This document shows positions 1 through 64,000 of a DNA stretch of 64,000 nt, in pieces. Positions within the stretch are counted from its first letter, which is position 1, and each line of letters begins with the position of its first letter. Made by a program: the position numbers and the translations under genes. Source of the DNA: Arenicola marina (lineage: Eukaryota > Annelida > Polychaeta > Arenicolidae); the NCBI GenBank assembly GCA_964019135.1, contig OZ025255.1, positions 20,375,708 through 20,439,707 of the forward strand. The letters are read 5' to 3'. The notes beneath the pieces were generated by a model. It worked only from the letters and a program-made list of their open reading frames with translations. It was not told the origin of the DNA and did not search any database.

Positions 1-5
1 CTTAC

Positions 6-47
6 ACCAACAGTAAGGTGGAAGCTTACTTCAACCTTACTGTTGGT
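6..47. repeat. Perfect hairpin, 14-bp arms
   Basis: The arms ACCAACAGTAAGGT (6-19) and ACCTTACTGTTGGT (34-47) are exact reverse complements around a 14-nt loop. It may be the end of an element cut by the window edge, or a solitary foldback. No coding sequence is next to it. Confidence 0.6.
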
Positions 48-959
48 TCAAGAGTTAACTGCACTGTGCCTTTCCCGCAGTCTTTCAGTCGCTAGCGAAA
101 CATATGAAGCAATACGTTCACCTTCCCCGACTTCTTGTAAAATAAATACTGCCCTAAGTCCATATCTAAACAACAAACTTTTGACTTTTGACACCCAATT
201 ATCGTGACCTGCTTGTTCTCTACATAATAACATCCTATACGCGGCTTTTGGAAGCCTACCGTCCTTTCATATGAACTAACTTAACCCAGTTCTTGACGGG
301 CTTTAACAAGTAACTTATGTACAATGGCTCTCTTCCCATTCACATAGAGCAGCTACATTGCTCGTTGTCAAAGATACTCCAAGTGGACGTAAAATGATAA
401 AAGGCTTCGACTGAATTTTAATAACCGTGAGTTCCTCCTGGCTTTCATGTCATTTTCGTTAGCAGCTAGCGCTGACCCAATGCAATGCATAGTCATGTTT
501 GCAAAGGCGAGGCAGGACATGTCGAGACAAGTATATTATATATATATTTATAAACATACTACATGCTAAGTATATTATTATAGCTCCAAGAGGCAACCAT
601 CGAATCCGCATTATAGAGCAAGTTTAATTCAATATTAACAACCAGTCAGATATGAGCGACATATTGCGGCAATCACACCAAACTGGACGAACCTGTGTTT
701 ATGTTAGCGGGTGATCCACCGCCCAGCCTCCACCCCCCAGCACCATCTCGTGCCTCCCGCCCGCCCCCCCTGCCCCTCCCAACACGACGCCCAGTCTACC
801 CCCCCAAACCACCATCTCGCGCATCCCGCCCGCCCCCCCCCCCCCACCTTCCCCAACTCTGGGCCAGATCGCCAGAAGGGCATCTCCACGGCATGTTTCG
901 CGGTATTTAAAACATGCTACTTCCGGTTCCATTGTGCTTCCGGTTCCATCGCACCGCGG
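48..959. other. Non-coding stretch, no gene seen
   Basis: Mixed-composition DNA with a short AT microsatellite near 535-550 and C-rich tracts from about 717 to 850 running towards the assembly gap. The reading frames through the C-rich part are low-complexity proline/histidine artefacts. No exon with a convincing splice pair was seen. Confidence 0.6.
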
Positions 960-1159
960 NNNNNNNNNNNNNNNNNNNNNNNNNNNNNNNNNNNNNNNNN
1001 NNNNNNNNNNNNNNNNNNNNNNNNNNNNNNNNNNNNNNNNNNNNNNNNNNNNNNNNNNNNNNNNNNNNNNNNNNNNNNNNNNNNNNNNNNNNNNNNNNNN
1101 NNNNNNNNNNNNNNNNNNNNNNNNNNNNNNNNNNNNNNNNNNNNNNNNNNNNNNNNNNN
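960..1159. other. Assembly gap (200 N)
   Basis: Exactly 200 undetermined bases, a conventional scaffold-gap size, so the true length is unknown. A C/G-rich low-complexity tract lies just upstream. Confidence 0.99.
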
Positions 1160-3177
1160 ACCCAGCCAATCGGTCAAAACTAGAGCGGTCATTACTAACA
1201 GCGACATGACATCTCGTCTAACACGCTAGGTCGCGTTACTTGTCATGTATCTTCATATATGTCGTCGTATGGTGGTGTTACAGACTTACCACTAAGGATG
1301 ATGGAACGCTTCTTGGTATGGGAACATGTTGGCTGTTGTTACCATTGGTTTACTCACCAAAACCATGCATAATATCATTGCATTCATCGAAAATCCGATA
1401 TTCTTCCCATATCAAGTTTCAACATTATTTGATTACACGTCTATTGTGCTTGCAATATCGCCCTATTGATTTAAATATGCACAAGCAGTAAAAGGTAATA
1501 TCGTAATGTATCATATGGTGATGTATAATATAAGTGTATACATATAATAATGTATAATATTAATGCATACATATATTAATTATAGTATTAATGCATACAT
1601 ATAATAATGTATAGTATTATTGTATACATATAATATTAAGTAAACGAAATTTAATGCATAACATTAATATATATATTATTAACATAATATTAACTGTGAA
1701 TTAATTTACATTAAACACAATTAGGTTCCACTGCACCGTACTTCACCTGTAAAAAAACACTCCGAATTTACGGAAAACTAAGAAAGTACCAAGTTGGTAC
1801 TGAAAGTACTGAAGTCTTGTAGAAAATATACAGCTTGATGATGAGCTGGATTAAATCAGATAAAGCCGAACCCTGAACAGAATTAATCCCGCTGTAGTTC
1901 TCAAGCTCCAGTTGCTCAAAGTTGCGACTTATCCGCCACATGCTTTAATACTGTGTCATTGCAAAATTGACTATTTGTCTGTCAAAACTGCTGTCTGTCT
2001 TTGAAATACCCTTTTTTTTCTATAAACCAATTCCAAAAGTAAACCATATAGAAAATGCGATATATGTGTCAAAATCCAAGTGGTAAAGGTTGTTGTAGTT
2101 CTATTCCCTTGGCTCTGGTAATCACTAATCTACCACGAAGTCAATTAACTAGAGTCTGTCTCTGATGGGGCAAATAATGACGCATTCTCTGCATTATTGG
2201 TGGTACTATACCATCATGCCCGGAGTGAGATTTGCTGACAGCGGCTCAGAGTTGTGACCGACTGTTGGCTGCGAGCTACAAGTCGGATATTTCCGTTCCA
2301 AAGGATGATCGCCTAAACTGTTGACGTCCATGTGTGTGCTTCAGACCAATGATAACATTAGCGTAATAGCATCTATGCTTTGATCTAACTTGAAGGATAG
2401 GTTTATGGCCCACTAAATACGGCCTCCATCTTAAATGGCTTCCTCTGATGACGCCAATGCTCACGTTTCTTTTAATCTTGTTCGCCGAGATTGCTTTTCC
2501 ACCTCCAGTTACAGATGGTTTCGCGGAAAACTCAATGTAGAAGGGCTACTAACAAAACAAACCCCATTTGAAAATCAAATGTATTATGACAAGTGGGTTA
2601 GAAATCATGAAGAAAAATAAAGTATCAAAGCCTTTACGCTGTCACGGGCGTTTGGAATGGATATCTGCTGACAGAGGGTGCGACGTCACAGAGGGACGCC
2701 TGCCGGCTAAAGGTCGCAGGGACTTATGGCAAGGCACCGTCGCGATGTCAGCGATTTAGTGAAGAAAGGTTGGTTGGTGGTGGGTCGGTGTGTGGGTCGG
2801 TTGGTGGGGGGGGGGGTGGTAGAGGGCGAGCCAGCCACGAGGCACCCTGGAGCACCGAGGTCTTCGACGACAGCACACCCCTTCCCCACTCCATCCCTCC
2901 CCCCCTTCACCCACTAGGGTCGCCATGGTGTTTTCGATAACATGTCTACGTCATAGGCCTCATAAACGGGTTGATTGAATATAGCCGTCCGCTCCAAGCA
3001 ACTTTGTTAGGTCCCCATATTAAAAAAAAATGTTGTTCACATCAGGAATGCCATAATTATACAGGGGCTGATACTTGACATTAACTGTTACGCACACATG
3101 GGCTAAACTATTGCAGCAGATTGTGGCACCCACCAACATGTACAAACCATTTATATATATATATATATATATATATA
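1160..3177. other. Non-coding, AT-rich satellite-like block at 1500-1700
   Basis: The block at about 1500-1700 is built from degenerate repeats of the type TACATATAATAATGTATA. The rest is unstructured apart from G and C runs around 2800-2900 and a TA microsatellite at 3152-3177. No gene was recognised. Confidence 0.55.
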
Positions 3178-3355
3178 TGAGGTGGGTTGGTGGGTGGGTG
3201 GGATTGGCATGGAGACGAGGTCAGATGAGACGTGGGATTGGCCAGAGGGCATTGTCATTGTCAGACTATGTCTCGTTGTTTGTCGCCGAACGCGACTGGG
3301 ACTAATTGCCGAGCAGCCTTTTCCTCTGGGATGGTCTGCAACTTTGATCTGAGAC
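3178..3355 (+). repeat. Dispersed repeat A, forward copy
   Basis: About 180 bp that recur in reverse orientation at 6925-7103. Shared landmarks are GGCATGGAGACGAGG, CATTGTCAGAC, TGGGACTAATT and CCGAGCAGCCTTTTCC. By eye the copies are roughly 75-80% alike. There are no clear terminal inverted repeats, tRNA-like boxes or coding potential, so the class is open. It is probably a short non-autonomous element. Confidence 0.6.
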
Positions 3356-4738
3356 CATATATATATATGTATGTAATATGTAATATGTCATTGTTATAGT
3401 ATATTATTTTAATACATATACATGATACTATATGTATGTATGTGTTTTGATATGCGTTTACTATTCCTCATGCCTCTAGCATAATATCTTATCTATATAT
3501 AACATCATTATATGGAAATGGGGTGTGGCGACAGTTTGAAAGTTAAAAGGGGAAAGCAATGGATGACTTCCGGTTTTTGGCACAGACACAGAAAAGTAAT
3601 CCGAGCGATGCGTCCATTACGTCATAAAGGTCAAGCGGAAGATCCTTCCTAGAAGGCCTTTCCTAAAGAACGCGTTTTATCTGCTTTGCAAATACACCAT
3701 TTTTTTGTCACGGGAGCTCTCTGCGTCACGGAAAGAAGAATTACTTGATGTATATCCACAGCGCGGTTTTATGGAGCAATCTGACTCGGTATTTTTATCT
3801 TTCAACTCCTGCAGCGTTTTTCGCCTGGCGTCTTCAGCCACAATGCTGTGACTGATGCTTTACGTATGATGCATTAACAGAGGAAATGCTACGTCCAAGG
3901 ACATCTGAATAGGGTATATTGATCCACGGAGAGCAGGCCATCAATCAAACCTGCTTTCCCAATAGGGGTAGTTTTGCATGGGCTGAGCGGCGAGCTATGT
4001 AATGCGGTAGGGGTAACAAGGCGCCATGCTGCGATAAGAGCCGCTTTTCTCCCTTGGTGGATGCTTTTAGCAAAACAGGCGCCGTGCAAAATCACTTCCC
4101 TACAAGACGCTGTTGATGATATGGCAAAGAAAGGGAAACACTTCACAAGGATGTATAGCAGATCACTGGCGGATCCAGTGGGAGGGGGGATCCAGGCGGT
4201 CGTCTCCCCCTCCCCTCCCCCCCCCCCCCCACCTCCCACTCCACCCACAGACACCCACTGACCGTTGTTCGTGCAAATTGTGCAATATGGCACCCATCAT
4301 TCATTGTCACAAAAAAGCGCCTTTATTCGATGAATGTCTTCGTGTAAGCATCCGCGCATCAATCAAACAGAAATCCTACCCGAACTGTTTTATGATTTGA
4401 AATATTTATATGCCGAGTAAATATCTCAACAAATGCACAAAGATCATTTTCGACAAAAAAGTAAAAAGTTTCCGTTACCGGCGAATTGCCGCCCAGCGGA
4501 GGAAGACATAAGAGGGCATCAAGCCACCCGACAATGTATCGCACCACATGACAGGAGCCTGGTATGTTTTACATCTTATTGAATTAACTGACGAATAAGG
4601 CATCGATGCACTGACGCATTTCACAGGAAGTATTCCATTTGCCCTTTATTCGGCATATACCGTGCTGCGTTCAATGGCATCATCTATGACATGATGGTCA
4701 AATATATTCGCGGAAGTGTATATCAATACTATCTAAGC
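3356..4738. other. Non-coding stretch
   Basis: AT-rich microsatellite DNA (3356-3500) is followed by mixed sequence and a poly-C tract near 4205-4250. The motif TGGCGGATCCAG at about 4167 matches the edge motif of the short element at 44064 and may be a relic of it. No exon was recognised. Confidence 0.5.
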
Positions 4739-6050
4739 CAGAGGCAACAGACGACAGCGACAGGGACAGCAGACGACAGCGACAGAGGCAGCAGACGACA
4801 GAGGCAGCAGACGACAGCGACAGAGGCAGCAGACGACAGCGACAGGGACAGCAGACGACAGCGACAGAGGCAGCAGACGACAGAGGCAGCAGACGACAGC
4901 GACAGAGGCAGCAGACGACAGCGACAGAGGCAGCAGACGACAGCGACAGAGGCAGCAGACGACAGAGGCAGCAGACGACAGCGACAGAGGCAGCAGACGA
5001 CCGCGACAGAGGCAGCAGACGACAGCAACAGAGGCAGCAGACGACAGAGGCAGCAGACGACAGCGACAGAGGCAGCAGACGACCGCGACAGGGACAGCAG
5101 ACGACAGCAACAGAGGCAGCAGACGACAGAGGCAGCAGACGACAGCGACAGAGGCAGCAGACGACCGCGACAGGGACAGCAGACGACAGCAACAGAGGCA
5201 GCAGACGACAGAGGCAGCAGACGACAGCGACAGAGGCAGCAGACGACCGCGACAGAGGCAGCAGACGACAGCGACAGGGACAGCAGACGACAGCGACAGA
5301 GGCAGCAGACGACCGCGACAGAGGCAGCAGACGACAGAGGCAGCAGACGACAGCGACAGAGGCAGCAGACGACCGCGACAGGGACAGCAGACGACAGCGA
5401 CAGAGGCAGCAGACGACCGCGACAGAAGCAGCAGACGACAGCGACAGGGACAGCAGACGACAGCGACAGGGACAGCAGACGACAGCGACAGAGGCAGCAG
5501 ACGACAGAGGCAGCAGACGACAGCGACAGAGGCAGCAGACGACCGCGACAGGGACAGCAGACGACAGCGACAGAGGCAGCAGACGACAGAGGCAGCAGAC
5601 GACAGCGACAGAGGCAGCAGACGACCGCGACAGGGACAGCAGACGACAGCGACAGAGGCAGCAGACGACAGCAACAGAGGCAGCAGACGACCGCGACAGG
5701 GACAGCAGACGACAGAGGCAGCAGACGACAGCGACAGAGGCAGCAGACGACCGCGACAGAGGCAGCAGACGACAGCGACAGGGACAGCAGACGACAGCGA
5801 CAGAGGCAGCAGACGACAGCGACAGAGGCAGCAGACGACAGCGACAGAGGCAGCAGACGACAGCGACAGAGGCAGCAGACGACCGCGACAGAGGAAACAA
5901 ACGACAGCGACAGGGACAGCAGACGACAGAGGCAGCAGACGACAGCGACAGGGACAACAAACGACAGCGACAGAGGCTGCAGACGACAGCGACAGGGACA
6001 GCAGACGACAGCGACAGAGGCAGCAGACGACAGCGACAGAATTAGCAGAG
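4739..6050. repeat. 22-bp minisatellite with 16-bp variant units
   Basis: About 1.3 kb of tandem CAG/GAC-rich units. The standard unit is 22 bp (CAGCAGACGACAGCGACAG plus three bases), mixed with 16-bp units lacking the GCGACA part. Because 22 is not a multiple of 3, a frame cycles through all three phases every 66 bp and still meets no stop, giving an open frame of 478 codons on + and frames of over 300 codons on -. Frames open on both strands through a repeat are expected from its composition, so I do not call a protein. The polar product would be made of T, E, A, D, S, R and Q. Confidence 0.9.
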
Positions 6051-6924
6051 GGCAGAAGACAGTAGAAGACTCACATGGAAGGCAGTTCGTAGACAGTAAG
6101 AAACGGAAGCAGACGGTGGCGCCATAAAATGCCTCCGAAACTGTCTTCTGGTTGGCAGCTGATGACTCTTAGACACCCACCCTCGGGGTGGGACGGACGA
6201 GGGAAAAGAGGCAGGGACAAATACGAGTGTATGTGTGTAGGGTGGGGTGGTGGTGGACGTCGTTACGTCGTGTTACTGGCGACGGGAGTGGGGGGAGGGG
6301 AGGGGGGGGTGGTATCGGTGTCGGAGAAAGCGGAGAAGCCGCCGCCAGCGCTTCTGATGAACGAGACGGCGTGAGGATCTCGTTGTTAACATACATGACG
6401 TGATGTGATTGTCGTAGTTTTTAAAATAAACCTCCAGAGAAATGGGAAGGCTGTATTCTCGACGACTCTATTGATCTCGCGCACCATTGCAGGATGTGCT
6501 CGATTTCTGTCCGATCTCACAACGGTAGAGTGGTGTTTGGGGAGAAATGTGGCGGCTACGTAAAGACGATATGGACAACGTAACGTGATTTATGGACGAC
6601 ATGGCCAGCTGTGAAGGACGAGTTTTCTTCACTGGTAATTATGTGTCAGAAAGGCGGGTATCTAGTCCTTTTGCCCCAGCCACAGCCACGAATGTTTTTC
6701 ATGTTTCCAACAATTACATGTCAGGTTGGTTCATATCTAGGATTCTGGTATCACAACCTGTAACACGAGCGGCAGCTAGGGCTTCGGCGAAGAAACCAGG
6801 CCGGTTGTTTTCCGCAGGAAAATCAATATATCTTATTCCATATATGTCTGTATGCTCTTTCTAATACGAATGGCTTGGTATACATGGGTCACCTCGGGGG
6901 CTTGCCAGGGTTTTCGGGTTTCAG
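6051..6924. other. Non-coding stretch
   Basis: G-rich sequence at 6240-6320, then mixed sequence. Several short frames are open, but none has a recognisable domain or a good splice pair. Confidence 0.5.
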
Positions 6925-7103
6925 ACCAAAGTGGCATAATGTCTCAGGGGAAAAGGCTGCTCGGTAATTAGTCCCAGGCGCGTTCTCCAGTAATTCGACA
7001 AACAAAGAGGCATGGTCTGACAATGACGTCATCTGGCCAGTTCCATGGCTCCTCTGGCCTCGTCTCCATGCCAACCCCACCCAACCAGCAACCCACCTTA
7101 GCG
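6925..7103 (-). repeat. Dispersed repeat A, reverse copy
   Basis: Inverted copy of the element at 3178-3355. The two lie about 3.6 kb apart in opposite orientation, so a transcript across both could fold back on itself. Confidence 0.6.
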
Positions 7104-8040
7104 GGCGGTAGGGCCCCACGTGGGTGGGATCTCGCGAGTCCCGGGGGAGGTAGGAAGGGGGGGGGGGCTATTGTAGTACGGTGCACACTAGACCTTCTCG
7201 AGTTGTAATACGGGGTTTTCGGTGGTACGTGTGTGTTTTGGGGGAGGGGGCGGGGGCGTGTCTGCACATTTTGCGCAATAATTACCGTTACTTTCAAACG
7301 TGCAAATGATTCCGAGTATCCCAGAAGCGATTTTAAAGACATTTCATTGGTAGCCAATTTGTCAAAGTTAATTATACCAGTGCCGTCCAGTGTGACACAA
7401 AGAAACTTCCGCGATACGGCCTCTAAGTGATACGAAACTCATGCAACGTCTTTTTAGATGGAGAACACGTTTGCTAAATGATTGCTAAAAGCTCAAAGCT
7501 ACGCAAGGAAGATTTGCGGTGATTGCGGTGATACAGCGCAATAACATATTATTTTTCTACATAAATCTCGGTACTACAATCCCATCTTGGTTCGAAAACC
7601 TGACGAACGTTTTGCTGGCTTCCATCACTTCCTCTTGTAGTTTGTCCTGTGTTTGATGCACTCACCAACGGACGGATATTACAAAAACATCGCTCTCCAA
7701 TTCTCTCTTTTTAATGTTAAGATGGGTCTCGGTACAGCCTGAGTATGGATCAATCAGTGCATTTATTGATGGTACATCCGTATGTCTGTAGCGGCACGAA
7801 CCTATAGGCACTTTGGGACAATTGTGTGAGCATTTAAGCGATCAGTCCGGCCGCAGCGAAAAGTGGATGGTGGGAGAGACCAGCTCGACCAGACTCGGCG
7901 GAGAGCATTGCGCTTATGCTGCAGTCAACCTAAACAACCCTTTAACACCATTCGTGACACCAGCACCGTTGAGGTCAATCGTCAGAGGTGATGTGAAGCA
8001 CGAATTCCCTCCGCTGGCAGGTTGACTCTAGGAAGGAAAA
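7104..8040. other. Non-coding stretch
   Basis: G-rich run at 7140-7170, otherwise unremarkable. The 70-codon frame at 7813-8025 has no recognised similarity and no splice context that would support it. Confidence 0.5.
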
Positions 8041-8355
8041 TGTCCATTGCGTTACAAGTTAAAGCTGTTTGTCGAGCTTTTCCAGCCAAATCTAAACCCA
8101 GGTGACATATATATCACAATGTGCAGAAAACTCGATTGTTTCGTTCTATAAGTTCAGAAACACAATAAACATCGCCGTTTCGTCTGATATGGCAAACGTG
8201 TCTATTCCGGGACACCGCAGAACTCTACTTATAACAGTCACTGCTACTTATAACAAAGCATCACGAAGCGCAAAAACTGCGGACGTTTACCACAAAGTTG
8301 AAACCTTTGATTAATTGACAAGGTTATAAGAGACTCCATTTTGCAGTCTGGTATG
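8041..8355 (+). repeat. Dispersed repeat B, copy 1
   Basis: About 300 bp shared with 53150-53425 in the same orientation. Common blocks include GCAGAAAACTCGATTGTTTC, AACATCGCCGTTTCG against AATATCGCCGTTTCG, CGGGACACC, GACGTTTACCAC and TTGCAGTCTGG against TGGCAGTCTGG. Copies differ by substitutions and indels, so insertion was not recent. No ORF and no tRNA promoter boxes are visible, so the class is unknown. Confidence 0.6.
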
Positions 8356-8996
8356 CTTTAACTAGCTTGGACAGTCTGATCTAGTTGGTACACAATAACA
8401 ATGTGGCCAGGGTACGGTGACGAGATCCGGTCTGGTGCAGACAGTTCTTACTTCGAACAAAAGTTGTGTTGCCATGATGTCTGAGTCATCAATCCTCATT
8501 ATATTCCGGCATGTGTGGGCTGTGACCGACTTCCGCCTGATATTGCTCTGAATAATGGAGGTTAACAGCCGATCGAAATCCATGGGAGCTCTTGCCTGAT
8601 CCTGTTCTATAGGGGTAAGTCATGTTTGCCAAGTGAAATCACAGCACAAGGCGTGCACGGGCGCCGTAAGTGAAATCACTTGGGCGATAATAGGCGCGCA
8701 TAACGCTACAATGACCACGGCTCTGGATCGCCGAACGCGAGTGCAGGTTTCCATTGTCATACACCGCCTGGTGGCCGGCGTCTCATCTGGAGGAGAATGA
8801 TTTTCTTCGCCTCTTGACGTCATTCCCGATTCATGCTTGGTTAAATTTGTTAAGGCGGCTGCGGCCGGCTGTCGTCGTCGTGTAGACGTCTGCTCCAATG
8901 GGTCATTGTTAACATGGACGAAATTCGGGCAGCAGCTGTAACACTGGGCGGCTGAGTTAACTAGCCAGCTACTCCAGCGGCAACGGACTGGCATTC

Positions 8997-9212
8997 GACA
9001 ATAAGAATATATTGCCAAGCTCTCACGTGCAACATGTTACCATACAGTTGCCGGGCACCCGACAATAAGAATATATTGCCAAGCTCGCACGTGCAACATG
9101 TTACCATACAGTTACCGGGCACTCGACAATAAGAATATATTGCCAAGCTCTCACGTGCAACATGTTACCATACAGTTACCGGGCACTCGACAATAAGAAC
9201 ATATTGCCATGC
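8997..9212. repeat. 64-bp tandem repeat, three units plus a partial
   Basis: Units begin at 8997, 9061, 9125 and 9189 (GACAATAAGAA...), an exact 64-bp period. Units differ at only a few sites, so the amplification is young. It lies in non-coding DNA. Confidence 0.85.
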
Positions 9213-11700
9213 ATTGCCGACGGTTACTTTATACGTTGTAACATGCATTTTTTTCACATATACATGTTTTGACGTGATGAATAAATTCATATGCGGCTCA
9301 TCCTCTCGACGGTAAAAGTGGCCGGACATTGCGTGGTGCGAGATGAGGCCGGCGGTGAAACAAAAGTAAAAACGACATACGGGATAATCGTATGGCTATC
9401 TGGCCCTACCCTCTCTCTCCCGCTCCCTCCTCTCGCTCTCTCCCCTACCCCCCCCCCCGGGGCATCCCCCCCCCCCAGGGCCTACCCCCCCCCCCAGAGC
9501 CTACCCTCCCTCCAGGGCCTCTCTTTCTCTCTGTATATATATCGGACTGTTCCATTTACCGAGTCCATAGTCAAAATAGTTTTGCACTTTTTTTCATCCT
9601 TTGGGCATTCTCTCCTGTCCTACCAGCGGGTGAGGTGTGGCGCAGGCTGTTAGTGAGGCTATGACCCAGGTTCCGCGCCATCTGGGGTGGTGTTACTGTA
9701 TGGGTTTTCCTCTTTATCGTTCATCTACTGTTAGTTCAGCGGCGTTTCCTGAACAAAATAATGTAACCTCGTAAAATATATAAAGTTTGCACAGTAAAAT
9801 GACACGCAGTGAAAGCTAATGGAAAATAATAATCTATAAGACTGCGGACATATTTATCTGACGTATTAATGCATTCGTATTTAGAAACAAGAGACGTTCC
9901 CAAGTAGCGCTACTGCACTATCAATCTGTTCGATTTTTAAATAATATCTATATGAACTTATTGTAACAGGATCTTGAGTCTTATAGGTAGAACAACTCTT
10001 CCCGTTTCTCTAGTTTATTGTGGTGCCAGGGTAGGTCAAGCGCATACAGTTCAATTCTACAAAACACCTTCAACAAATAGTCATTACGAAGTCATTACGT
10101 TTGTTCCGCAATATACATCTAGAATATGTATTACTACATCATTGTACCATTATCATTATTATGAAGTAAACATACCTGCAGTGACGCTCAATTTCATAAA
10201 GTCCCGAGTTGGGTCATGATAATTCAGCAAGCAATTGCCGAGTTGGCGAACTACATGTACTACTGCCAGGCCGGCAGTTGAGACAAAAGTGACTCGTTAC
10301 ACCCGCGAAAGGGTGCGCCTGCGCAGTCGATTGTTTATCCGACTGGCTTTCCTCTAATGCTCTGTTTTGAGCTACCGTTACATCATCAATATCTTAAAAG
10401 TCGTTTTACAGGTGAAACGTATCATTGAACTTATGAATTAACCGAAACTTATTAATATATAAGACTGCAATATTTCTACAAATCGTGCATTGCCAGGGAC
10501 TTTGTATCTAAAAAAAATAGTCTAGTACAGTGAAGTATGATTTTGGGGGGATTTTCAAAAAGCTATAATAACAACAATAAATCTCTAAAAGTTAAAGAAA
10601 AACCTATGGAAGATTATTTTGGGGGCTAGGTGTAGCATTTGTCCTAACACTGCGAGCTAAGCCCGCGCCCACTTTCGTTAGTCGTGAATATGAAATTGAC
10701 AATCATAACGGAGGGTAGGTACAAATCAGAAGTATTCATCATTTCTGTGAAACTGAAAAAGATAAAGAAAACTGAGAAAGAAAGTTATACATACTGCTTT
10801 GTTTGTCGGACTTGTTTTCGGAAATAACGCACGTGAGAAACCTTTTTTCGCCACATGATTGGTTAAAAGCAGCAGTGGCGTCAATGGGACCGACATCCAG
10901 GATCGCTCTATTGTGATCCGAAGCGAAGACACGTCACAACGCATATGTCAACCAGTAATGCACGAGCAGCCGCAAAAGTGCCATTCCTGATTTGTAACGA
11001 GGCAATTGGAAAACTTGGAGCCTGATTTTTTTTTGCGGCTGCTCACAGCCAATCCCAACCTACAGGTTGTCAACCCGGATCTACAGGCTACCCCCCCCCC
11101 CCACCCCACCACCACCCCCCACAACACACACACCACAAGGGCCCCGTTGTGGATCAATGGAAGGAGGGGAAGAACTGTGTTGTCGGCCTGTTCCTCGAGA
11201 TTACATACATTGCTGCATAGTTTTTACATAACGGTTAATGACGTCATCAACGCACTTCTATGTCTTACTGGTGTATTGTTGAATACACCTGCCGTTTCAG
11301 TTTAGTGTGATACTTATGATGGAACGGGACGACTGTGGCGAGAAGGAACGGATGAGGGGGGTGGGATGGCACATATTGGACCGATATCCACTTGCAAGCT
11401 ATCTGGGCTGAAGTCAGGGGACAATGAACAGCAATGGAAGGTGTACTGAGACGGCATGAGCGCTATCTTTATAAATTCCAAAAGCGTGTAGGCCTTGCCT
11501 AACAACTAAGTCTATGATTACACAAGCATTATTACTGACAGAAGTTGAAAACAGTTACTCGAGTAAGTATCAGAACTTGCTACCCGTCGAGATCTTTTGT
11601 GTTTTGTTTACTTTTTGACGCGTCGTACTCAGTTTTGAGTAAAATGAGGTTATAGGTTTTTCGGAAAACGCACTAAATGACCTCTGTCAGTTGTTTCGCA
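9213..11700. other. Non-coding stretch with C-rich tracts
   Basis: Poly-C/pyrimidine tracts at 9400-9530 and 11090-11130 make low-complexity frames. Nothing with a recognisable coding signature or a matched splice pair was found. Confidence 0.5.
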
Positions 11701-13719
11701 TTTGACACATTTCCAACCAGGCTATCGCTATAAGGTTCTGACAACGTCATAACGATATGAAGAAGTATAACCTCTGCCGAATTTTAGGTTTTTCCAATGA
11801 GCCACGTGACGTCACTATGAAGTCACTTTCGGTACATACAAAACATCGTCAAAAATTGCAAAAAAATGCAAAAAATGCTAAGTTGGCGTCATATTATAGG
11901 GATAGTGGCCTCCTGTAGAGCTGGATAATAAAAACAATACGTTCCAATCTTACTTCCGGTTCCAAGTGTGACGGTAATTCCCTATGGGACCTCCCATGGT
12001 TAAGCCCTGCAACTTTCATGCTGGGAAAAAATATTTGTCGCGCATTTCACAAGTGCCATCGGCAAACTGTAACAGGATTATTTATTTGGCTACACATGGT
12101 ACCCGGTAGACACAGTGCTTACCATGTACAATTCGAGTAAGAAATGACGTCACAGGATTTTTTTGAAATTTGGACAATGGTGAAAGATAAGGATTATTAG
12201 CGCTAGCAGAGGCTCCCAGGGGCGTCCTACACAAGCCATCACTCTATGCTTGTAGTTGTAGATAGATAATATGAAGGTGAGCCATCAACTGCAAACATGG
12301 TGACATAGCTCTATTAGTTTTCAGTATATAGTCGAACACGTTTAACATGGGACCCTATGAAGATAAAGGTCTTCTATGAAGCTCAATTTGACGTACTTCC
12401 ATTCCGGTGATTTCACTTTCATTCACCATGGTGGAAGATGTTAACAAGTACAAGAGACCCTAGGAAGCACGTGGCGAAAAGCAAGTCGCAATTCTGTTTC
12501 CATGGCAACGGAACATTTTCCCAATGATAAAGTATACAGATTATGGCCAAATTTGAAAAATCGTCATAAATCGGAAAAACAAGCTAGAGCTGAGATCTTT
12601 GCGGGGAACATACATCTTCAGATAACTGATAGAAAAACATTGTTGCCGTCTTTATTCCGACCGCATTGTCGTTTGTACGTCTGCTCGTATTTCATGTATC
12701 CCGAATGATGAATTATAGCATTTTTTGGTAATTATGTCAAGCCATATCTGAAGGGCCGATGCTTCTACCGCCGTGGTGGTCAACGTTTTGAGTTGTGGGG
12801 CCTAACGTTTGCGTCTTCTTAATTGGACATTTTTGTACGTCATGCGATGACGTCATAATCACGAGATGACGTCACAGTTTCATAAAGGCCATTACTGGGC
12901 TGTTATACGTCATATCGACTTCCGGTTTATTTGACGTTATACCTTATATAAAAGGACAACTGCTGCCGTGTGTAGCTTGTTTTGCGGTACCGGAACGTGT
13001 GCGTCAAAAATGACGTCCAAGTTTACGTTACCCGACGAAATTGTGAAATCGTTTCATTTTCACCTATATAGCCACTAGGTGATATCGCTATAAGTTCATA
13101 AGTAGGCAACATGAAAAATTAGAGGCCAATTTGTTTCATTTGGTAAGCGTCAGTGACGTCATATGTGCCAAATGGCATCGATGTGACAATAATAGTTGAC
13201 GTCAACCTCGCGCTAAGTGGCGTGTTCAAAATTCAAAGGGCCATAACTCGGTAATATTTGGAATAAGGAGCCCAGATTTGGCATGAAGCGAGAGAAAACT
13301 GTAAACTAGATGACGGTAAATTGCTACGGAAATGTCTTAGATCGCTTAGTTTGGCGACTAGAGCGCTCGCAAGAGGTGCACCCCTCTCTGCTGACGCTCC
13401 CATTGTGAGTCGACGGCGATATCGACCGGCACTCATCCGGGTTGCGATGGCCGCCGTTTGCTTAATAGCGACGGGACTGGCTGCAAAAGACGGGCAAATG
13501 TCGACTTGGGGTTATCCGCTGTCGCTTTTAGCCTAACACGCTTTGTTTCGGCGCTAGGAGGCTCCCTAATTTAGCAATGATGAATCTGAAAACAGGGATT
13601 AGGGCGTGACCAAGCACACGTAGAAAGTCGGGATTTGGACATATTCTCTCCAAATGACGCCTTCTGTCTGGGAAAATAGACCGCTTTGCACAGCAGCCGT
13701 TAGATTGTGCTCACCCAGC
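11701..13719. other. Non-coding stretch rich in CRE-like TGACGTCA words
   Basis: GACGTCA/TGACGTCA words recur (around 11810, 12145, 12848, 12866, 13155, 13197), with CTTCCGGTT/ACTTCCGG words at 11951 and 12920. Short frames such as 13321-13536 have no recognised domain. It may be old, mutated repeat DNA; I cannot define its borders. Confidence 0.4.
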
Positions 13720-14190
13720 ACTCGGATCCTAGGGGTCCAATTTGGACTAAATTGCGCTTTCAGCGAGCAATTTGGGCCCACTACAGCTTTCAGTGGGCAA
13801 TTTGGGCTGGAACGCCTTCAGGTATCGACTCCCAAATTCATCAAGAGTCGCGGAACAGACATCGTCGGGCAAGGTTCGTCGATGGGCGATGTAGGTCAAA
13901 GGTTATGGTCACAAGATTTGTGTTTAAAAAACAGCCCACAGAGCGCTATGTAGCTTCGATACGTTTAATAACGAATGGGCGACGCTTCGTGTCTACAACT
14001 GGTAAAGGGTGGTCAAGTTAGTCCCAAAACCCCCATTTTCGACTTTCATCTCAAATAGTTAGCCCAAATTGTTCCTTTAAAGGCGTTGTTGAGCCCAATT
14101 TTCCCACTGAAGGCCTCATGTAGCCCAAATTGAGCGGTAGCCACTCGCTCAATATCGACGCTATCGATTTGGGACTGATTGCAATCTAGG
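13720..14190. repeat. Imperfect inverted repeat, foldback-like
   Basis: The left arm (about 13765-13815: CAATTTGGGC, CTTTCAGTGGGC, AATTTGGGCT, ACGCCTT) reappears reverse-complemented at about 14055-14130 (AGCCCAAATTG, AAAGGCGTT, CCCACTGAAGGCC). Each arm also has an internal short tandem of the AATTTGGGC motif. About 250 bp separate the arms. It fits a decayed foldback or MITE-type element; no transposase frame was seen. Confidence 0.5.
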
Positions 14191-15910
14191 GGAACAAGTC
14201 GAAATTTGTTGTATACAATAGGTAAAAAGTACTTCTGTCAGCAAGCCTCAGCCTCCGGCTGATTTCGGCTCTTGTTATCTTTTGCAAAGAGCACAATACT
14301 ATGCGATGAAAGCCAATCTCTCCCTCTCTCAATACTATTTCTGAAGAAATGCATGACTAATTAATTTGACTAATTAATATATTTAGATATATATAAAATA
14401 TTGTCCTTCTGGTATAGAAAACTCCATCAATTAATCACAAATTATATGTTAACCGATAAGTCCGGAAATCGTATCTTGTAGAGATATGTCAGTAAAAATA
14501 TTCCAACGTCAAAGTCAGAAAAGGACAATTAAATCCCATTCTGTGACTGCGTGAAATACCAGTAAAACATAAGGATAGTTTCTAGACAGAGAAGTTACAA
14601 TCCCACCTACACCGGATTCAGCCCTAGACCACCGCTCGGCATACCCAAAGACCCTTGGTCACTGACCCGACAGTGTATTTCAATTTTCTCATCCCGCAGA
14701 CACTTCCTCGAAAAGGCTTTGCCAAATTTGACGTATCCAATTTGATGATAGTCAGATCTTCAGGTCGTTTTGTCCTTGACGGCGCTTCGAACGGCATAAT
14801 AGAGCTGTTTTTAGACTAATTGCGAATTAATTAGAAAGGTATCACTAAAGAGCCCCGTCTTTTGGACGCGGGAGCTTTTCCCGCTCCAGGCAAGGCTTCT
14901 TTGTCTTCCCGCCAAAGCTGAAGAAATGTCGTCTGCAGACGGCGTCGCGCGACTTGGGGTTTTATTTCACGGGCCTGCTGGTGTAGACATGATTGATGGC
15001 ATCCCTAAAAGACCGTCCTCCCTCACCCTCCCATACTCCCCCCACCCCACAACTCCTTCCTCCCGCACCTCGACAACCTCCCCTCCAATCCCCCCCTCGT
15101 AACCAACACCCTACCCCCATACCCTCTGCCCCTCCCAACCCCTCCCTCCTGACCCCCCATCTATCCCCTCCTCACCCTCACCCCCCCATACCCTTTGCCC
15201 CACTTCCTGCTGCGCCAGCCCTCCACCCCCCCCCCCCTCCCTTCCATCCCCAGGGCAAAATGCTCGGAATCTTGTTGGCCGAATGAAGAAGTAAGAACCC
15301 TCCTAACTGGGCCCGGGGTGGCCTAATGACGTTATAAAAACCATTACGAAAATTAGGGTCGATACTGTAGTAGGAATAGAGAGCGACACCTTCCGGAGAG
15401 ACGCAAGTCATTAGGGGACGGTCGGCGCTGCTTTAGAGAGCACCACGTGACCGAGGTGACGTCACTGTGCCGGAATCCGTCACTGTGCCGGAATCCGTCA
15501 CTGTCTCCAGTCTCCCGCCGTCCATCCACACGTCACTTCCGCCCTTGAACAACCGCCACCATCATTAGGCCTAATATTAATATGAAGCGATGGTCCCTGC
15601 GTCGTAAATACAAGATGGCGGTTGTGTTATGTCAAATAATCTGCAAGCATATAGATCTATATAATTATGCCTGGCACTGGGGGATCAAAGTGCCCTCGCG
15701 CCGTGAATCTTCCTGTGTCTTGTATCATAGATTAGGACCTAGTTTGTCTAGTTAATTATGATATACCATGCACTGATCAAACCGATTCTTCCCTGCTCCA
15801 TCCTGTGACCGGGGCGCGATGAGGGGCTGGTGATGGTGGGAAGGAAAGGGCGGGGGAGGGGGGAGGGGGGGGGGGTGCGTTAGATATCCCTTTCCCCAAT
15901 CTCGGCGAGT
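14191..15910. other. Non-coding stretch, C-rich at 15010-15250
   Basis: The C-rich block gives low-complexity proline frames. A short direct repeat of GTGCCGGAATCCGTCACT occurs at about 15468-15505. No gene was recognised. Confidence 0.5.
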
Positions 15911-16045
15911 GTTCAGCCCCGCTACAGCCTTGTCTGTGGTCCATGTCCTTGTTGGCAAAGAGTACGGCGTTACCGCGGGGGACATGGCTTTACTCTCCCT
16001 TCCTTCTCTCATTGACGCGATATAACCAACCAACCATTGCCAGCC
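15911..16045 (+). mobile_element. tRNA-derived SINE fragment (same family as 35587-35843)
   Basis: This stretch matches the body of the SINE at 35587-35843 when that element is read on its own strand. Shared pieces are CAAAGAGTA, ACATGGCTTTACTCTCC against its ATGGCTCCACTCTCC, CCTTCCTTCTC, CATTGACGCGATA and an AACCAACCAACCAT tail. Only the box B side of the tRNA-like head (near GTTCAGCCCC) is left, so it is 5' truncated or rearranged. Confidence 0.6.
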
Positions 16046-16313
16046 CATCAATGTTTGTGCGTTCAGACGTAACCGGCACCCTGGCACCCTGGCACCCTGG
16101 CACCCGACGCCGCGAGGCCATGCGACCACCCACACACACGCTCCATCCCCACCCATCACCCCCTCCCCCCCCCACTCCTCCCCATCGGACGACTAGGTTT
16201 CCAAGAAGCTCGTGAACCTAAGGAAAAAGGGGATTTCCGTTCATAAACAATCTACTTGTTGCTTCACTTCTTGACCAGCAGTGGTTGGAGCGGATGTCGT
16301 TTGTTTTGTGCAG

Positions 16314-16360
16314 GACAGGTCGTCCACGCCGAATGTTTCTCTGGATCACCCGGGCCGCCA
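16314..16360 (+). CDS. Candidate 47-nt exon at the edge of the donor-type minisatellite
   Basis: A good 3' splice site (TTTGTTTTGTGCAG at 16300-16313) precedes 47 bases and then GTGAGTG at 16361. Frame 1 would read DRSSTPNVSLDHPGR, frame 2 TGRPRRMFLWITRA; both are open and I recognise neither. The last 30 exon bases plus the first intron bases make the unit of the array that follows. The base before GT is A, not the usual G, which weakens the donor. It may be an exon of the receptor's missing 5' part, of another gene, or chance. Confidence 0.25.
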
Positions 16361-17866
16361 GTGAGTGAATCCTGCTGAATGTCTCTCTGGATCGCACGTG
16401 CCGCCAGTGAGTGAATCCTACTGAATGTCGCTCTGGATCACCCGGGCCGCCAGTGAGTGAATCCTGCTGAACGACTATGGAGTACCCTGGCCACCAGTGA
16501 GTGAATCCTGCTGAATGTATCTATGGATCACCCGGGCCGCCAGTGAGTGAATCCTGCTGAATGACTATGGATCACCCGGGCCGCCAGTAAGTGAATCCTG
16601 CTAAATGTATCTATGGATCTCCCGGGCCGCCAGTAAGTGAATCCTGCTGAATGTTTCTATGGATCACCCGGGCCGCCAGTGAGTGAATCCTGCTGAACGT
16701 TTCTATGGATCACCCGGGCCGCCAGTAAGTGAATCCTGCTGAATGTATCTATGGATCACCCGGGCCGCCAGTGAGTGAATTCTGCTGAATGTATCTATGG
16801 ATCACCCGGGCCGCCAGTGAGTGAATTCTGCTGAATGTATCTATGGATCACCCGGGCCGCCAGTAAGTGAATCCTGCTGAATGTATCTATGGATCACCCG
16901 GGCCGCCAGTGAGTGAATCCTGCTGAATGTATCTCTGGATCACCCGGGCCGCCAGTCAGTGAATCCTGCTGAATGACTATGGATCACCTGGGCCGCCAGC
17001 GAGTGAATCCTGCTGAATGACAATGGAGCACCCGGGCCGCCAGTGAGTGAATCCTGCTGAATGTATCTATGGATCACCCGGGCCGCCAGTGAGTGAATCC
17101 TGCTAAATGACTCTCTGGATCACCCGGGCCGCCAGTAAGTGAATCCTGCTGAATGTATCTATGGATCACCCGGGCCGCCAGTAAGTGAATCCTGCTGAAT
17201 GACTATGGATCACCCGGGCCGCCAGTGAATGAATCCTGCTGAATGTATCTATGGATCACCCGGGCCACCAGTGAGTGAATCCTGCTGAATGTATCTATGG
17301 ATCACCCGGGCCGCCAGTGAGTGAATCCTGCTAAATGACTCTCTGGATCACCCGGGCCGCCAGTAAGTGAATCCTGCTGAATGTATCTATGGATCACACG
17401 GGCCGCCAGTAAGTGAATCCTGCTGAATGACTATGGATCACCCGGGCCACCAGTGAGTGAATCCTGCTGAATGTATCTATGGATCACCCGGGCCGCCAGT
17501 GAGTGAATCCTGCTAAAGGTCTATCTGGATCACCCGGGCCGCCAGTGAGTGAATCCTGCTGAATGTATCTATGGATCACCCGGGCCGCCAGTGAGTGAAT
17601 CCTGCTGAATGTATCTCTGGATCACCCGGGCCGCCAGTGAGTGAATCTTGCTAAAGGTCTCTCTGGATCACCCGGGCCACCAGTAAGTGAATCCTGCTGA
17701 ATGTATCTATGGAGCACCCGGGCCACCAGTGAGTGAATCCTGCTGAATGACTATGGATCACCCGGGCCACTAGTGAGTGAATCCTGCTGAATGTATCTCT
17801 GGATCACCCGGGCCGCCAGTGAGTGAATCCTGCTGAATGTCTCTCTGGATCACCCGCTCCGCTAAT
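16331..17866. repeat. 46-bp minisatellite repeating a 5' splice-site-like motif (about 34 units)
   Basis: Tandem units of 46 bp (43 bp in variants that carry ATGACTAT) share GGATCACCCGGGCCGCCAGT followed by GAGTGAATCCTGCTGAATG. Nearly every unit holds GTGAGT or GTAAGT just after CGCCA, i.e. a 5' splice-site-like word once per unit, with the R position varying as functional donors allow. Units differ at few positions, mostly in the spacer (GTATCTAT, GTTTCTAT, GACTAT). The first unit is continuous with a candidate exon at 16314-16360. The CCCGGG core also makes the array CpG-rich. Confidence 0.9.
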
Positions 17867-20825
17867 GAATCCGTGTTCAAGTGGTGTCGATGTGTCTAAT
17901 AACGATATCTGAGTAAGTTTTTATTTAATTGTGTCACGTATTGACACAATAGAGAGCGAACTTTTCACCGCAAGTGGCACTTGATTCGATCAATTATCTG
18001 AAAGGCGCCTGCCTTTCATTGCAACCGTAAAGTATTGGAAATGATGTTATCCTCACTGATAACCCGACACCTTGCAAGAGTATTTATTGACTAGTTGTAA
18101 CAGACCCCCCCCCCCACCCGCTCCTCCTCGCCCTGCCCACTCTACACTCTACACCCATTCAAAGGCCAAGAATTATTGCTTTTCCTTCTTTCCAGTTTCT
18201 CATCTGGAACCTTTTGTCGCTCACCCCTTCGTACATATGTCTTGGGGGAATGAACCTTCCCCCATCCAGGGCCCTTCCCCCCATCCCGGGCCCTTCCCCC
18301 CATCCCTTATCGCCCAGGTATGGGACCAAACGGTCAGAACTTGATTACGCAGCGGTTATAAAGATGCCGAGGGGCTCAGCCTGCCTTGTAGCAGATAGCA
18401 CCCAATAGTCGGCCGTGGATGCGAGCAACTCCCGCGAGATGTTGGCGTGAAGTTTTATCGCAGTAATGCGGTCGGCTGGTGCTGCTTGTCCCTTCCTTCC
18501 TAAAACCCGGAATTCCCGCCTGCATGGTTACCGGAAGTAATAATTGAAGGAGGAAGCTATAAAACGAATTGGAAAGCGTCTGGGGGCGACGGATGGAACT
18601 ACTTACAGGGTGAGGACTGCTGCGGGCCTCTGGGAATTCACTGTTTAAACAAACTCTGCTTTGTTTTTCATCTCTCTACTCGCGTATTCTGCTGTTTAAT
18701 AAATAAACTATGGAGAATAATAACTCTCAACGTTTAAATGTCTTTGATGAATAGATTCTCTTTACGGTTTTCCTATGATTAATACAGTAAGTAAGATTTA
18801 CCCATCGCCAAACATCTGCTGCCACAATTATAAAGGCTTTCATCCGCGAGAAGATTTCAGGGACTAACCACCTGACCTGGATTAAGTCAAAAGTCCTCGA
18901 CAGTGTCTCGTATGTTATCTATTAACGGCGTTTCGGTCCTAAAACTGTTCTGCTATTTGAGAAGACCCAACTGGTTTCTCAAATAACCCGTGTTATTTGG
19001 AATGGAACATTCTGAGGCCTACTGAAAATAGTGGAAGATGGGCCACCGAATCAGTAATTTGTATTTCTTCTATTTAATTGTTATTATTTATCTATTTCGC
19101 CAGTCGGGGAATGTCTAAAAAAGTTTCCCGTCTGGTTATTACAATATATCAGCATAAGCCAAAATAATGCAAGGGGGCAGCTATGTGGATATCACTTTAA
19201 CAAATACTGGATTACCCTTTAGCTAGGGTAGTAATTTTTATTTCTTCGATCTAATTGTTATTATTTCTTATCTTAACGGCCTGCCCAGCTATCTATTGCA
19301 CCAGTCAGGGAAATTCTTAAAAAGTTTCCAGTCTGCTGGTTGTTTAATTATAACGGCACATTAGATCGCGATTGGAAATGCATGGTTGAAAGCAAATAAT
19401 CATATAACACTCATACATTTAATGAAATCACTGAGAAGTTTATTTTGACGTCTTTGTGCCAACCACTATTTGTTGGATAAACAGGACTGCAACTTTTGGA
19501 ACAAATTTCCAACCCTGAGTCTAGTATTTATATGATAAATTATTTCTTCTACATATTTATATATGCATATATAGGTCGAGCCTATGTTATAGACCAGAAA
19601 TAATAATAATAAACATTTAAATATCATAAATATTTTAATATAAGAAATATTTACATTCAAGAAATATGGACAAGATATATATATGGATAAAAAATATATA
19701 TATTATTATATATATATAATAAATATGATTATGAAGGATCCAGGGGGGTCTGTCCTCTTGTTAAAGCAATATCCACCTGCACCCCCCCCCCCACCCCCCT
19801 CTTTTCCCGCTACTAACACATGCTGAGGCGTGGCCGGTATTTCCTGATCACCCACCCTCCTTGTCTTTATTTTTAATGTATCATAAATTGCATTTAAAAT
19901 TCAGTGCTATATACAGCTTACATATACAGGGAACTGTAGTGTTTCTATTGACTGAAATCCTTCATTGGGTGTAATAACTCACCTTAGTTCATATATTATG
20001 TATCATTTATATGTAACTTATATATGTACCATAGTATTGCGCCGAGGTGGCTTTGAAAGAAATATACATTTAGAGCTACCAGTAAATATATAGGATTTTC
20101 CCCAACAGACCCTGTCTTTTAGGTTTAGAAGCAAAAATGCATCCATTTTGTGACAATTAATGTTGTATTTTAATATAACAGCCTCCACTGGATCAGTAAT
20201 TCTTGTTTGTAATATTTCACTCTTTGTTCTGTCCATCTACTCCACCCAACCTGTCCTGTCCAGGATTATGAATAAGTTAGTGAAAACATTGTTATTTGGC
20301 AGTACACACGTTTCTTTTTGAAAAAAAAACAGTTTATTATAGTATATATATCTATATCCGTATTGTTGTACAAGAAAGAACAATTCTTTAGAGCACATCA
20401 AGCTATCAAAGACAATGTAGATTAGCTTAATGAAACAATTCTCAAGCCAAATAAATGATTACCGCTTCCTCGGCGCGTTAATTACCCTTGTACGAAACTA
20501 AATATGACCACGTGGTTTAAAATCTTTCCTCTTTGTCCCTCTTTTGCCCCTCTTTTCCCCCTTTTCTTCCTCTTTTTCCACTTTTCCCCCCTTTCGTAGA
20601 GAACTATACGCCCCAGCTTGACTTGTACTGACTGCATATTACTCTCTAACCGCGCTTCAGTACCGAACCGTTTGGTGACTTTGTGCTTTGTCTGGTAGTT
20701 GGGCGTTGTAGCACATATGTCCCGTGCTGGTTCCCGCCAAAATAAACGTCAAGATAAGAGTCCTCCCCCCGCCCCCACCCTCTGCCCCACCTAAAGTCTG
20801 TGGCCCGCTGTAAAGATGTTATACG
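17867..20825. other. Non-coding stretch, C-rich tracts and AT-rich blocks
   Basis: A short inverted repeat (ATTGTGTCA / TGACACAAT near 17936-17950) follows the array. C-rich tracts lie at 18103-18135, 18250-18305 and 19778-19800, and AT-rich sequence dominates 19500-20400. Two related segments at about 19055-19150 and 19225-19345 (TAATTGTTATTATTT, GTTTCCxGTCTG) look like an old internal duplication. No exon was recognised. Confidence 0.5.
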
Positions 20826-21121
20826 AGGGGGGTGGAGGGGATACGCCCTCTGAATCGCGAATCCCCAAGAATTACGAGGAGCAATATCGAATCTCCAAGA
20901 TTATTTAAATCTGGGCGCGAAAAAAAACGCCTTAATGATGATATCGCGAATATCGAGGAATTCGCAGACTGCTATAACGGATCGCGGTAAATAAGGAGGG
21001 GGTCTTCGCGTTGCACCAGGAATTGTACGGATAACGATCCTCAAAAATTGCCACCAGCTAATCGCGAATCTCCAAGAATTCCTGGGTGCCAATCGCGGAG
21101 ATCGAAAAAGGTATTCCCCCC
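20826..21121. mobile_element. MITE-like dispersed repeat C, copy 1
   Basis: About 300 bp shared with 50505-50804 in the same orientation. Shared blocks include GGGCGCGAAAAAAAACGCC, GATATCGCGAATATCGAG, GAATTGTACGGATAACGATC and CCAATCGCGGAGAT. The ends are short inverted motifs (GGGGATAC at the left, GTATTCCCC at the right). Inside, CGAATCTCCAAGA-like words recur three times. No coding capacity is visible, so it is non-autonomous if it is a transposon. Confidence 0.65.
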
Positions 21122-21321
21122 CCCCTCCCTCTTATACCGTTGTATGTTATCATCAATAAGTTTATGTGATGACCATTAGGGGCCCGATCCCTACCGCCAC
21201 CTCCAACAATCCAAAACCACATTTGTTGTGCCCCTAGACAGACCCATCGCCTCTAGACTGGGTAGGTTTTGTCTTTCATATTAAGCGATGTATCGGAAAT
21301 CCGCATTCGGTTGTGGAAAGG

Positions 21322-21740
21322 AAGTGAGAGATCGAGCGAGAGATATAGAGGAAGGTGGACGGGGGGAGGGGTGAGGAGAAGGGAGGGACAGAGAGAGAGA
21401 GAGAGAGAGAGATCTGGGTGAGGGAGAAGGGGGAGAGGGATAGTAGGGCGGTGGGAGATATAGGGAGGATGGGAATGGGGAGGGGGAGGTGGAGCGGGAG
21501 GGATGAAGCCAAGGGGCTGACATAGAGAGACAGAGGGTGAGGGGCAGAGACAAAGGGGGTATAGGGGAAGGGGGAGGGGGAGGGGGGACGACGAGAAAGA
21601 AGAGTCAGAGATAGATAGTACGGATGGTGCGGCGGAGATAGGTATAGGGGGGGGGAGACGGGGAGGGGAGGGGGAGGGATGAGGAGGAGGGAGGGACAGA
21701 GAGATGGAGGCTGAGGCGGCAGACAAAGAGAGACAGTACG
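21322..21740. repeat. Long purine (GA/GGA) tract on the + strand
   Basis: About 400 bp are almost entirely A and G on +, with a pure GA run near 21388-21411 and many AGGGGGAG blocks. The matching - strand frames (serine/proline/leucine rich, up to 246 codons) are composition artefacts. Homopurine tracts of this length can adopt triplex (H-DNA) structure. Confidence 0.8.
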
Positions 21741-22721
21741 GACGTCGCGGCGGAGAGCGAGGATACCGACACAGAGTTAACCTGCAACAAAACAAAGCAA
21801 ATGTTAAGGAAAACTTGTTTGCCGACGGCAGTGTCACGTGACCAGTCAAAAAGACCAGCGTTCCATGGCCGAAGATAACCTTTCCTGCGGGTGTCGTTAG
21901 GAGACAAAGTCGACAAACGTGAAAACGTGTGACGTGCTGAATAAAAAATCCTTGTGTCTGAGGATAATGACCTCTTTCAAGATTTAACAGCAATTAGGTC
22001 GTTAAAACACCGAGAGGTGAATATTGAAGGATATATATATATATATATTACACGCATTGTATGGCTTGTAGGCCTAAAAAGCAGCTTAAAAGTCTCTGTA
22101 ACTTAGTAAAAAATTTCCATTTTAATGTTTTTTCTTCCATAAGCTGTGTAAGCGTTCGGTACAAGAATAATTACCTGTCACCGTGGTGATATCAAGTGCA
22201 CAGAAAGGTTTGTGGGAGATTCGATTGGTGTTGTTATTCTCTTCGCGTATTTTGCGACTATTGTACCCACGAACCTAGCTCCGTTAGTTCTCATTTCGCA
22301 ACTCCAATTCCCAAATTAAACATGTGTTAAAAACTGAGAAACTAAATTATTTTGAAATTTCATGGAAAATCTATTTGTGGAACACAGTCGATCGGCGCCA
22401 TAAGCCAAACAAGTCACATTATGAAGATGTTTTTTAGAGCTTTTAGGGAGAATCATTAGGAATATTCATTGTTGGCCATTGTGGCATTGCGATGGAAAGC
22501 CCATTAGTGTTGGCGTGCGAGAGACCCTCTGTAACCCGTCATTGACCACGAAATAATGGAGGAAACCTCACTGAGCTGATATTGTGACTGGGTGCAGGAC
22601 GAGTAGCGATGGACATCGGGTCTCACAAGAAAAATAAGTTCTTTTGGCACAGTTGGCCAGCACCATATGGGGCCCCCGGCTTGGCGGGCGGGCGTGCACC
22701 CCGTGTCCAGATGTCCCGGGG
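21741..22721. other. Non-coding stretch up to the second gap
   Basis: Mixed sequence with a TA microsatellite at 22030-22048. No recognisable exon. Confidence 0.5.
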
Positions 22722-22921
22722 NNNNNNNNNNNNNNNNNNNNNNNNNNNNNNNNNNNNNNNNNNNNNNNNNNNNNNNNNNNNNNNNNNNNNNNNNNNNNNN
22801 NNNNNNNNNNNNNNNNNNNNNNNNNNNNNNNNNNNNNNNNNNNNNNNNNNNNNNNNNNNNNNNNNNNNNNNNNNNNNNNNNNNNNNNNNNNNNNNNNNNN
22901 NNNNNNNNNNNNNNNNNNNNN
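22722..22921. other. Assembly gap (200 N)
   Basis: A second run of exactly 200 N, again next to GC-rich sequence (CCCGGGG on the left). True size unknown. Confidence 0.99.
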
Positions 22922-24675
22922 TCGATCGATGGGGGGGTAAATGTTATTCCATATTTCGGTGGCGAGACCGCGAACAAAAATAACCAAATGTTGTAATTGT
23001 GGATGTTCATAATTAGGTCAGTGTATCGAGCTTAGACGGGGAAGGGTTTCAGCGGCATTCAGAGGCAGGCGCATTCACATGGGACAGATCGGCGGTTACA
23101 TGGGCGGATCCAGGGGGGGGGGGGATCAAGTGGGTCCGGACCCCCCGCTTTTTGAGTAAGAATGCGCAAGTTTAGGCCTTCTGAGGCGTAGACCCCCCCC
23201 CCCACCCTCTTTTTTTAAGAAGAACGCTATTTCTGCCATAACACCCCCCCCCCCCCAACTCCCCCCTAGTGGATTCCCTGGTCGCAAGTTCAAAGCCCCG
23301 CCCCCCAGTAGATCCCCTGTTTTGGAGGAAGAACTCTATCTGATACGTGACTCCCCCGCTCCGGTCGCAATTTTCAATGCCCCCCCCCCCCCCCCCCCCC
23401 CTCCGACCCACCTATTTAAAATTTGAACCATTGATCGTAAGGTTGTGCATTTGTTTTCGACATCAATTATTTTTCTAAAAAAATGTTACCGTAGTCGGTT
23501 TCTTGCTGAAAATGTTTCGACCCGAATCTGCTGTTCTACGATTAACCGGAAGAATAGTTGCCACGTGGCCTCGCGGATTCACAGGGTGGAAGACAGATGC
23601 GATCGAGGCGCCACCCGGCGGCGGGTGTGAACAACACTCCCACCTGTTCTGCCGGCTCTGCAGCAGTTGTTTGTTGTCAGACGTCGATGTTAAACCCAGA
23701 GACACGAGTCAACTTAAGTGGCACATGACGAACTTGGTTCTCGTCAATAGTAATTACCCTGGCGGTAATGAAGGGATGATTACAGCCACAAGAAACACTC
23801 AGCAATATGTACTTATTGCCCTGGCAGTGAAAAGAAGAATCAAACGGATCAAAAATCTGCATGTTTGTCTGTCTGACTGTCTGTCTGCTTCATTCCATAC
23901 AAAGCAAGAAAAGCTGTTGCTCAACAACAGAAGACACTCCTTCCCCCACCTTCCCGGGGCTTGACCTTGAATCAAGTGGTGGAGGATCCCTTAGTGGTGA
24001 CGAGAGCTTGTCCCTATCTACCCGGCAGCCCCACCAGGAAGTGCTACATGCGTGAACTGCCTTCCAACATCCGGGTTTCTCGAGCTATAACCCACACGTC
24101 GTATGCAGCATCTACGTAACATACGTATGCCGCGCGCGGATTGGTCCCTTCAGTCACGTGTCAGTCACGTGTCATTAGGAGGGTCTTCCATAATTATGGT
24201 TTTGTCGAAGGCCGCTAGGTGGCGCATCTGGTACCCCCTTCCTCCCCACCCCTGTCACTGTCCATAACCTGATTTTTCCGGAAGCTTTTTTTCGTCCACC
24301 TTTGCCCTGCTGATGAGGAGGACTAGTGCCGCCATCTGTCGCCCGAAGGGTGAGTCGTGAGCCAATCAAGTCAAGGACAATATGGCCGACGTGCGGACCA
24401 AAGGTTTCCCGCCAAACATTGGCGGAATTCCATTACGGGGGTAAGTTAGCGGCACTATTGGCTTACTGGCCTTCCATGTGTAAGGTCTCCCGTCTCGGGG
24501 CTTCAACCAATGGACACGCCCCTTCCCGTGGTTACTGGCATATGTCGCTGTAAGGTCTGTCGGCTATCCCGGCGGGCACCACGTGTACATAGACACAATA
24601 ACCCTGTAATATTGGAATGTGGCATGAATGTGGGATAAATTCGCTTCAAAATTGAAATTCATGGCGTGTAATTTA
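22922..24675. other. Non-coding stretch with many homopolymer C/G runs
   Basis: Runs of 9 to 20 G or C occur at about 23116, 23193, 23246 and 23382; these are hard to sequence and their lengths are unreliable. The 153-codon frame at 23503-23964 on + has no recognised domain. CACGTG words cluster at 24155-24170 (GTCACGTGTCAGTCACGTG). Confidence 0.45.
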
Positions 24676-25325
24676 CATTGATTCATGGCTGTATAGGGCG
24701 ACCCCAGCCTACGGGGTATTCACATTGATTCATGACTTCATAGGAAGGCCCCCAGCCTATGGGAGATTCACATAGATTCATGACTGTATAGTGCGGCCCC
24801 AGTCCATAGGTGATTCAGTGACACAAAGATTCATGACTTCATAGGACGGCCCCAGGCTATGGGTGATTCACATAGATTCATGGCTGTGTAGGGCGGCCCC
24901 AGCCTGTGGGTGATTCACAAAGATTCATGGTTGTATATGTCGACACCATCTTATGGGTGATTCAGATAGATTCATGTTTGTGTAGGGCGGCCCCCAGCCT
25001 ATGGGTGATTCAAGTAGATTCATGGCTGTATAGGGCAGCCCCAGCCTATGGGTGATTCACATAGATTCATGGTTGTATAGGTCGGCCCCAGTTTATGGGT
25101 GATTCAGGTAGATTCATGGTTGTGTAGGGCAGCCCCAGCCTATGGGTGATTCACATAGATTCATGATTGTATAAGGCGACCCCAGCCTATGGTTGATTCA
25201 CATAGATTCATGGTTGTATAAGGCGGCCCCCAACCTATGGGTGATTCACATAGCTTTATGGTTGCATAGGGCGGCCCCAGCCTATAGGTGATTCACATAG
25301 ATTCATGGCTGTATAGGGCGGGACC
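24676..25325. repeat. 47-bp minisatellite (about 14 units)
   Basis: Units share GATTCATGGxTGTATAGGGC and GGCCCCAGCCTATGGGTGAT. Divergence between units is moderate, higher than in the arrays at 30.3 kb and 52 kb, which suggests an older array. No splice-like word recurs. Confidence 0.85.
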
Positions 25326-27296
25326 AGCCGATGCCTGATACATACTGGGTTCTGACGAGTTGTCTTGGCTGTAAGTCCATGGTGGACGGGATTGGTGCAG
25401 CTGTTGTCCAGAAAGGAGGCCCCGCTCCCCGCCCCACACGCCGACGAGGCCGTGTACCATTGGTACTACGTCCAGCCCGTACTCTTTGTAATGTGTGCCC
25501 AAGGACAAACCTTTTAGTCTCATTAGACCGTGGGAAATGTTTGGCCGATCCAGATCCTTTGGGATCACAGGAATCTTTCCGGAATCAATTGCTGGGAGGA
25601 CAGGCGATCGCCGTACCCTACGACCTGGGAAGGTTGGGCGGGGGTGGGGGCTGTGGGAGATGGAGGTGGGGATTGGCGGTCAGGCGAGGGGACATTTGAT
25701 TGGGGTATGGTGGGGTGGCGGGCCATGGGGTGGAGTGGAATTGAGGGGGGGGTGGGCATGAGCGTGGGGGTGGGGGTGGGGCAGCAGGGGATGGGCTAGG
25801 GGCTATAGGGTTGGGGCGGCGGTACATGGGAGTGAAGGTGTGGCGGCGGGACATACGGGTGTGGGTGGGGCGGCGGCCCATGAGGGTGGGGGTGAGGGTG
25901 GGGTTATGGCCGCCCCTCTTAAGAGGGAGGAATGAAGACAGGACGCCCGGGGAGCCAGGGGTCGCCGTCCACTTTGAAGATGTCTTCAGCGAGACGAGCA
26001 TGACGGACCGAGGCACGCCGAGGACTAACGAACCAATCCCGAGTGTCGTCCGGGCAACAGCGGTGGGGGGGTGGGGTGGGGGCAGGGGGCTCTAGCAGGG
26101 AGCGACCGGGGAGGGGGGGGGGTGAGGGGTGGTCGTGAGAGAGGTTGAGGGTGGGGGGGGGGCGGTGACGGGAAACGAAGGCGGTGAGCGGTGGGCATAG
26201 GGAAGGTGCCGTGGTGGCGGGCGGAAAGGATTGCAAGACTGTGAGGGGACGGGGGAAGTAGGAGGGGAGGTCAGTCTTTGCGGTGCTGGCGCCAGACACG
26301 AACGGGTTAAACATGGATATATACATTTTGCGCAGGCAGATGGCAAGGTGAGGGCGTGTGAACAGAGGTGGGGGGGGGGGGGAGGGGGTTGTCGTGCCGG
26401 ACGTCCCGGTGGTGTTTGGCAAGGATCCTCTGGTGGGGAGGGGTAGGAAGATGGGCGACGGTGGTAGGGCACTAGGTGGGGTACGTTTGGCACGAGTTGT
26501 GGGGATGTCGCTGGGGGTGGCGATACCCGAGCTAAGGGTAACGGGGATAGTGCGAGGCTTACTTGGGGAGGGTCAAAAGATTACGGGGTGGGGCAAGTGT
26601 GTGTTCATAGGTAGGGTCATGGGTGGGCGCAGGGGTGGGGGAGGGCAAGGATTTAAGAGGGCAGGAGGAGGGATGGGGGGGAGGGGAGGGGGTGCAGCAG
26701 TGAACAACGTCCCTTCCTTCATCTAACAGATAACGAATAGTCATCGACATCTGGTGGGAGATTGACGTCCATCACGCCGTTTACCAAACCACTGAAGACC
26801 GGAAATTGGGTCATTAGCAACTGGCGCATGCGTATTGTCATGTGAAAATAGCCTGCTTTGATATCGACTCCCAGTTGATTACAAGTGTCATCGAGTTTTC
26901 TCCTCCAAGGGCATTATTTGTTGATCCCCAGACAGATAGATCTGCGGTCTCTGCAGATTTAGATCTTGGTCAAAAGAGGAGAGGTTGATTGCCGCTCTGT
27001 CTGGACCTGGCCCTCAGCAGTGTCAAGTATGAAGAGTCCTGGCTGAGGGTGAATGCTTCACCAGGGACCTTCCAGAACCAGTTTACTGCCGCAAAACTAA
27101 GGTCTATAAACCAGGAGATGGCGTCATCGGCAGATACACTCGGGAGGTCGAGGGTCTGTAAGCACGAGGCAGGGCAGCGACGGGGTTGGGAAGGTTTCGG
27201 TCGGCGGGAAGTGGATAAGGTAATGAGACGTGTACCTCCGGGGGCTCGGCACGAAAGCCGCTGGAGCTGCCATCTGGCTCGTCTGGATGTCCGAGG
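25326..27296. other. G-rich low-complexity block with no confirmed exon
   Basis: From about 25625 to 26170 and 26345 to 26700 the + strand is dominated by GGGTGGGG-type runs with many potential G-quadruplexes. Two stretches of balanced composition (25340-25620 and 26985-27290) have open frames of 50-120 codons on both strands, but no frame is clearly better than its shadow and none was recognised. Confidence 0.5.
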
Positions 27297-29660
27297 AAGT
27301 TTGTTCTGGATCACCGTCTTTCAGTCTATTCTGGGTCACTGTATTGCAGTCTGTTCTGGATCACTGTATGACAGTCTATTCTGGGTCACTGTATTGCAGT
27401 CTGTTCTGGATCACTGTATTACAGTCTATTCTGGGTCACTGTGTTGCAGTCTGTTCTGGATCACTGTATGACAGTCTATTCTGGGTCACTGTATTGCAGT
27501 CTGTTCTGGATCACTGTATTACAGTCTGTTCTGGGTCACTGTATTAGTCTGTTCTGGATCACTGTATTACAGTCTGTTCTGGGTTACTGTATTAGTCTGT
27601 TCTGAATCACTGTATTCAGTCTGTTCTGTGTCACTGTATTAGTCTGTTCTGGATCACTGTATTACAGTCTGTTCTGGGTCACTTTATTACAGTCTGTTCT
27701 GGATCACTGTATTTCAGTCTGTTCTGGGTCACCTTATTACAGTCTGTTCCGAATCACTGTATTCAGTCTGTTCTGGATCATTGTATTACACTATGTTTTG
27801 GATCACTGTATTACAGTCTGTTCTGGATCACTGTATTACAGTCTGTTCTGGATCACTGTATTACAGTCTGTTCTGTGTCACTGTATTAGTCTGTTCTGGA
27901 TCACTGTATTACAGTCTGTTCTGGGTCACTGTATGACAGTCTGTTCTGGATCACTGTATTTCAGTCTGTACTGGGTCACCTTATTAGAGTCTGTTCCGAA
28001 TCACTGTATTCAGTCTGTTCTGGATCATTGTATTACACTATGTTTTGGATCACTGTATTACAGTCTGTTCTGGATCACTGTATTACAGTCTGTTCTGGGT
28101 CACTGTATTAGTCTGTTCTAGATCACTGTATTACAGTCTGTTCTGGGTCACTGTATTCAGTCTGTTCTGGATCATTGTATTACACTATGTTTTGGATCAC
28201 TGTCATACAGTCTGTTCTGGGTCACTGTATTAGTCTGTTCTGGATCACTGTATTACAGTCTGTTCCGAATCACTGTATTCAGTCTGTTCTGGATCATTGT
28301 ATTACACTATGTTTTGGATCACTGTCATACAGTCTGTTCTGGATCACTGTATTACAGTCTGTTCTGGGTTACTGTATTAGTCTGTTCTGGATCACTGTAT
28401 TTCAGTCTGTTCTGGTTCACTGTATGATAGTCTGTCCTGGGTCACTGTATTACAGTCTGTTCTGGATCACTGTATTACAGTTTGTTCTGGGTCACTGTAT
28501 TACAGTCTGTTCTGGATCACTGTATTACAGTCTGTTCTGGGTCACTGTATTAGTCTGTTCTGGATCACTGTATTTCAGTCTGTTCTGGGTCACTGTATTA
28601 GTCTGTTCTGGATCACTGTATTACAGTCTGTTCTGGGTTACTGTATTAGTCTGTTCTGGATCACTGTATTTCAGTCTGTTCTGGTTCACTGTATTACAGT
28701 CTGTTCTGGATCACTGTATTACAGTCTGTTCTGGGTCACTGTATTAGTCTGTTCTGGATCACTGTATTACAGTCTGTTCTGGATCACTGTATTACAGTTT
28801 GTTCTGGGTCACTCTATTACAGTCTGTTCTGGATCACTGTATTACAGTCTGTTCTGGATCCCTGTATTACAGTCTGTTCTGGATCACTGTATTACAGTCT
28901 GTTCTGTGTCACTGTATTAGTCTGTTCTGGATCACTGTATTACAGTCTGTTCTGGGTCACTGTATTACAGTCTGTTCTGGATCACTGTATTTCAGTCTGT
29001 TCTGGGTCACCTTATTACAGTCTGTTCCGAATCACTGTATTCAGTCTGTTCTGTGTCACTGTATTACAGTCTGTTCTGCATCACTGTATTACAGTCTGTT
29101 CTGGGTCACTGTATTACAGTCTGTTCTTGATCACTGTATTTCAGTCTGTTCTGGGTCACTGTATTACAGTCTGTTCTGGATCACTGTATTTCAGTCTATT
29201 CTGGATCACTACATTATAGTCCGTTCTGGATCACTGTATTTCAGTCTATTCTGGATCACTACCTTGTAGTCTGTTCTGGGTCAGGTTTTTCTGGATCACT
29301 GTATTTCAGTTTATTCTGGATCACTGTATTTCAGTATGAAATACTCTATTTAAGTCTGTTCTGGATCACTGTATTTCAGTCTATTCTGGATCACTACCTT
29401 GTAGTCTGTTCTGGATCAGGTTTGTTCTGGATCACTGTATTTCAGTTTATTCTGGATCACTGTATTTCAGTATGAAATACTCTATTTAAGTCTGTAAAGG
29501 ATCATTGTATTTCAGTTGATTCTGGGTCATTGTTTTGTATTGTATTTGTCTGTATTGTGTTACTGCGTTTTTAGTCTGTTCTTCATCGTTGTAGGCCAGT
29601 CTGTCCCAGGTCATTGTAATGATGTTGTGGTTCACTGTGTGGCAGGCTCTCCTGGATCAT
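27297..29660. repeat. 25-bp minisatellite (about 90 units), degenerate at the 3' end
   Basis: Units share CAGTCTGTTCTGGATCACTG plus TATTA; a 23-bp variant lacks AC. GGATCAC and GGGTCAC units interleave in an irregular longer-period pattern. Three units (75 bp) restore frame, giving long open frames with a 25-residue period that have no meaning as proteins. From about 29200 units become irregular, including a short duplication with GTATGAAATACTC at 29333 and 29470. Most units end in TATTACAG or TATTGCAG, a 3' splice-site-like word, but no exon anchors it. Confidence 0.9.
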
Positions 29661-30311
29661 GAATGGCGACAGTGGGAAAGAAGACAAACTGTGAATGTTC
29701 AGTAATAGCTCAAAAAAGACACATTATACAGTAGAAAACGGCCGGGTCGAAGAGCTACTCATCCTAATGTGTCAGACGGTTTATACATCCGACACCAACT
29801 TCACATATCCTCACGCCAACTTCTACAGAATGCCGAAAGCGATCAAGTTTCCCCCACCCTCATCAATTCAATCAAATTCTTTCTGGTTCCCTGATGCCCG
29901 TTCCCCGTCATCAGATCTACCACCGTCGGCTTTGTCTCCAGGTAGTCCGTGACTTCCTACCTCCCCCCCCCCCCCCCCCCACAGCATCCGGGGAATTGTC
30001 TCCTCTGACGAGGCAGTAATTTCAATGCTCGGCACGATCGACCTTCTTCCGTCTGCGCGCGCCGCTAATGGCGCGACGTCCGCCTCTCTCCCTTCGCTTG
30101 GTTTTTTTTCGCGCCATATGCATTGGAGCAGACGACAGGCGCGTTTACCGCCGCCCGGCCTGAGAGCTAAGAGGAAAACCGCATCAAACTTCACCATACG
30201 GGAAAACAACGCCGATATTGCATCAACTTTTGATTAACATACCGCGTGAACAACCAAATGCGCTTCTAGAGTAGGCGCTAAGAGCCGATGTCTGGTCGAG
30301 TTATGCTAATG
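29661..30311. other. Intronic sequence upstream of the receptor exon array
   Basis: Mixed-composition DNA with a run of about 20 C at 29960-29980. No TM4-type exon was found here, although the receptor needs one upstream ending in phase 0. The last 20 bases (TGGTCGAGTT at 30293-30302) resemble the exon segment at 32138-32147. Confidence 0.5.
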
Positions 30312-32103
30312 CACTTAATGACTTCTTATTGCCTTGCAGACGTACATATTCCGCGTTCAGAAAGGCCCCTTTGTGGTCGAGTTCTACCAGTGCGTCACTG
30401 AATGCCTTGTTATTGCCTTGCAGACGTACATATTCCGCGTTCAGAGAGGCTCCTTTGTGGTCGAGTTCTACCAGTGCGTCACTGAATGCCTTGTTATTGC
30501 CTTGCAGACGTACATATTCTGCGTTCAGAGAGGCCCCTTTGTGATCGAGTTCTACCAGTGCGTCACTGAATGCCTTATTATTGCCTTGCAGACGTACATA
30601 TTCCGCGTTCAGAGAGGCCCCTTTGTGATCGAGTTCTACCAGTGAGTCACTGAATGCCTTATTATTGCCTTGCAGACGTACATATTCCGCGTTCAGAGAG
30701 GCCCCTTTGTGATCGAGTTCTACCAGTGCGTCACTGAATGCCTTATTATTGCCTTGCAGACGTACATATTCCGCGTTCAGAGAGGCCCCTTTGTGATCGA
30801 GTTCTACCAGTGCGTCACTGAATGCCTTATTATTGCCTTGCAGACGTACATATTCCGCGTTCAGAGAGGCTCCTTTGTGGTCGAGTTCTACCAGTGCGTC
30901 ACTGAATGCCTTATTATTGCCTTGCAGACGTACATATTCCGCGTTCAGAGAGGCCCCTTTGTGATCGAGTTCTACCAGTGCGTCACTGAATGCCTTATTA
31001 TTGCCTTGCAGACGTACATATTCCGCGTTCAGAGAGGCTCCTTTGTGGTCGAGTTCTACCAGTGCGTCACTGAATGCCTTATTATTGCCTTGCAGACGTA
31101 CATATTCCGCGTTCAGAGAGGCCCCTTTGTGATCGAGTTCTACCAGTGCGTCACTGAATGCCTTATTATTGCCTTGCAGACGTACATATTCCGCGTTCAG
31201 AGAGGCTCCTTTGTGGTCGAGTTCTACCAGTGCGTCACTGAATGCCTTATTATTGCCTTGCAGACGTACATATTCCGCGTTCAGAGAGGCTCCTTTGTGA
31301 TCGAGTTCTACCAGTGCGTCACTGAATGCCTTATTATTGCCTTGCAGACGTACATATTCCGCGTTCAGAGAGGCCCCTTTGTGATCGAGTTCTACCAGTG
31401 CGTCACTGAATGCCTTATTATTGCCTTGCAGACGTACATATTCCGCGTTCAGAGAGGCTCCTTTGTGGTCGAGTTCTACCAGTGCGTCACTGAATGCCTT
31501 ATTATTGCCTTGCAGACGTACATATTCCGCGTTCAGAGAGGCCCCTTTGTGATCGAGTTCTACCAGTGCGTCACTGAATGCCTTATTATTGCCTTGCAGA
31601 CGTACATATTCCGCGTTCAGAGAGGCTCCTTTGTGGTCGAGTTCTACCAGTGCGTCACTGAATGTCTTATTATTGCCTTGCAGACGTACATATTCCGCGT
31701 TCAGAGAGGCCCCTTTGTGATCGAGTTCTACCAGTGCGTCACTGAATGCCTTATTATTGCCTTGCAGACGTACATATTCCGCGTTCAGAGAGGCTCCTTT
31801 GTGGTCGAGTTCTACCAGTGCGTCACTGAATGCCTTATTATTGCCTTGCAGACGTACATATTCCGCGTTCAGAGAGGCCCCTTTGTGATCGAGTTCTACC
31901 AGTGCGTCACTGAATGCCTTATTATTGCCTTGCAGACGTACATATTCCGCGTTCAGAGAGGCCCCTTTGTGATCGAGTTCTACCAGTGCGTCACTGAATG
32001 CCTTATTATTGCCTTGCAGACGTACATATTCTGCGTTCAGAAAGGCCCCTTTGTGATCGAGTTCTACCAGTGAGTCACTGAATGTCTTGTCATTGCCTTG
32101 CAG
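30312..32103 (+). repeat. 84-bp tandem array duplicating the receptor intron-exon boundary (21 units)
   Basis: TTGCCTTGCAG followed by ACGTACATATTC occurs 22 times at exact 84-bp steps: 30340, 30424 and so on to 32020, and finally the authentic exon at 32104. Each unit holds 28 bases of intron end and 56 bases of exon start. Because 84 is a multiple of 3, units read on in the receptor frame as TYIFRVQRG(P/S)FV(I/V)E then FYQCVTECLIIALQ. Units 5-21 form one frame of 467 codons. Units 4 and 21 carry CCAGTGAGTC instead of CCAGTGCGTC, which makes an in-frame TGA and a GTGAGT donor-like word. P-I and S-V units alternate over much of the array, a 168-bp higher-order period. Unit identity is very high, so the array is young or actively homogenised. 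Confidence 0.95.
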
Positions 32104-32311
32104 ACGTACATATTCCGCGTTCAGAGAGGCCCCTTTGTGGTCGAGTTCTACCAGTGCGTCACTTATGGCGCCTACACCTCCAAGTGGCAGGAACAGCTCT
32201 ACACCTGCGTCTCCGTCCTCCTCATGTTCGTCATCCCCCTCGTCACCATGGTTACCGCATATATGCTCATCTTCTGTACCATTGCCAAAAAGTCACGTGA
32301 TCTTCAACGAG
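32104..32311 (+). CDS. GnRH/AKH/corazonin-type receptor, exon with ECL2 and TM5
   Basis: Internal exon of a class A GPCR for a GnRH-superfamily neuropeptide; members sit in the plasma membrane and usually couple to Gq. It starts after TTGCCTTGCAG (phase 0) and ends at ACGAG|GTAGGT (phase 1). The 69 codons read TYIFRVQRGPFVVEFYQCVT at the start: the end of TM4 and extracellular loop 2, where QCVT carries the cysteine that bonds to TM3 in this family. Then come W-QEQLYT and the TM5 segment VLLMFVIPLVTMVTAYMLIF, ending in KKSRDLQR of loop 3. The QCVT-x-G-x(5)-W-QEQLYT pattern is that of invertebrate GnRH/AKH/corazonin receptors; which subfamily I cannot say. Its 5' edge has been copied 21 times upstream (30312-32103). 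Confidence 0.9.
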
Positions 32312-32974
32312 GTAGGTGTTCGTTTGTGTGTTGTACCTTCATGTTATTATTACGTGATTGTTCATAGAAATAAAAAAATTCCCCAACTTTGCATAATGAG
32401 AAAAGAAGCCAACTTAATAGTATTTTGTTACACCCTAAACTCAAAGAAGTCTATTTACGATAGAGACGCGTCTGATGATGAGAGTCCAACAAATTTGATT
32501 TTGTTGCGGCAGTATCATGCCCCACCGAAGCGAAGATCAATGGAACAAAAAAACATTATATCACGTGCCCCAGGGGCGACGCCGATTGGTTGGCCTAACG
32601 CCACGCAGGAACGCACGTGTCCAATAGCAGAAAGTAGAGTGTGCCTTATTCCCGGCGAAGACCCGTGTTAATTTTTAAGTTTAATCTGATAGCTCAGCGG
32701 CCTAAAGCTCCAGACAGGCCATTACTGTCTATTAACCGCGGTGACTGTGGCCCCTTTCTATATCCTATTCCCGTAAGTGTAAAGGAAATCTGTGAGAACA
32801 TACTGCGCATTTAACGTTAATGGATTGGCCAGAAAGAACACAGCCATGGCCACCAGATGGCTCCACCATCGCGACGCAAACGCCGGAAGCAGCATAAGTA
32901 GGATTTTGACACCACTGCAGCTCCGATTCTATGTCTGCTGTTGGTTTTGGAATGAGCAGTCCACGGGTTGGAAC

Positions 32975-33150
32975 AGCGTTTGACATTAACTGAATTTGTT
33001 GACACTAACTGAATGTTTTGACACTGAGTTTTTTGACACTGAGGATTTGACACTGGAATTTATTTTTGACACTACAATTTACTTTTGAGACTGGAATTTA
33101 TTTTTGACACTGCAATTTATTTTTGACCCTGGCATGTATTTTGACACTGC
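32975..33150. repeat. Degenerate short tandem repeat
   Basis: About nine units of 17-24 bp built on TTTTTGACACTG(C/G)AATTTA. Intronic, no obvious function. Confidence 0.65.
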
Positions 33151-33358
33151 CATTATGGACGGATAGCTCGCATTTTATGTCTCACGAGAAGCCTAGTTTA
33201 GTAGCTTTTCAGCGCAGACCCCCAAAAAATGTGCGGAGATGCAACTATCACTGTGACTCTTGAGAAAGGGAAGAAACTGGTAGGCTGTCTGGTTCGTTGT
33301 TTGCTGCCTTCCGCATTAGGGTCATCAGTATTCATGCCGATCGACTCGAGAGTTTGAG

Positions 33359-33695
33359 TGCAGGATAGAAGTCGCCGGGGCAGTATGCTATATGATTAAG
33401 CCCGTGCCGCTTGCTAATATCTGATACAGACAAGCAATGTTTAGCTTCAGTCAAAGGCGGAGATTATCAAGTGATGGTTGTGTAATTAATCAATGGTTAA
33501 CACACACTCAATACTGGCAGGATAGAGCTCCATCTCCGGGGCAGTATGCCATATGAGTAATTCATTTGTACCGCTTGCTGGTACTCTAAACAGACAAGCC
33601 ATGTTTAAGTGTTGCTTAACCATAGCTTCACTCAGAAGCGGAGATGATCCGGTGGTTGTGTAATTAATCCATCGTTAACACACGCTCTATCCGTG
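33359..33695. repeat. Imperfect tandem duplication, about 160-178 bp per copy
   Basis: The two copies share GCAGGATAGA, GGGGCAGTATGC, TACCGCTTGCT against TGCCGCTTGCT, ACAGACAAGC, GATGGTTGTGTAATTAATC against GTGGTTGTGTAATTAATC and GTTAACACAC. The second copy has extra sequence in the middle. Intronic in the receptor. Confidence 0.7.
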
Positions 33696-34421
33696 GGTGA
33701 CGTCAACTGTTAAGCTGGCGACACCTCCATCGGTCTCTCTAGAGGCGACAATAGGTACGCATCTGAATCCGTTGAGACACTCCCGTCAACCAGAAACCCC
33801 CGAGGTATATCCGGTTTTGGGACTAGTTCAAGCATTGCTTTAACTGATTTTTTTACGTAGAATATATTGCTCGTTTGTCATATGATATTTTAGCTTGGAT
33901 AGATAAGCATTTAGCCTGATAGGCTAACATTTACACTTACATACGGGAATGTAATATTTGGCTAAAAGAAACGCACTATTTATGGGGTAGACCGGTTTGT
34001 CGTAGGATCCTAAGATAATTGTCTTAGAAACAATAAAGAGCATTGCTTTTTATATAGATGGATTTAACTCCAGTATTCCCGGTGTTTGCCTCCACCAACG
34101 ATAAAGTGAACAAGTTTCGTGTTTCCAGCGTTGCTTAGGTATTTTGCAGTATATGATGTGTCACACTCCACACTGAGGTTTATCATATCCGACATATATA
34201 TTATCATATACATACACTGCACGAACGATGCTACCAACATATACATTTTTTGTATATGGCCTTTGATATAGTTACTGATATATATATGGCAAGTTGTATA
34301 TATATATATGTTTCATCTGATGATTCGTACTATAGTTACAGCTAAGTTAATCATGTTAATATGTGTTTCCTCCTCTTTTTCTTTTGTCCATCCTGCGATG
34401 ACCCCGGTCCCTTTCACCCAG

Positions 34422-34707
34422 AAGCTGAGAGTGCCAACCAAGAGATGTTGTCTCGAGGTCCCGTTAGGGGGCAGCTCTTTCGCAAGGCGAAGGTGAAGTC
34501 ACTGCGCATGACCGCTCTGATCGTAGCGGCTTTCATCGTCTGCTGGACGCCTTACTACATCGTCTTCATAATCCACACGTACTTCGGCCTCCATAGTAAG
34601 GAGGATGATCGCAAGTTCATCTGGATATTCTTCTTCGGGATGGCCAACTCCATGTTTAACCCCATGATCTACGGCGCCTTCCAGATCTGCAAGAAACGGC
34701 GGCGAAG
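34422..34707 (+). CDS. GnRH/AKH/corazonin-type receptor, exon with ICL3, TM6 and TM7
   Basis: Receptor exon that follows 32104-32311 in frame (the phase 1 G plus AA makes Glu). It ends at CGAAG|GTAGGA in phase 2. Loop 3 is short and basic with FRKAKVKSLRMT, the junction typical of the GnRH/AKH/corazonin group. TM6 is TALIVAAFIVCWTPYYIVFI with the CWxPY toggle motif. Extracellular loop 3 is HTYFGLHSKEDDRKF. TM7 is WIFFFGMANSMFNPMIYGAF with NPxxY present as NPMIY. It closes with the basic QICKKRRR before the tail. All class A hallmarks expected here are intact and codons are strongly GC-ending, unlike flanking DNA. Confidence 0.93.
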
Positions 34708-35586
34708 GTAGGAAGCGCTTTCAGGAGTGGAGTAATTGTAGATTGATATAACTATAGCATAGGCAGATTGAACGTCTATTTTAATGTTGCGACATTAGGG
34801 TTAAATCATATGTGGCATAAGTTATAATAAGTTCGGGATACAAATGATGCAGTTCGGAATACAAATGAAAAAAAAAATCGGGATACGATAAGTTCGGGAT
34901 ACAAATGATGCAAATGATGCATGCCTCAGGTTATGACCTGAGACACGGTCATAATGGATTTGGAAATACTTAGTCGATACATTATAACATGCACAGGCTG
35001 ATATTTACTTTAAATTAACTTAAAGTTGTTCAATAAATAATTTCCAAGCATCTCAAATAACGGGTAAATTGGCTAATATAATAATAACAAAATTCTAACG
35101 ACCACCAAACGCATACAGCTTTCTTACACAGGGTGGGTGATGCTAGAAAATTAGAAAAACCTAAATTTATGCCCTAGCTCGGACACCGGTATCTAGCACC
35201 TGTGTCCACTGGGGTAGGCATGCATATGTATGTAAAGGACCGTTCCCGCTCCCCTTGGAACGTGTGTCGCGAGGCATCTAATCCTGGAATTGTTGTGGCA
35301 ACAGGCTGGCCATCGGGATTATTTTGATGCTTTAACTGCCATAGTCACGACGCGGCTGGATAAAGCGGGAGGTATGGCCTTGGTTATACGACCCGGAAAT
35401 GGCCCTAATTACCTCAACTGCCATACTTCATTAAAGTCAGATATTATGTAGCAGGTGCCAACTGTCATACAAATATGGTCTAATAGTCTCGGGGTGGAAT
35501 GTGTCACGGGATGGAGCGAGAGTGGAAGGGGGAGGTGGGGGGGGGGGGGGGTAGACGATGTTCCACGGTTACATGAGACCGGTTGA

Positions 35587-35843
35587 TGGTTGGTTGGTTA
35601 TTCAGGACGCTTTAACCACTTTTGGTCGTATCGCGTCAATGGGAGAAGGAAGGGAGAGTGGAGCCATATTCCCGGGGGTAACCCCCTACTCTTTACGAAG
35701 AAAGACATGGGATCTATATCCTGTGACCACACAGACATGACCACAGCAGGGCTAGAACCATCGATCCACGGGCCGTTAGGCTCTCAGGTGGCCAGACCAC
35801 TCAATGCGAGCGCTCTAGCCCACTGAGCTATCGCGCCGGCTCC
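35587..35843 (-). mobile_element. tRNA-derived SINE with target-site duplication
   Basis: Flanked by CATGAGACCGGTTGA (35572-35586) and CATGAGACCAGTTGA (35844-35858), a 15-bp duplication with one mismatch. Read on the - strand it opens with a tRNA-like head: box A TAGCTCAGTGGGCTAGAGCG, box B-like GGTTCTAGCCC. A family-specific body and an AACC-rich tail follow. A partial copy lies at 15911-16045. The head most resembles an alanine-type tRNA, but that is a guess from the box A context. Confidence 0.85.
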
Positions 35844-37121
35844 CATGAGACCAGTTGAGAGGTATGCCATGCATTGTTGTGACAGAAGAAGATTATTTCT
35901 GTGCCTGGGTAAGGCTACCCATAGAGAATCAATATAGATTAAATGTTTGTATGTTAATTAATCTTGAAGAATTTCAAATATTCAACACCACATTTTTTTT
36001 CAATATCTCTTCCCGCTTCATATTTATAAGTCTAATAATTCACACATTCCTTTAATATTCCCATATGTGATGAAGGCTACAAGCAGGCAAGTCGCTCGGG
36101 GAGTTTTTGATATGACTAGAATAACAATTCATCCATTTCACGGACATCCTAAAAAGGCAAAAGTAATTGACCAAGAAAAAAAGACAAATGTGTCATTATT
36201 GATGCGTGCTGCGTTCACCTATCAATTAACTATTAAGTCAAGATAGGAGGTCGTACATTGATATCGCTGGAATAGCATGAAATTCAGACAATAATGATCA
36301 ATGTTATTGTTTCACACGCATGAAACACGCAGCAGGACTGTCATAATGTGTATGGTGTGTTGTCCTCGTGGCTGTGTTTGAACCAATGTCTTGCTCCTAT
36401 CACAATGGCTTTCCATTACTGTAACTATATGTATATATATATCTGAAACAAGGCAGCGACTGCTCCATATCTGCGGAAACGCAAACAAGAAACACAACAG
36501 AACCAGCGAACAAACGGGTGGCTCCTTGGCAGACTTCTCAGATGAGGTCACGATTCGTCATTATGCTCTAAAGATGCCAATTTGACATCATTTTGCGCCC
36601 GTCAGTGTCAAGACGTGTCCGCAAAGAACCTCCCCCCCCCCCCCTCCCCTCCCCTCCCTTCTTTCACGCCCATTGGACCCGTACAACCTGCAAGGGACAG
36701 TGACCTCACAGATTGCAACGTACTGTGGGTGCGATGTAACGTCATTAGATTCATGAGACGTCGTGACTTTGAGCCAGTAACTTGCATGTTTGTGCGGCGT
36801 TTTAGTTAAATTAGTTTTCCGCATGCCCGGCATGAAATCAGGTTCCTCGCACAGCGCAACGGGAGTCCACTTTTAGAAGCATCCAATTAAACTTCAAGTT
36901 GCACGCACACAGAGGCCGCCTTTACAAAATACTGCAGGTGCCGGCTTCACAGTCAACTCAGTCAGCAGCATTCATTCTTATTTTTCTATTGTCGGCATGA
37001 CCTGACATGTTTGTAGATATGACGTGACGTTTTGTTGATATAATATTTTTCAACTCGACGAGACGGCCCAATAATATGGCTTTAACTTGTCACATCTTCT
37101 CAGACATTAAATATCTCCAGT

Positions 37122-37310
37122 AAAAAACAAATGTCTGGGCTAAATGATTCTCACCAAACCGGAAGCGTTCTCCCACTCGCGTTGACAGTATGCTGGAGCA
37201 TCGGTTCTTCGCATCAGCCATCAGCAGGGACCGTTTTTCTGAGATATCTAGACCTGAACTTTCCGTCCTATACACTTCCCACGTTCAGAGTTTCAACCCC
37301 TCCACCCCCC
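37122..37310 (+). repeat. Dispersed repeat D, forward copy
   Basis: About 190 bp nearly identical (roughly 95% by eye) to the reverse complement of 39745-39962. Both copies keep a frame starting MSGL, then DSHQTGSVLPLALTVCWSIG, and both run into C-rich sequence on the 3' side. Retained frames at 95% identity may only reflect youth. I recognise no protein family. Confidence 0.7.
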
Positions 37311-38409
37311 CACCCCCCGCCCCACCAACAACCTAATATGGCTAGGTACAACCTAAAATGCGAGCGTAAATATATTAAATCAGCTACTCCGATACAACAA
37401 GATCAATATTCAAAATAAATCCCACTTCCTCTTGCCATAATGCATATCTTTGGGGGAATGATGTATACAATTCACGGGCAAATGGCATACCATTCGGTTG
37501 CTTACGAACTCCCATTGGGAATTTTTATAACATTTTGATGTTACTACTATCTATATTATAGTCTCGAAAAAATCACGAATTCGGTTTTAAAACGTCGAAT
37601 TCTTCTTGTTAACTTATAGAAGATTTAAAACAAGTAGTTCGTTTTTTTTTAAATCGACAAGTTTCGTTGATATATAAGGCAAAGTGGGCTAATTTCGACC
37701 CTTTAGGACAAAAAAACGTGTATATTTTCTTTAATAGTGTGAAATGAATAATTTTATGTTCAAACAGTATCCAGTGCTATTCAAATAATATGATTCCATA
37801 GAAAAAACGAAGACATAGGCAGTTTGTGGGGGGTGCTCATTTTTTGAAAGGCAGTCGGGTGCATGGTCGAACATCGATCCCCGTGGTCTAACCAAAGACC
37901 TTACTATGATAACCTCGACTCCGTGGGATAGGTGGGTGACTTAATCTGCATATCGTGATTCTTAGTGTGCGAAAGCACGAGTTGGTGGTCATGTTAATGA
38001 AGGCGGCTAAAATGCTGTATTGTTAAGAGCTGGTGGTCATGTTAACTAGTCCAATAGCATTAAATCTGAAGGCGGCCAAAATACCGTATTATAACCCGAA
38101 CCGCCTTGCTGCCCATGCAATGGACAATCGTTGCCATAGCGACACTGCATAGAACAATGAAACATGACGTCACGCACAATAGAATTGTAGTTATAGCTTT
38201 GAATGGCCCGCTTACATGTCTAGTTGCCTAGTTGCACGTGCCATGTTTCTTGGCAACGATAAATATGGTACAAAAAGGCGACTGGCCAACTATATGTGGA
38301 AAGGCTTGCGATTTGCGGACAGTCAGTCCCAAAATGCTTTACTTTGGTCGTTGCATGTGGAAATTAAACCAAAGAAGCAGAGACAAGTCAACACCTTAAA
38401 TTTAAATTC

Positions 38410-38682
38410 AACTCGTAATAATAGTAATAGCGCGAGTTTTGCATGGCGTTAGGCATTTTATTGGCCCTTCATCAAGCTGTAGCAGCCCTTCATTTTCCGC
38501 TTGCGGCCTCGGGACGATAATAAAAATTGGCGGGCCAATAAAACTTGATGTCGGGCTAATAAAATTGCCTAACGCCCCGTAAACTCGCGCTATTGTCATA
38601 TTAGCGGGCTGCTAAAGCTTGGTGTGGGACCAATAAAATTGGCCAACGCCCCGCTAACTCGCGCTATTGTTATAATATTACT
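38410..38682. mobile_element. Foldback MITE-like element with a third arm copy
   Basis: Arm 1 (about 38425-38475: AATAGCGCGAGTTTTGCATG, GGCGTTAGGCATTTTATTGG) is the reverse complement of arm 2 (about 38530-38600: CCAATAAAACTTGATG, AAAATTGCCTAACGCC, AACTCGCGCTATTG). A further direct copy of arm 2 follows at 38612-38678. The spacer between arms is about 60 bp. It has no coding capacity. Confidence 0.75.
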
Positions 38683-39744
38683 TCACATAACTGTACCAGT
38701 ACCCAACGATAGATAAAACAATCACATGGAAACTATATTTATAAGTCTTATTACACGGGCAGTCATAACGCCAATACTTCATGGACACCACGTCAAGGAA
38801 ATGTCATTTGGAACTGATTCGTTAAGATGCCAAAATAAATCCTTCATGTTACAACACATTTGAATATTAGTTTACGTCAGAATATCCAGAAGCAGGGCCG
38901 GACAGCTATTGTTGCATGTAATTGTGACCATCAACGGCTAAAAAAAAAAATATTTTTATAACATATATTGTTAGAAAATTATCTTAAATTAAAGAGGGGA
39001 TCGAGGTTAGACCACGGTCGTGAAAAGGGTGGGGTAACCTCAATCTCTCCCAAGGTCAAGGTCGATCTGGGGAAGAACCGTCTTGCTGTCACACCTGTTG
39101 TAAACATCGTCTGCTGTCACTCTTTATTATAAAATAAGTTCTCATGCTCAGTGTTAATCAAGCATACCGCTTGTTTTTGAAACTCATGTATCTTAAATTT
39201 TGAGATAAGCTGCACAAGCACAGGTTTATGTAATGTTGCATGACTTATTTAATTCAAATTTGATTAAAAAATAGTATACCCAAAATCCAACGTCTCTGTG
39301 TCTAGTTATCAGGGACGTCCCTAAATGGTGATCGAGAAATCAATTCGGCGAAAAAAAATCGATTGGTAAAAAAAAAAACGTGCAATCTCTTCCGCTTTCA
39401 TCATTAGAGGTTGACTTGCAGTGGATTGCACCACCTAGTAACAGTATGGGATTCAGATAAAGATTTTATAAGCAGAGCCACCTTCTATAGTCACATGATG
39501 CGTGTGACTTACCTGCACCAGAAGGACTAGACACCTTATGATTGGTACAGCTCATAGGACTACGTGATCCGCCCCCCCCCCCACCACCACCCCCCGCTAA
39601 CTTCTACCCACGCAACTTATCTGCACCAAATCATGTATCTTGAGCGCCAGGGCGTTACACCGCTTCCGTCCCTTTCTTTGTGCAACGTCACTGGTCTATA
39701 TACACGAAATCCATGTCTCGCCTTGTCTTTTTCATGCCATGGGG

Positions 39745-39962
39745 GGTGGGGGGGGTGGGGGGGGGGGAGGGGTAGAGGGGGTGGAGGAGTTGAAGCTCTG
39801 GGAAGTGCATAGGAGGGAAAGTTCAGGTCTAGATATCTCAGAAACACGGTCCCTGCCGATGGCTGATGCGAAGAACCGATGCTCCAGCATACTGTCAACG
39901 CGAGTGGCAGAACGCTTCCGGTTTGGTGAGAATCAATCAGCCCAGACATGGGCTTTTTCATG
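39745..39962 (-). repeat. Dispersed repeat D, reverse copy
   Basis: Inverted relative to 37122-37310 and about 2.4 kb downstream in the same intron. The nascent receptor transcript could therefore form a duplex of about 190 bp between them. Confidence 0.7.
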
Positions 39963-40627
39963 CCATTTTAGGAATCCGAGCGCTGTGTGGAGTAGGTGCG
40001 CAGCGACGTCTCAACTCAATTAGCGAACTATTGAATAGAGAAGGGCGTCCCCAGTCGTTCGCACGCTGTTAAACTCCGAACTCTCTGGAAAGATAAACTG
40101 TTAAGGTTGACATCCGTTGGGAAGTTACGCTGTTAAATTCGACATTCGTTGGAAAGATCCACTGCTAAAGTCGAGACACTCGCAACATTCAAGTCTAGAT
40201 CGTTTGCAGCGATACGCTGTTAAATTAGAGATTATCACCCTCACCCTTCTCTGTGAACGCCCTTGGTAACAAAGTCAAGGGGTCACCCTTCTCCCCATTC
40301 TCCCAACAGAGGGCGCTCGTTCTTGCCATCACATACGCCCCACGGAACTATGAACGAAAAGCTCACTTCAATGATTTCGGGGTCACCGGCTGATTTAAAG
40401 GTGATTTCGGTTGACTTTTGCATTTTCGATTCAGAATTTAAAAGATTTAGATATCCTGTTATCACATGACCAAAACAGATGCCCCTGAAAGAACTATTTT
40501 CTCAAAGTCAGAATGGGTCCAACTGTCAGGATTTTCACGATTTTGACCGCGATCGATTCAAAAAAATTATTCAAACGAATATGACCCACCTGGTGACATA
40601 AACCTTGCGTTATCCGTCGCAAGAAAA

Positions 40628-40804
40628 TGACGTCACCGTGACGTGAGCGTGACGTCATCCGTGACATGAGCTTGATGTCAGCCGTGATATTAGCGAAACA
40701 TCATCCGTGAGAAGAGCGTGAAGTCACCCGTGACACGAGCATGACGTTTCCCGTGACATTAGCGAAACGTCCGCCGTGACGTCAGCGTGTCAGAAATGAC
40801 GTCA
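40628..40804. promoter_or_regulatory. Array of about 15 CRE-like octamers at 11-12 bp spacing
   Basis: Perfect TGACGTCA palindromes start at 40628, 40650, 40777 and 40797. Between them lie variants (TGACGTGA, TGACATGA, TGATGTCA, TGAAGTCA, TGACACGA, TGACGTTT, TGACATTA) at near-regular 11-12 bp steps. TGACGTCA is the consensus for CREB/ATF bZIP factors. The array lies 70 bp upstream of the receptor C-tail exon and about 1.6 kb from the start of the - strand gene. It could be an internal promoter or enhancer, or a decaying 23-bp minisatellite. Confidence 0.55.
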
Positions 40805-40872
40805 TCATATCGGTGGAGGAATTAACGAGGATATTTAACGTGAGAGTTGTTGTTGCTTCCCGCCTATTGCAG

Positions 40873-41110
40873 CGTGGCCGTTCGCCGGCAGACATGGCAC
40901 CAGCGACTGCCCACCTTCCTCCGGCCGCCCACCCCGTGGTATAGGAAGTCCCGGTCAGCCACCACCACCGAGCTCCATAGACGCTCGAAACGCTCTCGCC
41001 CCGGAACCCAAAGCACCGACCTCCCCGGCAGCGTTCGTCGCAAGGCGGCGCTCGCAAACTACTACGCTCACAACGGTGACCTAAAACACGATGGCGTCAT
41101 CACAATCTGA
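40873..41110 (+). CDS. GnRH/AKH/corazonin-type receptor, C-terminal tail exon
   Basis: Preferred last coding exon of the receptor. The 3' splice site CTTCCCGCCTATTGCAG is followed by C, which completes the phase 2 AG of the TM7 exon to Ser. Then 78 codons run to TGA at 41108. The tail starts VAVRRQTWHQRLPTFLRPPT and is rich in Arg, Lys, Ser and Thr (RKSRSATTTELHRRSKRSR), ending HDGVITI. Basic, Ser/Thr-rich tails are usual for non-mammalian receptors of this group, where GRK phosphorylation and arrestin binding occur. Third positions are strongly G/C, like the two upstream exons and unlike the flanking AT-rich DNA, which is the main reason for preferring it to 43254-43419. Confidence 0.65.
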
Positions 41111-41595
41111 GCACTACCAGACTTCAGTCCCACGCCACTTCAGCACTCACTTACTTTAGGTACGCACATGCCACCCCGGGAACTTACCCTTTAGTACTCT
41201 TTATAAGCCTTCATTATCATCATTATAGTTCCATCCTGGACACCCTTTATCGGATATTGTACCATCGGAGAGCTTTTTCGTGAATTATAGTTTATTAATT
41301 AAAAGTCTTCCACGGAAGTGTGTTTCATACGGCGCCATACGATGTGATTGCCTCCAATGGTACCGCGGCGAGTTTGCACGATTCCTCCTTGTTGTTTGTC
41401 GGTTCGCATGTCTTTTTCCCTTGCATGGCTGATCATAGTATTATTCCTCTGCATCGCTTAAAATCCCTCAAACTTTTTATTCTGTCGGGTGTTTTTTTAA
41501 GCTTTGGACAACCAGCACTAATTTCCGGTGTAGCGATTACACAAAGGATTGTACAATATAAATAACAATACGAAATAAAGGCTTGACTCAGTAGC
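41111..41595 (+). other. Probable 3' UTR of the receptor
   Basis: Non-coding sequence between the tail stop and a poly(A) signal. Assigned by position only. Confidence 0.4.
41574..41579 (+). terminator. Candidate poly(A) signal AATAAA
   Basis: First canonical AATAAA after the receptor tail stop, 463 bp downstream, followed within 20 bases by GGCTTGACT. It fits the cleavage site of the 40873-41110 last exon. AATAAA words are not rare in AT-rich DNA. Confidence 0.4.
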
Positions 41596-42139
41596 ACTGC
41601 TAATGGGACTTCTAAATGAACAAAAATGCGAATAGCTTTGTTCACAAAAATAAATATAACCTGCACTCGTCAAAAACAGAAACCTACATTCACTATCATG
41701 TGATTAACTTTCCGCTTCTACTTAGGGACCCCGTATCTTCTTTAGCCCTAGTTGGAAAAGACAGGACATTCGTGCCATTTCAGATTTGCCATTTCAGATT
41801 TGTCCACGTATCGAATGGTTCAACCCTTACATGAATTACATATTAATTATGTTCATCACGGGTGATGCCATGAGGAGCCAGTAGCTTCTAAAAGACGCCA
41901 GGAGTCCTAGGAGTGAATAAATATCATTCGTGTTAGGATAATTACGGCGTTGATAGAAGACGACCGACATATTACAAGTTCATGGCTTCCCGGTGGCACT
42001 ATGTATTATGTCATTTAGGTAGGAATATCCAGATGTGAATTAGACGTATTTATGACATGAGCCACATCATCCGGAGACCGTTTAATAGCAATAAAATGAC
42101 TCCTTACATAATATCAACCCGATACTTGTAAAGCCTCAC

Positions 42140-42386
42140 CTCTACGTTCATATAGGCCTAATAGTGGTTTTCCTTTCACGGGATCTGTGTCTTCTACAGG
42201 GCCAATGTCTTCCTCCCACGAAACGGGGAAAGCTCGGAATCGTCCTCCTCCAAAGTCTTTGCCTTCTATCAGCCCCGAGCGCAGGTCAACCCGACCAGAG
42301 ACCTTAGGCGACCCGACCCCTGTCACTATCACCCTGGCCCCGGCCTCCAGGACTTCCCTTTGGCGGTCTATCTTAACCATCGCCAT
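42140..42386 (-). CDS. First coding exon of an unrecognised gene
   Basis: The ATG sits in a strong context (GTCGCCATGG) and opens 82 codons of balanced composition: MAMVKIDRQREVLEAGARVI, then VTGVGSPKVSGRVDLRSG, LIEGKDFGGGRFRAFPVSW, EEDIGPVEDTDPVKGKPLLG and LYERR. It ends at a near-perfect donor, AGAG|GTGAGG, in phase 1. Acidic and glycine-rich segments look like real protein rather than a random frame. No signal peptide or membrane segment is visible. I do not recognise the family. The second exon must lie at lower coordinates, i.e. inside or antisense to the receptor gene, or beyond it; I did not find it. Confidence 0.6.
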
Positions 42387-42417
42387 GGCGACACACCGAA
42401 GTCGTCTGCATAGAGAG

Positions 42418-42425
42418 TGACGTCA
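42418..42425 (-). promoter_or_regulatory. CRE-like TGACGTCA upstream of the - strand gene
   Basis: A perfect CREB/ATF palindrome lies 32 bp upstream of the ATG of the exon at 42140-42386. No TATA box is visible. CRE-bearing TATA-less promoters are common, so this fits a core promoter, but TGACGTCA words are frequent in the whole window. Confidence 0.4.
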
Positions 42426-42426
42426 T

Positions 42427-43253
42427 TAAGCACTACTACGCTGTACGTACAATACATACAAACGGTGAGGGGCGGATCATTTCAATAGAAGTAGGGCGGA
42501 CCGTTTAACAAATAGCGGCCTGAATGATTTCTTTGCAAATAGTAACTGGCCCCTTTAAGCCTTTTTAAAGGCCAAAATATGGTCTTGCTTTCAAACATGC
42601 AGCAAAGAAACAATCTGGACCTCACAATACATTAAAATGATTCTGTGAAATGAAGTAAGGCCCGTTTATTGTTCAGCCAACATCTACTTGTGTTTGCTAA
42701 TAGCACCCGCCCACAGTAAAACATCTTCCGAAAGTGAAATGTGAACTGTACTGCCCCACTCTCCCCGCCTTCTTGAAATAAAATAGTCCGCCCTTAACTT
42801 GAGCTTACGTCGTCGAACGCATATAATTAATTCTTCTTCGCTAATGCTTCTGTGACAGCAATAACGAATGAACTGCTTGCTGACACAATGTCTTGTGCAT
42901 ATAACATGTTGCTATTAGTGTTGTGCCTTTGCATAAATACAATGTTAGCATGTATTATTGTCATTGTTCGTTGTGCTGTAATGGATGAATAGCGTGGCTC
43001 CAGGGGGCAGCAAAGACCTGTTAGCAGCTCGGATTGCCATCTTCTACGGGTATTACCAACGGGACAAGATTGATCACTGACCAGTTCGGAGCAAAGGCAC
43101 AAAAACAAAAGCATATTTTCGTCGCCTTTGAAGGATCGCATGTTATTGTCTTCGCTCTCTCATCAATTATGTCTTTCTATGGAGGATCACAGAGGGGAAA
43201 ATGATATTTTCGAAAAGTTCAGAAGGTGACATGTTCTGTTATTTGTTTTTCAG
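42427..43253. other. Non-coding stretch
   Basis: Mixed sequence with several open frames on both strands (for instance 42827-43141 on -) but no recognisable domain or splice pair. Confidence 0.45.
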
Positions 43254-43419
43254 AGTACCCGAGCCTATATGCTTTGGCGTCCACCAAAGGGTGGGTGGCG
43301 GCGATACGTCATCGACCAGCAAGTCGTCTCACAGTCCGGCCGCGCGCTACACACACGCTACGCACGTGACGTCGCCAGGCAACAAATACCTCATAAACTC
43401 CAACAAGTGGCAGATGTGA
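43254..43419 (+). CDS. Possible alternative last exon of the receptor
   Basis: A strong acceptor (TGTTATTTGTTTTTCAG, 43237-43253) is followed by A, which completes the phase 2 AG of the TM7 exon to Arg. Then 54 codons run to TGA: VPEPICFGVHQRVGGGDTSS, then TSKSSHSPAARYTHATHVTS and PGNKYLINSNKWQM. It would give a second, shorter tail with a Ser/Thr cluster. Codon use is less biased than in 40873-41110, and a one-in-three phase match can be chance, so it is a candidate only. Confidence 0.3.
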
Positions 43420-43609
43420 GGGCATTCGCGACATTCGCTACATTCGGCAGGCAAGCAGCAGTTGAACGGGAGACGAATACACGATGGTGCGCAACATGTG
43501 GTGTGGCGTACGCAAAAAAATAAGCGGAAAATGGAAGCAGGGTTACCACTGACAGTTTCTTGTGCGCGACTTAACGTTCCACTGAGAGTGTTCCTCCGAA
43601 ATTGTGCAA

Positions 43610-43770
43610 CCGGATTTGTACCACCGGAAGTGTTCAACCGGAAGTGTTCTATACGAATGTTCTATCAGAATGTTCTATAAGAACGTTCTATCAGAATGTG
43701 CAACCGAAAGTGTTCCACCTGGAATGTGCAACCGGAAGTGTTCCACCGGAGATGTACAACCGGAAGCGGG
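43610..43770. repeat. Degenerate 11/22-bp repeat with ETS-like cores
   Basis: Units alternate GTGCAACCGGAAGTGTTCCA and GTTCTATCAGAAT types at 11-bp steps. CCGGAAGTG, the consensus core for ETS-family factors, is kept in about four units and CCGGA in others. It may be a regulatory array or a plain minisatellite. Confidence 0.6.
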
Positions 43771-44063
43771 CAGCGGATGAGTCATTTACTGTTATTTGCG
43801 CAAAACATTCGCGAGCCATGGATATGTTTCGTTATGGCTCATACAACTTCTCGCAACGCAACTTAAAGGCAAATGAGTGTTTTCATGCTCCGCGATGTAT
43901 AAGCCGCCTGGGACCATAATACATGATATATGCCGGCGACTAGTGTATAATGAAGTTACTACATGTGTTTATAACCCAGACCCATATAGTATATAACAAA
44001 CACACTTGAAATGGTGTGAAAATTAAATTTCCAACATGATCGCATTGCTCTAATGTTAATATG

Positions 44064-44232
44064 CAGGGGCGGATCCAGATATGCTGGATAGGGGGCGGTT
44101 GCGAGAGATGGTATGGCTTTTGGTTTTCCTATGTTAAATGTTACAAAAATTGTATCAATTGCGGCCCTAAAAGTAGGGTGGGGGTGGGGGGGGGGGCGGG
44201 GCGGGGCCGGGTCGCCCCCGCCCCTGGATTGA
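44064..44232. mobile_element. Short MITE-like element
   Basis: It begins GCAGGGGCGGATCCAG and ends CGCCCCTGGATTG, giving short imperfect inverted ends (AGGGGCGG). About 170 bp, non-coding, with a G-rich stretch near 44175-44215. Similar GGCGGATCCAG edges occur at 4167 and 23105. Confidence 0.45.
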
Positions 44233-44943
44233 ATAACCGATTATAAAACACGTATTGTTTATCCTTCACTTGATATTGTACTTGAGTTGTACGGACATTT
44301 GTATAAAAGGTCATTCGTAACATATTTGGAGCTTACGTTCACTGACATAATTCTACAGTGCTATCTCAAAGATATCACTGTATAGGAAAAACAAAAGTAT
44401 ATATCTGATTCAGTGTTTGTTAGATTAAAGATATGCTTGAACACAAGCGCAAACAAGAAATATGGAAGAAATTCGTCCATGCAGCTCTGTCATTATTTCC
44501 TCAATGGTGCTGACATTGAAGACTTGTTTTTATTCTCACCAAACGTCCACTATGAACGTGTATGTGCTTTACTTGCCGCAGTAGACGTTTATCATTTGTC
44601 GCCAGACCTTCAGTGGTAGGTTCATGGGGGGAGATACTTATGGAAAAGCGTTAGAAGAGACTTAACCATGACTAGTGCTGTAATAGGCCCCAAGTCTCCA
44701 TCCTGCAAAGTGCGTTGTTTTAAATTGCATTCGTTTCTCCAGTCATGTGCTAGATCCGTAGTCAATACATTTTAATAGTGGTGATACCTGCAGAGTTGTT
44801 GTGATCCCATATATATAGGGGTAGAATGAAGTTGTATTAGGTCACTTGGACCTTAGAACAAAATTAATATACAATATATATACAGATATTTATTTATATG
44901 GATGGTTCAAAAATGCCTTAGTAAAGGAGAGTGGGGTGGGGAG

Positions 44944-45690
44944 TAATATGAACACTCTATAGGTTGTCATAAGCTATTGGGAAAACGGCCCATTGTATCG
45001 ATAATATGGAACATGTATCGATAACATGAATCATGCATTGATAACATGAATCACGTATCGATAACATGAATCCTAGATCGATAACATGAATCATGTGTCG
45101 ATGACATGAATCACGGTTCGATAACATGAATTATGTGCCGATAACATGAAACATGTATCGTTAACATGAATCATGTATCGATAACATTAATCATGTATCG
45201 ATAACATGAACTATGTATCGATAACATGAATCATATATCGATAATAAGCATCATGTGTCGATAAACTCAATCATGTATCGATAACATGAATCATGTGACT
45301 CCGATATGAGTTCACATGAATCACCCTGGTATACACCGTGATGTTTGGTATTGCGGACCCTGTTTGAGGTAATTCAAATGACAGGGTCTCGTTGAAACGT
45401 TCGAAACTTGTGTGTGTACTTATTATTAATTAAAGATAGTCAACGACGGGTGAATACGTGTGTAAGTCCCGATGAAAACTTAACTGGTATGTCTTTTTCT
45501 TTTTAATAATTTGTGTCACTTGAATGATGGAATATGTTTTTCATGGAAGAAAATCGACGGACTGGTATTCTGTCTTATCTATATGACATCGTGTCCACTG
45601 TATATAATAACAGGGTCAAATAAAGTGTAAACGGCATGTGCGCTACGGTTCTCTACTGTCACCAATTGAGCCCGGATTACATCTATCATG
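44944..45690 (+). repeat. Tandem segmental duplication, copy 1 (with internal 20-bp array)
   Basis: It starts TAATATGAACACTCTATAGG, runs through about 15 units of a 20-bp repeat (ATCGATAACATGAATCATGT, 45000-45295) and ends with about 395 bp of unique-looking sequence up to ATCTATCATG. The same order recurs at once in copy 2. Confidence 0.9.
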
Positions 45691-46837
45691 TAATATGAAC
45701 ACTCTATAGGTTGTCATAAGCTATTGGGAAAACGGCCCATTGTATCGATAACATGGAACATGTATCGATAACATGAATCATGTATTGATAACATGAATCA
45801 TGTATCGATAACATGAATCCTAGATCGATAACATGAATCATGTATCGATAACATGAAACATGTATCGATAACATGAATCATGTATCGATAACATGAACTA
45901 TGTATCGATAACATGAATCATGTATCGATAACATGAATCATGTATCGATAACATGAATCATGTATCGATAACATGAAACATGTATCGATAACATGAATCA
46001 TGTATCGATAACATGAATCATGTATCGATAACATGAATCATTTGCCGATAACACGAATTACGGTTCGATAACATGAATCATGTGCCGATAACATGAAACA
46101 TGTATCGATAACATGAATCATGTATCAATAACATGAATCATGTATCGATAACATGAATCATGTATCGATTACATGAATCATTTGTCGATAACATGAATTA
46201 CGGTTCGATAACATGAATCATGTGCCGATAACATGAAACATGTATCGATAACATGAATCATGTATCAATAACATGAATCATGTGTCGATAACATGAATAA
46301 TGCGTCGATAACATGAATAATGCGTCGATTACATGAATCATGTATCGATAAAATGAATCATGTATCGAAAACATGAATCATGTATCGCTAAAATGAATCA
46401 TGTATCGCTAAAATGAATCATGTATCGATAACAAGAATCATGTGACTCCGATATGAGTTCACATGAATCACCCTGGTATACACCGTGCTGTTTGGTATTG
46501 CGGACCCTGTTTGAGGTAATTCAAATGACAGGGTCTCGCTGAAACGTTCGAAACTTGTGTGTGTACTTATTATTAATTAAAGATAGTCAACGACGGGTGA
46601 ATACGTGTGTAAGTCCCGATGAAAACTTAACTGGTGTGTCTTTTTCTTTTTAATAATTTGTGTCACTTGAATGATGGAATATGTTTTTCATGGAAGAAAA
46701 TCGACGGACTGGTATTCTGTCTTATCTATATGACATCGTGTCCACTGTATATAATAACAGGGTCAAATAAAGTGTAAATGGCATGTGCGTTACGGTTCTC
46801 TACTGTCACCAATTGAGCCCGGATTACATCTAGCATG
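45691..46837 (+). repeat. Tandem segmental duplication, copy 2 (array expanded)
   Basis: Same start and same 395-bp tail as copy 1, with only about five to seven differences across the tail (about 98% identical). The internal 20-bp array is about 690 bp here against about 295 bp in copy 1. Copy 2 also has internal blocks (TTTGCCGATAACACGAATTA-type) that repeat in order, so the array grew by block duplication after the segment doubled. Most units contain TATCGATA. Confidence 0.9.
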
Positions 46838-46989
46838 TTCGGGAAATAATTTTCCGGAAACAAGTTCCGGAAACAAAATTCTTTCAAACTTTCCTAGTTG
46901 CATTAACAGATACAAAAGGTTCGCGAAACTGGTACCGCGTGCACCCCTACGTGGCGCCACTATGACTGACGTTCGTCGACCAGTGACCA

Positions 46990-47097
46990 GGGCCCGTAAG
47001 TTCGAACGGCGGGGGCCAAATATTTCGCTCCGCTCCATGCTAATGTCCTATTCTAGAGCGAATTATTTTGCCCCCGCCGTTTCGAACTTACGGGCCC
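46990..47097. repeat. Long hairpin, about 41-bp arms, 25-nt loop
   Basis: Arm 46990-47030 (GGGCCCGTAAGTTCGAACGG and on to TTCGCTC) is the reverse complement of 47056-47097 (GAGCGAATT to CGAACTTACGGGCCC) apart from about three differences. It may be a foldback MITE, or a strong RNA hairpin if transcribed. Confidence 0.85.
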
Positions 47098-48505
47098 AGG
47101 AGTTGTGCCGTGTGAGTGATTTTTACGATCCAGTAAATGTCACATGGTACATGACAAAATGACGGCGTCTCGCTTGGTTGTAATACTAATGATGCGGAAA
47201 CTTGGTATCCTAAATTCCAACATGACAAAAGTCGGCAGACACAAAGGTCCAGCAAATAGTTTCCTTGCATAATGTGCAGCTGTGAGTGTCAGAGGGCGGT
47301 GTTCGTTTACAGATTGAGTGTTTGTGAGCGGTGTTTGCAGGTAGGCCCCTATCAATGATGTAATTACAGGGCGTGTAAATTGGCATATAAGGAGCGCATA
47401 TGCCTTGACAAAAAAAACACGAAAAGTACGAAAGATATATTTGTAGGATAAATACGAAAATGATGTGCCAACTCCAAGCGTATATTTTGCTACACTTAAA
47501 AATGAATTACATGCGCACAAATGAGATGGATACGCATTATTCCTTGCACCATGTACACAAAACATCGTTTTTTCAAATTAAACTATCCATTTCAATGTGT
47601 GCCGGCTATGCTATAGCAGCGACCAGACATTACAGCAGCGATAACAGAGGCACGAAAAGGCAATGACCACCGACCCGTTCACTTCACAACACCTGCTGCA
47701 GCCCCATATATTGCCAGTAACAAAGGCCCTGTCTTATTAAATCTCACACAGCCACATTCCATTTACCTCACGAAGTCCACAACTGATTTCCCCCCAAGCC
47801 ATTAAAAAAAACCAATTCAACGCCCATGCTTCATCGTGACTTGATAGTTTTATACCGCGGATTTTATCCGGGGGCGGAGTTATATTAGTGCCTAGGACAA
47901 TAGGACGTAAATCGTCCTTTATGACCGCTAGGGACAGCGACCGGTCGGCAGTGCTTAAGGCCATGACGGGTTATTTACATCATGATTACCCCCCTCGAGC
48001 CTGTAATACACAGCCAGGACAGCACTTAAATCGCGACGATTGTCCTTCGTGACCCACCTTTAGCACGGACAGCAGTCTGCCCAAAGAGTAATACATTAAA
48101 TTAAGCAATAATGAAAAAAAAAAAAAAATGCAACTATTATTATAGGCCTGTTATAATGGCGGTAGAAGCTGATATCAGTAGTTAATTAAAACGTAACACT
48201 CGCAAGGATATTTTACTACACATTATTTGATTTATTATATCAGAGACACCGCCGCGGGCTCTGTCTTTGTTAGTAACGTGTTTATTTTACAGATTTAACA
48301 CTGATTGCGCTCAACAGGCATGGTAATAGTAATCAACTGCTTGTAAACTGGCCAAGCCGTTCGGGTTCAGTGGTTTATACCTGGCTTGATTCTAATTGAT
48401 TCTGAAGGTGTTAACAGTTTAATACCAGAAAATTTGCATAAAAGGATGTGACATTTTGAAGGTTCTCATATATGCAGTGTGTTCCTTAGTGTTCATATCG
48501 CTACC
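47098..48505. other. Non-coding stretch
   Basis: AT-rich to mixed sequence. A 141-codon frame on - (47140-47565) has no recognised domain and AT-driven composition. Nothing else was recognised. Confidence 0.45.
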
Positions 48506-48620
48506 ATGGCTGGTAATCCTCGTATACGCCCGCGAAATGAGTTATCACTGGCAGAAAAGGTATCCCTGATAGAAATGACAGACAAAGGTCAGCGACAACT
48601 ACATCACCGACATCCACCCC
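48506..48620 (+). CDS. Tigger/CENP-B-like N-terminal helix-turn-helix start (fragment)
   Basis: A strong start (CTACCATGG) opens MAGNPRIRPRNELSLAEKVS followed by LIEMTDKGQRQLHHRH. The NELSLAEKVSLIEMTDKG-QRQL stretch resembles the first psq-type helix-turn-helix of pogo/Tigger transposases and CENP-B/Jerky proteins (N-x-L-S/T-L-x-x-K-x-x-L/V-I), where DNA binding occurs. The frame then enters poly-proline from a C run and stops. No DDE domain is seen downstream. It may be a first exon of a domesticated gene, using GTCAGC as a weak donor after ACAAAG, or a truncated DNA transposon. The similarity is short. Confidence 0.35.
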
Positions 48621-49634
48621 CCCCCCCCACACCCCACTGCATCTCACCGCCTCATTGCTGGCGCGAGATAATCCCATAATCCCTTAATCCAATCGATAAT
48701 AACACTAACTGTTGTTATTGGGCAAGTTTCGCTAATGAGACCACCCCGCTATTGAGACCGGTACATGACGTATATAGTGGCCCTGAGATGTAAAACCAGG
48801 GGCGTCGTGCATAGTGATTTTGGATTTATAACAAATTACATTAGAAATTCTGAAAATCGGCCTCTAGGTTAAACCTACTTGATTAAACCTTCCCGATGCT
48901 ACAGCCGTGCAGTCAAGCTCCCCGCACGGTGGCGCTACGCAAGCTAGATTTTACGGCTGCTGTCGGCCGGGGGCAAATCTCAAGATTCTTGAAAAACGGT
49001 CAAATCAGCTGTAATTTCTTGCAACATTATAGTTTTCAAGAATAAAACATAAAAATAACGTGTATTTATTACAAAAAAATACATCTTGTACCCTTTCGAA
49101 AAAGTTATAATTGTGACAGAACTCTTTCTTTTCATTACCTGATTCCATGTGTTATTAGGCTTAGGCTGGGTCCCAGCACTAAATTGTAGAAATGCGCGAC
49201 GCACTTTTCCTATCAATTTACGCAGCGCCGCCCTGGCGAGCGAGTGTGAAAATGTATTCAGGACGTAGGCGAATGGAGCCCTAGCGGAGTGAGTCGAAGG
49301 CGGAGAGTGCTGTGCAGTGTGAAGGGTGGCCACGGATGGATGGATGGATGGATTCGTTTATTCAACAAAGTGTTTACATAATAAAAAAAACCGAACCGTG
49401 TTTGTCTAAGTATAAATCACGCTTAGTCGAGAAGACGGGTGTTTTTGTGGTGAGCCTATATATAAGTACTTTTCTTCTACTATCCTGTCAATATTTTAAT
49501 GATAGTATTTGTGATCACCTTACTGGATTTTAATAACTAAAACTATAAAAAGGAAGTAATGTCGAAGATATATATATTGAGAGGACTTGAGTATTCAGTG
49601 ATCTTCCCGTGTAGGGGTGGGAGGGGTGGGCGCT
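48621..49634. other. Non-coding stretch
   Basis: Mixed sequence with a GGAT microsatellite (49335-49352). A long - strand frame (48980-49333) is AT-rich with no domain. No gene was recognised. Confidence 0.45.
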
Positions 49635-49647
49635 TCCTGCAGTACCG

Positions 49648-49835
49648 GAATGGAATGTTGGTGTTTTAGGCCACTTTTGTGCACATACAGGCTAAATTGG
49701 GCCAAGGAACCTCCCGAGACGATGAAGGATGAAGGAATGAAACATGCCCCAGATTAGGTGCCCGAGCCCGGATTCGAACCCAGGACCTATTGATCTGCGG
49801 TCTAGTGCGCTAACCACTACACCAGGGAGGCCCCC
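49648..49835 (-). mobile_element. tRNA-derived SINE with perfect 13-bp target-site duplication
   Basis: TCCTGCAGTACCG flanks the element on both sides (49635-49647 and 49836-49848). On the - strand it starts with a 75-nt tRNA-like head: box A TGGTGTAGTGGTTAGCGC, box B GGTTCGAATCC. The T-arm and acceptor pairings are imperfect and the anticodon loop is not canonical, so it is not a functional tRNA. A body of about 110 bp ends in AACATTCCATTC. It belongs to a different SINE family from the one at 35587. Confidence 0.9.
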
Positions 49836-49848
49836 TCCTGCAGTACCG

Positions 49849-50504
49849 ATCTGTTACCGTGTGACATGCGAAAACCGGTGACACCCGAGGTAGCTAGTCG
49901 AGACATTGGCCCGAGCCTAGTCTTTCCACCCCTCAATCACAGGAATCAACCTGTCAAAGAACGCTCTAAGTAAGAGGAAACATCAAGTTTCAGGGGAGAG
50001 GGGGCATCAAGTTTCAGGGGAGGCGGGCGGAGTGGCATTCACAAACCAAAGTAGGCGCATCACGTCTCCAGGAGTTGGGCGTTCTTGTTTTGCCACGAAC
50101 AACAAGGACGCTCAGATTAGAACGCGGTTCCAGCGGGCTCAAACTAATACATGTATCTATATATACGTACATATAAAAAGAAAAAACACTGATTATCACA
50201 GATTGAAATGAAACCGGAAAATAAAATACGTCCACCTTGTTCTGACTCTGACCGGAAGAGCCAGTCCCCGATTGGTTCATATATAATGTAGGACTAAAAA
50301 CCGTGAGACACATAGTTCGGTCGTACAATGATGACCGATTATCGACTACCCCCCATAAATATGTTGTAACGTTGCACAAACTCCTTATATGCATATATCG
50401 CTTGGACGTTATGCCCGAAGTACTGAAATGAGTATGCACCATACAGATGGAAGAGATCTTGTTGGGCTATGGTATAATGCCTTAACTAAAGAGAAATATT
50501 CAGG
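49849..50504. other. Non-coding stretch
   Basis: Mixed sequence. The tandem CATCAAGTTTCAGGGGAG (about 49980-50020) occurs twice. A 142-codon frame on - has no recognised domain. Confidence 0.45.
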
Positions 50505-50804
50505 GCGGGGGGATACCCCCTCTGAATCGAGAATCCCCCTGAATTAGGGCGATGAATGTAGAATCTCCAAGATTAGGACATTTTAAAGCTGGGCGCGAAA
50601 AAAAACGCCTTAATGGTGATATCGCGAATATCGAGCAATTCGTAGACTGATATAACCTGATAACAGATCGCAGTAAAAGGTCAAAGGGTCTTGAACCAGG
50701 AATTGTACGGATAACGATCCCAAAAATTGCCAACAGCTAATTGCGAATCTCCAAGAACTCCTGAATGCCAATCGCGGAGATAGAAAAATGTACTCCCTAC
50801 CCCT
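50505..50804. mobile_element. MITE-like dispersed repeat C, copy 2
   Basis: Same orientation and same landmarks as 20826-21121, with scattered substitutions and small indels. By eye the copies are about 80% alike. Ends are GGGGGGATAC and GTACTCCCTACCCC. Confidence 0.65.
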
Positions 50805-51556
50805 ACTAAATGAGGCTTAGCCTCAGTTCTGTTTGGCAGCAGGATGGGCCAAAATCGCACAGGGCCTGTCTTGATGAGCTGGCCTGACGCACGGGACCAC
50901 GTCATGGAAGCCTAACATGTGATAATTTAGAGCAAAACGCTCCGAGAGAATCAGCGGATAGAGTGTAATGTAGAGGACGCCACCATGTTAGAAAATGATT
51001 GTAAATGAAGATAACGAGATGCCGCCATCTCTCTCTCTCCGTCTCTCCTGGGTCCAATTAATCCCTTTTTATTTCTCTCCTCAGCCGCCCTGCCATCACC
51101 GTTCCCGACTGATTAGTTCCGCCATACAATTGGTGCTAGCCATAGAAACAACACACAAACAAAGAGGTTAAATGCGGTTAAGGACAGATACACGTTTCTC
51201 TTTCGCTTTCGGATATTTTCTTTTTATTATTTTCCATGAATATTCCTGTCAAATTGCTACTCGGGATGAAGACACATGATAGTATGAGTGGGTCTTTTCA
51301 TCCGTGGGGGCACATGGCTATCTCTCATTGTCACCACTATCTGAGCGCCATGCCGCGCGGAATAACCAGGAAATGGTGACAGATCTGTATCCCATCTGTT
51401 GTAAAGGCAAACCCGGAGGCAAGGCTTTGAATCTCGGTACATGTACTACTGAACGTCGCAGAGTTTCGCTTGCCCTTGTGCCCATTTTTTCCCTTGCCAA
51501 AGGCACCAACTGACACTCCCGTCTGCTGAATTGCTACATCAGGTGCACTTGTGAAC
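50805..51556. other. Stretch upstream of the donor array, no confirmed exon
   Basis: Mixed sequence. Open frames of 60-75 codons occur on both strands between 51257 and 51558, none recognised. This is where the promoter or upstream exons of a gene using the 51628 donor might lie. Confidence 0.4.
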
Positions 51557-51628
51557 ATGGCACGTCCCCGTTGCTACGTGCACAGTCAGGTGCTATATGG
51601 TTTCAATCATTCGCCATGCCTCACAAAG
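51557..51628 (+). CDS. Candidate exon ending at the first donor of the 40-bp array
   Basis: An ATG at 51557 opens 24 codons, MARPRCYVHSQVLYGFNHSP then CLTK, ending exactly at AAAG|GTAAGT in phase 0. The frame stays open upstream for another ten codons. Alternatively the ATG at 51616 gives MPHK and phase 1. I recognise neither. The donor and the last 20 or so exon bases are what the following minisatellite multiplies, which is why I think a real exon edge lies here. Confidence 0.3.
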
Positions 51629-53035
51629 GTAAGTCGGTCAGGATATCTTTTCGCTAGGCGTCAAACAGGTAAGTCAGTCAGGATATGTTTTCGCTAGGCG
51701 TCAAAAAGGTAAGTCGGTCAGGAAATATTTTCGCCATGCCTCCCAAAGGTAAGTCGGTGAGGAAATCATTTTGCCATGCCTCCCTAAGGTAAGTCGGTCA
51801 GGACATTTTTTCGCCAGGTTTCACAAAGGTAAGTCGACCAGAGGATCATTTCCCCATGCCTCACAAAGGTAGGTCGGTCAGGAAATCATTTCGTCGTGCC
51901 TCACAAAGGTAACTCTGCCAAGAAATTATTTTGCCAGGCTTCACAAAGGTAAGTCTCTCAGAAAATCATGTTGCCATGTCTCACAAAGGTAAGTCGATGA
52001 AGAGATCTTTTCACCATGCCTCACAAAATTAAGTCGATAAGGATCCTTTCGCTATGCTTCCCATAGGTAAGTTTGTCAGGGAATCATTTCGCCACGTCTC
52101 ACAAAGGTAAGTCGGTCAGAATATCATTCGCCATGCCTCCCAAAGGTAACTCTGTCAGGAAATCTTTTTGCCAGGCCTCAAAAAGGTAAGTCGACCAGGA
52201 GCTCATTTCGCCATGCCTCACAAAGGTAATTCTGTCAGGAAATCATTTCGCCATGCCTCACAAAGGTAATTCTGTCAGGAAATCATTTCGCCACGCCTCA
52301 CAAATGTAAGTCTGTCAGGAAATCATTTTGCCACGCCTCAAAGGTAATTCTGTCAGGAAATCATTTCGCCATGCCTCCCAAAGGTAATTCTGTCAGGAAA
52401 TCATTTCGCCAGGCCTCACAAATGTAAGTCTGTCAGGAAATCATTTCGCCACCTCACAAAAATAAGTATGTCAGGAAATCATTTCGCCACGCCTCACAAA
52501 GGTAAGCCTGTCAGGAAATCATTTCGCCACGCCTCACAAAGGTAAGTCTGTCAGAAAATAATTATTTCGCCATGCCTCCCAAAGGTAATTCTGTCAGGAA
52601 ATCATTTCGCCATGCATCACAAATGTAAGTCTGTCAGGAGATCATTTCGCCACGCCTCACAAAGGTAAGTCTGTCAGGAAATCATTTCGCCACGCCTCAC
52701 AAAGGTAAGTCTGTCAGGAAATCATTTCGCCACGCCTCACAAATGTAAGTCTGTCAGGAAATCATTTCGCCACGCCTCACAAAGGTAAGTCTGTCAGGAA
52801 ATCATTTCGCCACGCCTCACAAAGGTAAGTCTGTCAGGAAATCATTTCGCCACGCCTCACAAATGTAAGTCTGTCAGGAAATCATTTTGCCACGCCTCAA
52901 AGGTAAGTCTGTCAAGAAATCATTTCGCCATGCCTCACAAATGTAAGTTTGTCAGGGAATCATTTTGCCACGCCTCAAAGGTAAGTCTGTCAGGAAATCA
53001 TTTCGCCATGCCTCACAAAGGTAAGTGTGTTATGT
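51600..53035 (+). repeat. 40-bp minisatellite repeating a consensus 5' splice site (about 36 units)
   Basis: Units read GGTAAGTCTGTCAGGAAATC then ATTTCGCCACGCCTCACAAA. Most units therefore carry CAAAG|GTAAGT, essentially the ideal 5' splice site; variants include GTAATT, GTAACT and TGTAAGT. The first donor is at 51629 and the last at 53021. Units near the 5' end are more divergent (GCCATGCC, GTCGGTC) and those from 52600 on are nearly identical, so recent expansion happened at the 3' side. ATG occurs in many units just before the donor (ATGCCTCACAAAG). Confidence 0.93.
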
Positions 53036-54145
53036 TGAAATTGTTGTTTTACAGACCCCAAAGAGATATATAATATATGCATCATAATTTAGAGATACTT
53101 TTAGTCTTGATTCTACAACGTAAAACATCTAAGATGGCGCATGTAAGTATATTGCTTTAAAGTTGCATTTCGAGTTCTTTGCCGGCAAAACTAAGCCCAG
53201 GCGAAATTTATATCAAACTTTGCAGAAAACTCGATTGTTTCATTTTATAAATTCAGAAACCTGATAAATATCGCCGTTTCGGCTGTGGTGTGGCAAACGC
53301 GTCTAGCCCGGGACACCACAGATTACAAAACATCGCGAAGCACACAAACTGATGACGTTTACCACTAAAATGAAAACTTGTGGTAAATTGATATCACGGG
53401 CAATGTTAAGAGATACTATTTGGCAGTCTGGCATGTGTGGAGTATCGACAAAAGAGATCTTAAATGATTCAAGGAATGATTCTAATTTGTATATTGACCT
53501 CTTTAGTTTTGGCGGGAAAGAGGTCGATATGCAACTTTAAAATAGAAATGAATTGCTGGTGTTTGATGCCACAGTTTGGCCCATGCAGGTTAACTTGGGA
53601 CTATAAACCTTCTGGGACTATGAAACGGGGCTTGATGCAACTGGTCTCCCGACTGGCAGTTTGAAAGAACAAAAAGCACAATGCAGTGATAGTTATGGGA
53701 ACTGCAAGGAGGTCCTTGCGGGCGGGGGCATCAAATGCCACCTGTGAAAATGTCTATATTCTCAGGATGAAGATCACGCTAAAGTAATACGTTCTGTAAT
53801 TTTAATATTACCAAGCCCTTCTCCATGTCAAATAAGTATATTCTGTCTTGAATTTGAATCCTAAAAGCCAGTGAGCTCTCCGAAGAGAAGCAAATTTCTT
53901 CACCGGGGCGGATGTTGGTGGCCGGCTATATATCCCTGCGCGCCTGTTCGCTGTTTGGTATAGGGTTTTGTGTGTGATGTCGACCGCGGCTCGCTAGGAC
54001 GTCCGTGCGATAAAATAGTCCGCGCAGTTCTATGTTGAGATTGTTGTTTTACAGACTCAACGAGATATAAAACATATGAATCTTAATTTTGAGATACTTG
54101 ATTCTAAAATCTAGAAAATCTAAGATGAAGCATTAAGTAGGCTGC
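53036..54145 (+). repeat. About 1-kb segment bounded by direct repeats and holding dispersed repeat B, copy 2
   Basis: About 115 bp at 53030-53150 (ATGTTGAAATTGTTGTTTTA, CAGAC, GAGATA, AAAACATCTAAGATG) recur at 54030-54145 in the same orientation with roughly 80% likeness. Between them, 53150-53425 is the second copy of repeat B (see 8041-8355). Both flanking copies carry TTGTTGTTTTACAG, an acceptor-like word. The remainder (53426-54030) has short frames only. It may be a tandem duplication remnant or a composite of nested elements. Confidence 0.55.
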
Positions 54146-54764
54146 TTTAAACCACCCTACTTTAACCAACATGGAGGTCTGTGGATTTGAATTGAAGACC
54201 CGGGCTTGTGGCAAGTTCACTGACAGGGCACTGACAGTGGGTGACACTCTTGAGCCGAGTCTTATAGACACAACTAGACGTAACAGGGCCTGGCAGTGCA
54301 ATCTCCTTCCCCCGCCGCGCTAACTGTTCCCGATGGCGACATCATAGTTATCACATCTTCTCTCGTGTACACAAACCTCGCAATTCACCATTCCAAAGCC
54401 CAATTGGTGCAGTCTCATGTGCCAGAGCGTTTTAATAAAAAAAACAACAACAGCTATATTGAATAGCTTCCTTTATTAAACGATTGACTGATACCATATC
54501 GACCTGCTTGAATACAATTGGCTGACCCATTGTATGCGAGATGCTAACGTACTGTTTAACAAACTAAGCGTCGCCATCTCAGGCAGGTTATACATATAAA
54601 TAGCATACTGTAAATGCATTATCAGATGATCTTCCAACATGAGCTCGTACCATAAATTTGAGACAAGCATTCTCAGCGAATGATACAAGCGCCCAAATGG
54701 ATATCTACGGGACGGACGACAAAAGGAAAGTCGGATGTCCGGCCCTAACCAGAATATCCGGATA
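54146..54764. other. Non-coding stretch
   Basis: Mixed sequence without a recognisable exon. Confidence 0.45.
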
Positions 54765-55060
54765 CAAAAGATATCCGGAAGATGTCCGGAAACTCGGATA
54801 TCACGAAGACGTCCGGAATCTTGGATATCCCGAAGATGTCCGAAAACTCGGATATCCCGAAGATGTCCGAAAACTCGGATATCCCGAAGATGTCCGGAAA
54901 CTCGAATAACCCGAACATGTCCGGAATATGGGATATCCCGAAGATGTTCGGAAACTCGGATATCCCGAAGATGTCCGAAACTCGGATATCCCCAAGATGT
55001 CCGGAAATTCGGATTACCCGAAGTTGCCCGGAAATCGGATATCCGGACGAGCTTCCGAAA
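54765..55060. repeat. 27-bp minisatellite (about 10 units), open in several frames
   Basis: The unit is CCCGAAGATGTCCGGAAACT plus CGGATAT. At 27 bp (9 codons) it keeps frame, reading GYPEDVRKL on one + frame, with other open frames on both strands. TCCGGA and GGATATCC are palindromic, so the array is dense in small inverted repeats. I do not call a protein. Confidence 0.85.
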
Positions 55061-56174
55061 CTCGGAAAAAAGGCCTTTACAAAATCAAGTCCGCGTTGCC
55101 CGCGTTGCCCTAATATCAAACTTATAACGACACAGGTCACATGATAGACTATGCTGATCGTTATCCTCATGCACTATGTGATACACATTTGACGCGGCAT
55201 ATCACAGCCTGACGCTACCACAGCTGTCGGCCAGCCTACCAGGGCTGAATCATGAACCAAAGACGCGCAGAGGTCAAGGTCACCGTAGGAGCGGAGCAAC
55301 TGAGTTCTCAGCGGGCCCTCCAGATGGCGCCACCAGTCTGTCGCCTCTCCTCGCGAACAGCAGTGGCTTTTTCTTTCCCGAAAGGCCTGTATTAACCCAT
55401 TTACACATTTATGATCATCAAATCAACAATCAACGAAGACACAAGTTCATACCATACTTACACAATAGAACCCTGAGGTGTGCAGTGAGCGCATGTCAAC
55501 TAAATCATTTAACAAGTTTTAGTGAAAAACACTCTCAAGGTTATATCCCGGACCCACGCGTGATTCAGGCCGCGTAGTCCGCTAGTGCTCACTGTGTGGC
55601 GGGTAACAGAAGTCACAGACGAGGACTTGGCTTGGATATGGTTTAAAGCAAGCAACAAAGCGCAGATCGTTATCATTTGTGCAGCTTTTGTTTCGTAAAG
55701 ATGACATAACTTGATATATCGGAAGGCCAGAAAAAACAATCCACATACAACTGCCTGGGCTAGTGGGGGGGGGGGGACTTGTGGCAGTCAAACCCAGGCA
55801 CCCGACATCCAACAGGCTGCCGGCGTGACAGTGCCGGCATGACGCTGCCGGCGTGACGCTGCCGGCGTGACGCTGCCGGCGTGACGCTGCCGGCGTCATG
55901 AATAGTGCACGGGCATGGCCGGTGTGACGTCATGGTGCATGTCTAGCGTGAAATCAGATGGGCAGGCGTTACTACACGGGCATGGCCGGTATGACGTCAT
56001 GGGAAGTCTCCAGGTGACGTCTCGAGATTTGCCGCCGTGATGCCACGTGCATGACTGGTGCAACATGGTGACCGTGGCAGGCGTGACGTCACGAGTGTCT
56101 CGGCATAACCAGCAGGCCATTCAACTCATACACCTGAAATAAACGAAAGGCAACTATGAAAAAGTGAGGTTTTA
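55061..56174. other. Non-coding stretch with a 14-bp GC-rich tandem
   Basis: Contains TGCCGGCGTGACGC repeated about six times at 55818-55898 and, at 55915-56105, four looser repeats of GGCATGGCCGGTGTGACGTC type with TGACGTCA words. No exon was recognised. Confidence 0.55.
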
Positions 56175-56275
56175 AGTACACTGTGGTTATACATATAAGT
56201 TCACTGTTTCTGTACATATAAGTTCACTGTTTCTGTACATATAAGTTCACTGTTTCTGTACATATAAGTACACTG
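56175..56275. repeat. 23-bp tandem repeat (four units)
   Basis: Units read ATAAGTTCACTGTTTCTGTA plus CAT. It directly abuts the hairpin at 56278-56313. Confidence 0.8.
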
Positions 56276-56277
56276 TT

Positions 56278-56313
56278 CTGTATCAAGCGAGAGGGTACTC
56301 TCGCTTGATACAG
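56278..56313. repeat. Perfect 16-bp hairpin with 4-nt loop
   Basis: CTGTATCAAGCGAGAG pairs exactly with CTCTCGCTTGATACAG around the loop GGTA. It is a very stable stem with no tail of Ts, so I do not read it as a terminator. Possibly an inverted junction at a repeat edge. Confidence 0.85.
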
Positions 56314-56570
56314 GCGAGGTGTCTGGTTACAAAAAGTTCTTTGATATTGGAGTGATCTCTCTAATTGCCATATTGTTATATATTTATATGTAATGTTTCT
56401 AAGTGCACCGTTGTTATTTACAGTGCACTCCGCTAAATTGCAACATCTGTTTTTCAGCAATTTTTTTATCCGACGTTGGCGACATGAAGAAGAAATGACT
56501 CCATAACAAGGGGATAAGTTACAGCCTAAGCGGGGTCGGGGAACTCATTATTTATTATTTCATGCCCCAA

Positions 56571-57310
56571 ATCCGCTCTCGTTCCTGACTATACTGTATA
56601 CTGTCCGCAGTCAGGCCATGAGGACGGCGACAGCGTGGAATGAGCTGGTTCCAAGGGGTGTACCGGACACATCTGGGTGGCTCACCGCCAGCGACACCCA
56701 CCGGTAAGACGGGGAGGGGCACTAGACAGGGGAGCACCCCGTCCCCCCTCCACACACACACACACAAACACGCCACCACTCCCGACGTCCGCGGTGCCGT
56801 CCCGCATCTATTGAGCTCATAAGGGGGGGTTTAAATAATTGGCAGATTACCGTGAATGGCGCTTGGTGTCAGGGCGATCAGGTAGGGGAGGGGGGGGGGG
56901 TGAGGGGAGACGAAGGGCTCACTGTAACGACCAAGGGGACGAGAAAATGGTGGGGATCGAAGTTGGGGGCGGGAGAAGAGGAGGAGGGGGGTGGGGGTGG
57001 GAGAGGAATGGTTTCTTTCGTTTCAGAAGTGACGGGGTTGGGTGGTCGTGGTGGTGGTGGTATGGGGAGGGGGGGGGATCAATAACGCGGTCAAAACATT
57101 GTGTGGCATGTGAAGGGTTGCACTGTTGGCGGGGTGGGGGTGGGGTGATGGTGATGATGGTGGGGGTGGGGGTGAGGAGAGGCTGGTCCATACACGATGA
57201 CAGGGTGGTGGCCATTGAGTCTTGTCCTTGTAGAACATTTTCAACCTTTCTCTCCCAATCCGGGATTGATGAATGGACGACGAATTGATGACGGTTACCC
57301 ACCCACCGTC
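56571..57310 (+). repeat. Segmental duplication E, copy 1
   Basis: About 740 bp repeated at 58666-59398 with high identity (about 95% by eye). It contains the candidate exon 56611-56703, a CA microsatellite, a G-rich stretch with TGGTGGTGGTATGGGGAGGG and the tail CAACCTTTCTCTCCCAAT. Differences are mostly in G-run and CA-run lengths. Confidence 0.9.
56611..56703 (+). CDS. Candidate 93-nt exon, copy 1 of a tandem exon pair
   Basis: TATACTGTCCGCAG precedes and CCACCG|GTAAGA follows. The open frame (start phase 1) reads AMRTATAWNELVPRGVPDTS then GWLTASDTHR. At 93 nt the exon is frame-neutral. The same splice signals and frame are kept in the copy at 58698-58790. The stretch R-T-A-T-A-W-N-E-L-V-P-R recalls the TWN-x-LP motif near the end of many LINE reverse-transcriptase ORFs, which is the main alternative reading. 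No longer similarity was seen. Confidence 0.3.
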
Positions 57311-57489
57311 CACAGCGTCGCCATAATTGGTAAAACCGGGCCCAGCAAATGGGGTAAAATACGAATCCGACGTCAAAGGATCACCATGAGACGGGCACGA
57401 TTTGGACCGGACATTTGCATGAAACTCGGGACAACTCGTACTGCAACACGTGGCTTGAGAATGTGTGTGTGCGTGAACGTATCATAGAC
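57311..57489. other. Link sequence shared with 60945-61070
   Basis: From about 57420 it matches the start of the third block (GAAACTCGGGACAA, TCGTACTGCAACACGTGGCTTG, split here by mismatches, and CACCCTTAACT). It precedes the C-rich array in both places. Confidence 0.6.
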
Positions 57490-58390
57490 GTGCACCCTTA
57501 ACTCACCCCTGGAGTCCTACTAATCAGCCCCGGGATCACACTACCCCCAGGATCACACTACTCAGCCCCCAGGATCACACCCCTCACCTCCGGGATCACA
57601 CCACCCTCCCCCAGGATCACACTACCCACTCCAAGCATCATACTACCGACCCCAAGGATCACACTACCCACCCCAAGGATCACACTACCCATCCCCAGGA
57701 TGACAGCACCCACCCCAAGGATCACACTACCCACTCCAAGGATCACACTACCCATCCCCAGGATGACAGCACCCACCCCAAGGATCACACTACCCACTCC
57801 AAGGATCACACTACCCATCCCCAGGATGACACCACCCACCCCAAGATCCCACTACACACCCCAAGGATCACACTACCCATCTCCGAGATCACACTACCCA
57901 CCCCAGGCATCACACTACCCACCCCAAGATCCCACTACACACCCCAGGCATCACACTACCCACCCCAAGATCCCACTACACACCCCAGGCATCACACTAC
58001 CCACCCCAAGATCCCACTACACACCCCAAGGATCACACTACCCACCCCAGGCATCACACTACCCACCCCAAGATCCCACTACACACCCCAAGGATCACAC
58101 TACCCACCCCAGGCATCACACTACCCACCCCAAGATCCCACTACACACCCCAAGGATCACACTACCCACCCCAGGCATCACACTACCCACCCCGGGATCC
58201 CACTACACACCCCAAGGATCACACTACCCATCTCCGGGATCACACTACTCACCCCGGGATCCCACTCCTCATCCCGAGATGATCCTACCCACTCCACGAT
58301 CTTGCCACCCACCCTCGTGATGACACTACCAACCCCCGGGATAATACTACCTACCCTAATGATCACACTACCCACCCTAAGGATACCCAC
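57490..58390. repeat. C-rich 20-22-bp minisatellite, block 1
   Basis: Units of GGATCACACTACCCACCCCA type. Within 57840-58230 three unit types (GGCATCACACTACC, AGATCCCACTACACA, GGATCACACTACC) recur in fixed order, a higher-order period of about 62 bp. The frames it opens are composition artefacts. Confidence 0.9.
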
Positions 58391-58665
58391 CGACCCTCAA
58401 ATGTCTGGACGCCATAGAAGTCAAGTGTGATCCTGATGACTCATAAGGACCCTGGCCACTGAACGTCCCCCGAATGTCTACCGATCTCCGCCCACACGTC
58501 GCTTGAACATCGTTCGAACGTCGCCCGAACGTCGCCCGAACGTCACTTAAACGTCGCCCGAACGTCCCCTGTGGTTGGGGTTTATGTCTAGGTTAATTCA
58601 GCCGGCGCCATCAGGTCGCCTGCAAATAGCATCGTCCTGTATACTCCCCGAATCCAAATCCGCCT
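58391..58665. repeat. Array tail with 12-bp ACGTCGCCCGA repeat
   Basis: AAATGTCTGGACGCCA, then about six units of ACGTCGCCCGA (58498-58572), then GGTTAATTCAGCCGGCGCCA. The same order closes block 3 at 62505-62765. Confidence 0.8.
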
Positions 58666-59398
58666 TCGTTCCTGACTATACAGTATACTGTCCGCAGTCA
58701 GGCCATGAGGACGGCGACAGCGTGCAATGAGCTGGTTCCAAGGGGTGTACCGGACACATCTGGGTGGCTCACCGCCAGCGACACCCACTGGTAAGACGGG
58801 GAGGGGCACTAGACAGGGGAGCACCCCGTCCCCCCTCCACACACACACACACACACACACACGCCACCACTCCCGACGTCCGCGGTGCCGTCCCGCATCC
58901 ATTGAGCTCATTAAGGGGCGATAATTGGCAGATTACGGTGAATGGCGCTGGGTGTCAGGGCGATGAGGTGGGGGAGGGGGGGGTGAGGGGAGAGGGGGGA
59001 CGAAGGGGTCTCTGTAACGACCGAGGGGACGAGAAAATGGTGGGGATGGAAGTTGGGGGCGGGAGAAGAGGAGGAGGGGTGGGGGGGGGGAGGAATGGTT
59101 TCTTTCGTTTCAGAAGTGACGGGGATGGGTGGTCGTGGTGGTGGTGGTATGGGGAGGGGGGGGGATCAATAACGCGGTCAAAACGTTGTGTGGCATGTAA
59201 AGGGTTGCACTGTTGGCGGGGTGGGGGTGGGGTGATGGTGATGATGGTGGGGGTGGGGGTGAGGAGAGGCTGGTCCATACACGATGACAGGGTGGGGGCC
59301 ATTGAGGCTTGTCCTTGTAGAACAGTTTCAACCTTTCTCTCCCAATCTGGGATTGAGGAATGGATGAGGAATTGATGACGGCTACCCACCGTCATCAA
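58666..59398 (+). repeat. Segmental duplication E, copy 2
   Basis: Copy of 56571-57310 about 2.1 kb downstream. It diverges after CTACCCACCGTCATCAAT at 59398. Confidence 0.9.
58698..58790 (+). CDS. Candidate 93-nt exon, copy 2 of a tandem exon pair
   Basis: Same length, acceptor (ACTGTCCGCAG), donor (ACTG|GTAAGA) and open frame as 56611-56703. It differs at two positions, Trp to Cys in the TAWNEL stretch and the last codon. Retention of both splice sites in the two copies would fit mutually exclusive or tandem exons, but the whole 740-bp segment is alike, so this may only reflect recent duplication. Confidence 0.28.
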
Positions 59399-60944
59399 TG
59401 CTGGTAACGGGTATCCTCCATTTTAGAAAGGGCCGGAATTCCGGCCTTTTTCCTTAGTCGCCAAATTAAAAAAAATAACTGATGTTTCCATACTGCACCT
59501 CAAAAGTGTTTCTACATACCTTCACGAAACCTCGCATTGTAATTTATCTAAGGAAATATCTAATTACGACATATGCTGAGTTATAAGACGGGGGTCTGAC
59601 CCCGAAACCATGGAAAGCCAAAGGCGGAATTTAATCGACTGATGAATGCAACTGATCGTGAGACCTTGCGGAGAGGAGACAGTATGAACATGATCAAGTT
59701 CGAGATGGCGGGTAGGTGTCAGACGCCTTAACACGTGTTTTAAATTATGAAAAAGAAAGAAAACAGTTACATACGTTTGTACGTGCGTGCGCGTCCGTCT
59801 TCCCTCCTTTGCAATACTACATTTCAATAATGAACGTGTATTTTAGATCTTTTCTAGCTGACCATTAAACACATGGAGTATTACCGAATTGTAATACAGG
59901 ATGTCATGTCATTTTGTGGTAAAAGGATGAAATTTGGCTCACATGTTAGAAATTCATGCCTAATCGAATTTAGTTAAGTGTCGATTCAGATTTGATCCCC
60001 GACGGCCATGGCGGCCATGTTTTTAAATGGTGGACAATGTCACCAACTATAAGCGATATCTTGGACTCACAATAAGAAGGATATAACTGTTATCTTGATG
60101 TCTGCCGATAGGTTTTTGTGTAAGCAAAGGTAAAATAAGTCCTCACTGGATATTCAAGAACAACGCATCAGCCATTTCCTTATATAGGGACCCTGCGCCT
60201 CTTAGTTTTTAAGATATTGAGCATGTTTGCTGGCCTTTGTTTGCCATCCTGGAACTAGAGGATGCGTTGCATCTAGATACACACAAATGTCTTCTGTTTA
60301 AATCAGCGACCCCGAAAACCTATGCATAAACATAAAATATTAGTTCGATCGTCGATTTGCGAGATATTGAGCTTTTTTTGTGTAGTTTTGCTCGTCCAAA
60401 GCCGCCAGGGGTAAAGTCGACTTGAAATTAGCTAAATCTAAATACAAGGATATTAAGGACAAGTGTGCTAACTTTCATGCTTTTACCACCAAATGCACAA
60501 CTCGACCTAATTTGTCGTTTAGCCGCTGAACTATCACGGAATATAGGCAATGTTTCCGTTTCGTCAACACAATTATAACCAGTAATGACGACGAGGACGA
60601 CATCAGCTTCGTATAATATTTGCCAAAATATCCTCCTCGCGGCAAACAAATTCAATGTCTCTCTATTCCTAATCTCTATGTTTCATATGCTATGTGAAAT
60701 CCAAAATATTATCCAATTTACTTCACATTGTAATATGTTTTTAAATAATAGGACATATGTCCAACTCATGTAAAGACATGTATACCACAATTTTACGGTT
60801 AATTTCTTGAAGATGTGAAAATTCACTTTGGCTTGCCATAGCATCTGCACGACTACTGGCGCTCGACCAATCACGGAAGCTTACAAATTACTAGTTACCG
60901 GCCTAGTATGCTGCGAGCAGCTCTAGGCCGGTTTCCAGCCTACT
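59399..60944. other. Non-coding stretch with a 16-bp palindrome
   Basis: GGCCGGAATTCCGGCC (59431-59446) is a perfect palindrome. The rest is AT-rich mixed sequence with no recognisable exon. Confidence 0.5.
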
Positions 60945-62480
60945 GGGACATGAGGAAACTCGGGACAAATCGTACTGCAACACGTGGCTTGGGCTTGTGT
61001 GGGTGCGTGGCCCTAGGGTATCATATACGTACACCCTTAACTGACCCCACTGAGTCATACTACTCAGCCCCGGAATCACACTACCCACCCAAAGGATCCC
61101 ACTACCCACCCCAGGGTTACACTACCCACCCCAGGGTTACACTACCCACCCCAGGGAGCACACTTCCCACCCCAGGGATCACACTACCCACCCCAGGGAT
61201 CACACTACCCACCCCAGGGTTACACTACCCACCCCAGGGTTACACTACCCACCCCAGGGTTACACTTCCCACCCCAGGGATCACATTACCCACCCCAGGG
61301 TTACACTACCCACCCCAGGGTTACACTACCCACCCCAGGGTTACACTACCCACCCCAGGGATCACACTAACCACCCCAGGGATCCCACTTCCCACCCCAG
61401 GGTTACACTACCCACCCCAGGGATCACACTACCCACCCCAGGGATCACACTACCCACCCCAGGGATCACACTACCCACCCCAGGGATCACACTACCCACC
61501 CCAGGGATCACACTACCCACCCCAGGGTTACACTACCCACCCCAGGGTTACACTACCCACCCCAGGGTTACACTACCACCCCAGGGTTACACTACCCACC
61601 CCAGGGATCACACTACCCACCCCAGGGTTACACTACCCACCCCAGGGTTACACTACCCACCTCAGGGATCACACTACCCACCCCAGGGATCCCACTTCCC
61701 ACCCCAGGGATCACACTACCCACCCCAGGGTTACACTACCCACCCCAGGGATCACACTACCCACCCCAGGGATCACACTACCCACCCCAGGGATCACACT
61801 ACCCACCCCAGGCATCACACTACCCACCCCAGGGTTACACTACCCACCCCCGGGATCACACTACCCACCCCAGGGTTACACTACTCCCCCCAGGCATCCC
61901 ACTACCCACCCCCGGGATCACACTACCCACCCCAGGGATCACACTACCCACCCCGGGATCACACTACCCACCCCAGGGTTACACTACCCACCCCCGGGAT
62001 CACACTACCCACCCCAGGGTTACACTACCCACCCCAGGGATCACACTACCCACCCCAGGGATCACACTTCCCACCCCAGGGATCACACTACCCACCCCAG
62101 GGTTACACTACCCACCCCAGGGTTACACTACCCACCTCAGGGATCACACAACCCACCCCAGGGATCCCACTTCCCACCCCAGGAATCACACTACCCACCC
62201 CAGGGTTACACTACCCACCCCAGGGATCACACTACCCACCCCAGGGATCACACTACCCACCCCAGGGATCACACTACCCACCCCAGGCATCACACTACCC
62301 ACCCCAAGGATCATACTACCCATCTCCGGGATCACACTACTCACCCCGGGATCACACTACTCACCCCGGGATCCAACTACTCATCCCGAGATGATCTTTC
62401 CCACTCCACGATCTTGCCACCCACCCTCGTGATGACACTACCAACCCCCGGGATAATACTACCTACCCCAAGGATCACAC
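60945..62480. repeat. C-rich 21/22-bp minisatellite, block 3 (about 60 units)
   Basis: Two unit types, CCCACCCCAGGGATCACACT plus AC (22 bp) and CCCACCCCAGGGTTACACTA plus C (21 bp), interleave with a repeating order; for instance the order at 61560-61830 recurs at 62090-62310. The long + frame of 544 codons is an artefact. Each unit ends CTACCCACCCCAG, an acceptor-like word. Confidence 0.92.
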
Positions 62481-62765
62481 TACCCACCCTAAGGATACCC
62501 ACCGACCCTCAAATGTCTGGACGCCACAGACGTCAAGTGTGATCCTCAAGACTCATAAGGACCCTGGCCACTGAACGTCCCCCGAACGTCTTCCGAACTC
62601 CGCCCACACGTCGCTTAAACATCGTTCGAACGTCGCCCGAACGTCGCCCGAACGTCACTTAAACGTCGCCCGAACGTCACTCAAACGTCGCCCGAATGTC
62701 CCCCGTGGTTTGGGTTTATGTCTAGGTTAATTCAGCCGGCGCCATCAGGTCGCCTGCAAATAGGA
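62481..62765. repeat. Array tail with 12-bp ACGTCGCCCGA repeat, second copy
   Basis: Homologous to 58391-58640: GTCTGGACGCCACAGACGTC, about eight ACGTCGCCCGA-type units, then GGTTAATTCAGCCGGCGCCA. Confidence 0.8.
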
Positions 62766-63139
62766 CCGTCCTGTACACTCTCCCGACCCCCTCTCTCTCT
62801 CTCCGCGCGTCGCTGGGGACCTACATGCCCCACCCGACCCGGGTAAAGACGGTCGGGCTGTGGGCGGACGGGCGGCGCGGCCCTATGGCGCGTCCCCTTG
62901 ATTAGGAGACATGGACGGGCGCCGGGGTAGAGCCGAGCACCCGTCAAACGGTCAAGGCCGCCCGCGTATAGCGGGTCGTGGGCTCAAAGGTCAAGGTCGC
63001 AGTCGACCTCACCCGTCTGGTCCTCAGTGGGTTATCGTGATAAGGCACGCGCAGCGGACAGCGGTGATTGCGGGGCGAGGGGCAGAGAGGGGTGGGGGCA
63101 CTGGGAGCATAGAGACACACGGTAGGGCGGTCTAGTAAC
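62766..63139. other. GC-rich link, no gene confirmed
   Basis: GC-rich sequence with short frames on both strands (62732-62947 on -, 62911-63135 on +). No domain was recognised. Confidence 0.4.
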
Positions 63140-63540
63140 ACTAGGTATGGGGGGGCTGGGAGCAGAGACACCGGGCATAGCGGTCTAGCAACACCCAGCA
63201 TGGGGACGCACGGTATGGCGACACCCGGTATGGCGACACCCGGTATGGGGACGCACGGTATGGCGACACCCGGTATGGCGACACCCGGTATGGCGACACC
63301 CGGTATGGCGACACCCGACATGGCGGTCTAGCAACATGCGGAATGGCGACACCCGGTATGGCGGTCTAGCAACATGCGGAATGGCGACACCTGGTATGGC
63401 GACACCCGGTATGGCGGTCTAGCTACACGCGGTATGGCGACACCCGGCATGGCGACACCCGGCATGGCGACACGCGGCATGGCGACACGCGGCATGGCGG
63501 TTTAGCAACATGCGGCATGGCGACACGCGGCATGGCGACC
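63140..63540. repeat. 15-bp minisatellite with a longer variant
   Basis: Units of CGGTATGGCGACACC. Every few units a 19-20 bp variant (GGTCTAGCAACA...) is inserted. Near-perfect copies make it young. Confidence 0.88.
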
Positions 63541-64000
63541 CACCCCAGGGATCACACTACCCACCCCAGGGATCACACTACCCACCCCAGGGTTACACTA
63601 CCCACCCCAGGGTTACACTACCCACCCCAGGGTTACACTACCCACCCCAGGGTTACACTACCCACCCCAGGGATCACACTTCCCACCCCAGGGATCACAC
63701 TTCCCACCCCAGGGATCACACTACCCACCCCAGGGTTACACTACCCACCCCAGGGATCACACTTCCCACCCCAGGGATCACACTTCCCGCCCCAGGGATC
63801 ACACTACCCACCCCAGGGTTACACTACCCACCCCAGGGTTACACTACCCACCCCAGGGTTACACTACCCACCCCCGGGATCACACTACCCACCCCAGGGA
63901 TCACACTACCCACCCCGGGATCACACTACCCACCCCAGGGTTACACTACCCACCCCCGGGATCACACTACCCACCCCAGGGTTACACTACCCACCCCAGG
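63541..64000. repeat. C-rich 21/22-bp minisatellite, block 4 (runs off the window)
   Basis: Same two unit types as 60945-62480, abruptly joined to the 15-bp array at 63540. The array continues past the window end. Confidence 0.92.

Follow-up and report, generated by a model that had tools for sequence, protein, structure and literature searches.

Minisatellites spanning the splice sites at both ends of a long receptor intron in a likely annelid genome

The receptor gene

The window, a stretch of 64,000 nucleotides (C8:20375708-20439707), carries exons 2 and 3 of a predicted seven-transmembrane (7TM) class A receptor of the GnRH/AKH/corazonin type. The exon encoding TM1-4 lies 40 kb to the left of the window (Table 1), and none was found on the plus strand of the window to the left of the tandem array described below. 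Joined at PQ|GT and 32104, and with the start codon assumed, the three exons encode 385 residues without a stop, separated by an intron 1 of 72,202 bp and an intron 2 of 2,110 bp. The joined protein matches Pfam 7tm_1 with an E-value of 7.3e-48, GnRH receptor chains take the first three places among the solved-structure matches of exons 2 and 3 (E 9.1e-21 to 7e-14), and the named relatives are mostly GnRH receptors or GnRH receptor-like proteins, with some corazonin or AKH receptors. A sequence-only reading of the same DNA had described a tandemly amplified acceptor and coding-exon start of such a receptor, and these matches bear out the receptor type. Two runs of exactly 200 N (window 960-1159 and 22722-22921) are probably placeholder gaps.

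The receptor is 71% identical to a Capitella teleta protein (over 305 residues), 63% to a chiton protein, 58% to an Owenia protein and 42% to P0129, the single Branchiostoma protein found; over single exons, identities of 75 and 79% occur with further records. A tree of 28 out of 141 proteins groups the receptor with Capitella and Owenia (80/91, not starred) and has its Branchiostoma row flagged as a long branch, and a tree of the C-terminal half, with 31 out of 53 proteins, recovers the same group together with the brachiopod Lingula (82/32). The receptor sequence thus points to a likely annelid host, and the earlier attribution to amphioxus (Branchiostoma) is very likely wrong, as judged against one Branchiostoma protein. 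The position of intron 1 fits one that is shared with the relatives, as read from predicted proteins rather than from DNA: seven of nine exon-1 rows (P0132, P0133, P0135, P0136, P0137, P0139 and P0140) continue from PQ into V, the residue that GTN would encode; for the other two (P0134 and P0138) the reading covers the final 30 residues, outside which the junction falls. Across the junction, P0047 has LQ|SYIF.

Table 1. Features of the receptor locus and exon-edge arrays found elsewhere in the genome. Plain numbers are window positions; the prefix C8 marks contig positions.
Feature	Position	Strand	Basis
Receptor exon 1 (TM1-4)	C8:20335186-20335617	same strand	Genome search with Capitella relative, 74% identical
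Donor array, 27 bp x 62.4	C8:20335595-20337252		TRF
Possible decayed partial unit preceding unit 1, in register (TGGTCGAGTT...)	30293..30311	+	Identical over 10 bp to the exon at 32138
Acceptor-side splice-site minisatellite, 22 units of 84 bp	30312..32163	+	TRF, 22 acceptors spaced 84
Exon-side base of the most upstream acceptor copy	30340	+	Acceptor motif positions
In-frame TGA, unit 4; closes acceptors 1-4	30643..30645	+	Frame reading
In-frame TGA, unit 21; closes acceptors 5-21	32071..32073	+	Frame reading
Receptor exon 2 (end of TM4, ECL2, TM5), 208 nt, phase 0 to phase 1, donor GTAGGT; genuine copy is the last array unit	32104..32311	+	Frame, protein ends of relatives
Receptor exon 3 (TM6, TM7, stop TAG)	34422..34711	+	7tm_1 match
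L045, myosin-head exon, donor side, 62 bp x 25	G000:C12		94% matches; 49 nt of coding exon + GTAGGC copied
L052, donor side, 37 bp x 6.6			Myosin-head survey
L065, donor side, 100 bp x 15			Myosin-head survey
L066, donor side, 126 bp x 2.9			Myosin-head survey

Arrays at both ends of intron 1

The 3′ end of intron 1 and the beginning of exon 2 are repeated in tandem. TRF reports a period of 84 with 22.0 copies, 97% matches and 0% indels, and the window contains 22 copies of the acceptor motif TTGCCTTGCAG, whose exon-side base moves from the first to the last copy in 21 steps of exactly 84; both routes confirm the evenly spaced repeats, the last of them the true exon, that the first reading had noticed. 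Each unit comprises 28 nt of intron end and 56 nt of exon start and so spans the exon-intron boundary, and the motif is kept in 22 of 22 units. The suspected kinship with mirage minisatellites, in which splice signals are retained, holds on both counts. Pairwise identity among the units ranges from 91.7 to 100% with a mean of 97.3%, and the last 12 intron bases are common to all 22 acceptors, so that none of the upstream copies is visibly weakened. An exact 23-mer across the acceptor has 22 matches in the 867-Mb assembly, all at the receptor locus; the count refers to exact matches in a single assembly, which diverged copies would escape. On the minus strand, an antisense open frame of 663 aa (30301-32292) extends from one end of the array to the other, as follows mechanically from an 84-bp unit that has no stop in that frame.

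To the left of unit 1, a degenerate unit in register with the array is suggestive only: an equally good candidate arises in 3 of 2000 shuffles and in 4 of 974 genomic controls, and an unanchored local alignment of this flank, taken alone, scores like the shuffles.

A second array occupies the far end of the intron, with the exon-1 donor CTGCCCCAG|GTAGGT as its first unit; it lies beyond the window and so escaped the first reading. Its 27-bp unit, TCAGTCTGCCCCAG|GTATGTGTCTGGA, joins 14 nt of exon to 13 nt of intron and again spans the boundary. The pattern YHAG|GTRKKT has 38 matches in the array, the genuine donor counted. In units 2 and 3, AT replaces GT, and unit 4 ends in CCC TAG in frame, the first stop, so that each further donor copy that matches the pattern sits behind an in-frame stop; among these copies, only the outermost is predicted to give an open product. 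In three of four fetched paralogs (L034, L035 and L036) GT stands at the same place and no array is found there; in the fourth (L037) the match stopped short of the donor position. A single intron of 72,202 bp thus carries splice-site-straddling arrays at both ends, with 22 acceptor and about 62 donor copies.

Stops in the acceptor array

An array of this kind could be a coding, frame-preserving repeat, in which the use of upstream acceptors would add 28-residue segments to ECL2 and yield receptors longer by multiples of 28 residues, as was proposed from the letters alone. Eighty-four nucleotides are indeed 28 codons, the consensus unit is open in frame and every acceptor has its motif. While this arithmetic stands, the frame does not: units 4 and 21 share the same C-to-A change, which turns TGC into TGA at the ECL2 cysteine, and owing to these two stops all 21 upstream acceptors are closed. 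The donor at 32312 is reached in an open frame only from acceptor 22, and among the copied acceptors 32104 alone gives the receptor. The changes between units likewise look unconstrained, since the eight variable sites comprise five missense, one nonsense and two silent changes, that is 25% silent compared with 24% expected without constraint; the sites as read fit an absence of coding constraint. An open frame throughout, as in a coding VNTR, is interrupted by the TGA codons at 30643 and 32071, and this closure implies that in this allele the array is no coding repeat. Units of 62, 37 and 100 bp in other exon-edge arrays are not multiples of three, hence frame is not generally kept in such arrays of this genome. 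The ladder of extra ECL2 segments is refuted for this allele by the two TGA units, and we regard the reading as very improbable. No protein with the repeated peptide was found at E <= 0.001 among 7997 candidates scored. A figure of 573 aa for the open frame of exon 2, returned by the genome search, spans the TGA at 32071 and was discarded as no open frame.

The change to TGA in units 4 and 21 also creates CCA|GTGAGT, a candidate donor, the use of which would possibly leave a 50-nt exon and a frame shift. Alternative sites leading to a full-length open product, as in the human IFI6 gene, are not found among the sites read here, in that the 21 upstream acceptors and the further matching donor copies are all closed. 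Exon fragments and stops are frequent in the arrays and might be taken as the marks of a dead receptor gene, yet exons 1-3 join into the stop-free 385-aa protein with its 71% identity to Capitella; given this intact three-exon frame we reject a pseudogene and leave that reading a next to negligible probability.

History of the acceptor array

Unit differences are ordered along the array. Two common variable sites aside, 14 of the 15 differences from the consensus fall in units 1-4, 21 and 22, and one in units 5-20. Units 5-20, leaving out the hybrid unit 12, show two common types in alternation: of 14 neighbours, 12 are of unlike type (permutation p 0.005, for a stretch picked after the pattern had been seen), and the alternation changes phase near unit 12. 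The picture is one of an array that would have grown from the middle by two-unit steps while its edges decayed. A CACTTA microhomology between the intron at 30312 and the exon at 32160 might account for the first 84-bp duplication, but shared 6-mers are common in shuffles; moreover, if a decayed unit does precede unit 1, the duplication may first have broken elsewhere than at today's edge.

The same order bears on the possibility that one exon start was falsely multiplied during assembly. Such arrays are hard to assemble and the window contains two 200-N gaps; however, neither gap lies inside the array, the unit differences are ordered, the edges are unlike the middle, and similar arrays are present elsewhere in the assembly and in another phylum. 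An artefact is accordingly highly unlikely in our estimation, the exact copy numbers being those of one assembly.

Exon-edge arrays in the genome

Tandem arrays make up 23% of the window, 34% of a 50-kb stretch with exon 1 and the initial 39 kb of intron 1, and 14% of the sequence at 17 other receptor loci. In the array at 51605-53030 (40 bp, about 36 copies), the unit contains AAAG|GTAAGT; of the 28 near-perfect donor matches in the window (CAGGTAAGT, at most one mismatch; 12.3 expected), 19 fall within this array. An open stretch from the ATG at 51557 runs into its first unit, and no Pfam family was found beside it on the plus strand; it is likely another donor-side array. A Pfam match to a herpesvirus glycoprotein family probably reflects repeat DNA. 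In the same intron as the acceptor array, 25-bp arrays at 27298-29529, the longest of about 80 copies, have a consensus that reads CTGTATTTCAG or CTGTATTACAG across the join and is acceptor-like; no exon was found beside them. The segment 48452-48679, reading RNELSLAEKVSLIE, presumably resembles a transposase DNA-binding domain.

Myosin-head exons provided a survey of other genes, for which the best 30 of 76 matches were taken as loci and arrays were accepted at a TRF score of at least 50, a period of at least 9 and an extension of at least 40 bp beyond the match; exon ends are the ends of the HMM match and not verified exon ends. Donor-straddling arrays that include the exon end and GT were found at 4 of the 30 loci (Table 1) and acceptor-straddling arrays at 0 of 30, numbers too small for a claim of side bias. 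Left out of the count were arrays that begin just past the donor (L040, 17 bp x 88, and L059, 16 bp x 3.3), those 21 and 18 bp off (L041 and L051, respectively) and L062, where the match crosses a stop. None of the further donor copies read at L045, L065 and L066 (up to eight per locus) is open, whereas six of seven copies at L052 lack a stop. The units of the six exon-edge arrays in the genome are mixed in length, three being multiples of three (84, 27 and 126) and three not (62, 37 and 100), and neither frame-keeping nor closure is a rule. Overall, the survey suggests that exon-edge arrays are not rare in this genome, and L045 offers a second strong example for bench work.

Proposed origin and effect on splicing

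The locus is quite probably explained by mirage minisatellites at both ends of the receptor intron, with splicing at the exon-proximal sites, and the arrays are most likely intronic by-products of a very active process of minisatellite birth. Each array would have originated by tandem duplication over an exon-intron boundary, with unequal exchange or slippage then adding units, often two at a time. Selection would keep only the outermost exon copy and leave the remaining units to drift as intron. Given the great length of the intron, the spliceosome is predicted to pair the sites that lie closest across each exon, joining the donor at C8:20335609 to the acceptor at 32104. Use of an upstream acceptor, or of a further donor that keeps GT, would cut the receptor short around TM4/ECL2 and the mRNA would probably decay; the arrays would then at most leak and be no source of longer receptors.

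Published work, as far as the excerpted accounts go, is consistent with this pairing. With long flanking introns, splicing favours the sites nearest to each other across the exon (Carranza et al. 2022, PMC9225289). Where acceptors are separated by 20 nt or more, the upstream one is chosen preferentially overall, significantly less so between long introns (Carranza et al. 2022, PMC9225289); the study thus lends support to 32104, weaker on the acceptor side, without being proof. The intact signals of the upstream acceptors, none visibly weakened, count against the predicted choice. In amphioxus mirages, RT-PCR found splicing undisturbed (PMC3087553).

Alternatively, the copies could act as regulatory decoys, extra sites that compete for the spliceosome, slow the removal of the intron or send a share of the transcript into truncated, degraded mRNA, with array length tuning the receptor level. 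Many intact consensus sites at both ends of the intron and the stops that end the alternative products read at the receptor gene fit such a role; against it stand the lack of constraint in the units and the similar arrays at 4 of 30 myosin exon loci, which suggest a by-product of wide occurrence and no device peculiar to the receptor, and we consider decoys unlikely. A wider variant, in which splice-site minisatellites form a genome-wide annelid class and the two receptor arrays are a length-variable splicing rheostat that sets dose between individuals or cells, strikes us as equally doubtful; if it were true, array size would set the share of transcripts lost to closed, truncated products.

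Whichever effect they have, an intron with 38 motif-matching donors and 22 acceptors is a natural test of spliceosome choice among near-identical sites, and with exon-edge arrays apparently not rare, as judged by the myosin loci, their cost, turnover and part in intron change can be studied genome-wide.

Comparison with known systems

According to the excerpted reports cited in this section, mirage minisatellites are known from the amphioxus genes Adh3, the globins BflGb6 and BflGb9, and PGBD5 (PMC3087553, PMC3902484). As in these genes, the receptor arrays are tandem units across an exon-intron boundary with AG or GT copied, and their edges escape homogenization (PMC3087553, PMC3902484). BflGb6 is the closest parallel to the acceptor array in side and content: its repeats, 6 and 3 units in two haplotypes, consist of the 3′ end of an intron and the 5′ part of exon 2, in units of 150-160 bp (PMC3087553). 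The sequence-only reading had held an acceptor-side, coding version to be undescribed, and BflGb6 shows that the kind was already known. The receptor intron departs from amphioxus in its 22 and about 62 units (3 and 6 in BflGb6, 2-7 in PGBD5; PMC3087553, PMC3902484), in having arrays at both ends of one intron, in a likely annelid, and in an acceptor array with an alternating two-unit pattern and in-frame stops that close all upstream acceptors. Tandem duplication has also been put forward as a model of intron gain (PMC3087553); the receptor intron has a position shared with its relatives, so no intron gain is shown.

Human genes offer further parallels. In IFI6 (6-16; Turri et al. 1995), a minisatellite likewise repeats the donor at the edge of a coding exon, but there two downstream repeat units act as donors and three mRNAs result (PMC4526556), whereas the receptor alternatives are closed by stops and predicted to be non-productive. 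Internal tandem repeats at human exon-intron boundaries, with an average of four 30-bp units, can turn intronic and activate cryptic sites, as exon-edge repeats might here (PMC2812944). Among annelids, an earthworm metallothionein gene has a minisatellite-laden intron and exon-4 duplications absent from the transcript, although no splice-site-spanning array is described in the excerpted report (PMC12783039). A literature search that was not aimed at both-end cases and covered few subscription papers returned no annelid mirage case and no intron with arrays at both ends. The receptor locus extends the amphioxus kind of splice-site minisatellite to a likely annelid, and to both ends of one intron.
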